NCBI RefSeq assembly: GCF_013464915.1
Contig: NZ_RAVT01000046.1
Location: 2-46,146 of the forward strand
Reading direction: 5' to 3'
Length of the DNA stretch: 46,145 bases
DNA from: Stenotrophomonas maltophilia
GTDB lineage: Bacteria > Pseudomonadota > Gammaproteobacteria > Xanthomonadales > Xanthomonadaceae
Shown here: positions 1 through 46,145 of the stretch, one piece after another
How the letters are laid out: the number at the start of each line of letters is the position of its first letter
How positions within the stretch are numbered: position 1 is the first letter of the stretch
Translations under genes and position numbers: made by a program
Notes under the pieces: model-generated
The model's database searches: none
Told to the model about the DNA's origin: nothing
Seen by the model: the letters and a program-made list of their open reading frames with translations, nothing else

Positions 1-28
1 CACTACCGATTCCATGTGCAGCGGTGGC

Positions 29-1129
29 TTACGGGGTGACCGTCTCCACCACTTCCAGGCCGTAGCCGGCCAGGCCGATCTGTCGGCGCGGGGTACCCAG
101 CACGCGCAGCTTGCCCAGGCCCAGGTCGGACAGGATCTGCGCGCCGGCACCGTTGCGGCGCCACTGGCTCACATCCTTGTCCTTGCCCGGCACCACCGGC
201 GCTGGCTGCTGGCGCAGGCGGGCCAGCAGAGACTCCCCGTCGCGCGGGGCCTGCAGCACCACCATCACGCCGGCGCCTTCGGCATCGATCGCGCGCAGGG
301 CATCGGTGGCGGCCACGCCGAAGTCGTCACGGCGCCAGTGCAGCAGGTCGGCCAGCGGGTTCTCCACCTGCACGCGCACCAGGGTCGGGGTGTCGGCATC
401 CGGCGTGCCCCGGACCAGCGCGAAATGCAGGTCGTGGGCGATGCGGTCGCGGTAGGTCACCAGCTTGAACGGGCCGAATTCGGTGTCGATCTCGCGTTCG
501 TCCACGCGCTCGACAGTCTTCTCGGTGGCCAGGCGGTAGGCGATCAGGTCGGCGATGGAGCCCATCTTCAGGCCGTGCTCGCGGGCGAACACTTCCAGTT
601 CCGGGCGGCGCGCCATGCTGCCATCCGGGTTCAGGATCTCCACCAGCACGCCGGCCGGCTCCAGCCCGGCCAGCATGGCCAGGTCCACGCCGGCTTCGGT
701 GTGGCCGGCGCGGGTCAGCACGCCGCCCGGCTGGGCGATCAGCGGGAAGATGTGGCCCGGCTGGTGCAGGTCCGATGGCTTGGCGTTGGGCTTCACCGCG
801 GTGCGGATGGTATGGGCGCGGTCATGGGCGGAAATGCCCGTGGTCACGCCTTCGGCCGCTTCGATGCTGACGGTGAAGTTGGTCTGGAACTGCGCGGTAT
901 TGGCCTGCACCATCGGCGCCAGGCCGAGATCGGCGGCGCGGGTGCGGGTCAGCGGCAGGCAGACCAGGCCACGGCCGTGGGTGACCATGAAGTTGATGTC
1001 CGACGGCTTGACCAGCTCGGCGGCCATGATCAGGTCGCCTTCGTTCTCGCGGTCTTCGTCATCGACGATGACGACCATGCGGCCCTGGCGGATGTCTTCC
1101 AGGATTTCGGGGATCGGGGCGAAATTCAT
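29..1129 (-). CDS. ribB: 3,4-dihydroxy-2-butanone-4-phosphate synthase with degenerate GTP cyclohydrolase II-like domain
   Basis: Makes the four-carbon unit of riboflavin from ribulose 5-phosphate; cytosolic. The 366-aa product starts with a full RibB domain (about residues 1-205): the acidic loop DDEDRENEGD at 23-32, THGRG at 50-54, and HTEAGVDL at 143-150, which carry the catalytic acidic and His residues of the family. Residues about 210-366 resemble GTP cyclohydrolase II (FGPFKLVTYRD, DLGLGKLRVL), but the zinc-binding Cys cluster expected around 255-270 is absent; the stretch reads ENPLADLLHWRRDD. The C-terminal half is therefore unlikely to be an active RibA. The ATG overlaps the ribE stop (ATGA), so the two genes are probably translationally coupled and share the FMN riboswitch. 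In related genomes ribH and nusB usually follow; here the window ends first. Confidence 0.95.
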   Translation of the reverse strand: MNFAPIPEILEDIRQGRMVVIVDDEDRENEGDLIMAAELVKPSDINFMVTHGRGLVCLPLTRTRAADLGLAPMVQANTAQFQTNFTVSIEAAEGVTTGISAHDRAHTIRTAVKPNAKPSDLHQPGHIFPLIAQPGGVLTRAGHTEAGVDLAMLAGLEPAGVLVEILNPDGSMARRPELEVFAREHGLKMGSIADLIAYRLATEKTVERVDEREIDTEFGPFKLVTYRDRIAHDLHFALVRGTPDADTPTLVRVQVENPLADLLHWRRDDFGVAATDALRAIDAEGAGVMVVLQAPRDGESLLARLRQQPAPVVPGKDKDVSQWRRNGAGAQILSDLGLGKLRVLGTPRRQIGLAGYGLEVVETVTP

Positions 1130-1728
1130 GCGCGTGCTCCTTCGCCCAACAGGCGTTCGACATAACGGGCGACCAGGTCGATTTCCAGGTTCACCGCGCT
1201 GCCCACGCCGGTGGCGGAGAAGGCGGTGTTGGCCACGGTGTGCGGGATGAGGGCGACTTCAAACCCTTCGTCGTCCACCTCGTTCACGGTGAGGCTGACG
1301 CCGTCCACGCAGATCGAGCCCTTCTTGGCGATGTAGCGGCGCAGCGCGGCAGGCGCCGCGAAACGCCAGCGCTGGGCACGCGCATCTTCATGGATGGACA
1401 GCACCTGGCCGAGGCCGTCGACGTGGCCGCTGACCAGGTGACCGCCAAGGCGATCGGTCGGGCGCATGGCGCGCTCCAGATTGATGACCGCGCCCTCGGC
1501 CAGCTGGCCCAGCGTGGTCAGGCCCAGGGTCTCGGTGGACGCATCGGCCTGGAAGCTGCTGGCGTCGAACGCGATGACAGTAAGGCACACGCCATTGATG
1601 GCGATGCTCTCGCCCATCTGCACGTTGTCGAACGGCAGATTCCCGACGTTGAAGGTGAAGCGGACATCGCCGCCGATGGATTCGCGAGCGGCCAGACGGC
1701 CGACGCCTTCGATGATTCCAGTAAACAA
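1126..1728 (-). CDS. ribE: Riboflavin synthase, alpha subunit
   Basis: Dismutates two 6,7-dimethyl-8-ribityllumazines to riboflavin. The 200-aa product has the two-barrel architecture of the family: the N-terminal FTGIIEGVG motif and the repeated motif HLVSGHVDG. I start it at a TTG codon at 1728-1726 because the family begins MFTGIIEG and a GGAGA Shine-Dalgarno lies 7 nt upstream; the open frame extends further upstream only through the riboswitch leader. The rare TTG start may limit translation. It is the first gene after the FMN riboswitch and overlaps ribB by 4 nt. The gene symbol is ribE in most proteobacterial annotations and ribC in E. coli. Family assignment is secure. Confidence 0.94.
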   Translation of the reverse strand: MFTGIIEGVGRLAARESIGGDVRFTFNVGNLPFDNVQMGESIAINGVCLTVIAFDASSFQADASTETLGLTTLGQLAEGAVINLERAMRPTDRLGGHLVSGHVDGLGQVLSIHEDARAQRWRFAAPAALRRYIAKKGSICVDGVSLTVNEVDDEGFEVALIPHTVANTAFSATGVGSAVNLEIDLVARYVERLLGEGARA

Positions 1729-1808
1729 GAAACGTTCTCCGCGGAAAGTGAGCGAAAAACGCCGCAAGGCAAACAGGCGGGCGCAGGGCCGCTGAGGCCC
1801 TGTGGCAC

Positions 1809-1948
1809 CGTCTTCTTTCATCCGGACTATGACCGTCGGCTCCGGCATTGGACCGGATCTGCTGACCCCCGGCCGTGGGCCGGGGCGCTCGCGGGCTCGT
1901 GCTTGCGCACCTACCGCCGGTGGGGAATCGCACCCCGCCCTGAAGACG
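1809..1948 (-). promoter_or_regulatory. FMN riboswitch (RFN element)
   Basis: Read on the minus strand, it starts CGTCTTCAGGGCGGGGTG and continues with TTCCCCACCGGCGGTA, GCCCGCGAGC, GATCCGGTCC, GCCGGAGCCGACGGTCAT and AGTCCGGATGAAAGAAGACG. These are the conserved RFN blocks in the right order. Helix P1 is formed by CGTCTTC (1948-1942) pairing with GAAGACG (1815-1809). It ends about 80 nt before the ribE start. I see no long U-tract terminator between aptamer and gene, so control by sequestration of the ribosome binding site is more likely than transcription termination (inference). Confidence 0.95.
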
Positions 1949-1975
1949 TTTGTGTACCGGCGAACCGGCATCACC

Positions 1976-1984
1976 AGTGTACCA
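1976..1984 (-). promoter_or_regulatory. Putative extended -10 promoter of ribE-ribB
   Basis: The minus strand reads TGGTACACT, an extended -10 (TGN plus TACACT). It would start transcription near 1969, about 20 nt before riboswitch helix P1. No convincing -35 hexamer is visible, which suits an extended -10 promoter. Confidence 0.5.
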
Positions 1985-2052
1985 GCCCGGGCTGAACGGG
2001 GTCGGATGCCACAGCTGTGACGGCCGTCGCTCGCAATTTGTAAAACTTTCAT

Positions 2053-2058
2053 TAAAAT
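2053..2058 (+). promoter_or_regulatory. Possible -10 box for the Ax21-like gene
   Basis: TAAAAT in a local AT-rich patch (2035-2060), about 80 nt before the ATG at 2139. No good -35 element is seen at 16-18 nt spacing. Weak call. Confidence 0.3.
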
Positions 2059-2138
2059 CCTGCCCCGGACGACATGAGGTCGCCACGGGCAGCCGCAAGG
2101 GCAGGCCCGCCAATGGACTGAAATTCACAGGAATTCCC

Positions 2139-2759
2139 ATGCGCAAGATCCTGATCGTGGCCGCCCTGCTGGCCGCCGCCCCGTTCACCGCGTCGGCCGA
2201 CGCCCTGAGCTACACCTACGTTGAAGGCGGCTGGACGCAGGTCAAGGTTGACGACAACGCACTGGACGACCCGAAGGTCGACGGCGGCTACCTGCGTGGT
2301 TCGGTCGCACTTGCCGAACAGGTCTACGTGTTCGGTGGCTGGTCGCGTACCAGCAAGACCCGCCACTACGGCGAAGATTCGCTGAAGCTGGAACTGAACC
2401 AGCCGGAGCTGGGCATTGGTTACCACATGCCCTGGAGCGACCGCGTTGACTTCACCGCCGATGCCGCCTGGGTGCGCCAGAACGCTGAATCGACCCTGCG
2501 CTATGACGGCCTGCGTTACCACGGCAAGGACCACACCAACCTGGGCCGCGTCACCATGGGTATCCGCGGCAAGCCGTCGCGCATGACCGAAGCCTGGGCC
2601 AAGGCCGGCTACATGGATGGCGGCAACAACTTCAAGGGCACCTGGGTCGGCACCGTTGGTGGCCAGGTCAACTTCACCAGGACCTGGGGCCTGGTGGGTG
2701 AGATCGCCGGCTACCGCGACGTCACCCAGTACTCGGTGGGCGTGCGCGCCAGCTTCTGA
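2139..2759 (+). CDS. Ax21-like outer-membrane beta-barrel protein
   Basis: 206-aa exported protein. The signal peptide MRKILIVAALLAAAPFTASA is followed by SYTYVEGGWTQ and alternating beta-strand segments such as YVFGGWSRTSK and ELGIGYHMPWSDRVD. It ends in ...YSVGVRASF with a C-terminal Phe, as expected for insertion by the BAM machinery. The layout (SYxYVEGG start, GG-V-L near residue 45, final GVR-SF) matches the Ax21 family of xanthomonads, small barrel proteins of debated role. The ATG at 2139 has AGGA about 8 nt upstream; upstream in-frame codons would place the signal peptide internally. It is transcribed divergently from ribE and followed by a strong terminator. Assignment to the Ax21 family rests on pattern recognition. 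Confidence 0.8.
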   Translation: MRKILIVAALLAAAPFTASADALSYTYVEGGWTQVKVDDNALDDPKVDGGYLRGSVALAEQVYVFGGWSRTSKTRHYGEDSLKLELNQPELGIGYHMPWSDRVDFTADAAWVRQNAESTLRYDGLRYHGKDHTNLGRVTMGIRGKPSRMTEAWAKAGYMDGGNNFKGTWVGTVGGQVNFTRTWGLVGEIAGYRDVTQYSVGVRASF

Positions 2760-2788
2760 TCCAACGATCGCTCCTCGTCGTGCGATCG

Positions 2789-2817
2789 AACGGGCCCCGC
2801 AAGGGGCCCGTTTTTTT
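2789..2817 (+). terminator. Rho-independent terminator after the Ax21-like gene
   Basis: Stem cgggcccc/ggggcccg with a short loop, followed by seven T (2811-2817). It separates the barrel gene from the downstream array of exported proteins. Confidence 0.92.
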
Positions 2818-2911
2818 GGCCGGGGCACACCGCCATGTGACCTCTGGTCGCCATCGAAAGTATCGCTGGATGCGCTAGTCTTGCGCGCTTCTGGAACAGG
2901 AAAGCTCCGTC

Positions 2912-3796
2912 ATGAAGACTCTCAACCGTACCCTGCTGGCCAGCGCCCTGCTGTGTGCCCCGCTGTTTGCCAGCGCTGCACCGGCCCAGCTGACGCCCGA
3001 ACAGGCCTTCGACCTGTATGCACGCGTGCTGCTGGAAGACGACGCCGCCGCCACGCGCACGCTCAACGATGCACTGAAGCCGGCCTTCGAAGGCCAGGAC
3101 GCCGTGACCCCGACCCCGGGTGCGCTGGCCAAGGCCATGGCCGAGCCGTGGCAGACCGTGCTGGCCAGCGCCGGTACCAAGACCGACGCCGCCGCCACCG
3201 AAGCGCTGTATGCCAAGGCCCTGCGCGATTCGAAGTGCCGCGCGACCAAGAGCGTGATCGAAGACAACGAATACGTTGAAGACCAGAAGCTGGCGCGCAT
3301 CAGCTTCAGCTGCCAGGTGCCCGACCTCGGCAAGGTACGCCCGCTGTTCGCCGCCAGCCTGGCCGCCGATGCCAGCCCGGCCTCGCGCAAGCTGTTCACC
3401 GATGCCTACACCCAGGCGCTGCAGAGCGGCGCGCGCGTGCCGGTCAGCGGCACCTTCACCCTGTACCCGGCCAAGGACAACGGCTACTGGTACAGCGGCA
3501 ACTTCGACGATCTGGTAGGTACCGTGACCGGCGCGCTGGCACCGTTCGAGGACTGGATGCAGGACGCGCAGGCGGCCAACGCGCCGAAGGTGACCGGCGT
3601 ACCGGGCTGCGACCTGCTGCTGCAGCAGCATCGCGCCTGCGTGGCGAAGATCGCGCCGGACCAGATCAGCGGCGTGGACGCGATGGCCGAGGAACTGAAG
3701 GCAAAGGCCCAGGTACAGTCCGCCGAAGCGATGACGCAGGAGTGCAAGGCACTGCGCCCGATCGCGGAGATGATGTGGACCGATGAGTGCGCGTAA
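2912..3796 (+). CDS. Exported six-cysteine protein, paralogue 1 of 4
   Basis: Unknown function. 294 aa with signal peptide MKTLNRTLLASALLCAPLFASA. The mature part begins LTPEQAFDLYARVLLEDDAAA, an amphipathic segment repeated in the next three genes. Outside the signal peptide it has six cysteines in a pattern shared with paralogues 2 and 3: SKCRAT, SFSCQVPDL, PGCDLL, RACVAK, TQECKALRP and a C-terminal DECA. Three disulfides would fit a periplasmic or secreted protein. GGAACAGGAAAG precedes the ATG. There is no lipobox, no recognisable enzymatic motif and no obvious partner gene. It is the most regular member and may be the ancestral copy. I do not recognise the family by name. Confidence 0.85.
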   Translation: MKTLNRTLLASALLCAPLFASAAPAQLTPEQAFDLYARVLLEDDAAATRTLNDALKPAFEGQDAVTPTPGALAKAMAEPWQTVLASAGTKTDAAATEALYAKALRDSKCRATKSVIEDNEYVEDQKLARISFSCQVPDLGKVRPLFAASLAADASPASRKLFTDAYTQALQSGARVPVSGTFTLYPAKDNGYWYSGNFDDLVGTVTGALAPFEDWMQDAQAANAPKVTGVPGCDLLLQQHRACVAKIAPDQISGVDAMAEELKAKAQVQSAEAMTQECKALRPIAEMMWTDECA

Positions 3797-3923
3797 GCCG
3801 GCACAGTAGTTGCGTCAGCGATACGCATCGCTGACGGCAACGGCAACGCCATTTCAAACAAGTTGCATGGACAGCCAAGCGCAGGTGCAGCAGTCTTTCC
3901 GCCCCTGCCTTGATGGTATCGCC

Positions 3924-4817
3924 ATGCGCCGCTACGCCTTGTGCTTTTTCATTGCCTTGAGCATGCCTCTGTGCGTTGCCGCAGCGCCGGAGCCAACACC
4001 GGAAAAGGCATTCGACCTGCTGATCAAGGCAATGTACGAGAACGACCCCAGCGCTGTGCAGGCACTGGGTGGGCCGCAAACCGATGCGGACACCGACATG
4101 TTCACGCTGCCGGACCTGTTGGCCACATACCTCCAGAGCCTCAAGCGGTACAACGGCTCCGCCGCTGGCGACGATTCGGCACACCAGGCGTGGGCGTCAG
4201 ACGTCGTGGCCGGCTCCCGATGCAGGGCCGACCGCAGCGCGATCTGGCATGACGTGATTGCCGGCACCCAAGTGGCCGACGTCCACTTCACGTGTCGCGT
4301 TGGCGACGTGGAGCGCCTCCGGTCCTTGTCTGATGCCGCCCTCTTCGGCGGAACCGATCAAGGCCAGGAACGACTCTGGAAGTCGTACATGGCGATTTTG
4401 CGCGATGGCCCCTACCGCACCATCAGCGGCTCGACCCGTCTTGTGTCCTCCGCACCCGATCACGGCTGGCAAAGCGAACAGGATGGATATCGGGGTGAAC
4501 GACTGCGTTACGGCCGCATCGAACGCGATGTGGGACAGGTGCTGATCGAAGCGCTGGTCGAGCATCCGCGCGACCAGTCCAACGAGACCCTGCGCACCGC
4601 CATCATGCACATCACCGGCTTGGATGAATGCGACAACCTGGTCCACCACCATCGTCGCTGCATGGCCCGCATCGCGCCACAGGAGTTGGCCGGCGCCCAT
4701 GAACTGGCCCGGGTGCTGAGCAGAAGGCACAAGGAGGTCTCCGAGGCCGAGCTGGTACAGCAGTGCATGGCCCTTCGCCCGAGAGTGGAAGCATTGTGGA
4801 ACCGGGATTGCGAATGA
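3924..4817 (+). CDS. Exported six-cysteine protein, paralogue 2 of 4
   Basis: Unknown function. 297 aa when started at 3924, giving a clean signal peptide (MRRYALCFFIALSMPLCVAAA); the frame is open further upstream, with an ATG at 3867. The mature N-terminus PTPEKAFDLLIKAMYENDPSA aligns with paralogue 1. The six-cysteine pattern is conserved: SRCRADRS, HFTCRV, DECDNL, RRCMARIAPQ, QQCMALRP and terminal RDCE. The spacing RxC-x-ARIAP...CMALRP closely matches RAC-x-AKIAP...CKALRP in paralogue 1. Third-position GC looks somewhat lower than in neighbouring housekeeping genes, as in paralogues 3 and 4. It follows paralogue 1 after 127 bp without an evident terminator. Confidence 0.82.
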   Translation: MRRYALCFFIALSMPLCVAAAPEPTPEKAFDLLIKAMYENDPSAVQALGGPQTDADTDMFTLPDLLATYLQSLKRYNGSAAGDDSAHQAWASDVVAGSRCRADRSAIWHDVIAGTQVADVHFTCRVGDVERLRSLSDAALFGGTDQGQERLWKSYMAILRDGPYRTISGSTRLVSSAPDHGWQSEQDGYRGERLRYGRIERDVGQVLIEALVEHPRDQSNETLRTAIMHITGLDECDNLVHHHRRCMARIAPQELAGAHELARVLSRRHKEVSEAELVQQCMALRPRVEALWNRDCE

Positions 4818-4921
4818 GTAGTCCCCGGGTACCCGCCGCCTGGCAGGCTTTCGGACTTTTTGCATGGCTGCCGGCGTTGAATCGCCGCATGCGCTACAGC
4901 CGTTCACGCAAGGACCCGATC

Positions 4922-5833
4922 ATGCGGCTGTGTCATCTCATGACACTGGCATTGCTCCCCCTGCTCTCACAGGCTTCGCCCTTGCCACCGGCTCACCCCC
5001 AACTTGCATCCGCACCGGACCATGCCGTGGAAAAGAGCATCATCGCCAATGTCCAGCTCTACCTCGCGTTGATGCTCTACGCTGACCCTGGCGCGCGCCG
5101 CACGCTCGATGCCCAATGGCAGGGCACTTTCCAGACGCCTGGTTATCTCGATCGCCTGCAGGCGCTCAAGGCAAGGCTGGGCGATGACACCGCCATACGC
5201 AGCACCTTGGAATCTGCGGGCGTGGCCGCACCGGCCATCGGCGAAGCGGCGTTGAATCGCCTTGGGCGCGTCAGCTGCGAGGTGAAGGCTGTGCGCTTCG
5301 AGGCGACCAACAGTTCCGCATCAGCTTCCTATCGATGCTCTGTCCCCGACCTCAATCCTTTGTTTGCGTCCTACCGCAAAGCAACGCGAGGAGGAGTATT
5401 GACGATGGAGCCCGCAGATATGTCCGACCTCCAAGCGCGTCAGGTCACGTTGCTGCATGGACCCGCCTCGCGGTCGATCTCAGGTGACATGCGTTTCTTC
5501 CGCAGCAGCAAGGGCACTTGGTTGAGCCTCGATGCCGACCAGCTCGAACTGAAGCTCCTGGATGCCTTCATTCCCTATGCGGCGTGGGACAAGCGCATGC
5601 TTGAGGAAGACGCGCCCCGGATCACCGGATCGATCGCCTGTGACTGGCCGCTGCACCAGTACCGCATGTGCGTAGTCGAAAGATCACCGCAGCAGATCCA
5701 GCAGGCCAAGTCTCTACAGACCAAGGTGCTGGAGGCCACAAGGGGAATGGACGAGCGGCAGCGTGCCGACTATTGCAACACCCACGTCGCACCCGTCGTG
5801 TACCCGCAACTCAGGAGCCATCAGTGCCGATAG
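4922..5833 (+). CDS. Exported six-cysteine protein, paralogue 3 of 4
   Basis: Unknown function. 303 aa started at the ATG at 4922, with AAGGA about 9 nt upstream and signal peptide MRLCHLMTLALLPLLSQASP. It is the most divergent full-length copy: the N-terminal helix is VEKSIIANVQLYLALMLYADP. The cysteine pattern is kept: RVSCEVKA, SYRCSVPDLNPLF, IACDWPL, RMCVVERSP, DYCNTHVAP and terminal HQCR. The VPDL motif after the second Cys is shared with paralogue 1. It ends at 5833, overlapping the GTG start of the next gene by 10 nt, so the last two genes are probably coupled. Confidence 0.82.
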   Translation: MRLCHLMTLALLPLLSQASPLPPAHPQLASAPDHAVEKSIIANVQLYLALMLYADPGARRTLDAQWQGTFQTPGYLDRLQALKARLGDDTAIRSTLESAGVAAPAIGEAALNRLGRVSCEVKAVRFEATNSSASASYRCSVPDLNPLFASYRKATRGGVLTMEPADMSDLQARQVTLLHGPASRSISGDMRFFRSSKGTWLSLDADQLELKLLDAFIPYAAWDKRMLEEDAPRITGSIACDWPLHQYRMCVVERSPQQIQQAKSLQTKVLEATRGMDERQRADYCNTHVAPVVYPQLRSHQCR

Positions 5834-6534
5834 AAGGCACGTACGGGCATGGCTCCCACCGCAATGCGGCGCTGCGTATGAAGGTTGTGCCCCTTCTGCT
5901 GGGCGTCGTGGCGTGCAGCGCTTCAGGCGCCACGCCGTCACCCGAACACGAGTACACCCTGCAGGCCCGGGTTCTGCTGCAGGACGATGCCAGCGCGCGG
6001 GCGGTGCTTGCAGAACTGGGGCCGGGCTGGGTACCGCATGGGCGCATTGAGTGGCAGGACATCGTTGATGACGTGCCGGCATGGCTGGGCAATCAGACAT
6101 TTCCCGCCCCCTCTCCCGCCATCGTCGGCGCGTTCAGCGATGCGCTGGGCGCACGGCTGGCAACGGTTTACTGCGAAGCCAGGAACTTCCTTCCGCTGGG
6201 CTCACCGGAAATTGGCATGTTTGCACTGGAATGCCGGCACCCCGATATGACGCCGCTGCGCGAGGCTTATCTGGCACTGCGCGAGGCGGAGCAGAGTGAC
6301 CGTCAGGCGCAGAGCGACGCGCTGTTCAAACGCTGGACAACGATCCTGCGTGATGCCCCGGACCGTGCCCACTGCACAGCGGTGACCGGTTGGTATAAGG
6401 GAGACCACGAAGCTACCGATGCCGCCCGCGCGCAACAGCTGTACCGGGCCGTGTTGGCGGGACTGCTACCGCTGGATGCGTGGGATGCACGCGGTATGGG
6501 TGAGGACACCTCTGCACTGTGCAGGGTCCGCTGA
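5824..6534 (+). CDS. Exported six-cysteine protein, paralogue 4 of 4, C-terminally truncated
   Basis: 236 aa. I prefer the GTG start at 5824 because AGGAG lies about 7 nt upstream; an ATG at 5878 gives a shorter signal peptide (MKVVPLLLGVVACSASGATP) but lacks a ribosome binding site. The mature start SPEHEYTLQARVLLQDDASA matches paralogue 1. Cysteines 1 and 2 are present (VYCEAR, ALECRHPDMTPL). The chain stops shortly after AWDARGMGEDTSALC, at the level of the third family cysteine, so the C-terminal module with Cys 4-6 and the ALRP motif is missing. A SMAG-like hairpin follows 30 nt after the stop. It may be a decaying copy or a shortened functional variant. Confidence 0.72.
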   Translation: MPIEGTYGHGSHRNAALRMKVVPLLLGVVACSASGATPSPEHEYTLQARVLLQDDASARAVLAELGPGWVPHGRIEWQDIVDDVPAWLGNQTFPAPSPAIVGAFSDALGARLATVYCEARNFLPLGSPEIGMFALECRHPDMTPLREAYLALREAEQSDRQAQSDALFKRWTTILRDAPDRAHCTAVTGWYKGDHEATDAARAQQLYRAVLAGLLPLDAWDARGMGEDTSALCRVR

Positions 6535-6563
6535 CAGAGTGCCAGGGCACGTGAAGCCCATGC

Positions 6564-6583
6564 GCCGACCAAGGTCGGCATCC
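6564..6583. repeat. SMAG-like palindrome between convergent genes
   Basis: GCCGACC-AA-GGTCGGC stem followed by ATCCACC; on the minus strand it reads GGTGGATGCCGACCTTGGTC, a diverged form of the GTAGATGCC... repeat seen elsewhere in the window. It lies in the 58-bp gap between paralogue 4 and the ribD stop and could end transcription from both sides. Confidence 0.6.
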
Positions 6584-6592
6584 ACCAGCGCC

Positions 6593-7678
6593 TTATACCC
6601 GCAGCAGCAACCGCAGGTCGTCCCCTACCTGGCGCTGGTCGACCACACGCAGCCGGCGCTGCTGGTCCATCGTCTGGATGCCAAGGCCAGCCAGCAGCGG
6701 GCGTCCGTTGTCGCCCAGCAGCGTAGGCGCCTGGTACAACAGCAGCTCATCCGCCCAGCCGCCACGCAGCAGCGCACCTGCCAATGTCGCACCGGCCTCG
6801 GTGTGCACTTCGTTGATGCCACGTTCGGCCAGCAGTGCCAGCACCGCGCCCAGGTCCAACCGGCCATCGACGCTGGCCACGCTGGCGAATTCGGCGTCGG
6901 CCGCATCCGGCGCACTGACTGCAGCATCGTGCAGATACAGCGTCGGCGCCCCGCCCTCGCGTACACGGCTGCATTCAAGCGAACGCAGGCGCGAATCGAG
7001 CACCACGCGCAGCGGCGGCATCACCTCGGTATCGGCCAGACGCACGGTCAGCATCGGGTCGTCGGCCAGCACGGTGTCGGCACCGGTCAGGATCGCACCC
7101 GCACGCGCGCGCCAGTGCTGCACGTCTTCACGCGCGGCCGGGCCGGTGATCCACTTGGAGCTGCCATCGGCCATCGCGGTACGGCCATCGAGGCTGGCGG
7201 CCAGCTTCACCCGCAGCCACGGACGGTTGCGCTCCACGCGTGACAGGAAGCCCTTGTTGAGCTCGCGCGCCTGCGCCGCCATCAGTCCTTCGGCAACCTC
7301 GATGCCGGCATTGCGCAGCAGATCGAAGCCACCGCCATCGACCTTCGGGAACGGATCGCGCATCGCGGCAACCACGCGCGACACGCCCGCCTCGATCAGT
7401 GCCAGCGCACACGGTGGCGTACGACCGTAGTGTGCGCAGGGTTCCAGCGTGACGTAGGCGGTGGCGCCGCGTGCCTCGCCGCCGGCCTCGCGCAGCGCGA
7501 ACACCTCGGCATGCGGTCCACCGGCGCGCTGGTGCCAGCCCTGCCCGACCACGCGTTCGCCATGGGCGATCACGCAGCCGACCATCGGATTGGGGCGGGT
7601 GGTGTAGGCGGCACGCTCGGCCAGGCGCAGCGCGTTGGCCATGTGCAGGTGGTCGAGGACGGAGAACGGAGTGGTCAT
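6593..7678 (-). CDS. ribD: Bifunctional diaminohydroxyphosphoribosylaminopyrimidine deaminase / 5-amino-6-(5-phosphoribosylamino)uracil reductase
   Basis: Carries out the second and third steps of riboflavin synthesis in the cytosol. 361 aa. The N-terminal deaminase has the zinc site H56-A-E58 (PHAEVFAL) and PC81AHYGRTPPC90. The C-terminal reductase begins near 145 with the RVKLAASLDGRTAM segment and SKWITGP. The ATG at 7678 gives the conserved N-terminus (MTTPFSVLDHLHMANALRLAE); no strong Shine-Dalgarno is visible. It follows nrdR on the same strand, with a SMAG dimer between. ribE, normally adjacent, is about 4.9 kb away behind an opposite-strand block. Confidence 0.95.
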   Translation of the reverse strand: MTTPFSVLDHLHMANALRLAERAAYTTRPNPMVGCVIAHGERVVGQGWHQRAGGPHAEVFALREAGGEARGATAYVTLEPCAHYGRTPPCALALIEAGVSRVVAAMRDPFPKVDGGGFDLLRNAGIEVAEGLMAAQARELNKGFLSRVERNRPWLRVKLAASLDGRTAMADGSSKWITGPAAREDVQHWRARAGAILTGADTVLADDPMLTVRLADTEVMPPLRVVLDSRLRSLECSRVREGGAPTLYLHDAAVSAPDAADAEFASVASVDGRLDLGAVLALLAERGINEVHTEAGATLAGALLRGGWADELLLYQAPTLLGDNGRPLLAGLGIQTMDQQRRLRVVDQRQVGDDLRLLLRV

Positions 7679-7731
7679 GCGATCATGGTAGCGCCGTTGG
7701 TGTAGATGCACGCCACTACCTGCCCGGCTCA

Positions 7732-7788
7732 GTAGATCCACGCCATGCGTGGATGAAGCGTAGGGCGCCAACCAAGGTTGGCGTCTAC
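7732..7788. repeat. SMAG-like dimer between nrdR and ribD
   Basis: Two head-to-head hairpins: GTAGATCCACGCCATGCGTGG (7732-7752) with GTAG at its 5' end, and CGCCAACCAAGGTTGGCGTC ending in CTAC at 7788. This inverted pair is the typical dimer form of Stenotrophomonas GTAG repeats. It lies in the nrdR-ribD gap and may process or stabilise the transcript. Confidence 0.8.
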
Positions 7789-7796
7789 CGGGGCGG

Positions 7797-8318
7797 TCAG
7801 CCCTTCTTTTTCTTGGTCAGGGCGATCACATCGCCCAGCAGCTGCAGCTGCTCGGTACTGGACGGCAGGTCGCGCTCGAGCTTCTCGATCTCCTCGCGGA
7901 AATCGGCCACGTCCTCGAAGCTGCGATAGACCGAAGCGAAGCGCACATAGCCGACATGGTCGAGCTTGCGCAGTTCGTTCATGACAAACTCGCCGACCTT
8001 GATCGAGGGCACTTCGCGCTCGCCGCTGATCCGCAGCTGGTGGACCACCGCACGCACCGCCGCTTCGATCTTGTCTTCGGCCACCGCACGCTTCTGCAGC
8101 GCGCGGTCGAAGCCGGCACGCACCTTGCGCTGGTCGAACGCCTCGCGGGTACCATCGCTCTTGACGATGGCCGGCAGCTTCAGCTCAACCGTTTCCATGG
8201 TGCTGAAGCGCTCGCCGCAGGCTTCGCATTCACGCCGACGACGGATCGTCGCGCCGTCTTCAGAGACGCGCGAGTCGATGACGCGGGTATCGGCATGTTG
8301 GCAGAAGGGGCAATGCAT
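7797..8318 (-). CDS. nrdR: Transcriptional repressor NrdR of ribonucleotide reductase genes
   Basis: 173 aa. The N-terminal zinc ribbon has Cys3, Cys6, Cys31 and Cys34 (MHCPFC...CEACG). An ATP-cone domain follows at about 49-139 ([25 protein letters not shown] at its start), and the tail is lysine-rich. NrdR senses ATP/dATP and binds paired NrdR boxes in front of nrd genes; none are in this window. The length is slightly above the usual 150-160 aa because of the C-terminal extension. Its place between glyA and ribD is the usual gammaproteobacterial order, apart from the three small membrane protein genes upstream. Confidence 0.96.
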
Positions 8319-8469
8319 GGAACGCCTGGCTCAGGAGACAACCCAGCCGCCACGGTCATGGCAGCGTCGCAAAGGTACCTGAGAAGGGGTCCAGCAGCAA
8401 ATGCTGCCTGCCCGGAAGTGCCTGCGCGAAAGCCGGAATGGGGGCCCGATGCGCTCTTTGGGCCGCCAC

Positions 8470-8919
8470 TCAGCCGGCCGGGCCGGACACCGTAGTATTC
8501 CCGCTCCAGCGCAACCACGCCAGATGTGCGGCCGGCAGCAGGAACGGCGGCCCCAGGCCCAGGTAGCTCAACAGCGCGAATTCGCCGTTCTTGAACACCA
8601 GATGCAGCGTTACGGCGACCACAGCCAGTGCGGCCAGGACGCCCACCAGCAATCCCGCCCACGCCGCAGGCGACGATTGCCGCAGGCCGGCACGGCCGCG
8701 CAACAGGAATACACCGCTCAGCCACAGCCATGACAGCAGGCCGATGATCCCGCCCAGCGACCACAGCAGCAGCATCGTGAGTTCGTTACCGGACAGATAC
8801 TTGCCGTCCATCGCAACCATCAGCCCCAGCACCGCGACGGTGCCGCCGGCGGCAAGCGCAGGCAGGCCAAGCAAGAGACCCCCCACTGCAACCATCCGTT
8901 TCTGCACACGCTCATCCAT
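8470..8919 (-). CDS. Small membrane protein, paralogue 1 of a tandem trio
   Basis: 149 aa, unknown function. Four hydrophobic segments: about 10-33 (AVGGLLLGLPALAAGGTVAVLG), 48-70, 83-105 and 115-135. It begins MDERVQKR, like the two genes upstream (MDERRLRYLY, MDERRLKYLY), and keeps GLP-L--GGTVAV, WLWLSGVFLLRGRAGL and a C-terminal GPPFLLPAAHLAWL. The cytoplasmic RGRAGL loop between TM2 and TM3 is shared with paralogue 2. AAAGGAAA lies about 10 nt before the ATG. It is the most diverged copy and the last of the three, 150 bp before nrdR. No catalytic or transporter signature is seen. Confidence 0.82.
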   Translation of the reverse strand: MDERVQKRMVAVGGLLLGLPALAAGGTVAVLGLMVAMDGKYLSGNELTMLLLWSLGGIIGLLSWLWLSGVFLLRGRAGLRQSSPAAWAGLLVGVLAALAVVAVTLHLVFKNGEFALLSYLGLGPPFLLPAAHLAWLRWSGNTTVSGPAG

Positions 8920-8946
8920 GGGTTCGATTTCCTTTCATTGGCCGCG

Positions 8947-9363
8947 TCAGGGGCGGCGTTTGAGCCACACCAGCATGGCGGCCGGTACCAGCATCGACGG
9001 CCCCAGCAGCAATAGTTCCAACGCGGCGTCCCCCTCCTGGAAGCCGAACCATGCGGTCATCCAGAGAACCGGCAGCGCGGCCAGCCCACCGGCCAGCAGC
9101 AGCCACCACCAGATCGCGCGCACCTGCAGGCCGGCCCGGCCCTGCAGCAGGTAGCCGGCGCTGAGCCACAGCCAGGCCAGGCAACCCGCCACGCCGGCCA
9201 GGCCCCACAGCAGTGGCGCCAGATCGGGTGAGCGGCTGGCGCCGAAGGAGTGCAGGCCAAGGACCAGGAACATCACGGCGACGGTGCCGCCCATCACCAG
9301 GCTGGGCAGGCCGAGCAGTACCGCCAACGCGGCATACAGGTATCTGAGGCGGCGCTCATCCAC
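8947..9363 (-). CDS. Small membrane protein, paralogue 2 of a tandem trio
   Basis: 138 aa, unknown function, four predicted TM helices. It starts at GTG (9363); the 5' DNA ggagtaaccgcgcGTGGATGA is nearly identical to the start region of paralogue 3 (ggagtaacgcgcATGGATGA), so the duplication included the ribosome binding site. The upstream gene's TAA is embedded in the GGAGTAA motif, 6 nt before this start, which implies coupled translation. Conserved positions are MDERRLRYLYAALAVLLGLP, WLWLSAGYLLQGRAGL and LLLLGPSMLVPAAMLVWL. Confidence 0.82.
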   Translation of the reverse strand: MDERRLRYLYAALAVLLGLPSLVMGGTVAVMFLVLGLHSFGASRSPDLAPLLWGLAGVAGCLAWLWLSAGYLLQGRAGLQVRAIWWWLLLAGGLAALPVLWMTAWFGFQEGDAALELLLLGPSMLVPAAMLVWLKRRP

Positions 9364-9369
9364 GCGCGG

Positions 9370-9843
9370 TTACTCCGATGCCCGTGCCCGCTCGGGCGGC
9401 GCATCCACGACATCGGCACGCGCACGTAGAAGCATCAGCATGCCGGCAGGCACCAGCAACGATGGCCCTGCGAAGAGAGTGCTCACTACCGCCAGGCCCA
9501 GCCCGGACAAGGTGTACATCGCCAATCCCAGCAACGGCAGCCCCGCCAGCACGCCCAGGCCCAGCAGCCACCACCAGCGTGGCGAGGCCGTGCGCAGGCC
9601 CTGCAGTCCATCACGCAACCAGATGACGCTGAGCGCGACCCAGGCCACCAGGCCGGCAAGCGCGGCCGTTCCCCAGACGCACATGACGCCGGCAAACCAA
9701 AGCTTGTCAGCATCCAGCGAGACCAGGCCGATCAGCCCCATGACCAGGGCAATGCAGGCACCGACGCCGCCCGCGAAAAGGCTGGGCAGGCCGAACAGCG
9801 CGGCCAGCACGGCGTACAGGTATTTGAGGCGGCGCTCATCCAT
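9370..9843 (-). CDS. Small membrane protein, paralogue 3 of a tandem trio
   Basis: 157 aa, unknown function, four predicted TM helices (about 8-40, 48-73, 89-110, 118-139). It has the family start MDERRLKYLYAVLAALFGLP and family end FAGPSLLVPAGMLMLL, then a charged hydrophilic tail ending RARASE that the other two lack. It is the first gene after glyA on this strand; a 39-nt palindrome (9862-9900) lies in the gap and may act as a terminator or processing site. Confidence 0.82.
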   Translation of the reverse strand: MDERRLKYLYAVLAALFGLPSLFAGGVGACIALVMGLIGLVSLDADKLWFAGVMCVWGTAALAGLVAWVALSVIWLRDGLQGLRTASPRWWWLLGLGVLAGLPLLGLAMYTLSGLGLAVVSTLFAGPSLLVPAGMLMLLRARADVVDAPPERARASE

Positions 9844-9861
9844 GCGCGTTACTCCGGTGCT

Positions 9862-9900
9862 GGGGTCAGAGCCCTTCCCTGCGGGAAGGGATCCGACCCC
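9862..9900. repeat. 39-nt palindromic repeat, copy 1
   Basis: Near-palindrome with left arm GGGGTCAGAGCCC, inner hairpin TTCC/GGAA and right arm GGGATCCGACCCC. It is the same length as, and very similar to, copies at 11301-11339 and 15172-15210. It lies just after the glyA stop on the minus strand and would fold into a long stem in RNA. Confidence 0.85.
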
Positions 9901-9909
9901 ACTCCCCGA

Positions 9910-11163
9910 TCAGCCGTAGACCGGGTACTTGCGGCACTGTGCGCTGACGGCGTCGCGCACGCGGGCGATGACAGCGTCGTCGTTCGGCGCGTCGAGCACG
10001 TCGGCGATCCAGTTGGCCAGGTCCACGCAGTCCTGTTCGACGTAGCCACGGGTGGTCACCGCCGGGGTACCCAGGCGCAGGCCCGAGGTCACGAACGGCG
10101 AACGCGGATCGTTCGGCACCGAGTTCTTGTTGACGGTGATGTGGGCCTTGCCCAGCGCGGCCTCCGCGTCCTTGCCGGACACGTCCTTGCCGATCATGTC
10201 CACCAGCATCAGGTGGTTCTGGGTGCCGCCGGAGACGATCTTGTAGCCGCGCGCGATCAGCGTGTTGGCCATCGCCTGGGCGTTCTTCACCACCTGCTGC
10301 TGGTAGGCGGTGAAGCCCGGCTCCAGCGCTTCCTTGAAGGCCACCGCCTTGGCGGCGATGACGTGCATCAGCGGACCGCCCTGGATGCCCGGGAACACGA
10401 TCGACTGCAGCTTCTTGACCAGGTCTTCGTCGGCGCCCTTGGCGACGATGATGCCGCCGCGCGGGCCGCGCAGGGTCTTGTGGGTGGTCGAGGTGACCAC
10501 GTGGGCGTGTTCCAGCGGGCTCGGGTAGACGCCAGCGGCGACCAGGCCGGCCACGTGGGCCATGTCCACGAACAGATAGGCACCAACCTTGTCGGCGATG
10601 GCGCGGAAGCGCGCCCAGTCGATCACCTGCGAGTAGGCCGAGAAGCCGGCCACGACCATCTTCGGCTTGTGCTCCAGGGCCAGGCGCTCGACTTCGTCGT
10701 AATCGATCAGGCCCTGGTCGTTCACGCCGTACTGCACGGCGTTGAACAGCTTGCCGGAGGCATTGACCTTGGCGCCGTGGGTGAGGTGGCCGCCGTGGGC
10801 CAGGCTCATGCCGAGGATGGTGTCACCCGGCTGCAGCAGGGCGAAGTACACGGCCTGGTTGGCCTGCGAGCCACTGTGCGGCTGCACGTTGGCGTAGTCC
10901 GCACCGAACAGCTGCTTGAGGCGGTCGATCGCCAGCTGCTCGGCAATATCCACGTATTCGCAGCCACCGTAGTAGCGCTTGCCCGGGTAGCCTTCGGCGT
11001 ACTTGTTGGTCAGCTGGCTGCCCTGCGCTTCCATCACCGCCGGGCTGGTGTAGTTCTCGCTGGCGATCAGCTCGACGTGGTCTTCCTGGCGCTGGGTCTC
11101 AGCGGCGATGGCCTTGGCCAGTTCGGGATCGTAGGATTCGATGCGGACGTCACGCGGGAACAT
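9910..11163 (-). CDS. glyA: Serine hydroxymethyltransferase
   Basis: Converts serine and tetrahydrofolate to glycine and 5,10-methylene-THF; cytosolic PLP enzyme, 417 aa, the usual bacterial length. Visible motifs: [14 protein letters not shown] near 36-50, [13 protein letters not shown] at 55-67, [10 protein letters not shown] near 97-106, [14 protein letters not shown] near 203-216, and the PLP-lysine motif [16 protein letters not shown] with Lys229. The start [15 protein letters not shown] matches the family. Upstream (minus strand) TACAAT at 11214-11209 is a plausible -10. No glycine or other riboswitch is evident in the 187-bp leader region. Confidence 0.97.
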
Positions 11164-11208
11164 CGGGTACTCCAGCAGGCAGGGAAAAGGGGTACGGCTC
11201 AGCCCTCG

Positions 11209-11214
11209 ATTGTA
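11209..11214 (-). promoter_or_regulatory. Possible -10 box of glyA
   Basis: The minus strand reads TACAAT, about 45 nt before the glyA ATG. The -35 position is GC-rich and unlike TTGACA. Weak to moderate support. Confidence 0.4.
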
Positions 11215-11245
11215 GCCCCGCGCCGCGCCGCTGGGGCCGAAACGG

Positions 11246-11280
11246 ACGGGGCCGGCATCCCCGAAGGAATCCGGCCCCGT
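11246..11280. terminator. Perfect 10-bp stem-loop between the RcnB-like gene and glyA
   Basis: ACGGGGCCGG (11246-11255) pairs with CCGGCCCCGT (11271-11280) across a 15-nt loop. There is no T-tract. With the 39-nt palindrome at 11301 it gives two stacked hairpins after the RcnB-like gene, probably insulating glyA. Confidence 0.5.
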
Positions 11281-11300
11281 ATGGTTTCGAATGATGTTAT

Positions 11301-11339
11301 GGGGTCAGAGCCCCTTCCGTTGGAAAGGGATCCGACCCC
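11301..11339. repeat. 39-nt palindromic repeat, copy 2
   Basis: GGGGTCAGAGCCC, then CTTCCGTTGGAAA, then GGGATCCGACCCC; both arms are identical to copy 1 and the loop differs. It lies 12 nt beyond the stop of the RcnB-like gene. Confidence 0.85.
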
Positions 11340-11350
11340 GGCCGCGATCC

Positions 11351-11827
11351 TCAGCGGTTGCTGAGCACGTACTGGGCGATCACGCCGGTGGCGATGGCCA
11401 CCAGCAGCATGTTGCCGCGGTCATCGCGGATCCAGTGGTGGCCATACGGCGGGCGACGCAGGTGGTAGCGCGGGTAGTCGTTCACCACGTAGACCGGGCC
11501 ACGGTAGTAGTCGCGGTAGGGGGAACCCACCCGCCAGCCGTAGCCGCCATAGCGCGGCGGCGGCGGTGCCGGTCGATAGACCACGCGGGGCGGCGCCGGG
11601 CGGTAGTAGCGGTCATGGTCGCGGTGCCACTCGCGGCGATCCTGGCGGTAGTCGCGCCGGGCCTCGCGGCGGTCGCGCTCCCAGTCACGGCGATCCTGGC
11701 GCCACTCACGGCGATCCTCCCGCCACTCACGGCGGTCACGGTGGTCGTTGTCAGCGAAGGCCGGGGCCACCGCGCCGAGCGCCAGCACAGAGGCCACGGC
11801 GCCGGCCATTACTCGATTGATGCGCAT
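11351..11827 (-). CDS. RcnB-like periplasmic protein with Arg/Asp/Trp repeats
   Basis: 158 aa. Signal peptide MRINRVMAGAVASVLALGAVAPAFA. Residues 26-75 are a charged low-complexity stretch of DRREWR-type heptads (RREWREDRREWRQDRRDWER and on), then Pro/Tyr/Arg-rich sequence. The C-terminus carries the RcnB family signature: YVVNDYPRYHLRRPPYGHHWIRDDRGNMLLVAIATGVI. E. coli RcnB is a periplasmic factor affecting Ni/Co homeostasis, but most proteins with this domain are uncharacterised and no nickel exporter (rcnA) is nearby, so the metal role is uncertain. AGAGG lies about 8 nt upstream of the ATG. It is divergent from ettA. Confidence 0.85.
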   Translation of the reverse strand: MRINRVMAGAVASVLALGAVAPAFADNDHRDRREWREDRREWRQDRRDWERDRREARRDYRQDRREWHRDHDRYYRPAPPRVVYRPAPPPPRYGGYGWRVGSPYRDYYRGPVYVVNDYPRYHLRRPPYGHHWIRDDRGNMLLVAIATGVIAQYVLSNR

Positions 11828-11985
11828 GTCAGACCTCTGCTTGGATGGGTGGTGAGCCCATATTGCGCACCCGATCTGAACCGTTTCCGGCTGGAAACGC
11901 TTCCCGCTGAAGGACTGTGACGAAGTATTCAGGCCACGGCCAGCCCCGGGGGGCGCTCCGGGCGCGGCCCGGAACCGGTTCCGGC

Positions 11986-11991
11986 TATAAT
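11986..11991 (+). promoter_or_regulatory. Putative -10 box of ettA
   Basis: Consensus TATAAT about 90 nt before the ettA ATG, in the 253-bp divergent gap with the RcnB-like gene. The region 16-18 nt upstream is GC-rich and has no clear -35. The rest of the gap shows nothing else I can name. Confidence 0.55.
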
Positions 11992-12080
11992 TGGCGGTAT
12001 TCCATTCCAGTCTGTGCCCGCTGCCGCAACGGGATGTTCCCGTGACGGACCGGGCGCAGGGCCGCGCCTACGGAGACCGC

Positions 12081-13745
<1,665 letters not shown>

Positions 13746-13753
13746 GGCAACAG

Positions 13754-13786
13754 GAAAGGCCGCGCTCGCGCGGCCTTTCTCCTTTT
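13754..13786 (+). terminator. Rho-independent terminator of ettA
   Basis: Perfect 11-bp stem GAAAGGCCGCG / CGCGGCCTTTC around a CTCG loop (13754-13779), then TCCTTTT. It lies 8 nt after the ettA stop. Confidence 0.9.
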
Positions 13787-13804
13787 GCAATGTGTACCGA
13801 CCAT

Positions 13805-13831
13805 GCATGCCGGCCAGCGGCCGGCATCTAC
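13805..13831. repeat. SMAG-like palindrome upstream of the NCS2 permease
   Basis: ATGCCGGCCAGCGGCCGGCAT followed by CTAC; the minus strand reads GTAGATGCCGGCCGCTGGCC. It ends 2 nt before the first candidate ATG of the permease, so the hairpin occupies the place of the ribosome binding site. Confidence 0.75.
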
Positions 13832-13833
13832 CC

Positions 13834-15162
<1,329 letters not shown>

Positions 15163-15171
15163 TCGTTGAGC

Positions 15172-15210
15172 GGCGTCGGGGCCCATTGCCGTGCAATGGG
15201 ATCCGACCCC
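15172..15210. repeat. 39-nt palindromic repeat, copy 3
   Basis: GGCGTCGGGGCCC, ATTGCCGTGCAAT, GGGATCCGACCCC. The right arm is identical to copies 1 and 2, the left arm is more diverged, and the loop is unrelated but still self-complementary (ATTGC/GCAAT). It lies between the convergent ends of the permease and bcsZ. Confidence 0.8.
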
Positions 15211-15214
15211 ATCG

Positions 15215-15238
15215 GTAGCGCCGGGCCATGCCGGGCGG
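15215..15238. repeat. SMAG-like palindrome downstream of bcsZ
   Basis: GTAG-CGCCGGGC-CAT-GCCGGGCGG: GTAG head followed by a GC-rich hairpin. With the 39-nt palindrome it fills the 85-bp convergent gap and is a likely end point for the cellulose operon transcript. Confidence 0.65.
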
Positions 15239-15247
15239 ACAGCACGC

Positions 15248-16381
15248 TCAGCGCTTGGGCTGCAGGCGGCCATCGGCGGCGAAACGCCAGCGCCCTTCGG
15301 CCCAGCCCAAGCCGAACAGCGCCAGCATCTGCGCGTAGTAGGCCGGTGCGTCGGCGCGCTGCTGTTCGGCGCTGGGCAGGCTGGCCCGCAGCGACTGCGC
15401 ACGCTCCGCGTCGCCCTGGGCGATCAGGTACGGCAGCAGTGCCGCACGGAATCCATAGTTGCCTTCGCCCTGCCCCTGGCCGCTGCGGGTGTCGATCTTT
15501 TCCCACATCGGCGCACCGCTGCGCAGGCGCTGCAGAGGCCCGGACAGGGCCGCCAGCTGCGTGCGGAACAAGGGATCGCGCGATGCAGTCATGCCCGCCC
15601 AGGTGTAGCAGCGGATGGCATCGTAGCTGCCGACCGCGCCGCGCACCGGATCGACGACGAAACGATCGCCTTTCCACGCCGCCCAGTCCGGTACGAACCC
15701 GTGCGGGCTGCTCTGCTGCAACAGCTTCACGCTGTTGCGCGCCAGTGCCTGCCACGGTCCGCTGCGATCCTCCGCCGCAAAGCGGCGCAGCAGCGGCAGC
15801 GGCATATAGCTGGGATTGACACGGGTGGCATCGTCTTCGACGAAGCCCTGCGGCCCGGGCAGCAGCATCGGTCCCAGCTGCGGCAACTGCACGATCTCGC
15901 GCTCACGCACCTGCTGCAGCATGCCTTCGGCAACCGCCTGCAGAGCCGGGCGGCGCCACAGGCGCGCCGCCTCCAGCAGGCTGTAGGCCAGCCACAAGTC
16001 GGAATCCGACGCAGGATTGCTGTCCAGTACCCGCCAGCTTCCCTTGTCATCCCGGCCCCACAGCCAGGCCGGCAGGCGCTTGCCCATGTCGCCACCGGCG
16101 AGGTTGTCCTGGGTCCAGCCCAGGATGCGGTCGAACAGCGCCTGGTCGTTGTCGACCAGGGCGAAGAACAACGCATAGGACTGGCCTTCGGAGGTGCTGC
16201 GCTGATCGTCCTGGCTGCGATCGATCATGCGTCCGTCGCGGCTCAGGCTGCTGTCGACCAGTACCTGCCACGCCGGCCAGCGCGCTGCGGGCGCGGCCTG
16301 TGCACTGCACCAGCCAAGCAGCGGCAGCGTGGCGGCCGCCTGCAGCAGGCGCCGTCGGTGCAGGTCAGCGGAATTCGCCAT
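15248..16381 (-). CDS. bcsZ: Periplasmic endo-1,4-beta-glucanase of cellulose operon (GH8)
   Basis: Glycoside hydrolase family 8 enzyme that trims nascent cellulose in the periplasm. 377 aa from ATG 16381, which overlaps the end of bcsC by 17 nt. The N-terminus MANSADLHRRRLLQAAATLP has an arginine run before a hydrophobic segment and could be a Tat signal, though a Sec signal is possible. WPAWQVLVD follows. Catalytic candidates are Glu65 in TSEGQSYALFF (general acid) and Asp254 in GSYDAIRCYTW (base). RLPAWLWG, DSNPASDSDLWLAYSLLEA and GYNF-type sequence (GEGNYGF) match BcsZ. It is the last gene of the operon, after bcsC, whereas in E. coli bcsZ precedes bcsC. Confidence 0.95.
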   Translation of the reverse strand: MANSADLHRRRLLQAAATLPLLGWCSAQAAPAARWPAWQVLVDSSLSRDGRMIDRSQDDQRSTSEGQSYALFFALVDNDQALFDRILGWTQDNLAGGDMGKRLPAWLWGRDDKGSWRVLDSNPASDSDLWLAYSLLEAARLWRRPALQAVAEGMLQQVREREIVQLPQLGPMLLPGPQGFVEDDATRVNPSYMPLPLLRRFAAEDRSGPWQALARNSVKLLQQSSPHGFVPDWAAWKGDRFVVDPVRGAVGSYDAIRCYTWAGMTASRDPLFRTQLAALSGPLQRLRSGAPMWEKIDTRSGQGQGEGNYGFRAALLPYLIAQGDAERAQSLRASLPSAEQQRADAPAYYAQMLALFGLGWAEGRWRFAADGRLQPKR

Positions 16382-19300
16382 ACGGCACCAGTGGCGATAC
16401 GGGCAACGGCAGGTTTCCCTGCCAGGGCTTGAAGGTGTAGCGCAGGTAGAGCTGGAACGAGTTCGGCGAGAAATCGCGGCTGCGCTGCAGGGTACCGGCG
16501 GCACCCAGCACGAAGTGGTCGCCCAGGCGGCGCTCGACCGCGCCGTACAGGCGGTAGCCGGTGCCAGTGCTCCGGCTGTCGCCGGTATACAGGCCGGCCT
16601 CGTCCAGCCGCAGCGGGCCATACTGCGGCTCCAGCTGCTCGATCACGCGATCGATCAAGGCCTGGTCGGGGAAGCGGCTGATCGAGGACGTGCGCGCGCT
16701 GGACACGCTGACCGAGCCATCCACGCGCACCGACCACACGTCATTACGCCAGGCGAAGCTGACCGGCAGACTCAGCGACGCATAGCGCTGTGGACTGTAG
16801 TAGCCGCCCTGGCCCAGCGAGTAGCCGCCCAGGTCCTTCTGGTAGCGCCAGTACATCGCGGTGGTGCCTACGTCCAGCCGCATGTCGGGGCGCTGGATCA
16901 GCTTGTGGTACCAGCCCACCATCGCGCGTGCGCGGGTGTTGTCGACCACGTTGTGGCCGGTCAGCCGATGCCAGCTCCAGTTCGACCACACGCCATCGCG
17001 GCCGCCCTGGTCGTAGCCGAGGCTGAAGGTCACGCCGTTGGCGGTGACGCCGCCCCAGCTGATGCCACTGCGCGGATCAACCGCACCGGCCTGCGACAGC
17101 AGCGAATTGGTCATCGGCCGCCGCGACACCGTGGCGCCCCAGCCGAAGCGCCCGAGGTCACCATTGAGGGTGACACCGCCAAGCCAGTTGCCGACCACGT
17201 AGTTGGACGGGGTGTGGCCGATATCGAAGTTCCAGCGGTCATCCAGGGTGCGCCAGCCGACGGCGAAGCCGGCGCCGGAGGTGCGCCGCTGGTGCACGAA
17301 ACGGGTGCAGCCCGGTGCGCGCAGGCGGCTGTTGTCGGCCTGCAGCAGATCCAGGTCGCAGCTGCCGAAATCCTCGTCGTAGGCGCCGTCCCCGTCGGTC
17401 TGGAAGCGGCCGGCGTCGAAGCTTACCTGTTCGATGCGCGCCCAGCCCAGACCACCGGCAAACGGTGCGTCGAGGTGCGCGATGCGGGTATCACGCGACA
17501 GCCGCGAGACGCCAGGTGTGCCGTCGCTGCGGCGGCCCGTATCCTGCATCACCGTCAGGGTGGGGTTCTCCTGCTGGTACAGGGTTTCCACATCGCTGCG
17601 CAGGCTGCGACGCAACCAGTCGTCGCCTGCAGTCTCGCGGCTGGCCAGGGTCAGCGCGCGGTTGTCGCGCGGCGTGGCCTGGCTGGAAGCCAACAGGCCG
17701 TTGTCGGCCATCGCCTGTGCGTACATGTCCAGCGCCTGCTGTGGATCATCGCGGCGCACCAGCCGTGCCGCGTCACGCCAGGACTGTGCGTCGGGCCCGG
17801 CCTTGCGCGCCAGCAACGCGCGCAGGATCGCCAAGGCCTTCGTGTCCTCGCGCAGGTCGGTCCAGATGGTGGCGAGCTGACGCTGCTGGCCGATCCCGGC
17901 ATCGTCCACTGCCGGCGGTGCGTCGTGCATCTGTCGGCGTGCGCTGGCCAGATCGCCGGTGCCGATCCAGGCCTGTACCTGGCCCAGCTGCGCATCCACA
18001 TTGCCCGGCTGTGCAGCGAGCACGCGCTGGTAGTAGTGCAGCGCCTGCGCATGATCGCCGCGCAGGCGCGCCCACTCGGCCATCAGCAGATCGTTGTCGG
18101 TGCTGGGCGGTTGCTGCTGCAGCAGCGCGATGGCTTCGGCCTCCCTGCCCTGCGCACGCAGATCCCACAGATGATCGACCAGCTGCTGCCGTTGCAGGCG
18201 CGCCGACAGCGCGCGGATATCGTCGTCCCACTGTGCCTGCGGCAGCGCATCGAGCACCGCCAGCGCCTGCGGCAGCCGATCGGATCCCGACAGATAGAGC
18301 GCCTGCGCGTAGCGCGCCTCGGCACTGTCGTTATGCGTGGCCATGTCGGCCACCACCACGTCGGCCTCGTCCTGCCGGCCGGCAGCGCGCAGCTCGTTGC
18401 CCAGCGCATAGGCCAGCCATGCATCGCCCGGCAGCTCGCCGCGCAGCTGCTGTCCCAGCGTGATCGCGGTGCTTGCATCGCCAGCAGCCAACGCCTGCTC
18501 GCGACGCTCACGCAGGCGGCTGATCTGCAGCTGGCGCAGGTCTTCGGCATATAACCTGCGCTGGGCGGCAGGCAACGCGTTGATGAAGGCTTCCAACCGC
18601 TGCGGGTCGGTGCGGCCGTACAGCTGCACCAGCTTGCGGATCACGTTGGCATCGTTGGGCGCCATCCGCCGGGCAACCTGCAACTGGCGTTCGGCTGCGG
18701 CGTCATCGCCGCGGGCCACGGCCACGTCGACCAGGCCCAGTGCAGCAGTGACGTCGCGGGGCTGCTGGCGGCGCGCCTGCGTATACAGTCGCTCGGCCTC
18801 GTCCAGCCGGCCGGCCGCCAGCGCCGCATCGGCCTGGTCCAGCTGCAGCCAGTAGCGGGTGCTGGCGATCAGGTCACGCCACTTGTCGTTGCTGTCGCCG
18901 GCCGGGGTGGCCTGGACTGCACGCTGGAAATAGTTGATGGCCTGCTCGCGGCGGCCCTGGCGCATCAGCGACATGCCCAGCCCACCCAGCAGGTCGGGCT
19001 CGCGCGGATAGCCGCGCAGGGCCTGCAGGAAAGCCCGCTCGGCCTCTTCATTGCGGCCTGCATCGAGCAACTGCTGGCCGCGCAGGCCGGCGCGCCACGC
19101 CGGATCACTGACCCGCTTGTGCTGGTCGGTGTAGCGCTCGCGCACCAACGCGATGTCGGCAAACGTCGGATTGCGGGTGATGAAGTCCTGCAGCCTGCGC
19201 ACGCTGCGGTCATCGGCCGGCTGGTCCTTCAGGTAGGCCCACTCGGCATCCGCCGCCATGCCGCGGGCTTCCGGATTGCGCCCCATGCGCTGCAGCGCGG

Positions 19301-19946
19301 CCAGCGCCTCGGCATCGCGGCCGGCAGCGAACAGCATCTGCGACAGCGCCTGCAGCAATGGCACATTGCCGGGATAACTGCGGTCCAGTCCGCTCAGCGC
19401 GCGGATCGCCTGTGCACGCCCATCCGCCTGGGCGCCGCGCAGGCGCCAGTACTCCAGGCCCAGCTGCAGGCCGGGCGGATCATCGTTGAACAGGCGTCGG
19501 TAGATCGCCAGCGCTTCGGCGCTGCGACCACCGGCAGCGAACAGACGCGCCTGCTGCAGATCCTGCTGCAGGTCACCGCGATAGGCCTGCCAGAGGCGTT
19601 CGCCGGCGGCCAGTTCACGCGTGCCCGTGCCGATCTCGCGCAGGCGCTTCAGGGTCGCCTCGGCATCCTGCAGCTTCTGCTGCGACAGCTGCACTTCCAG
19701 GATCGCCACCAGCGTGCCGCGATCATCCGGTGCCAGCATGCGCAGCCGCGCCAGCGCGTCTTCGATCAGGCTCTGGCGACCGGTGGCCTCGCCAATGCGC
19801 ACCTGCTGCAGCAACCACTGGCGCTGCTCGGCGACGGTTCCGCCCGGTGTATCGGGCAGGGCCTGCGCCGCGCAGGGCCCGGCACCGGCCAGTCCCAACA
19901 GGACCAGGCCGGAAGCGGTGACCAGCGGATGCCGCGTGCGTGCCAT
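16365..19946 (-). CDS. bcsC: Cellulose export outer-membrane protein BcsC
   Basis: Guides cellulose through periplasm and outer membrane. 1193 aa from ATG 19946, overlapping the bcsB TGA by 1 nt. The signal peptide begins MARTRHPLVTASGLVLLGLAG. A long alpha-solenoid of TPR-like repeats follows to about residue 780 (for example LLGGLGMSLMRQGRREQAINYFQRA). The C-terminal part from about 830 is the beta-barrel BcsC domain (GTPGVSRLSRDTRIAHLDAPF, FDIGHTPSNYVVGNWLGGV, GISWGGVTANGVTFSLGYDQ). It ends ...LPVSPLVPYGEFR. Length is close to E. coli BcsC (about 1150). Confidence 0.95.
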   Translation of the reverse strand: MARTRHPLVTASGLVLLGLAGAGPCAAQALPDTPGGTVAEQRQWLLQQVRIGEATGRQSLIEDALARLRMLAPDDRGTLVAILEVQLSQQKLQDAEATLKRLREIGTGTRELAAGERLWQAYRGDLQQDLQQARLFAAGGRSAEALAIYRRLFNDDPPGLQLGLEYWRLRGAQADGRAQAIRALSGLDRSYPGNVPLLQALSQMLFAAGRDAEALAALQRMGRNPEARGMAADAEWAYLKDQPADDRSVRRLQDFITRNPTFADIALVRERYTDQHKRVSDPAWRAGLRGQQLLDAGRNEEAERAFLQALRGYPREPDLLGGLGMSLMRQGRREQAINYFQRAVQATPAGDSNDKWRDLIASTRYWLQLDQADAALAAGRLDEAERLYTQARRQQPRDVTAALGLVDVAVARGDDAAAERQLQVARRMAPNDANVIRKLVQLYGRTDPQRLEAFINALPAAQRRLYAEDLRQLQISRLRERREQALAAGDASTAITLGQQLRGELPGDAWLAYALGNELRAAGRQDEADVVVADMATHNDSAEARYAQALYLSGSDRLPQALAVLDALPQAQWDDDIRALSARLQRQQLVDHLWDLRAQGREAEAIALLQQQPPSTDNDLLMAEWARLRGDHAQALHYYQRVLAAQPGNVDAQLGQVQAWIGTGDLASARRQMHDAPPAVDDAGIGQQRQLATIWTDLREDTKALAILRALLARKAGPDAQSWRDAARLVRRDDPQQALDMYAQAMADNGLLASSQATPRDNRALTLASRETAGDDWLRRSLRSDVETLYQQENPTLTVMQDTGRRSDGTPGVSRLSRDTRIAHLDAPFAGGLGWARIEQVSFDAGRFQTDGDGAYDEDFGSCDLDLLQADNSRLRAPGCTRFVHQRRTSGAGFAVGWRTLDDRWNFDIGHTPSNYVVGNWLGGVTLNGDLGRFGWGATVSRRPMTNSLLSQAGAVDPRSGISWGGVTANGVTFSLGYDQGGRDGVWSNWSWHRLTGHNVVDNTRARAMVGWYHKLIQRPDMRLDVGTTAMYWRYQKDLGGYSLGQGGYYSPQRYASLSLPVSFAWRNDVWSVRVDGSVSVSSARTSSISRFPDQALIDRVIEQLEPQYGPLRLDEAGLYTGDSRSTGTGYRLYGAVERRLGDHFVLGAAGTLQRSRDFSPNSFQLYLRYTFKPWQGNLPLPVSPLVPYGEFR

Positions 19947-22309
19947 CAGTGCCCCGGGTCCAGGCGCTTGGCCGCGACCCAGCGCAGCGTGCGCCACAGC
20001 AGGAAGGCGACCATCAGCACCACCAGCGTGGCCAGCACCGCCAGCAACGCAGGGTGGTCGGCCAGGTGGTACCACAGCAGCAGCCACCACGGCAGCGCAC
20101 CGACGTAGTAGTGATCGCCAACGAACTGGCTGTGGATGCCCGAGGTACGCAGGATCGCCACCGAACCGGCAATGGCTTCGCGCTTGCCGGTATCGCTGAG
20201 TGCATCGTCGAGCAGGCCGTAGTCGGCGGCATTGCTGGCGGCCAGCGAAACGATGCTGCGCTGCGCATGCTTCGGCGACTGCATGCCGATGATCGCGGCA
20301 AACGGTGCCTGCGCGCTCACTGCCACTTCGGTCACCGCCGGATCGCCATCGCGGCTGCCACGGCGGGCCTGTTCCATCGCCTGCTGCGGCGAAGGCGACT
20401 GGCCATTGAGCAGGCGCGTGCGCTGGTCGTCGATCAGCAGCGACAGCTGCTGGCTGCCGCGCAGCTCGGCCGGCAGGGCGCCCAGCATCAGCAGGTCCGC
20501 ATCCAGCGCGCTGGCCTGCTTCCAGTCATCGGACAGCCGCAGGCCATAGGCCGGGTAGCCACTCTGCACGCCCAGCCCACCGATGAGGTTCAACAGCAGG
20601 CTGACCTGTGCTTCGCTGGCGCTGGGCGGCACCAGCACCACGGTCTCGGACAGATCGGCCATGCGGGTGAAGGGGAAACCGCTGAGCGCGAATGCGGACA
20701 GGTCCGGCAGGCCCATGTAGTGATGGAAGCCGGAGAAGTCGATGGTCGAGTCTTCTTCGATCGCTGCCTGCAGGTTGGGCGGCAGCACGGTCTGGCAGTG
20801 GTCGCGTTGCGCACTGCCCATCACGCTGGCGAAGTTGAAATCGAACCGCAGCTGGTTGCGGTCGCCCAGTTTGAGCGCCGGAATCAGCAGACGCCCGTCG
20901 TCGGCACCGGCATCGCCGGCCAGCACCGGCAGGCGGATTTCCTCAAGGCCCTGCTTGCCGTTGCGACGCACCAGCGGGAAGCTGGAGATGAACTGATCGT
21001 TGATCGCCACGCCCAGCCGCGACTCATCGCTGCCGAACGGCGGCGTGTAGCGGTAGCGCAGGTTCAGCGGAATGCCCTGGTTGCGCCAGATGAACAGATC
21101 CGGCGGCAGGTTGAGGTTGACCGTGATCGGCTGCGGCGACACGCCGTTGGCGTGCAGCTGCTGCGGGTAATCGAGCAATTCGGCCAGGCGGACGGCGCGG
21201 TCGGTACGCACCCAGTTCGGTGCATCGTACGGCTTGCGCGGGGCCAGCGGCTTGATCTCGTCTACGCTGACCTGGCGGCCGCGGAACAGCACGTTGCCGG
21301 CCGCCATTGCTGCCACCGCCTTCTGCAGGTCGTCATCGTTGCGGCCCAGCACCAGCAGCAGCTTGCGCTGCGGATCCTCCGGCAGCGACATCAGTTCGAT
21401 CATCGGGCCCTTGACCGGGGCATGGTTGGCGATCACCGGCGGGAACCTGCCGTTGACCGCCAGCACCACCGCGTGGCCCTTGTCCGGCAGCGTGCCGAAG
21501 CTGACCGGGAAACGCGCCTGCCGCCACCAGCCTGACAGGCTGCCGAAGTACGAGGACATCACCGCCGCCGCGCGCTGCTGTGCCAGACTGGGTGCCGCAG
21601 CGAACACCACCGGCAGTTCCAGACGTGCGGTATCGCGCGGATCGAAGAACGGCAGCGGGAAGTTGGCCAGGTCGTCCTGCATCGCCAGCGGCTGGCCGCC
21701 CAGGCGCAGCGTGCTGTTGCTGGACAGGTTGACCCACAGCGAGCTGTGCGTCGGCTCTTCGCAGATGTCGGTGTAGTGGCCGACGAACTCCAGGCGGACC
21801 TGGTTGAAATCAGCGATCAGGCGCGCGTCCAGCGGCAGCTTGGCCTGCACCGGGCGGCCCAGCTGATCGTTGCTGATCGGCACCACACCCATCATCGCGT
21901 CGTTGAGGTAGACCCGCAGGTGCGACAGGGTCGGCAACAGCGACGGTGACGGCGTGAAGCTCAGGTCCAGCTCGGCATCGCGGACCAGGCGGTCACGGCG
22001 GACCTGGAACTCGAAGGTGGTGGCATTGCGCACCCCCGACAGCAGCGTGTCCTGGCGACGCCCCAGCTGCGCGAAGGTGTTCTGCCGCTGCCAGGGCCAG
22101 GCGCTGCCCGTCCAGGTCTGCGCCAGTGCGGGCTCGGCACCGGCGGCGGGAGGTGTGGCTGGCGCGGCCGGCACGCTGGGCACCGGCGGCGCGGCAGGCG
22201 CCGTGGTGGGAGGAACCACCGGCGCCGGAGCAGGCGCGCTGTTGCCTGACGCCACGGGCAGGGCCAGCAGGGGCAACAGCAGCCAACGCAGAGAGGACGG
22301 AAGGGTCAT
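19946..22309 (-). CDS. bcsB: Cellulose synthase periplasmic regulatory subunit BcsB
   Basis: Periplasmic, membrane-anchored partner of BcsA; its C-terminal tail helix is needed for synthase activity. 787 aa. Signal peptide (MTLPSSLRWLLLPLLALPVA), then a Pro/Ala-rich linker (about 25-60), then the carbohydrate-binding/flavodoxin-like repeats (FTPSPSLLPTLSHLRVYLND, HYTDICEEPTHSSLWVNLS, DHCQTVLPPNLQAAIEEDST, with Cys pairs typical of the family). A single TM helix sits near 751-775 (LLAVLATLVVLMVAFLLW), ending RWVAAKRLDPGH. Its start overlaps the bcsA stop (ATGA). Confidence 0.96.
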   Translation of the reverse strand: MTLPSSLRWLLLPLLALPVASGNSAPAPAPVVPPTTAPAAPPVPSVPAAPATPPAAGAEPALAQTWTGSAWPWQRQNTFAQLGRRQDTLLSGVRNATTFEFQVRRDRLVRDAELDLSFTPSPSLLPTLSHLRVYLNDAMMGVVPISNDQLGRPVQAKLPLDARLIADFNQVRLEFVGHYTDICEEPTHSSLWVNLSSNSTLRLGGQPLAMQDDLANFPLPFFDPRDTARLELPVVFAAAPSLAQQRAAAVMSSYFGSLSGWWRQARFPVSFGTLPDKGHAVVLAVNGRFPPVIANHAPVKGPMIELMSLPEDPQRKLLLVLGRNDDDLQKAVAAMAAGNVLFRGRQVSVDEIKPLAPRKPYDAPNWVRTDRAVRLAELLDYPQQLHANGVSPQPITVNLNLPPDLFIWRNQGIPLNLRYRYTPPFGSDESRLGVAINDQFISSFPLVRRNGKQGLEEIRLPVLAGDAGADDGRLLIPALKLGDRNQLRFDFNFASVMGSAQRDHCQTVLPPNLQAAIEEDSTIDFSGFHHYMGLPDLSAFALSGFPFTRMADLSETVVLVPPSASEAQVSLLLNLIGGLGVQSGYPAYGLRLSDDWKQASALDADLLMLGALPAELRGSQQLSLLIDDQRTRLLNGQSPSPQQAMEQARRGSRDGDPAVTEVAVSAQAPFAAIIGMQSPKHAQRSIVSLAASNAADYGLLDDALSDTGKREAIAGSVAILRTSGIHSQFVGDHYYVGALPWWLLLWYHLADHPALLAVLATLVVLMVAFLLWRTLRWVAAKRLDPGH

Positions 22310-24930
22310 GGACGAAGCCCTGGATCAGCGGCTGGGTCAGCCGGGTGGGAAGGAAGCGGACGTTGTGGAGCAAAACTGGCCAGCCATCGCAGCAGGCGAC
22401 GGTTCCAGTGTGCCGGGCGGTCGAGGTCGAACGGTGCGAAATCACCCATCCGTCGATAGCCGCGCCAGCCCAGCACCAGCACGCTCCACAGGCTGCGCGG
22501 CAGGCTCTTGGGCTGGTAACCGGCGTGCCAGTCGAGCCAGGCATCGGCGCGGGCAAACGTGCACTGGGCGAACTCCACGCGCTGGCGTTCGTCCTCGAAC
22601 AGCAGCAGCAGGCCCAGTCGCTGGCCGACGGTGCGCTGCACCCGCGCCGGGAACGCGAATTCGCGGCGGCCCCGCCCCAGCAGCACCTGCACGCGCTGGC
22701 CCTCGGCCAGCTGTGCGTCTTCGCCGAGCTCAACGCCCACGCCATCGTTGGAGTAGTCCTGCAGCACGCCGCGCAGGCGGCGGCCATCAGGCACCTGCAG
22801 CGCCATCGGCAGGTGGGTGGTGACGCGATGCGTGCGCCGCACCTGCTGCACTTCCGCGGCCACCGCCAGCGCACCGCCGATGATCAGCAGGTTGTACAGC
22901 ACCCACAGCGAGCTGACGACCACCGTGCCGCGTTCATCGAGCGGCCCGTGCATGAAGCGCCACACGGCAAAGCACAGGCCAAGCACGTTCAGCAGCGCCA
23001 GCACCAGGTAGGGCTGCGCCACGCGCCAGTCGAATCGATCGCCGGCCTGGGTGCCACCCTTGTCGGTGACGTTGAACTTGCCGCGGCCCGGGCTGAACAG
23101 TGCCACGGTGGTGGGACGCGCGATGTACCAGGCCAGCACCGTCTCGTACACCTCGCCCCAGAACGGCCGCCGGTACTTGCCCTGGATGCGTGCGTTGGTG
23201 AGGCTGGCGTGGGCCATGTGCGGCACCACGAACAGCAGGATGGCCAGCGCCGGCGCATAGATGATGTAGACGTGCAGCAGCAGGAACGCCAGTGGTGCGG
23301 TGAGGAACACCAGGCGCGGAATGCCGGCCAGGAAATGCAGCATCGCGTTGGCGTAGCAGAAGCGCTGGAACAGGCTCAGGCCTTTGCCCAGCAGCGGGTT
23401 GTCGATGCGGAAGATCTGCACCATGCCGCGCGCCCAGCGGATGCGCTGGTTGACGTGCGCGCCGAGGCTGTCGGTGGCCAGGCCGGCCGCCTGCGGAATG
23501 CGCAGGTAGGCCGAGTTCCAGCCCTTGCGATGCAGGCGCAGCGCGGTGTGCGCATCTTCGGTGACGGTCTCGGTGGCAAACCCGCCGATGGCATCGATGG
23601 CCTCACGCCGCAGTACCGCGCAAGAGCCGCAGAAGAACGCCGCGTTCCACAGGTCGTTGCCGTCCTGCACCAGGCCGTAGAACAGCTCGCCCTCGTTGGG
23701 GTCGCTGCGGAACACCTGCAGGTTGCGTTCGAACGGATCGGCCGAGAAGAAGTGGTGCGGGGTCTGCACCAGCGCCAGTTTCGGGTCGCGCAGGAACCAG
23801 CCGCAGGTGATCTGCAGGAACGAACGCACTGGCAGGTGGTCGCTGTCGAAGATGGCCACCAGCTCACCATCGATCAGGGTCAACGCATGGTTGAGGTTGC
23901 CGGCCTTGGCGTGATGGTTGTTCGAGCGGGTGATGTAGTTGACCCCGGCACGCTCGGCGAACTCGCGGAATTCCTCACGCTTGCCATCATCGAGAATATG
24001 GATGCGCAGCTTGTCGGCCGGCCAGTCCAGGCCCATCGCCGCGTACACGGTGTGCCGCACCAGCGCTAGGTCTTCGTTGTAGGTGGGAATCAGCACATCC
24101 ACCGTCGGCCACTGGCGGATATCGGCCGGCAGCGGTGCCGGGCGGCGACGCAGCGGCCAGGCCACCTGCACGTAGCCCAGCATCAGCACCAGCCACGAAT
24201 AGGTTTCCGCCGCCAGCAGCACCACGCCACAGACCAGGTCGAAGGTGCTGTTCCAGTTCAGCGTGGCGGTATAGCGCCACCACAGGTAGCGGCAGGACAC
24301 AGTGATCGACAGCACCACCAGCACCAGCGTCGCATAGCGCCCCTGCATGCGCCGTACCAGCAGCGCGATGACCCACAGCAGCACGACGAACACGAACTGC
24401 GCCAGATAGGTGAACGGCTGGGTGACGCACAGCGCCGCCAGGCCCAGCGTGGCCAACCCGACCAGCAGGGTCAGTACGTGCCGCGAACGTGGCGACAGGC
24501 TGCCCACCTTGCGGCCGAACCAGGCCGCCACACGGCTGTTCCAGAATTCACTGGGCGCATCGCGCATGGCGCGCAGATAGCGCAGGCGGCCGCGACCGGC
24601 CGCGCCACGCAGTTCGGCAATGCGTTCGCGCCGGGCCCGGGCCAACCGTTGCCGCCTCAGCGAAGGCTGCGGTACCAACCGCACCACCGACAGCCACATG
24701 GCTTGGATCAGCAACCGCAGTGGATCGCCCGGGCGCCAGCGACGGTCGCCCTGGATCTGCGGGAAGGCGTTGCGCAGGCGCGGGGCCTGTGCCTGCCACG
24801 CCGGCCCTTCCAGGCGCAGGAACGCCCAGCCCACGCACTGCAGCAGCCACAGCAGCGACCGCGTTGGCCAGGACGCATGCACCCGTTCGCGCAGGCGCCC
24901 CCAGCCCAGGTAGTAGACGCGGGCGCCCAT
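22306..24930 (-). CDS. bcsA: Cellulose synthase catalytic subunit BcsA
   Basis: Polymerises glucose from UDP-glucose and translocates the chain across the inner membrane. 874 aa, the long enterobacterial-type form with a roughly 140-residue N-terminal extension. GT-A domain: YNED (285-288), DDG (314-316), DSD (362-364), TED (457-459) and QRIRW (495-499), the full processive GT2 set. Hydrophobic TM segments flank it (153-195, 200-217, 535-570, 640-660, 670-692). C-terminal PilZ domain: RxxxR at 698-702 (RRTHR) and DYSNDG at 725-730, the c-di-GMP-binding signature. Start at 24930 (MGARVYYLGWGRL) with GGGGG upstream; it overlaps the bcsQ stop by 1 nt. Confidence 0.97.
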   Translation of the reverse strand: MGARVYYLGWGRLRERVHASWPTRSLLWLLQCVGWAFLRLEGPAWQAQAPRLRNAFPQIQGDRRWRPGDPLRLLIQAMWLSVVRLVPQPSLRRQRLARARRERIAELRGAAGRGRLRYLRAMRDAPSEFWNSRVAAWFGRKVGSLSPRSRHVLTLLVGLATLGLAALCVTQPFTYLAQFVFVVLLWVIALLVRRMQGRYATLVLVVLSITVSCRYLWWRYTATLNWNSTFDLVCGVVLLAAETYSWLVLMLGYVQVAWPLRRRPAPLPADIRQWPTVDVLIPTYNEDLALVRHTVYAAMGLDWPADKLRIHILDDGKREEFREFAERAGVNYITRSNNHHAKAGNLNHALTLIDGELVAIFDSDHLPVRSFLQITCGWFLRDPKLALVQTPHHFFSADPFERNLQVFRSDPNEGELFYGLVQDGNDLWNAAFFCGSCAVLRREAIDAIGGFATETVTEDAHTALRLHRKGWNSAYLRIPQAAGLATDSLGAHVNQRIRWARGMVQIFRIDNPLLGKGLSLFQRFCYANAMLHFLAGIPRLVFLTAPLAFLLLHVYIIYAPALAILLFVVPHMAHASLTNARIQGKYRRPFWGEVYETVLAWYIARPTTVALFSPGRGKFNVTDKGGTQAGDRFDWRVAQPYLVLALLNVLGLCFAVWRFMHGPLDERGTVVVSSLWVLYNLLIIGGALAVAAEVQQVRRTHRVTTHLPMALQVPDGRRLRGVLQDYSNDGVGVELGEDAQLAEGQRVQVLLGRGRREFAFPARVQRTVGQRLGLLLLFEDERQRVEFAQCTFARADAWLDWHAGYQPKSLPRSLWSVLVLGWRGYRRMGDFAPFDLDRPAHWNRRLLRWLASFAPQRPLPSHPADPAADPGLRP

Positions 24931-25685
24931 CAGCGTGCCCCCGTCGCGGCCTGGCGCCGTGCGGCCTCGGCCAGGCACCACAGCACCAGGCCATCGACAT
25001 CGGCAGCGGCCAGCGAATCGGTCGCATAGCGCCCCAGTGGCTGCTTGCTGGCCAGTGCGGAGGGCACCCGCGCGTCCTCGTGCAGCGGCTGCGGCACCAG
25101 CCGCGCGCCGTGCGCGTGCAGCCACAGCTGCATCAGGTCGCGCTGCACCGGAATGACCGGATCGTAGCGGTTGGCCAGCAGCAGGCGGGTGTCATCCGGC
25201 TGCCGTTGCAGGAACACATGGCTGACCGGATCGACACAGGCCAGGCGCAGCGGCAGCGTGCAGCGCGCGTGCTGGTTGATGGCCGCAGCGTGCGCCGGCA
25301 GGCGCTGCGGCAGGTCGAACAGGATCCAGTCGAACTGGGTCTCCAGCAGCGGAATGCGCTCGGCCCAGGTGGCCGGTGCCTGCTGCAGCTGCTGTTCGAT
25401 GCGCATCGCGGCCTCGGCGTCGACACGACCATAAGGCAGCACCGCGAGACCTGCTGCGACGGCATAGGCGGCGTCACGCCAATCGGTACCGTCCAGCTGC
25501 GCGCGCGCCCAGCCGGTGTCCACGTCGACAGGCAGGCCCAGGTGCAGGCCGAGCATCTGGTCCGGGCTGCATTCGACCAGCAGCACGCGCTGCCCCTGGG
25601 CGTGCAGGCTCTGGCCCAGCGCCGCCAGCACTGTGGTGACGCCGGTTCCACCATGGATGCCCTGCAGCGACAGCAAGGTGCTCAT
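24930..25685 (-). CDS. bcsQ: Cellulose operon ParA/MinD-like protein BcsQ
   Basis: SIMIBI-class NTPase-fold protein that, with BcsR, supports assembly or polar placement of the Bcs complex. 251 aa. N-terminus TLLSLQGIHGGTGVTTVLAALG corresponds to the deviant Walker A, but both lysines of KGGxGKT are replaced (His and Val); E. coli BcsQ is similarly lysine-poor (RGGVGTT), so this is a family trait. Other matches: GWARAQLDGTDWRDAAY, DWILFDLPQ (Walker B region), QLWLHAHGARLVPQPLHEDARV, ASKQPLGRYATDSLAAAD. Overlaps bcsR by 4 nt and bcsA by 1 nt. Confidence 0.94.
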   Translation of the reverse strand: MSTLLSLQGIHGGTGVTTVLAALGQSLHAQGQRVLLVECSPDQMLGLHLGLPVDVDTGWARAQLDGTDWRDAAYAVAAGLAVLPYGRVDAEAAMRIEQQLQQAPATWAERIPLLETQFDWILFDLPQRLPAHAAAINQHARCTLPLRLACVDPVSHVFLQRQPDDTRLLLANRYDPVIPVQRDLMQLWLHAHGARLVPQPLHEDARVPSALASKQPLGRYATDSLAAADVDGLVLWCLAEAARRQAATGAR

Positions 25686-25861
25686 CGGCGCGGCTCCAGC
25701 TCGGCCAGCAACGGCCAGCGCGCCAGCGCACGGGCACGTTCCCGCTGGGCCGAGAAGTCCACATAGGGCAACCCCGGCATGTCCAGGCTGCGGCGCAGCA
25801 GGTCGATGTCATCCTCTTCCACGGACAGCGTGACCGGCACGGCAAGAATATCGGCAGGCAT
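25682..25861 (-). CDS. bcsR: Cellulose operon small regulatory protein BcsR
   Basis: 59 codons. Translation begins MPADILAVPVTLSVEEDDID and ends ALARWPLLAELEPRR. The segment DIDLLRRSLDMPGLPYVDFS followed by the RWPLLAEL motif fits BcsR (E. coli YhjR ends with the same ALxRWPLLAE motif). BcsR partners BcsQ and BcsE in the cytosolic vestibule of the enterobacterial Bcs machine. The ATG at 25861 shares its last base with the bcsG stop, and its TGA overlaps the bcsQ start (ATGA). Confidence 0.92.
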   Translation of the reverse strand: MPADILAVPVTLSVEEDDIDLLRRSLDMPGLPYVDFSAQRERARALARWPLLAELEPRR

Positions 25862-27492
25862 CAGCGGGCCTCCTCGGGGTAGGGGCTCCAGGTCTGGCTG
25901 CCCTGCAGCTGCAGCCAGGGCTTGCCGGCGTACTCGATGACCTTGGCGCCTTCGTTCTCCGATACCGATGGCGTCTGCGGCAGCCCCTTCAGCAGGCTGT
26001 CCCAGTTGCGCTCGCTCGGCGGCGACTGGGCGTTCAGCGCGTACACGCGCGACACCAGCTCGGACACCGCCAGGTAGCTGCTCGGTTCGGGGACATGACG
26101 CGGGCCGCCGGCCGCCGGTGCGCCCATGCCGATCAGCTTCACGCCCACCGGTACATGGGTGATCGATGGGCTGGGGATCTCACGCATGCCCGGAATCTGC
26201 ATGCGGTCGCCATGCAGGGCCGCGCCATGCTCGGGCACCACCACGATCATCGCGCGGCGGCCGCTCTTCTCCACCGCGTCGACGAACCCGGCCATGTCGC
26301 CCAGCACCATTTCCGCACGTGCCTTGTAGTCGGCGGCGTTGGAGCGGCCATCGGCACCAACGATACGGTTGCCATCGTGCAGCGAGATCGTGTTGTAGAA
26401 CAGCGCCACCTGCTGGCTGGACCCGGCCATCCGCTGTTTCCACCAGGCCATCAGCACATCGCCATCGCGGCGCAATGGCGACTTGTCGAAGGCCACCAGC
26501 GCAGTCGGAAATGCGCTGATATCCATCGGCTGCGCCTGCAACCCGCCGTACTGGTGCAGTTCACCGATGAAATCGTCGAAGTGACCGTCATGGTTCATCG
26601 CCAGTTCGCTCTGGAAGCCCAGATGCTGCAGGTTCGAGAACAGCTGGCACTCGGCTGGCACCGGATCGAACAGCCCGGTATGCGAGGTCTGGCCACAGCT
26701 GGCGCGCAGCAGGCGGATCGCTGCCGGACCGCTGTAGGCGGTTGCCGAGTTGAAGTCGTCGAACACCACTTCCATGTGGTCGAGCAGGTTGTTCTGGCGC
26801 AGCCCCACTTCATCCAGATCGCTCCATGCCAGCGAGCAGATGTTGAGGATGATGACGTCGAACGGTGCGCCACTGCCCGGCGCCGGGAAACCGGTCTTGA
26901 GGCTGGCCTGCTGCTGGTAGAAGCTGGCCAGCCACGCATTGAGCGTCTCGTTGTTGGCCGGCGGCAGGCTGCCACCCGAGGCGCCTCCGGCGCTGGCGGT
27001 GGCCGCGGTGGCGGTACCCTGCCCCCAGTTCCAGCCCGCCGGCACCGGTATCGCCATCACGGCCAGGCCAAGCATGCCCAGCACGCTCAGGGTGGTGATG
27101 CGCAGCCACGGCTTCAGCAGTACGTAGGCCAGCACCAGCATCGCCAGCACCGCCACCATCTGCCAGTTGATGAAGCGCTGGGCCAGCTCAAGCCAGTAGT
27201 CCGCCGAGAAGTCCAGCACGCCAGGTTGCACCAACAGGCGCCGGAACGGCGGCCACCAGGTGTCCTGGTAGTACAGGGCCACGCCCACCGGCACCGCGAC
27301 GACGGTGCGCGCGATGCGTGCCCAGCGCCAGCGCAGTGGAATCAGCAGCGCGCCCAGGAACAGCAGGTTGGGCAGGATCTTCAGATCCAGCGCGCCCATC
27401 CAGGCCAGTACCACCTTGGACAGGAAATACAGGTTCCAGCCGCGCAGGTCGGCCCAGGCAAAGGGAGATGCGGGTGCCATCTGCGGACTCAT
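25861..27492 (-). CDS. bcsG: Cellulose phosphoethanolamine transferase BcsG
   Basis: Inner-membrane enzyme that adds phosphoethanolamine from phospholipid to cellulose. 543 aa: about five N-terminal TM helices (to about residue 153), a Gly/Ala/Thr-rich linker (160-175), then a periplasmic alkaline-phosphatase-superfamily domain. Candidate zinc/catalytic residues: Cys219 in ILNICSLAW and Ser254 in TAYSGPAA, 35 residues apart, the same spacing as Cys243 and Ser278 reported for E. coli BcsG; PEHGAALHGDRMQ supplies the Glu-His site further on. Start at 27492 overlaps bcsF by 4 nt. Confidence 0.95.
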   Translation of the reverse strand: MSPQMAPASPFAWADLRGWNLYFLSKVVLAWMGALDLKILPNLLFLGALLIPLRWRWARIARTVVAVPVGVALYYQDTWWPPFRRLLVQPGVLDFSADYWLELAQRFINWQMVAVLAMLVLAYVLLKPWLRITTLSVLGMLGLAVMAIPVPAGWNWGQGTATAATASAGGASGGSLPPANNETLNAWLASFYQQQASLKTGFPAPGSGAPFDVIILNICSLAWSDLDEVGLRQNNLLDHMEVVFDDFNSATAYSGPAAIRLLRASCGQTSHTGLFDPVPAECQLFSNLQHLGFQSELAMNHDGHFDDFIGELHQYGGLQAQPMDISAFPTALVAFDKSPLRRDGDVLMAWWKQRMAGSSQQVALFYNTISLHDGNRIVGADGRSNAADYKARAEMVLGDMAGFVDAVEKSGRRAMIVVVPEHGAALHGDRMQIPGMREIPSPSITHVPVGVKLIGMGAPAAGGPRHVPEPSSYLAVSELVSRVYALNAQSPPSERNWDSLLKGLPQTPSVSENEGAKVIEYAGKPWLQLQGSQTWSPYPEEAR

Positions 27493-27668
27493 GCAGCCCT
27501 CCGCGGTGCGCGCTGGCGCACGCCGGCGCGGCGCAGGTGGCGGGGCGGCAGCCAGCGCGCGACACCGCGGCGCAGCCCGCGCCACAGCGCACCGAGCATG
27601 GCACCGAAGGGAATCATCACCAGTGCACAGGCGACGATCAGGGTCCAGAGCTGCTGGTCGGTAGTCAT
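27489..27668 (-). CDS. bcsF: Small membrane protein BcsF
   Basis: 59 codons. Begins MTTDQQLWTLIVACALVMIP, continues with FGAMLGALWRGLRRG and a very basic tail. One TM helix (about 8-27), then an Arg-rich cytoplasmic tail, the layout of E. coli BcsF (63 aa, IIVVCALIFFPLG). In E. coli BcsF recruits BcsE to the membrane and works with BcsG. Both ends overlap neighbours by 4 nt (bcsE stop/ATGA and bcsG ATG). Identity rests on position, size and the IVxCALxxxPxG pattern. Confidence 0.9.
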   Translation of the reverse strand: MTTDQQLWTLIVACALVMIPFGAMLGALWRGLRRGVARWLPPRHLRRAGVRQRAPRRAA

Positions 27669-29218
27669 GCGCGATCTCCCAGTCGCAGCGGCTTCGGAGC
27701 GGTGAAAACAGGTGCCTCGAGCGTCGGGGCCACAGCCGGCAGGACCGCAGGGGCTTCAGGCAGTACCTCGGCCTCCGGATCGCTGCTGCGGGCGTTCATC
27801 GCTGCAATGTCGTACTCGGCCAGACGCTGGTAGCCATCGAACAGTTCGCGCCAGGGCAGGCGGAACAGATTGCCCAGGGCCTGCTCGACTGCATCACGCC
27901 GGCAGCCAAACAGGAACAGCCGTACCTGCCCGCGATAGACACAGGCCAGATCGCCCTGGCGGCGGATGCGCAGCTGCTGCAGGGTCTGCTCGGCACGCAG
28001 GCCGGCCACCGGCTGCAGCGCCAGCACGGCGCTTTCCACCGCGCTGCCGTCCTGGTCGATGCGTTCACCTGCGACCTGACGGAATCGTGCGGCGTTGACC
28101 AGGCCACTCACCGAAGGCGGTCGATGCGCACGGATCAGCGGCTCTGGATCTTCAGCCAGCTGGCCCTGCCAACGCTGACGCTGCACGGTTTCCAGCAGGG
28201 TCAACAGACGCGGCAACGGGGTGTCGGCGGGCACCACCAGGCTGCAGCCGCACTGCATCAGCAGGCGCTCATCGGCATAGCGCAGGCAGGGCTGCAGCTC
28301 GCGCACCACCAGTTTCAATGCGTTGCCACGTTCGCGGCGCAGGCGGTGCAGGAGGCGGGCCAGTGCATCCACCTTGGCATTCTCGTCGATGGCCAGCACC
28401 ACGGTGGCCTCGCGCGCCTGCAGCGCGGCGGGCAGCAATCCGCCCCAGCCGTCATACAGGCGCCAGGCCGCCGACAGTGGTGGCGCACCTTCCAGTACTT
28501 CGGCCTGGGCCAGGTAGACATCGCGGTCACTGCCGCTGGCCGAACCGATCGCCGTCGCGGCGGCATCGGCCTCGGCCAGATGGCGCAGCCCACGGCTTTC
28601 CTGCTGCACCCCGAACGATCGCTGGGCCACCACACCATGACTGTTGGACCAGTAATGCAGCAGCAGCTGCAGGGCGCCGCGATGCGGATGCAGCTGGGCC
28701 ACGCCGGCGCAGCTGCGGTTCAACGCCAGCAGACGTGGCGCAAGCGTCGCCACTTCGCCATGGCACAGCAACAGCAGCACCTGCTGCGCCTGTGCGGCCC
28801 ATTCCTGCAGCTGCTGGCACCAGCGCGCCAGGCGGGCGTCATCCCAGCCGTCCAGCGCCGCCACCGGGAACTGCACCAGGCTGAGCCGGGTACGCGCCGA
28901 GGCGGTGCGCGGCAGATCGCCGGTCAGCCCGCGCAACGCCTGCTGCATGCCGTGGTGCGAGCGCTGGAACAGCCGCAGGCGGGCCGGCCCCTGGTCGGCA
29001 GGCAGCAGCGCCAGCATCGCTTCGGCCCCCCGCCCCAGCGTGACCAGCACGGCCTCGTCCAGTGCGTCGGCCGTGGCCAGCACACCGGCACCGAGCAGGT
29101 CCGTCGGCGCGCTGCCGGCAGCCACCACCCAGTAAAGGCCTCCGCTGCGCATCTCAACGAACTCGGCGGGCAATCCGGCAATGGCAAGGTGGGTCGCTGG
29201 CACGCCGGATCCTTTCAT
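27665..29218 (-). CDS. bcsE: c-di-GMP-binding cellulose regulator BcsE
   Basis: Cytosolic second c-di-GMP sensor of the Bcs complex. 517 aa (E. coli 523). Matches include the N-terminal NTPase-like part (AALDGWDDARLARWCQQL), LRYADERLLMQCGC near 312-325 in the REC-like part, and the GIL domain with an RxxD motif Arg420-Gln-Gly-Asp423 (RIRRQGDLACVYRGQ), at the position expected for the I-site-like motif. The C-terminus (about 480-517) is Pro/Ala-rich. ATG at 29218 with GAGGGG about 4 nt upstream. First gene of the nine-gene bcs operon, so it senses c-di-GMP along with the BcsA PilZ domain. Confidence 0.94.
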   Translation of the reverse strand: MKGSGVPATHLAIAGLPAEFVEMRSGGLYWVVAAGSAPTDLLGAGVLATADALDEAVLVTLGRGAEAMLALLPADQGPARLRLFQRSHHGMQQALRGLTGDLPRTASARTRLSLVQFPVAALDGWDDARLARWCQQLQEWAAQAQQVLLLLCHGEVATLAPRLLALNRSCAGVAQLHPHRGALQLLLHYWSNSHGVVAQRSFGVQQESRGLRHLAEADAAATAIGSASGSDRDVYLAQAEVLEGAPPLSAAWRLYDGWGGLLPAALQAREATVVLAIDENAKVDALARLLHRLRRERGNALKLVVRELQPCLRYADERLLMQCGCSLVVPADTPLPRLLTLLETVQRQRWQGQLAEDPEPLIRAHRPPSVSGLVNAARFRQVAGERIDQDGSAVESAVLALQPVAGLRAEQTLQQLRIRRQGDLACVYRGQVRLFLFGCRRDAVEQALGNLFRLPWRELFDGYQRLAEYDIAAMNARSSDPEAEVLPEAPAVLPAVAPTLEAPVFTAPKPLRLGDRA

Positions 29219-29416
29219 TGCCCCTCACCCGGGCGGGAAGCCCGGCAGTAGAGGCATTGCGGTGAAAAGGAGGTCATTTCCATGACGTACATCACATTCA
29301 TGTTTCTGTACGGCAATGATAGCCCCGATCTTCACGTTTGCGGGATCAAGACGCAGTCAACGCCGCCCGCGGAACGGGCGACGTGAGGCTCGAAACTCAG
29401 CAATGGAAAGCGCGTA
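29219..29416 (-). other. Upstream region of the bcs operon
   Basis: 198 bp between the fimbrial tip gene and bcsE, clearly richer in A+T than the flanking genes. The minus strand carries TATCAT (29322-29317) as a possible -10. AAGGAGGTCATTTCCATG at 29267-29284 on the plus strand looks like a ribosome binding site plus start but opens no credible gene. Further structure: GGGCGGGAAGCCC near 29231-29243. Confidence 0.45.
29281..29296. promoter_or_regulatory. Candidate Clp (CRP-family) site upstream of bcsE
   Basis: The minus strand reads TGTGA-TGTACG-TCATG, 8 of 10 matches to the TGTGA-N6-TCACA palindrome used by xanthomonad Clp. It lies about 65 nt before the bcsE ATG. Low information, so treat as a candidate. 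Confidence 0.3.
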
Positions 29417-30454
29417 CTACTCGTACTGGATCGTGAACGTCGCCTGCCCGTTGGCGGTGCCGGCACCGACGGTACCGGCCTGGGTCTGCACGTAGCGGGC
29501 CCGCAGCGGCAGGCTCATGACACTGGTTCCAGTGGTGGTGGTGCCGACACTGATGGTCTGGCCGAAGCGCACTTCGCGTTCGCTGCTGCCGTCGCGCTGG
29601 ACCATCTGGATGCCGATGCGGGTGGCGCTGTTGGTGGCCGCACTGAGCTTCAGCACGCCGGGCATGTTCGAGCTGTCCTGGTCGGCATCCAGGCGGATGC
29701 CGATCTTGCTCTGGTATGCGGCAACGTTGCTTCCCTGGCAGTTCAGGCGGATCTCGAAATCGCGATCGACGGCCCTGGAACCAACACCGGTAAAGGTCGT
29801 ATTGGCCACGCTGCCGAAATCGACCGCGATGTTGCGGCTGCCGGCCTGCACTTCGCAGGTCGGGCTGACCACGGTGGTGCCCGAGCCCCTGAAGGTCGAG
29901 GTCAGTACCGGGCGACTGGGACCATCCCCATCGAAGTAATAGGTCGTGAAGCGGCCATTGGGTGCGATCACGCCCGAACCCGTCTGCGCGGCCGTCTTGA
30001 TCAACTGGATGCGGAACTGGCCACCGATCAGCGAGATGGTGGAGTTGGCGCCGAAGTTGATCGAATGCGGGTAGTAGGTCTGGATCGCGCCGGAGTCGCG
30101 GAACAGTCGGATACCCACGCCAGCAACGCCGGTCTCGTAGACGTTGGCAAAGCCGGCCACCGGCCGCTTCTGCGGCGCATTGACATATTCGCCGGTCGAG
30201 CTGCCGCCATACCAGTAGTCACAGCGGGCCACGCTGTTCTGCTGGTTGATCGGCACGCTGATTTCCTTGATCACGCCGCCTACCGGCGTGCTGGGCAGGA
30301 TCACGATCTGCCCCATGTCCATCTGCACGTCCTGCGCAACGAAACCATTGATCTGGATGCGGCAGGCCGCACTGGCCTGCTGCGCCAGCAGCGCGCCGCC
30401 CAGCAGTGCCACTGCAGCCAGCACCTTGCGGCCACGGGAAGAAATCATCGGCAT
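29417..30454 (-). CDS. Two-domain fimbrial tip adhesin
   Basis: 345 aa from ATG 30454, with GGAGG 7 nt upstream; overlaps the usher end by 10 nt. Signal peptide (GRKVLAAVALLGGALLAQQASA), then an N-terminal adhesin-like domain (about 27-185) beginning ACRIQINGFVAQDVQMDMGQ with a Cys pair. The C-terminal pilin domain (about 190-345) contains VSPTCEVQAGSRNIAVDFGS, RDFEIRLNCQGSN and the pilin-like end GQATFTIQYE with penultimate Tyr. This is the FimH/MrkD-type architecture: lectin/receptor domain plus pilin domain with a conserved disulfide. Last gene of the fimbrial operon. Receptor unknown. Confidence 0.9.
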   Translation of the reverse strand: MPMISSRGRKVLAAVALLGGALLAQQASAACRIQINGFVAQDVQMDMGQIVILPSTPVGGVIKEISVPINQQNSVARCDYWYGGSSTGEYVNAPQKRPVAGFANVYETGVAGVGIRLFRDSGAIQTYYPHSINFGANSTISLIGGQFRIQLIKTAAQTGSGVIAPNGRFTTYYFDGDGPSRPVLTSTFRGSGTTVVSPTCEVQAGSRNIAVDFGSVANTTFTGVGSRAVDRDFEIRLNCQGSNVAAYQSKIGIRLDADQDSSNMPGVLKLSAATNSATRIGIQMVQRDGSSEREVRFGQTISVGTTTTGTSVMSLPLRARYVQTQAGTVGAGTANGQATFTIQYE

Positions 30455-33030
30455 GCTGCCTCCAGCGGGATGAAGCCGGTCTTGGACGCGTCGGCGCCTG
30501 CCGGAACCTGGTAATCGACGGTGCAGCGCTGGTCGGCGCCTGCGCCCCACTCCACCAGCAGGCGGCCCTGGTTCTGCTCACTGCGCACGTACAGGCGGCC
30601 GCCCTGGCTGACCATGCCCACCGGCTGGCCCTGCTCGTCCTTGACCTGCGCGCCGAACGGCATGCTGCGGCCATCGGGGTTGCGCACCTGGATCAGCAGC
30701 GCGTTGCCCTTGCGGGTATCGAAGCGCAGGTAGCTGATGGCACCGGCGAACGGCGCGATCGCCTGGCTGGTGCTCTCCAGTTCAACGTCGTGGGCCATGC
30801 CCTGCGGATCGAGGGTGACGGTGTTGAGGCGGTACGGCGACACGTACGGCACCACGGCGTAGCCACGGCCATCCACGCGCAGGCCCGGGGCGTTGCTGAC
30901 GATGGCATCGCGTGCGCCCGGCGCTTCCACCAGCACCATGGTGTCGCCACGCTGCGGGGTGAAGGTGAAGCCGCCCGGATGCACGACCACGCTGCCGTTG
31001 GCACCGACCGAGGCCTGGCGGAAATCACGCGAATGGCTGTAGGTCGCGTTCAGTGCCGAGTAGCGGCTGCGGTACTCGACGTTGCCGACCGCGGTGGTGC
31101 CACCCTCGCGCGAGTCGGACAGGGCTGCGCCATAGCTGAAGTTGTTGTCGACGCCGGCCGAACCGGTGATGCCGACGCGGCTGTTGTCGTAGCCACCGCG
31201 ATCGCGCACGCCGAGGTCGGCGCTGAACGACACCGGGTGGGTGCCACGGCCCAGCGGCACGCTCATCGACAGCAGGTACTGGGTATCGGAACGGCCAAGC
31301 ACGCCCTCTTCGGTGCGCAGCGCGGAGAAGCCGTAGTTCACCGAGCGCCAGGCGTTGTTGTAGCCGACCTGGTACTGCTTGGAGGTGCCGGGGCGATCGT
31401 AGAAGTCGCGCACCGAACCGGTCAGGTACAGCGCGCCGCCGCGGCGACCCAGCGGCTGGTTCAGCGTCACCTGGAACTGGCTGCGCTGGCGGCCGCGGGT
31501 GGTCGGATCGATGCCGCGCTTGTCCGAATCACGGCCGTACAGTGCGTCCTGCAGGCTGTAGAAGCCTTCGGTCGAATAGCGGTAGGCGGCCAGGGTCAGG
31601 TTGGTCCCGGTCTCGCCGATCATGTTGCTGTAGCTCAGGCGCACGCTGGCACCGGTGTGGTTGCCGTAGTGATCGAACGAGGTACGCGCATGGGTGACGT
31701 CGGCGGCGAACGCGCCGACCGGCGTGGACAGGCCAACGCCGTACAGCAGCGACAGGTAGCCGTCGCTCAGTGCACTGCCGCCGTACAGGGTCAGCTGGTT
31801 GCCGATACCGCGCTGGTAGGTACCCTGCACCAGCCACGGCTCGTCGGCCAGCAGCTTGTTGCGCACCTGGCCGGCGGTCAGCGAGTAGCGCGACACGCCT
31901 TCGCGCAGCATCTGCGGCACCGAACCAAAGGGCACCTTGAACTCGCGGCGACGGCCATCGGCCTCGATCACGCTCACTTCCAGGTCGCCGCCGTAGCCGG
32001 TCGGGTACAGGTCGTCGATGACGAAGCTGCCCGGCGATACGGTGGAGGAGTAGATCAGCTGCTGGTTCTGGCGCACTTCGATGCGTGCGTTGGTCTCGGC
32101 AATGCCGCGCACGACCGGCGCGTAACCACGCAGCGAATCGGGCAGCATGCGGTCGTCGCTGGCCAGGCTGGCACCGCGGTACCCGATCGAATCGAACAGC
32201 TCGCCGGTGGTGTAGGCCTCACCGATGGTGAGCATGCCGCGCACCTGCGGGATGCCACGCTGGGCGTAGGTCGCGATGCTCTGCCAGTGGCGGCCGTCGC
32301 CCTCGGACCAGGTCAGGTTCGAGTCGTGGCGGAACTGCCAGCCGCCCAGGTTGAGGCCGGCATTGAGGCCCAGGTAGGCACTGCGGTTGCGCTGGCCGCC
32401 TTCGACGCGGCTGTCGCTGTCGATGGCATTGAAGCTGTAGCCGACGAAGCCGGCATTGATGCCACGGTCCCACAGGGCCGGGTTGACGTAGCCACGCGCC
32501 TCGCGGCGCAGGAACACCTGCGGGATGCTGAGGTCGTAGCGCAGGTTGCCGCTGTCGTAGACACCATAGGCATTGGCCATGCGCTGCTGGACCGGCACGC
32601 AGCTGGTCTTGTCGGTCGGCACGGACGGGTCCTGCTGCAGCAGCACGGCCTCGCTGTCCACGCCCATTTCCTCCAGCATCGGCAGCGGCAGGCAGGCGTC
32701 GACACGGCCCTGCGCATCGGCCTTGAACTGCAGGTCGCGACGGCCCTGCCAGGCACCGTTGACGTAGACGTCGACGCGGTAGTTGCCGGCCACCATCGGG
32801 TTGCCGTTGCTGAAGGCCGCCAGATCGACCTGCTTGGCCTGGCCGGACAGGAAGCTGGAGTTGAACTGCGCCGACTCCGGTGCACGCGCGGTGGCCGCAC
32901 CACTCTGCGCCATCAGCGCCTGTTCGCCGAGATTGGCCGGGGCGGCCAGCGCCCATCCTGGGCAGGCCACGCCAGCAACCAGCAGGCAAAGCGCCTGATG
33001 GATCGACAATGTCAATCTGTTTCCGATCAC
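30445..33030 (-). CDS. Fimbrial outer-membrane usher
   Basis: 861 aa FimD/PapC-type usher. Signal peptide ending ...PGWALA; N-terminal periplasmic domain starting FNSSFLSGQAKQVDLAAFSN and LAAFSNGNPMVAGNYRVDVY; conserved ACLPLPMLEEMG and CVPVQQRM Cys motifs; a 24-strand barrel with internal plug (VIEADGRRREFKVPFGSVPQ near 350); C-terminal domains ending in GADASKTGFIPLEAACR. Family signature GYSFNAIDSDS near 190-200. It lies between chaperone (71-bp gap) and tip adhesin (10-nt overlap). Confidence 0.95.
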   Translation of the reverse strand: MIGNRLTLSIHQALCLLVAGVACPGWALAAPANLGEQALMAQSGAATARAPESAQFNSSFLSGQAKQVDLAAFSNGNPMVAGNYRVDVYVNGAWQGRRDLQFKADAQGRVDACLPLPMLEEMGVDSEAVLLQQDPSVPTDKTSCVPVQQRMANAYGVYDSGNLRYDLSIPQVFLRREARGYVNPALWDRGINAGFVGYSFNAIDSDSRVEGGQRNRSAYLGLNAGLNLGGWQFRHDSNLTWSEGDGRHWQSIATYAQRGIPQVRGMLTIGEAYTTGELFDSIGYRGASLASDDRMLPDSLRGYAPVVRGIAETNARIEVRQNQQLIYSSTVSPGSFVIDDLYPTGYGGDLEVSVIEADGRRREFKVPFGSVPQMLREGVSRYSLTAGQVRNKLLADEPWLVQGTYQRGIGNQLTLYGGSALSDGYLSLLYGVGLSTPVGAFAADVTHARTSFDHYGNHTGASVRLSYSNMIGETGTNLTLAAYRYSTEGFYSLQDALYGRDSDKRGIDPTTRGRQRSQFQVTLNQPLGRRGGALYLTGSVRDFYDRPGTSKQYQVGYNNAWRSVNYGFSALRTEEGVLGRSDTQYLLSMSVPLGRGTHPVSFSADLGVRDRGGYDNSRVGITGSAGVDNNFSYGAALSDSREGGTTAVGNVEYRSRYSALNATYSHSRDFRQASVGANGSVVVHPGGFTFTPQRGDTMVLVEAPGARDAIVSNAPGLRVDGRGYAVVPYVSPYRLNTVTLDPQGMAHDVELESTSQAIAPFAGAISYLRFDTRKGNALLIQVRNPDGRSMPFGAQVKDEQGQPVGMVSQGGRLYVRSEQNQGRLLVEWGAGADQRCTVDYQVPAGADASKTGFIPLEAACR

Positions 33031-33101
33031 ACTGACATTCCTTCAGTTCGCCGCACGGCGGCGGTGGCGGGATGCGCGGGCCGTGGGCCAGCGCGGCGCG
33101 T

Positions 33102-33830
33102 TCAGCCCCCGGTGCTGCCGAGGCGGATCGTGTGTTCCACCCGGCCGCCGTAGTCGTTGATGGTGATGAAGCGGACCTGGTCGGTGCCCGCCGGTGCGGC
33201 GAACTCCAGGCTCTGCTTCGGCGCAACCATTGCGCCCTTGTCCTCGACAGCCTTTTCGGTGCTGCCGGTCACGGCGTGCACTTCGGCCAGGGTGACGTGG
33301 AACGGGCTCGGGTTTTCCACCCGCAGGCGGTCGCCGTTGCGGGTCCAGCGCAGTGCTGACGGTGCGTCGTTGGCGACGCCCTTCAGGCCCTGCGGCCGGT
33401 AGAAAAGCTTCAGCCGCGAGCGGAACGCGACCTGCAGGTAGTTCTGGTCGCCACTGTCGGCGTTGTCCGGCGACGGCGGCACGTCCAGCACGTTGAGCCA
33501 GAACACCGACTCGCGGTCGGTCGGCAGCTGCGCGCCGGAGAAGATCAGGCGCAGCGCCTGGCTGCGGCCCGGTTCGACGCGCGCGATCGGCGGCGTCAGT
33601 ACGAACGGGGCGTCGCTGGTATCGGCGGTCTGGTTGGCGTCGCCACTGTCGATCCAGGCCTGGACCAGGGCGGGCGAGTCGCCGACGTTGTCGACCTGCA
33701 CGGTGACTTCGCGCGCCTGCGCCGGATAGATCACCCGCGTGCCATTGACCACCACGCCGGCCAGTGCGTCCTGGCAGAAGGGCAGCGTGAACGCTGCCAG
33801 CAGCAGCGCCCGGGGAAAGAATGCTTTCAT
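33102..33830 (-). CDS. Periplasmic pilus chaperone (PapD/FimC family)
   Basis: 242 aa from ATG 33830. Signal peptide MKAFFPRALLLAAFTLPFCQDALA, then the Ig-like domain 1 starting GVVVNGTRVIYPAQAREVTV, with FVLTPPIARVEPGRSQALRL and the G1-strand region WLNVLDVPPSP. NYLQVAFRSRLKLFYRPQGL is the classic chaperone signature (RIKLFYRP). The short F1-G1 loop suggests an FGS chaperone serving a FimD-type usher. It folds and delivers pilin subunits by donor-strand complementation. Separated from the pilin gene by a strong hairpin. Confidence 0.95.
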   Translation of the reverse strand: MKAFFPRALLLAAFTLPFCQDALAGVVVNGTRVIYPAQAREVTVQVDNVGDSPALVQAWIDSGDANQTADTSDAPFVLTPPIARVEPGRSQALRLIFSGAQLPTDRESVFWLNVLDVPPSPDNADSGDQNYLQVAFRSRLKLFYRPQGLKGVANDAPSALRWTRNGDRLRVENPSPFHVTLAEVHAVTGSTEKAVEDKGAMVAPKQSLEFAAPAGTDQVRFITINDYGGRVEHTIRLGSTGG

Positions 33831-33872
33831 CGGAAGTACTACGCTCGAGGTATGGGGCCAGAGGCCGCGAGG

Positions 33873-33900
33873 CACTGGCCGGCGCGTACGCCGGCCAGTG
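33873..33900. terminator. Intercistronic hairpin between pilin and chaperone
   Basis: Perfect 12-bp stem CACTGGCCGGCG / CGCCGGCCAGTG around CGTA, 15 nt after the pilin stop, with no U-tract. Probably an mRNA 3'-stabilising or attenuating element that lets the major pilin outnumber chaperone and usher (inference from position). Confidence 0.75.
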
Positions 33901-33915
33901 CGGATACGGCTGCGA

Positions 33916-34455
33916 TCAGTTGTAGATGATCGTGTACTTGACGCTGCTGGTGACGTCGCCCGGGGTGGCGGCGGCAGTGGCGTAGTACTCGGCGTAGTAG
34001 TTCAGGTCGGCCGAGCCGTCGGTGCCGACGGTGACCCACTGCGAGTTGGTCTGGGCCTGGCCAGCACCTGCAGCCTTGATCGGCAGGACCTGGTTGTTCG
34101 AGCCCAGCAGCTGCAGCTGCACGTTGGTGGCAGCGTTGGCCGAGGCCTGGTTCAGCAGGCGGCCGGTGTTGAAGTCAACGGTCGAACCCGGCTCGAAGTA
34201 GGTAGCGACGTTGCCGGCGCTGCACTTGGTCAGGTTGATCGCGAACGGGGTACGACCCGCAACGTTGCCGGCGGCGGCCAGCGTGTTCTTCGACACGGTC
34301 GGCAGGTTGACGGCGAAGTCCTTGCCGCCCGGGGTCGAGATGGTGCAGGTCTTGTCGGTCACCTTGCCGGTGAAGGTGATGGTGCCGTCGGCGGCGTTGG
34401 CGGCCAGCGGAGCGGCGGCCAGCATCAGAGCGGCGATGAGGTTGATCTTGTGCAT
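33916..34455 (-). CDS. smf-1: Major fimbrial pilin, Smf-1-like
   Basis: 179 aa. Signal peptide MHKINLIAALMLAAAPLAANA; mature start ADGTITFTGKVTDKTCTIS is typical of type 1 pilins. Cys37 and Cys78 form the conserved disulfide. The chain ends SVKYTIIYN with penultimate Tyr. Gene order pilin-chaperone-usher-adhesin matches the Smf-1 operon of S. maltophilia, and the N-terminus agrees with what I recall of that pilin; the symbol is given on that basis. Smf-1 fimbriae mediate adhesion and biofilm formation. The region upstream is a long AT-richer leader. Confidence 0.9.
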   Translation of the reverse strand: MHKINLIAALMLAAAPLAANAADGTITFTGKVTDKTCTISTPGGKDFAVNLPTVSKNTLAAAGNVAGRTPFAINLTKCSAGNVATYFEPGSTVDFNTGRLLNQASANAATNVQLQLLGSNNQVLPIKAAGAGQAQTNSQWVTVGTDGSADLNYYAEYYATAAATPGDVTSSVKYTIIYN

Positions 34456-34589
34456 TCGCTTTTACCTAACCCTACTGAAGAGATGGAAGTAGAGGAGGAA
34501 GCAAGGAGCACTGCCGGGCGAACAAGACCCATCCTTGCGTCTCACCTGTGGCCGGATTCGGACATACGTTCCCCTGAATCCGTGACGCA

Positions 34590-34595
34590 AGTATA
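34590..34595 (-). promoter_or_regulatory. Putative -10 box of the fimbrial operon
   Basis: Minus strand TATACT, about 135 nt before the pilin ATG. The -35 position (TGAGAC) is poor, which would suit activator dependence. Confidence 0.4.
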
Positions 34596-34603
34596 TGCAC
34601 AAG

Positions 34604-34619
34604 TGTGATGAAAGTCTCA
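34604..34619. promoter_or_regulatory. Candidate Clp (CRP-family) site of the pilin operon
   Basis: Plus strand TGTGA-TGAAAG-TCTCA, 9 of 10 matches to TGTGA-N6-TCACA. It sits just upstream of the putative -10 on the minus strand, overlapping the -35 position. Not tested. Confidence 0.4.
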
Positions 34620-34632
34620 TTATTTTTCTGAA

Positions 34633-34648
34633 CGTCAATTCATTGACG
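34633..34648. repeat. Short perfect inverted repeat in the pilin control region
   Basis: CGTCAAT-TC-ATTGACG, a 7-bp perfect palindrome with a 2-nt centre; size and symmetry suit a dimeric regulator operator. The regulator is unknown. Confidence 0.4.
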
Positions 34649-34912
34649 CTCCAAATGTGACGTGATAGGCGAAATGATGGCCTTGAAGGCGCGGGGAGTT
34701 GACGGTCGTCGGATCAAGTCAGAAACGACCTTGGATGACGCGTCGGGCGTCGCGTTCGGCATGCACGGAAACAGGCCTTTTTCAGGTGGAAATCGGCTTC
34801 TTTGATGCACATCACTCTTTCTTGGTGATGGGCCTAGCAGATTCGGAATCGTCCTATTAAAGGCTGATCGAAGCTGTCGCTAACTAGGACACACCGAACC
34901 AGAGAACGTGTC

Positions 34913-35278
34913 ATGAGAACCTCCCTTCTGCTGTGCGTGGCCCTGATGTCCATCAGTGCCGTGGCCCAGGCCAGCAGCGGCAGCATCCGCTTCAGCGGCC
35001 GCATCGTCGAACCGGGCTGCACGACCAACCTTTCCCAGGGCGAGCTGAGCCTGGCGGCCTGCCCGCCGTCGGCCAAGGGCTCGACGGTGGCTGTGACGGC
35101 GCTGGCCGATGGCCAGGCCGCAACGCTGCGCGATGGCAAGCGCCAGGGGCAGAAGCTGTCGGTGTCGGCCAGCGCGATGCGCGCCGGCGATATCGCCTTC
35201 TCCGAGCGCTACAGCGTGCAGGCCTCGAAGCAGCAGCCGTTGCAGGGCGCCTACCTGGTCGTGGTCGACTACCTGTAA
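34913..35278 (+). CDS. Orphan pilin-domain exported protein
   Basis: 121 aa. Signal peptide MRTSLLLCVALMSISAVAQA, then SGSIRFSGRIVEPGCTTNL, the N-terminal signature of type 1 pilins, with Cys36 and Cys50. It ends GAYLVVVDYL, resembling the last pilin strand with penultimate Tyr. It is much shorter than a regular pilin (about 155-160 mature residues), and the second Cys is far closer than usual (14 instead of about 40 residues). It is transcribed away from the fimbrial operon. It may be a minor subunit, a terminator-like subunit or a decoy for the chaperone; not determinable here. Confidence 0.8.
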   Translation: MRTSLLLCVALMSISAVAQASSGSIRFSGRIVEPGCTTNLSQGELSLAACPPSAKGSTVAVTALADGQAATLRDGKRQGQKLSVSASAMRAGDIAFSERYSVQASKQQPLQGAYLVVVDYL

Positions 35279-35300
35279 GCAGCACTGAGGGCCGGCGCGG

Positions 35301-36482
35301 TTACGCCGGCTGCGGCAGCTCGAAGACCTGGCGCAGGTAGGCCAGGTAGCCAGGGTCGTCGCACATGCTCTTGCCCGGCGAATCGCTGAGCTTGGCCACC
35401 GGCTGGCCGTTGCAGCGGACCATCTTGATGACGATGTTGAGCGGCGTCGGACCCAGATCATTGGTCAGGTGGGTGCCGACGCCGAACGCGACCTGGCAGC
35501 GGCCACGGAAGTAGTCGTACAGGCGCATGACCTTGGCGATGTCCAGGCCGTCGCTGAAGACCAGCACCTTGCTGCGCGGGTCGACCCGGCGCTGCTGGAA
35601 GTGCGCCAGCATGCGGTCGCCCCAGTCGAACGGATCACCGGAGTCATGCCGGACGCCGTCGAACAGCTTGCAGAAGTACATGTCGAAATCGCGCAGGAAC
35701 GCGTCCAGGCCGACCACGTCGGACAGCGCGATACCCAGGTCGCCCCGATACTCGCGCGCCCACGATTCCAGTGCCGCCACCTGCGAATCGCGCAGTCGTG
35801 GGCCCAGCGCCTGGAACGCCTGCAGGTACTCATGCGCCATCGTGCCGTGCGGGGTCATGCCGTACAGGCGCGCGAAGTGCACGTTGCTGGTTCCCACCAG
35901 CTGCGGGCCCAGCGCATCGCGCAGCAACGGCAACAGGCGCGCATGCCAGTCGCGCGAGTAGCGGCGGCGGCTGCCGTAGTCGGCGATGCGGCACTGTTCG
36001 AAACCGGGGGTATCGCGCAGCAGCGCGGCCTTGGCCTGCAGGCGCCGCTCGCCTTCGGCGAAGTCAGGCGTGGTGGTGTTGCGGAACCAGACTTCGTTGA
36101 TGATCGCCAGCAACGGCACTTCGAACAGGATGGTGTGCAGCCAGGGACCGGTGATGTCCAGTTCGATCTCGCCGGGCACGGTTTTCGACGCACGCAGCTG
36201 GATGTACTTGCGGTCCAGGTGGAACAGGCCGAGGAAATCGGCGAAGTCGGGCTTCACGAAGCGCAGCCCACGCATGTAGTCCAGTTCCGCGCTGCTGAAA
36301 CGCAGGCCGCACAGGTGGTCGATCTCTTCGTCGATCTGGTCGATGTAGCGGGCCAGGTCGATGCCGGGGGTGCGGCACTTGAACCGGTACTGCACCTGGG
36401 CGCCGGGGTGCTGGTGCAGCACCGCCTGCATCATGGTGAACTTGTACAGGTCGGTGTCGAGCAGGGACTGGATGATAGGCAT
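35301..36482 (-). CDS. pncB: Nicotinate phosphoribosyltransferase
   Basis: Salvages nicotinate to nicotinate mononucleotide in NAD synthesis, with ATP hydrolysis. 393 aa from ATG 36482 ([20 protein letters not shown], the family start). Motifs: YRFKCR near 32-37, [21 protein letters not shown] near 168-176, [22 protein letters not shown] near 198-218 with candidate phosphorylated His217, [24 protein letters not shown], and KLSDSPGK near the end. Length and motifs agree with proteobacterial PncB. It stands between the orphan pilin gene (convergent) and a SMAG dimer. Confidence 0.96.
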
Positions 36483-36532
36483 GGGGCGGATTATGCGCCC
36501 GGCGGAGTGAACCGTGGGCGCGCCCACCTTTC

Positions 36533-36591
36533 GTAGAGCCGAGCCCACGCTCGGCTGGATCTGCCTGAGCCGAGCGTGGGCTCGGCTCTAC
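36533..36591. repeat. SMAG dimer overlapping a glycosyltransferase stop codon
   Basis: Left unit 36533-36556 begins GTAGAGCCGAGCCCACGCTC; right unit 36568-36591 is its exact reverse complement, ending GGGCTCGGCTCTAC. A 24-bp perfect inverted repeat with an 11-nt centre. The GTAG head of the right-hand unit, read on the minus strand, supplies the TAG stop of the glycosyltransferase gene at 36588. Confidence 0.92.
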
Positions 36592-37427
36592 AACGACCTG
36601 CGCAGCAGGCGCGGCACCAGCATCAGCGCATGGGCCCAGATCGCGCCCCATACCGCGGCACGCACCGGCAGCGAACGCTGCTTCGCTTCGAACTTCTGGA
36701 AATAGCGCCACAGGCCCTTGTGCTTGTGCCATTCAACGAAGAACGGCCGTGAGCGGCTGGAGACACCGCGCACGTGGGTGACCTGCAGGTCGTTGGCGAT
36801 CGCCACCACCGCGCCTGCCTCACGTGCGCGCCGGCACAGGTCCAGGTCTTCGGCGTGCAGGCGATAGCCGGCGTCCCAGCCACCGATGCGGTCGAACAGC
36901 GCACGCGGCATCATCAGCAGCGCACCGGACAGCGCCGGCACCCGCTGCAGCGACTGCTGGGGGTCGCGCGGGACCGCCAGCTTCGAGCCTTTGCCGGGCG
37001 AACGCAGCATCAACAGGAAATCCGGATCACGACGGCGCACCGCCTCGTCGGCATGGCCATGCTCGTCCAGCTGCTCGACACCCAGCAGGCAATCACCCAC
37101 CCCCTCGGCACGGCTGCGCAGCTCGGCCAGGGTATCGGGCTCGACCATCAGGTCCGGGTTGATGAAGGCCAGCCACGGGCTGTGCGAATCGGCCACCCCC
37201 TGGTTGTTGGCAGCGGCAAAGCCGGGATTGTCAGGATTGCCGACAAAACGCACGCGGGGATCGTGGCTGGCATGCCGTTGCACGATGTCCAGCGTGCCAT
37301 CCAGCGAGCCGTTGTCGATCACCCGGATCTCGGCCACGTCCTGCGCCTGGCGCAGGCGCGAGAGGCAGGCATCGATGGTGCTGCCACTCTGGTAGGTGAC
37401 GACGATGGCGGCGATGGCAACATTCAA
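36588..37427 (-). CDS. Family 2 glycosyltransferase (rhamnosyltransferase-like)
   Basis: 279 aa, GT-A fold. N-terminus VAIAAIVVTYQSGSTIDACL; nucleotide-sugar site IRVIDNGSLDGT; FVGNPDNPGFAAANNQGV; metal-binding-like FINPDLMVEPD; acceptor-side SGALLMMPRALFDRIGGWDAGY and LHAEDLDLCRRARE (ED catalytic pair). These match WbbL/RfbN-type rhamnosyl and related transferases of O-antigen or exopolysaccharide synthesis. The C-terminus has a hydrophobic helix (VRAAVWGAIWAHALMLVPRL). The stop TAG falls inside a SMAG repeat, so the present C-terminus may have been set by that insertion. Overlaps the next gene upstream by 4 nt. Confidence 0.88.
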   Translation of the reverse strand: MNVAIAAIVVTYQSGSTIDACLSRLRQAQDVAEIRVIDNGSLDGTLDIVQRHASHDPRVRFVGNPDNPGFAAANNQGVADSHSPWLAFINPDLMVEPDTLAELRSRAEGVGDCLLGVEQLDEHGHADEAVRRRDPDFLLMLRSPGKGSKLAVPRDPQQSLQRVPALSGALLMMPRALFDRIGGWDAGYRLHAEDLDLCRRAREAGAVVAIANDLQVTHVRGVSSRSRPFFVEWHKHKGLWRYFQKFEAKQRSLPVRAAVWGAIWAHALMLVPRLLRRSL

Positions 37428-38275
37428 GCGGGTGGCTCCGGCGCGGAAGGAACGAACAGGTCACCCTGTTCCTTCGGCATTATCGCCTGCCGCATGCGCT
37501 GCTGCAGGTCGGCGCGCAGCCCATGCAATGGATCGTGCATCAGGAAATCGGCCAGGCGCGGCACCCAGCCAGGCCAACGCGCAGCCAGCGCCTCGAGGTC
37601 GCCATCGCGGCTGACCGCCTCGCCCGCCCGGCTGACAAAGGCGGTCTCGCACAGCACGTTGCGCCAGCCCAGGCCGGCCATGCGCAGGCTGAGGTCGACC
37701 AGGGCCGCGTTCCATCCGGCATAGCTGTCCACGTCCAGGCCACCGGCACGACGGCGCGCGTTGCCACGCACCAGCACCGCATGGGTGACCGCCGATGGCA
37801 GTTCAGGGTGCAGCGTCGGCAAGGCGGCGCAGGTCTGTGCCAGCAGCGCCGCATCGTCCGGTTCCGGATTGATCTCGCCCAGCCGGGGCCACGCGGCGGT
37901 TTCACCCGCGTTGCACCAGGGCGTGGCGGTGGCGATCGCGGCATCGCGGGCGAAGGCATCCTGCAGCTGCTGCAGCCAACCGGGTGCCGGCACGCTGTCC
38001 GGAGCCAGCACGGCCACATCCAGGCCGTCGCAGGCGCGCAGCATCTCATCAAGGTGGGCGACTTCGCCCAGTGGCCGCGCGCGGCGGGTGTATTCGGCCT
38101 GCAGCGGCGTATGCGCCAGCCAGTGTTCGACCACCGCCTGCGCACGCGGACCGGTCTGTGCATCGTCGGCCAACCAGACTGCGGTGCCCGGCGCGGTGCC
38201 CGCATCCAGCGCGGCCAGGCAGCGATCGAGCGCAGCATCGTCCACGCACAGCGGCAACAACACGATCGCCCCCAT
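37424..38275 (-). CDS. Putative glycosyltransferase, GT-A type
   Basis: 283 aa from ATG 38275, preceded by GGAGG at 4 nt; a GTG at 38302 would add nine residues. N-terminus MGAIVLLPLCVDDAALDRCL, then ALDAGTAPGTAVWLADDAQ and VAVLAPDSVPAPGWLQQLQD, in the order expected of a divergent family 2 transferase (nucleotide loop, then D-S in place of DxD). The second half resembles the acceptor domain (GGLDVDSYAGWNAALVDLSLRM ... GWRNVLCETAFVSR). Weaker match than its neighbour; it may be specialised or inactive. ATGA overlap with the downstream transferase suggests they act together. Confidence 0.72.
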   Translation of the reverse strand: MGAIVLLPLCVDDAALDRCLAALDAGTAPGTAVWLADDAQTGPRAQAVVEHWLAHTPLQAEYTRRARPLGEVAHLDEMLRACDGLDVAVLAPDSVPAPGWLQQLQDAFARDAAIATATPWCNAGETAAWPRLGEINPEPDDAALLAQTCAALPTLHPELPSAVTHAVLVRGNARRRAGGLDVDSYAGWNAALVDLSLRMAGLGWRNVLCETAFVSRAGEAVSRDGDLEALAARWPGWVPRLADFLMHDPLHGLRADLQQRMRQAIMPKEQGDLFVPSAPEPPA

Positions 38276-38412
38276 CCCGCCTCCGTGGTTGTCGGTGACC
38301 ACAGCCTAGCACTGGGAGGGTATCGGCCGGGTTGCACCCGGCACCCGCAGAGGCCCGAGCCAGAGCCAGAGCCGAAGCAACAGCCGGAGCAAAAGCTGGG
38401 TTCCTGGGGGAT

Positions 38413-38514
38413 GGCGGGGTGGGTCCGGTTGCGGGGGACGCTGCAAGTACGTCCATGTAAGCTCGGTCGCCGCATCCATGCGGCTCACGCCCCCACAACC
38501 GGACCCACCCCGCC
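38413..38514. repeat. Inner palindrome 1 (19-bp perfect arms)
   Basis: Left arm GGCGGGGTGGGTCCGGTTG (38413-38431), right arm its exact complement (38496-38514). The 64-nt interior contains GGGGG/CCCCC and CCGCAT-CC-ATGCGG hairpins, so a branched cruciform or RNA is possible. Confidence 0.88.
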
Positions 38515-38552
38515 TTCGACAGTTTTCCGCGATCTGTCGGGCGTTGCCGTCT

Positions 38553-38575
38553 GTAGAGCCGAGCCATGCTCGGCT
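38553..38575. repeat. SMAG-like hairpin
   Basis: GTAG-AGCCGAGC-CAT-GCTCGGCT, a canonical GTAG-headed hairpin with an 8-bp stem. Confidence 0.85.
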
Positions 38576-38615
38576 CAGATGTTTCGGATCTCGAAATATT
38601 CGATTTCGATGGAGA

Positions 38616-38666
38616 GTCATCCACGCATGGCATGGATCCAGCGTGTCGACCAAGGTCGACACCTAC
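38616..38666. repeat. SMAG-like dimer
   Basis: An imperfect ATCCACGC/GCATGGAT hairpin followed by GTGTCGACC-AA-GGTCGACAC ending CCTAC; orientation is opposite to the unit at 38553, giving an inverted cluster. Confidence 0.75.
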
Positions 38667-38690
38667 CAACAGCAGCAGGACACCGTCGAA

Positions 38691-38872
38691 GGCGGGGCAC
38701 TGTGGGTTGGCAGGACCGTCGGCGCCATGGATGGCGCCATCGAGCCCCCATGGGTGAGGGCGCTTTGCCTGCGAGGCATGCCTCGCAAGCGCCCGAACGC
38801 ACAGCCGCCAGCGGCTGGGCCGGACCCCGGAGGGGGGTTTACGGCGTCCCCGCAAACCCACAGTGCCCCGCC
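38691..38872. repeat. Inner palindrome 2 (18-bp perfect arms)
   Basis: GGCGGGGCACTGTGGGTT (38691-38708) pairs exactly with 38855-38872. The interior has GGCGCCAT-GG-ATGGCGCC and GCGAGGCATGCCTCGC palindromes. Its arms share the GGCGGGG...GTGGGT module with palindrome 1, so the two are related. Confidence 0.88.
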
Positions 38873-38888
38873 ATCCCTCAGTAAACCC

Positions 38889-38915
38889 GCTGTTGCTGTT
38901 GCTGTTGCTGTTGCT
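38889..38915. repeat. Hexanucleotide microsatellite (GCTGTT)4
   Basis: Four perfect GCTGTT units plus GCT in the right outer arm. The equivalent left arm (38354-38390) has only degenerate relics (GAGCCAGAGCC, GAAGCAACAGCC), so the tract probably expanded after the arms formed. Confidence 0.8.
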
Positions 38916-38963
38916 CCAGCTTTGGCCTCTGCGGGTGCCGGGCGCAGCCCGGCGGTAAACCCC

Positions 38964-41165
38964 TTACTTCTTCGCGCGCGGCTGGTTCAGCGGTTCCATC
39001 GCGCGGAAGCGCTGGCTGTACTCGTCGGTCAGCGTGCGCGCTTCCTGGCCGTTGCGCACGATGCTCGGGGTCAGCAGCACGATCACTTCCGAACGACGGC
39101 TGGTGCGCGTCTTCTGCCCGAACAGGGCGCCGACCACCGGAATCCGGCTCAGGCCGGGAATGCCGCTGCTGCCATCGGTCGCCGAATCGGTGATCAGGCC
39201 GGCCAGCATGATGGTGTCGCCGCTCTGCACCGCCGCTTCGGTCGACAGCTTCTTGGTGGAGATGCGCGGGTTGCAGTTGCGCTCGGTCGGGTTGCAGTTC
39301 TCCGGAACGTCCGAGGCACTGCTCACTTCCTGCACGATGTCCAGGAACACCGTGCCGTCGCGGGTCACGCGCGGGCGCACCTTCAGGATCACGCCGGTGT
39401 CGATGTACTGCACCGAGCTGTAGCTGCTGGTGCCGATGCCGGTGTTCACCGTGGTGGTGTTGATCGGCACCTTGTCACCCACGTTGAGCGTGGCTTCGGC
39501 GTTGTTGCGCACGAACACCGACGGGGTCTGCAGCAGGCGTACGTCGGTGACCTTGTCCAGCGCACTCACCACCGCTGCGCCGTTGTGGCCGGTGAACGCC
39601 CAGCCAAGGCCTTCGCCACCGGTCACTGCACCTGCGAAGCTGCTCCAGGAGCCACCCGCGGCGGCCGGCAGGGTCACGCCGCCCAGGGCGCCGGTCAGCT
39701 TCTGCCCGAGCACGGCATTGTCGAAGAACCAGTTGACGCCGTACTTCAGGTCGCCGGTCAGCGCGACTTCGGCCACCTGCGCTTCAATGTGCACCTGCAA
39801 CGGCATCACGTCCAGCTTCTCGATCACTTCCCGGATCGAGCGCCAGGCCTGCGGGGTCGAGCGCACCAGCAGGGTGTTGGTTTCCTCCACCGCCGACACG
39901 CCCACGCGATCGCCTTCCACTTCCAGGCTGACGCTGACGTTGCCGGACTGACGCTGCGGCAGGTTCATGCTGCCGCTGTTGCCACTGCCGGAGCTGCTGC
40001 CCGGTGTCGAACCGAAGCTGCTGCTGGTGTTGCTGTCCATGCCGCGCTCGCCGTCGCTGCCCAGCTGCGATGGAATCGCGCCGGGTGCCAGCGAGGCAGG
40101 GCTGGAACCGCCACGGTTGCCGCTGCTGGCGAAGGCTTCACTGAGCCGCTCGGCCAGATCGCGCGCCTTGATGTAACGCAGTTCGTAGGAGAACAGGCGG
40201 GCGCTGCCACCGGCGGTATCGATACGGTCCAGCCACTGCTGGATCTGGTCCAGGTAACGCACCTGCGGGGTGATCACCAGCACCGCGTTGGCGTTTTCCA
40301 GCGGCAGGAAACGGAACATGCCGGCGCTGGGGGTCTTGCTCTCCTCGCCGAACACCTTCTCCAGATCGGCAGCGACCTGCTCGGCCTTGCCCGACTGGAT
40401 CGGGAACACGCCCACCGACATGCCCGACAGCCAGTCGACGTCGAAGATCTCGACGGTGCGCATGTAGTTTTCCAGTTCGGCGCGGGTGCCACCGAGGGTG
40501 ATCACGTTGCGGCCGCTGTCGACGTTGACGATGGCGTTGGGCCGCGCGTACGGCTCCAGCACCTTCTTCATCTCCGTGGCGGAGATGAACTGCAGCGGGA
40601 TCACCCGCACTTCGAAACCACGTGCGCTGGCCGCCGGTGCGGTGCTCGGCGCGACGGTGCCGGCCAATGCCTGGTCGGCGGCGACGATGTTGTAGCGGCC
40701 GCCGCTGTAGACCATGCGGGCGTTGTTCCAGCCCAGCACCATTTCCAGCAGGTTCAACGCCTGTGCCGGCGACACCGGCTTGGGCGTGGCCAGGGTGACC
40801 GTGCCCTGCACGCCCGGTGCGATCACGTAGTTCTGGCCCAGCATGTCGCCAAGGATGGCCTTGACCACCGCATGCACGGACTCGCCTTCGAAGTTGAAGG
40901 TGGCCTCGCCGGTGCTGGCGCCATGCAACGCCGGTGCCGGTGCGCGTGCGGCTTCGCGGTTGATCATGGTGCCGGTACCGCGGCGGATCACGGCCTGCGG
41001 AGCCCCCTGGGCGTCACGGGCGGCATCGGCGGCGACCTCGGCCGCCTGGCCGGCCTCGGCAGTGGGCGACAGGTTGCCCTTGCGTTGCACATGCGGCGCG
41101 GACACGGTGCTGCAGCCGACCAGCAGCGCGAGGGCAAAGGACCAGGGAAGAAAACGCAGGCTCAT
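38964..41165 (-). CDS. xpsD: Type II secretion secretin
   Basis: Outer-membrane channel of the Xps type II secretion system. 733 aa lipoprotein: MSLRFLPWSFALALLVGCST with lipobox Cys18. N0/N1-N3 domains: ATFNFEGESVHAVVKAILGD, VRVIPLQFISATEMKKVLEP, LFSYELRYIKARDLAERLSE. A Ser/Gly-rich linker (about 375-405) lies within N3. Secretin core: MPLQVHIEAQVAEVALTGDL, LLQTPSVFVRNNAEATLNVG, VPINTTTVNTG and VFLDIVQEVS, then the S-domain-like SEVIVLLTPSIV. Ends in KK-TAA. In Xanthomonas xpsD is likewise the last gene of the operon, after xpsN. Confidence 0.95.
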   Translation of the reverse strand: MSLRFLPWSFALALLVGCSTVSAPHVQRKGNLSPTAEAGQAAEVAADAARDAQGAPQAVIRRGTGTMINREAARAPAPALHGASTGEATFNFEGESVHAVVKAILGDMLGQNYVIAPGVQGTVTLATPKPVSPAQALNLLEMVLGWNNARMVYSGGRYNIVAADQALAGTVAPSTAPAASARGFEVRVIPLQFISATEMKKVLEPYARPNAIVNVDSGRNVITLGGTRAELENYMRTVEIFDVDWLSGMSVGVFPIQSGKAEQVAADLEKVFGEESKTPSAGMFRFLPLENANAVLVITPQVRYLDQIQQWLDRIDTAGGSARLFSYELRYIKARDLAERLSEAFASSGNRGGSSPASLAPGAIPSQLGSDGERGMDSNTSSSFGSTPGSSSGSGNSGSMNLPQRQSGNVSVSLEVEGDRVGVSAVEETNTLLVRSTPQAWRSIREVIEKLDVMPLQVHIEAQVAEVALTGDLKYGVNWFFDNAVLGQKLTGALGGVTLPAAAGGSWSSFAGAVTGGEGLGWAFTGHNGAAVVSALDKVTDVRLLQTPSVFVRNNAEATLNVGDKVPINTTTVNTGIGTSSYSSVQYIDTGVILKVRPRVTRDGTVFLDIVQEVSSASDVPENCNPTERNCNPRISTKKLSTEAAVQSGDTIMLAGLITDSATDGSSGIPGLSRIPVVGALFGQKTRTSRRSEVIVLLTPSIVRNGQEARTLTDEYSQRFRAMEPLNQPRAKK

Positions 41166-41174
41166 GCATTCACT

Positions 41175-41969
41175 CTATCGGTTGGTGCCATCGCCCGGGG
41201 GCGGCGACGGTTGTTGCTGCTGTTGTTGCTGCAGCTGGCGGCGACGGGCCTGGATGCGTTCGCGGATGGCCTGCATCTGCGCTTCGCTGGGGCCGTTGTT
41301 GTTGGCAGGAGGTGCCGCGGCGGCGGCTGATGGCACGCTGCTGGCGGGCTGCGGCTGCGCGGTTGCGGTTGCAGCAGCCGGAGGTGGGGGTGGCATCGGC
41401 GGTGCGCCCGCCGGCGGCGGCACAACCACCGCACCCGCCGGCGGCGCGCCATTGGCACCCCGCAGTACGGTGGGTGGCTCGCCGCCCTGGCCGTTGAACA
41501 CGGCCAGTTCCAGCACCTGGCTGCCACTTGGGCCGATCACCGTGGCCTGGCGCGGCGCCAGCCCCACCAGTTGCCAGCCGTCCACCGCTTCGCCATTGAG
41601 GCGCAGGCGCAGCGAACGATTCTGTTCGGTGGTGAAGGTGGCCATGCCGAAGTCGCCGGTCAGCAGCACGCCGGTCAAGCGCAGCGCGGCGCTGGCGGCA
41701 GGCTCGCTGCCACCCAGCAGGTAGGGCTTCGGCCTGCGGTCCTCGGCGAACAGCGGTCGCTCGCCGATCGCGCTGTAGCTGTCGGCGCTGGGCATGCGTT
41801 CTGCGGCCAACGGCGGCAGCACCGGCAGCGAAGGCGCCGCATCGGCATCGCCGTCGGCACCGGGTAGCTCGCTGCCCAGGCCAAAACCGGTGGCCAACCA
41901 GACCGCCGCGGCCCAACCGGCCAGGGCCAGCAGGAAACCGGTACGCAGGCTGATCTGCTCAAGTTTCAT
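41175..41969 (-). CDS. xpsN: Type II secretion protein XpsN (GspC/N-like)
   Basis: 264 aa from ATG 41969, overlapping xpsM by 11 nt and ending 9 nt before xpsD. One TM helix near the N-terminus (LRTGFLLALAGWAAAVWLATG), then an HR-like periplasmic domain: RPLFAEDRRP, LRLTGVLLTGDFGMATF and VDGWQLVGLAPRQATVIGPSG. This is the XpsN/PulC-type domain that links XpsL/M to the secretin. The C-terminus is Ala/Pro-rich (about 185-230) with a tract of eight Gln (RRRQLQQQQQQQQP). Name by position and domain. Confidence 0.88.
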   Translation of the reverse strand: MKLEQISLRTGFLLALAGWAAAVWLATGFGLGSELPGADGDADAAPSLPVLPPLAAERMPSADSYSAIGERPLFAEDRRPKPYLLGGSEPAASAALRLTGVLLTGDFGMATFTTEQNRSLRLRLNGEAVDGWQLVGLAPRQATVIGPSGSQVLELAVFNGQGGEPPTVLRGANGAPPAGAVVVPPPAGAPPMPPPPPAAATATAQPQPASSVPSAAAAAPPANNNGPSEAQMQAIRERIQARRRQLQQQQQQQPSPPPGDGTNR

Positions 41970-42672
41970 CGGCCACCTCCTGTCCCTCGACCGGCGCAGC
42001 CGGTGCGGGGACTGGCGCCGCTGAAGGCGACTGCGGCGCGGACACCGGTTCGGCGGCAGGTGTCGGGGCACTGCCATCGGCAGCAGCGCCCGGCAGCAGG
42101 TAGCCAGCCAGCTCGAACGATACATCCAGACCAAGCCCGGATTCATTCGGCGATTGCTGGAAGCGCTGCGCGATCAGGTTGAGGTTGTCGACGAACAAGC
42201 GCGGGCTGCCAGTTTCCAGGCTGTGCAGCACCGTGGCCAGCTCGGCCACGCCGCAGCGCAGGCGCACCTGCATGGCCACGCGCACGAACTCGGCGTCCCG
42301 GCGGTTGTCGGTGAGCGGCGTGCGGTTGCTGATGGTGCAGCTGCGGTTGCCCGGGCTGGCCATCGCCACTGCATCCTGCAGCTTCGCGCCCAGTGCAGCG
42401 GCGGCGGCCTCGGCTGTGGCCTCACCCAGGAAGCCCGGCCGTTGCTGCAGGGCTTCGCGGGTGGCTCGCAGGCGCTGCTCGATCTGCGGCTTCTGCTGCA
42501 GCTGTGCCTGCACGCGCGATTCGCGTTCGCGCAGTGCGGCGACATCGGCATCGATCTCGCGCAGCGGCTGGGTGAACCATGGGTGCACCAGCAGCAGATA
42601 GGCCAGGCCCAGCACTGCCAGCAGCAGTGCCAGCGCCAGCCAGCGGTCACGGCGTGCGCTTGGCATCGGCAT
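41959..42672 (-). CDS. xpsM: Type II secretion inner-membrane protein XpsM (GspM)
   Basis: 237 aa. Single N-terminal TM (WLALALLLAVLGLAYLLLVHPW), a coiled-coil-like stretch (about 40-80, RERESRVQAQLQQKPQIEQR), then a ferredoxin-like periplasmic domain (SCTISNRTPLTDNRRDAEFV, VAELATVLHSLETGSPRLFV). The tail is Pro/Ala-rich. Start ATG 42672 or 42666. It forms the inner-membrane platform with XpsL and overlaps it by 26 nt. Confidence 0.9.
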   Translation of the reverse strand: MPMPSARRDRWLALALLLAVLGLAYLLLVHPWFTQPLREIDADVAALRERESRVQAQLQQKPQIEQRLRATREALQQRPGFLGEATAEAAAAALGAKLQDAVAMASPGNRSCTISNRTPLTDNRRDAEFVRVAMQVRLRCGVAELATVLHSLETGSPRLFVDNLNLIAQRFQQSPNESGLGLDVSFELAGYLLPGAAADGSAPTPAAEPVSAPQSPSAAPVPAPAAPVEGQEVADET

Positions 42673-43792
42673 CGGCCGCCTCCCGGTTCGGGGCTGCCGC
42701 CGGCAACGGCTGCAGTTCAGCGGTCATGGTGAAGCGGTCGCGGCCGCTGGCGGCACCATCGGCCTGCAGCACGCCGGTCAGATTCACTTTGCGCCACTGT
42801 GGCGCATCCTGCAGCAGCTGCACCAGCTGCGATGCCTCCCGGCTGAGCCCGATCAGCTGCAGGTTGTTGTTCTCGATGGCCAGTTTTTCCAGGTACGTCC
42901 CTTCCGGCAGGCGCCGGGTCAGTTCGTTCCAGATCTCCACCGTACCCGCGCGCTGGCCGCGCTGCTTTTCCAGGAACGCGGCACCGTCGATCAGCGCCTG
43001 CAACTGGGCACGTTCGCTGGCCACGCCACGCGCACTGCGCGCGCTGCGCTCCACCTGGGCACGCAGTTCATCCGCTGCCGCGCGGCGGTTGTCGAGCAGC
43101 TGCAGGCCAGCCAGCACCAGCATCACCACCGCGGCCACCGCCAGCAGCAGGTTCCAGCGCCGCATCGGGTCGGCCTGCAGCTGACGCTGCGCGGGCGGCA
43201 GCAGGTTCACCTGCAGGATGTTGCCTTGTGCATCAATGGCATCGACACCGGACAGCACGTCGGCCCATTGGCCCACATTGCTGCGCCAGGCCTCGAGCTG
43301 CCGCAACGGCCAGGCCACCAGTTCGACCTGCAGCTGGCCCTCGCCCGCCGCGCCACGTTCACGCACGTCATAGCTGACCTGGCTGGATTCGAACGGCGTC
43401 TGCCGGTCGATCTCGAAGCCGACCACCGCACGCAGGCGGTCAGCCGCCGCCGCTGGCAGGCGCAGCTGCCGGCGCAGCACATCGCCGGCTGGCAGCAGCC
43501 ACGCCCGCGGCAAGCTGCGCAGGCGGGCTTCCAGCACGCGATCCAGTTCGGCCGGTGACAGCGGCCACGGCAGCCGCACCACCGGTTCGCGCCGCTCACC
43601 CGCCTCATGCCAGACCTGGAGCTGGTCGCCTTCGCGCTGCAGCAGCAGGCGTGCCTGTGCCCAGCCCAGCGCCGATTGCCAACGGGCCGGCACCCACGCC
43701 AGCAGCGATTGCCGCCACCAGCGCAGGAAACGGCCGGCACCCGGGCCGATCCGGCCCTGCACCTGCCGCACACTGTCCTGCCAAGCCGTCAT
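42647..43792 (-). CDS. xpsL: Type II secretion protein XpsL (GspL)
   Basis: 381 aa. The N-terminal part is the actin-like cytoplasmic domain that binds the XpsE ATPase (LPRAWLLPAGDVLRRQLRLP and VVGFEIDRQTPFESSQVSYD). One TM helix near 220-238 (WNLLLAVAAVVMLVLAGL), a coiled-coil-like region (RAAADELRAQVERSARSARG), then a PilN-like periplasmic domain (EIWNELTRRLPEGTYLEKLA). Overlaps xpsK by 4 nt. Confidence 0.92.
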   Translation of the reverse strand: MTAWQDSVRQVQGRIGPGAGRFLRWWRQSLLAWVPARWQSALGWAQARLLLQREGDQLQVWHEAGERREPVVRLPWPLSPAELDRVLEARLRSLPRAWLLPAGDVLRRQLRLPAAAADRLRAVVGFEIDRQTPFESSQVSYDVRERGAAGEGQLQVELVAWPLRQLEAWRSNVGQWADVLSGVDAIDAQGNILQVNLLPPAQRQLQADPMRRWNLLLAVAAVVMLVLAGLQLLDNRRAAADELRAQVERSARSARGVASERAQLQALIDGAAFLEKQRGQRAGTVEIWNELTRRLPEGTYLEKLAIENNNLQLIGLSREASQLVQLLQDAPQWRKVNLTGVLQADGAASGRDRFTMTAELQPLPAAAPNREAADADAKRTP

Positions 43793-44652
43793 CTTGCTGT
43801 CATTCCCTGCTCCCAGCGAAGCACTGTGTAGGACCGCCCGGGAACCCCGCCCGAGCCATTGCGTACCACTGCCTGCAACACCGACCGGCGTCCACTGCCG
43901 TCGGTTGCACGAGACTCGATACTATAGGTGCCGCTGCTGCTGGCAAGCGTTGCCGCACCGCCAGCGGTATCTGCGTCACGCTCCTGCTGGGCGCGCTGCG
44001 CCAGCACGGTGTCCGCATCCATGCCCAGTGCGGTCAGCACCGGTGCGCTGGCGAACTGCGGATCCGGCCGCGCCTGCCGGCTGTACAGGGTCAGGTGCGG
44101 CAGCATGGCCTGGTACAGCGGCCCGCGCATGCCGAGCACCCGCTGCAGCTCGCCGAGTGTCTCGAAACGCTTGTTGCGGGGGCCATAGGGCAGGCCTGCT
44201 GCGGCATAGTCGGGCGCTTCGGCACCGCCGCCGGGCTGCAGCAGGCTGTCCTCGTCACGCCAGTCGACGATCGCGCCGGCCAGCTGGCGGGCCTGCGCTT
44301 CGTCTTCCCCCAACGCCTTGAGGAAGGCGCTCAGCAGGGCCACGTCGGCCAGGTTCAGGTTGATCTTGCCGTTCTCGTCCAGCACCTTGATCTCGATGCT
44401 GGCGTCATCGAACTGCCAGCGATAGACACGGCCATCGGCACGCCAGGGCGCTCGCTGCGGATCGGCGGACAGGCGCGTCAGCGCGTACTCCAGTCCCGCT
44501 CGTGCACGCTCCTGGCCACGCGCATCATCATCCAGCACCCGCTGCTGCAGATGCTCGACCCGCGCGCTCAACGCGAACGCACCCACCAGCGCCGTCATCA
44601 GGGCGATCAGCCACAGCACCAGCACCAGCGCCGCCCCTCGCACCCGGCTCAC
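43789..44652 (-). CDS. xpsK: Type II secretion minor pseudopilin XpsK (GspK)
   Basis: 287 aa. Short leader then the hydrophobic helix GAALVLVLWLIALMTALVGA, with no Glu at +5, as usual for GspK. Large inserted domain with LDENGKINLNLADVALLSAF, IVDWRDEDSL and LGELQRVLGM, characteristic of GspK. It caps the pseudopilus tip with XpsI/XpsJ. ATGA overlaps on both sides. Confidence 0.94.
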   Translation of the reverse strand: MSRVRGAALVLVLWLIALMTALVGAFALSARVEHLQQRVLDDDARGQERARAGLEYALTRLSADPQRAPWRADGRVYRWQFDDASIEIKVLDENGKINLNLADVALLSAFLKALGEDEAQARQLAGAIVDWRDEDSLLQPGGGAEAPDYAAAGLPYGPRNKRFETLGELQRVLGMRGPLYQAMLPHLTLYSRQARPDPQFASAPVLTALGMDADTVLAQRAQQERDADTAGGAATLASSSGTYSIESRATDGSGRRSVLQAVVRNGSGGVPGRSYTVLRWEQGMTAR

Positions 44653-45281
44653 CGCGCACCTCCACTGCCGCCCGCGCGCGGAGCGACCACCAGTGCAGGC
44701 CAGGGGGCCCCCTGGGCGGGCACGATCTGGATCTCCACCAGCATCGGCAGGCGCCGGGTGTCGTCCCAGCGCGGCATCCAGTCAGTCACCTGGCCGCTGC
44801 TGGCATCGATGCCGCGATAGCGCAGCTGCACCGATTTCAGGTTCTCCACCAGCACCTCCGGCGGGCGCGGCGGATTCTCGGCAATGCGCTCGCCTTCCTG
44901 CAGCAGCACCAGGTCCAGCAGCAGGCGTTGCTGGCCGCTGCGGCCGTCCACCTGCAATGCATGCAGGTACGCCCCACCGCGGCCGAGATAACCGGGCAGA
45001 TCGGCGGCGAACAGCATGCGCTGCTCTTCGCCCTGGAAGAAGACCGGTTCGCGGGTGGGATCGGGCACTTCCAGCGGCGTGCGCAGCGCACCGGCCAGTT
45101 GTCGCCGCAGCAGGGCCTCGACCGCACGCATGCGTTCGCTCCCGGCGGCGATCTGCTCGCCACGCTGGCTCACCGCCATCGCCGAGCGCACGCTGGCGAA
45201 CGCCAACGCCAGGCCAGCGGCCAACAGCACCGTGGCCAGCATCACTTCCACCAGGGTAAAGCCTGCGGCGCGGTGCTTCAT
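44649..45281 (-). CDS. xpsJ: Type II secretion minor pseudopilin XpsJ (GspJ)
   Basis: 210 aa. Prepilin peptidase site MKHRAAG|FTLVEVMLATVLL with Glu at +5 of the mature chain. Soluble domain with MRAVEALLRRQLAGALRTPL and LVENLKSVQLRYRG, typical of GspJ. Part of the tip complex. Overlaps xpsK and xpsI by 4 nt each. Confidence 0.94.
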   Translation of the reverse strand: MKHRAAGFTLVEVMLATVLLAAGLALAFASVRSAMAVSQRGEQIAAGSERMRAVEALLRRQLAGALRTPLEVPDPTREPVFFQGEEQRMLFAADLPGYLGRGGAYLHALQVDGRSGQQRLLLDLVLLQEGERIAENPPRPPEVLVENLKSVQLRYRGIDASSGQVTDWMPRWDDTRRLPMLVEIQIVPAQGAPWPALVVAPRAGGSGGAR

Positions 45282-45703
45282 CGCGCACTCTCCAGGTCCG
45301 GCGGCAGCAGCCGCAGGCTGCGCCAGCGCAGGTGTTCGCGTTCGCCGTCGCCCCAGCGCACCTGGAGCTGCAGCTCGGCCAGCCAGGGAGCCCCCGGCGA
45401 TTGCGCCTGTGCCTGTGCCGCGTTGCCGGCACGCGGCTCAACCCATGGCTGCACCTGCAGCTCCCAATGGTATCGGCCCTGTTCCCAGTCGCCCTGCTGG
45501 CTGCCGACCTGCAATGGCGTGGCGACGCCGGCTTCGGCCAGCAATGACTGCGCATGCAGCACCGCTCGCGTGCGCAGCTCGGCCTCGCGGACCTGTTTCG
45601 CGCCACCTGACAGGCTGCCCAGCAGCAGTGTCAGCGCCAGGCCCAGCAGGGCGAAGGCGATGATCACTTCCAGCAGGGTGAAACCACGCGCCCGCCGCTT
45701 CAT
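45278..45703 (-). CDS. xpsI: Type II secretion minor pseudopilin XpsI (GspI)
   Basis: 141 aa from ATG 45703. MKRRARG|FTLLEVIIAFALLGLA is the prepilin cleavage signal. Characteristic GspI segments: REAELRTRAVLHAQSLLAEA and WELQVQPWVEP. Start chosen so that it overlaps the xpsH stop (ATGA). Confidence 0.94.
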   Translation of the reverse strand: MKRRARGFTLLEVIIAFALLGLALTLLLGSLSGGAKQVREAELRTRAVLHAQSLLAEAGVATPLQVGSQQGDWEQGRYHWELQVQPWVEPRAGNAAQAQAQSPGAPWLAELQLQVRWGDGEREHLRWRSLRLLPPDLESAR

Positions 45704-46145
45704 GGTGCCTGCCACGGGCCGGAGCGGACCTCGCCGGTCAGCCAGCCGACATCGATGCGCCATTCGGCGCCCTCACGCTGCAGGCGGATGCGGCCGCCAC
45801 TGGAGCCGCCATCGGGATGGAACTCGATCACGCCCTGCCCCGGCGCGGTGGCCAGCTGCGCGGCGCCTTCGAACTGCACCTGCAGCTGCATCGGTACATC
45901 GCCCTGCCGCTGGTTGGCGCCCTGCCAATGGCGACGCGCCGGTTCGATCACGAAGCGCTGCGGTTCACCGCGCGCGATGGCCTGGGCACGCACCATGCGC
46001 AGCTGGTTGGCGATGTCCTTACCGGCGCTGCGCAGCTGCATGCCGGCAAAGCCGCGCGACAGACCCGCGGCGGTGATCAGGCCGATCGCCGCGATCAGCG
46101 CGATCACCAGCAGCATTTCCAGCAGCGACAGGCCCGCCGCGCGCC
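45700..46145 (-). CDS. xpsH: Type II secretion minor pseudopilin XpsH (GspH), 5' end outside window
   Basis: The frame is open to the window edge; the visible N-terminal part reads RAAG|LSLLEMLLVIALIAAIG, so the prepilin cleavage site is present but the start codon lies beyond 46145. 148 visible codons. GspH-like: RSAGKDIANQLRMVRAQAIA, EFHPDGGSSGGRIRLQ and the end WLTGEVRSGPWQAP. xpsG and the ATPase/platform genes would be expected further upstream. Confidence 0.92.
   Translation of the reverse strand, partial: RAAGLSLLEMLLVIALIAAIGLITAAGLSRGFAGMQLRSAGKDIANQLRMVRAQAIARGEPQRFVIEPARRHWQGANQRQGDVPMQLQVQFEGAAQLATAPGQGVIEFHPDGGSSGGRIRLQREGAEWRIDVGWLTGEVRSGPWQAP

What the first reader, a model, noticed from the sequence alone, without database searches (positions are those of the whole stretch)
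2912..6534. Tandem array of four exported proteins with a conserved six-cysteine pattern
The four products share an N-terminal helix (EQAFDLYARVLLEDD-like), and the three complete ones share six cysteines in the frame C...FxCxVxDL...CD-x6-RxC...CxALRP...C-terminal C. I recognise no known family. Tandem duplication with strong divergence suggests a fast-evolving secreted or periplasmic system, for example interference with other cells, a host-facing factor, or inhibitors. No partner enzyme is adjacent.
Basis: partly seen in the sequence, partly recalled or inferred. Interest (0 to 1): 0.75.

Follow-up and report, generated by a model that had tools for sequence, protein, structure and literature searches.

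The report
Variable array of disulphide-rich exported proteins
In Stenotrophomonas, a row of related, apparently exported proteins of a family without a curated name differs from strain to strain behind one conserved founder gene, a pattern like that of bacterial immunity repertoires, although what they bind is not known.

Summary
Four homologous genes with signal-peptide-like N-termini fill 2912-6534 of a Stenotrophomonas-type contig; three carry six cysteines in one frame. The fourth is not a broken copy but a shorter architecture also seen in other strains. No Pfam or NCBIfam model reaches its cut-off. Homology is firm (held-out profile E 1e-15 to 1e-22). AlphaFold gives an N-terminal alpha+beta domain resembling NTF2-like folds, with an invariant cysteine pair, and a C-terminal three-helix bundle whose four cysteines probably pair 1-3 and 2-4 (inferred from co-loss). 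That bundle also occurs as a separate gene. In 24 loci the block lies between an OmpO/Ax21-like porin gene and ribD: a founder (P0001, dN/dS 0.14) plus a tail in 14 arrangements, with a fusion and truncations; 13 of 19 tail starts examined have a shared 19-base element 71-77 bases upstream. Tail genes evolve faster (about 0.27-0.48) but under constraint. In two strains a PAAR/DUF4123/Tox-REase-5/Imm52-type cassette sits beside the founder. No cognate toxin was found, and the family does not track the T4SS. Best reading, at 0.38: a diversifying exported repertoire of antagonists (immunity or inhibitor proteins). A general envelope-binding role is the main rival.

The parts
2912..3796 (+). P0001, founder gene: signal-peptide-like N-terminus, N-terminal alpha+beta domain (NTD), C-terminal four-cysteine three-helix domain (CTD)
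   Evidence: orthologues at 84-95% identity in 19 and about 53-61% in 3 of the 23 named related loci, split over two frames in the remaining one, L027; AlphaFold pLDDT 88.4, pTM 0.76
3572..3793 (+). CTD of P0001 (residues 221-294): three-helix bundle, Cys spacing 10-35-15
   Evidence: AlphaFold of this piece alone pLDDT 88.5
3924..4817 (+). P0002, NTD+CTD paralogue; relatives in L023 and L107
4922..5833 (+). P0003, NTD+CTD paralogue; relative in L108
5878..6534 (+). P0004, NTD-only paralogue with an extra Cys pair C166/C215; relatives in L008, L021, L024, L106, L107 and half of a fused gene in L015
3852..3870 (+). 19-base element TTTCAAACAAGTTGCATGG, 72 bases before the P0002 start (family form TTTCAGACAAGTTGCATGG)
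   Evidence: the only match with up to 3 mismatches in this genome
4849..4867 (+). weak copy of the same element (4 mismatches), 73 bases before the P0003 start
2139..2759 (+). left boundary gene: outer-membrane beta-barrel (Pfam OMP_b-brl above cut-off; OmpO/Ax21 NCBIfam model below its cut-off)
6593..7678 (-). right boundary gene: ribD (name from sequence knowledge and position beside the other rib genes; not scanned)

Best explanation
The locus is a hypervariable array of exported (periplasmic or secreted) binding proteins. Each has an NTF2-like alpha+beta domain closed by one disulphide, with or without a disulphide-tied three-helix bundle. A conserved founder stays at one end while duplication, loss and recombination change the paralogues behind it; most transcription units of the tail seem to start at a shared 19-base element. 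The most likely work is antagonism by binding: each paralogue recognises and neutralises a different incoming protein (a toxin or wall-attacking enzyme of a competitor), so strains keep a changing set of specificities. Shown here: homology, two-domain architecture by prediction, array turnover, constraint on the tail genes, no toxin domain by sequence. Inferred: export, disulphide pairing, fold class, the element as a promoter. Inferred and untested: binding of foreign proteins, neutralisation.
For: 24 loci share the frame porin - founder - tail - ribD (the porin match is missing in L026), with 97 to 5518 bases between founder and ribD, 10 sequence groups and 14 arrangements. dN/dS: founder 0.137, ribD 0.056, nrdR 0.024; tail groups medians 0.29-0.48 on 2-3 usable pairs each, closest P0002 pair 0.268, the single P0003 pair 0.279 with dS 1.40. 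GC3 falls along the window array: 0.87, 0.77, 0.73, 0.72. L015 holds an in-frame fusion of two members (N part best match 45% to L011, C part 69% to L008); L011 holds truncated members. 13 of 19 tail starts examined have the element 71-77 bases upstream, counting the weak one before P0003; of the 6 without it, 5 overlap or start within 86 bases of the preceding member. Only D44 and the two NTD cysteines are invariant over 17 diverse members, which speaks for a scaffold rather than an enzyme. Beside the founder, L023 carries PAAR, DUF4123, Tox-REase-5 and Imm52 genes; L012 has the same gene order by sequence. A like pattern is published for the tandem T7SS immunity genes esaG and tipC (PMC9484751, abstract and outline seen).
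Against: No toxin was found paired with a member in the loci examined; in the window's genome the 10 XVIPCD effector matches lie on other contigs. 14 of 45 family-positive genus genomes have no XVIPCD match. The relatives in the unnamed genus g16 (12 genomes examined, one match reported in each) are NTD-only-sized genes, in 12 of 12 next to a conserved four-gene cluster that is STM4011-STM4014 in the one genome scanned, which looks like an ordinary cellular job. No mobile-element link: no match in plasmids, phages or viral contigs (one query each). Arrays are not purely one family: L010 and L011 hold other genes among the members, without Pfam match. The founder is split in one assembly (L027, same contig as L102), so it may be dispensable, unless that is a sequencing error. 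The element is absent at 3 mismatches from 2 of 6 further genomes with the family.
Confidence: 0.38

Rival explanations
1. General periplasmic binding or envelope-maintenance proteins (small-ligand or peptide binding in an NTF2-like cavity). The founder does a cellular job and the tail is lineage-specific expansion under weak selection.
For: Copy in a stable neighbourhood in 12 of 12 g16 genomes examined; founder constrained at dN/dS 0.137; further copies outside the array, behind a recJ-like gene (L096-L099) and near another gene block (L100, L101); NTF2-like folds often bind small molecules (established knowledge, recalled).
Against: Replacement of whole groups between related strains and a dedicated upstream element go beyond simple duplication; tail genes remain under constraint.
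Confidence: 0.33
2. Secreted offensive or host-facing proteins (for example type II secretion substrates) diversifying under recognition by targets.
For: Signal-peptide-like N-termini and conserved cysteines; fast tail evolution.
Against: No toxin or effector domain at meaningful scores for the members scanned in Pfam, NCBIfam, PADLOC or PHROGs; the sub-threshold rows include DpdC at E 0.033 for P0004 and a beta-lactamase model at 17.7 bits against a cut-off of 525 for the CTD-only protein; no conserved candidate catalytic residues.
Confidence: 0.14
3. Cognate immunity proteins of the genome's own XVIPCD (X-T4SS) effectors.
For: The genome has 10 XVIPCD matches, and a studied S. maltophilia immunity protein, Smlt3025, is exported (PMC6759196, passages).
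Against: Not on the same contig as any XVIPCD match; 14 of 45 family-positive genomes lack XVIPCD matches and 20 of 36 family-negative ones have them; Smlt3025 is built on an eight-stranded sheet like FrpD, unlike the model here.
Confidence: 0.05

Closest known systems
Tandem T7SS immunity paralogues esaG and tipC (PMC9484751, abstract and outline seen)
   Same: Strings of non-identical paralogues, copy number differs between strains, recombination among copies
   Different: Those belong to known toxins in firmicutes; here the proteins look exported, carry conserved cysteine pairs, and no toxin is known
X-T4SS immunity proteins such as Smlt3025 (PMC6759196, passages seen)
   Same: Exported proteins of S. 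maltophilia of about 300 residues
   Different: Eight-stranded sheet, encoded beside its effector; this array has no effector beside it
YcdA of Bacillus subtilis (4r4g) and NTF2-like domains (YchJ, TcpC-type protein, PBP2a N-terminal domain, CaMKII hub)
Acquired interbacterial defence (orphan immunity) arrays of gut Bacteroides (recalled, not looked up)
   Same: Immunity-like genes gathered away from their toxins
   Different: Those mix unrelated families; this array is mainly one family, and immunity is not shown
CHCH / twin CX9C helical hairpins
   Same: CX9C spacing in the CTD; one sub-threshold Pfam COX17 row (E 0.052)
   Different: Co-loss suggests pairs 1-3 and 2-4 in a three-helix bundle, not 1-4 and 2-3 (the CHCH pairing is recalled)

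Membership tests
X-T4SS immunity proteins (X-Tfi) | Encoded next to an XVIPCD effector | tested here: not met
   10 XVIPCD matches on contigs C19, C58, C71, C86, C93, C104; family members found by P0001 only on C78
X-T4SS immunity proteins (X-Tfi) | Neutralises its effector | not testable with these tools
   needs binding or competition assays
Tandem immunity-paralogue arrays (esaG/tipC kind) | Tandem non-identical paralogues with copy-number differences between strains | tested here: met
Tandem immunity-paralogue arrays (esaG/tipC kind) | Recombination between copies | tested here: inconclusive
   in-frame fusion in L015 and truncated members in L011, but no formal recombination test was run
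Tandem immunity-paralogue arrays (esaG/tipC kind) | Cognate toxin known or adjacent | tested here: not met
   none seen among the window's ORFs; the PAAR/Tox-REase-5 cassette of L023 has its own Imm52
NTF2-like superfamily | Cone-like alpha+beta fold | tested here: inconclusive
NTF2-like superfamily | Sequence match to a curated NTF2-like model | tested here: not met
   no such Pfam row for the four NTDs at E up to 10, with HMMER's filters on
Known lysozyme-inhibitor families (Ivy, MliC, PliI, LprI) | Match to the curated Pfam model | tested here: not met
   none listed for the NTD or CTD pieces at E up to 10, with HMMER's filters on
Polymorphic toxins or secreted effectors | Recognisable toxin domain | tested here: not met
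   none above cut-off for P0001-P0004

The most novel reading that the evidence does not exclude
An undescribed exported immunity repertoire: a modular family (NTF2-like domain and disulphide-tied three-helix bundle, each also found alone) in which a conserved founder anchors a recombining, separately transcribed tail of specificities, giving each Stenotrophomonas strain its own extracytoplasmic set of antagonists against competitors' proteins.
Probability: 0.3. Interest if true: 0.72.

Novelty: new variant of a known kind. Interest (0 to 1): 0.47.

Why it matters
If it is a repertoire of exported antagonists, its strain-by-strain content would be a readable record of the attacks each Stenotrophomonas strain has met, and each member would be bait for an unknown toxin or enzyme. 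Even without that, it is a family without a curated model, with a clean modular architecture, at a hotspot (porin to ribD) that in some strains also holds a T6SS-type toxin-immunity cassette or a helicase gene.

Tried and rejected
Cognate X-T4SS immunity: rejected on location and co-occurrence. Spread by phage or plasmid: no match for P0001 in plasmids, P0002 in phages, P0001 in viral contigs; one member per collection, so weak. Known family by sequence: sub-threshold rows only (Pfam LodA_C, DUF6030, COX17 and others; NCBIfam; PADLOC and PHROGs). The one PDB profile row, a TetR at E 0.71, is noise; P0001 alone found none. The sigma-70 promoter and terminator scan found none in 2740-6620; a GC-rich inverted repeat followed by T's behind the porin gene is visible by eye but was not called. 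The 19-base element is not a genome-wide regulon: 1 match in this genome; in six further family-positive genomes 12 matches in 4 of 6, of which 8 lie at the array and 4 elsewhere, none in G711 and G697. Class-wide search: 6 of 369 genomes, the four outside the genus at weak E-values, of which one was looked at (L109, a short-chain-dehydrogenase-like frame by eye). Literature searches for XVIPCD and immunity in S. maltophilia, Stenotrophomonas + ribD + tandem + immunity, NTF2-like + immunity protein + periplasmic + tandem, guessed locus tags Smlt0694-0699, orphan immunity genes and STM4011 gave no paper on this locus in the listings; this does not show absence from print. The fold of the CTD alone was predicted but not searched against structures.
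Full report
What is there. The window lies on contig C78 of a genome of 4.65 Mb, Stenotrophomonas-type by its named relatives. Between an OmpO/Ax21-like porin gene (2139-2759) and ribD (6593-7678, minus strand) stand four plus-strand genes, P0001-P0004, exactly within the finding's coordinates. The longest ORF starts of P0002-P0004 are earlier TTG/GTG codons; the ATG starts at 3924, 4922 and 5878 give signal-peptide-like N-termini. Export is judged by eye only. P0004 has a lipobox-like stretch before a cysteine, so lipidation is possible for some members.

One family. P0001 finds the other three in the same genome at E 6e-25, 4e-11 and 7e-3 and nothing else there at E up to 1. Profiles built without the tested clade recover P0002, P0003 and P0004 at E 1.9e-19, 5.9e-22 and 2.3e-15 with the search space set to 1e6. 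An iterated profile found 63 ORFs of the family in the 24 Stenotrophomonas-type loci and 14 loci of other genera examined. For the members scanned, no Pfam or NCBIfam model reaches its cut-off.

Cysteines. C109 and C134 are invariant in 17 diverse members and face each other across the first hairpin by register (strands 109-118 and 126-137), so they most likely pair. In the CTD, 58 distinct segments were counted: 49 have four cysteines at spacing 10-34/35-15/17, 7 keep only the first and third, none keeps another pair. The other two are one segment that begins inside the CTD, at the edge of its locus by my reading (L116), and one degenerate remnant (L018). Many segments are close orthologues, so the 7 may stem from one or two events. 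Joint loss of the second and fourth points to pairs 1-3 and 2-4. The P0004 group has a further pair (C166, C215) that is missing as a pair in L024. Bond distances were not measured: no model coordinates were at hand. P0002-P0004 were not folded.

Array turnover. In the window and 23 named related loci the order is porin, founder, tail, ribD (no porin match in L026), with 97 to 5518 bases between founder and ribD. Six of 24 have the founder alone. Grouping at 42% identity gives 10 groups and 14 arrangements (13 if the split founder of L027 is counted as one gene). The grouping is single-linkage, so group A also holds some tail members; L010, L015 and L016 are cut by contig or fetch limits outside the array. 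L014 has a member on the other side of the founder. L015 carries an in-frame fusion of two members, and L011 truncated ones; L010 and L011 also hold other genes among the members, without Pfam match. By a simple Nei-Gojobori count the founder has dN/dS 0.137 (171 pairs of 19 sequences), against 0.056 for ribD, 0.024 for nrdR and 0.324 for the porin. Tail groups give medians 0.29-0.48 on 2 or 3 usable pairs each (8 of 10 P0004-group pairs were set aside for saturated dS); the closest P0002 pair gives 0.268, and the single P0003 pair 0.279 at dS 1.40. So the tail proteins appear constrained but faster. 13 of 19 tail starts examined have the element TTTCAGACAAGTTGCATGG or a variant 71-77 bases upstream of the ATG, including the weak one before P0003; of the 6 without, 5 overlap or start within 86 bases of the preceding member and the sixth (L024) starts 98 bases behind the founder. 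The three founder starts printed lack it. It also precedes small membrane-protein genes behind nrdR in L009, L016 and L017.

Distribution. At E 1e-3, 45 of 81 genus genomes have the family; in three of the 45 (G678, G698, G700) the only copy reported is the one behind a recJ-like gene. With P0001 as query 24 of 297 family-level genomes match, in 4 of 54 genera; with the profile 14 of 299 order-level genomes and 6 of 369 class-level genomes, four of these weakly. The first look of these searches scores a capped number of candidates per genome, so copies may be missed. In 12 of 12 g16 genomes examined the gene sits beside a conserved four-gene cluster, which in the one scanned (L065) is STM4011-STM4014.

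Surroundings. In L023 a PAAR protein, a DUF4123 protein, a Tox-REase-5 protein and an Imm52 protein, all above Pfam cut-offs, lie between the porin and the founder. L012 shows the same genes by sequence. L020 has a helicase-like protein with DUF2726 at the same point. The site therefore takes up other cargo, part of it of competition type, which is context, not proof.

Mechanism. I commit to exported antagonists by binding at 0.38: turnover with constraint, no conserved catalytic candidates, modular disulphide scaffold, and a published analogue of recombining tandem immunity paralogues (PMC9484751, abstract). Against it stand the missing toxin, the ordinary-looking copies in g16, and lack of association with the X-T4SS: 31 of 45 family-positive and 20 of 36 family-negative genomes have XVIPCD matches. 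A general envelope-binding role follows at 0.33.

Novelty. The array behaviour is of a known kind; the protein family, its two modules and the founder-plus-tail layout I found described nowhere in the searches made, which is not proof that it is unpublished.

Noticed in passing
window 8470-9843: A second tandem array: three paralogous small membrane-type proteins (35-46% identical) on the minus strand behind nrdR; their number seems to differ between strains. The 19-base element precedes other small membrane-type genes in that region of L009, L016 and L017; their relation to the three was not tested.
   Followed up: partly
L023:2958-5848 and L012:3027-5833: PAAR, DUF4123, Tox-REase-5 and Imm52 genes between the porin gene and the founder (Pfam for L023; L012 by sequence).
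   Followed up: partly
L020:3143-5923: A 927-residue helicase-like frame with DUF2726 at the same site between porin gene and founder.
   Followed up: partly
window 2139-2759: The neighbouring OmpO/Ax21-like porin gene itself evolves fast: dN/dS 0.324 over 171 pairs, identity 60-98% to the window copy in the 22 loci with a match.
   Followed up: no
L025: A record titled Bacillus subtilis carries this Stenotrophomonas-type locus (ribE, nrdR and ribD at 88-94% identity), so it is probably mislabelled or contaminated.
   Followed up: no
window 1806-1951: FMN riboswitch (RF00050, 107.9 bits) on the minus strand, upstream of the ribE-like gene.
   Followed up: no
L096-L101: Further family copies outside the array: NTD-only-sized behind recJ-like genes (L096-L099) and with CTD-like cysteines near another gene block (L100, L101) in unnamed same-genus genomes (gene names recalled).
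   Followed up: partly
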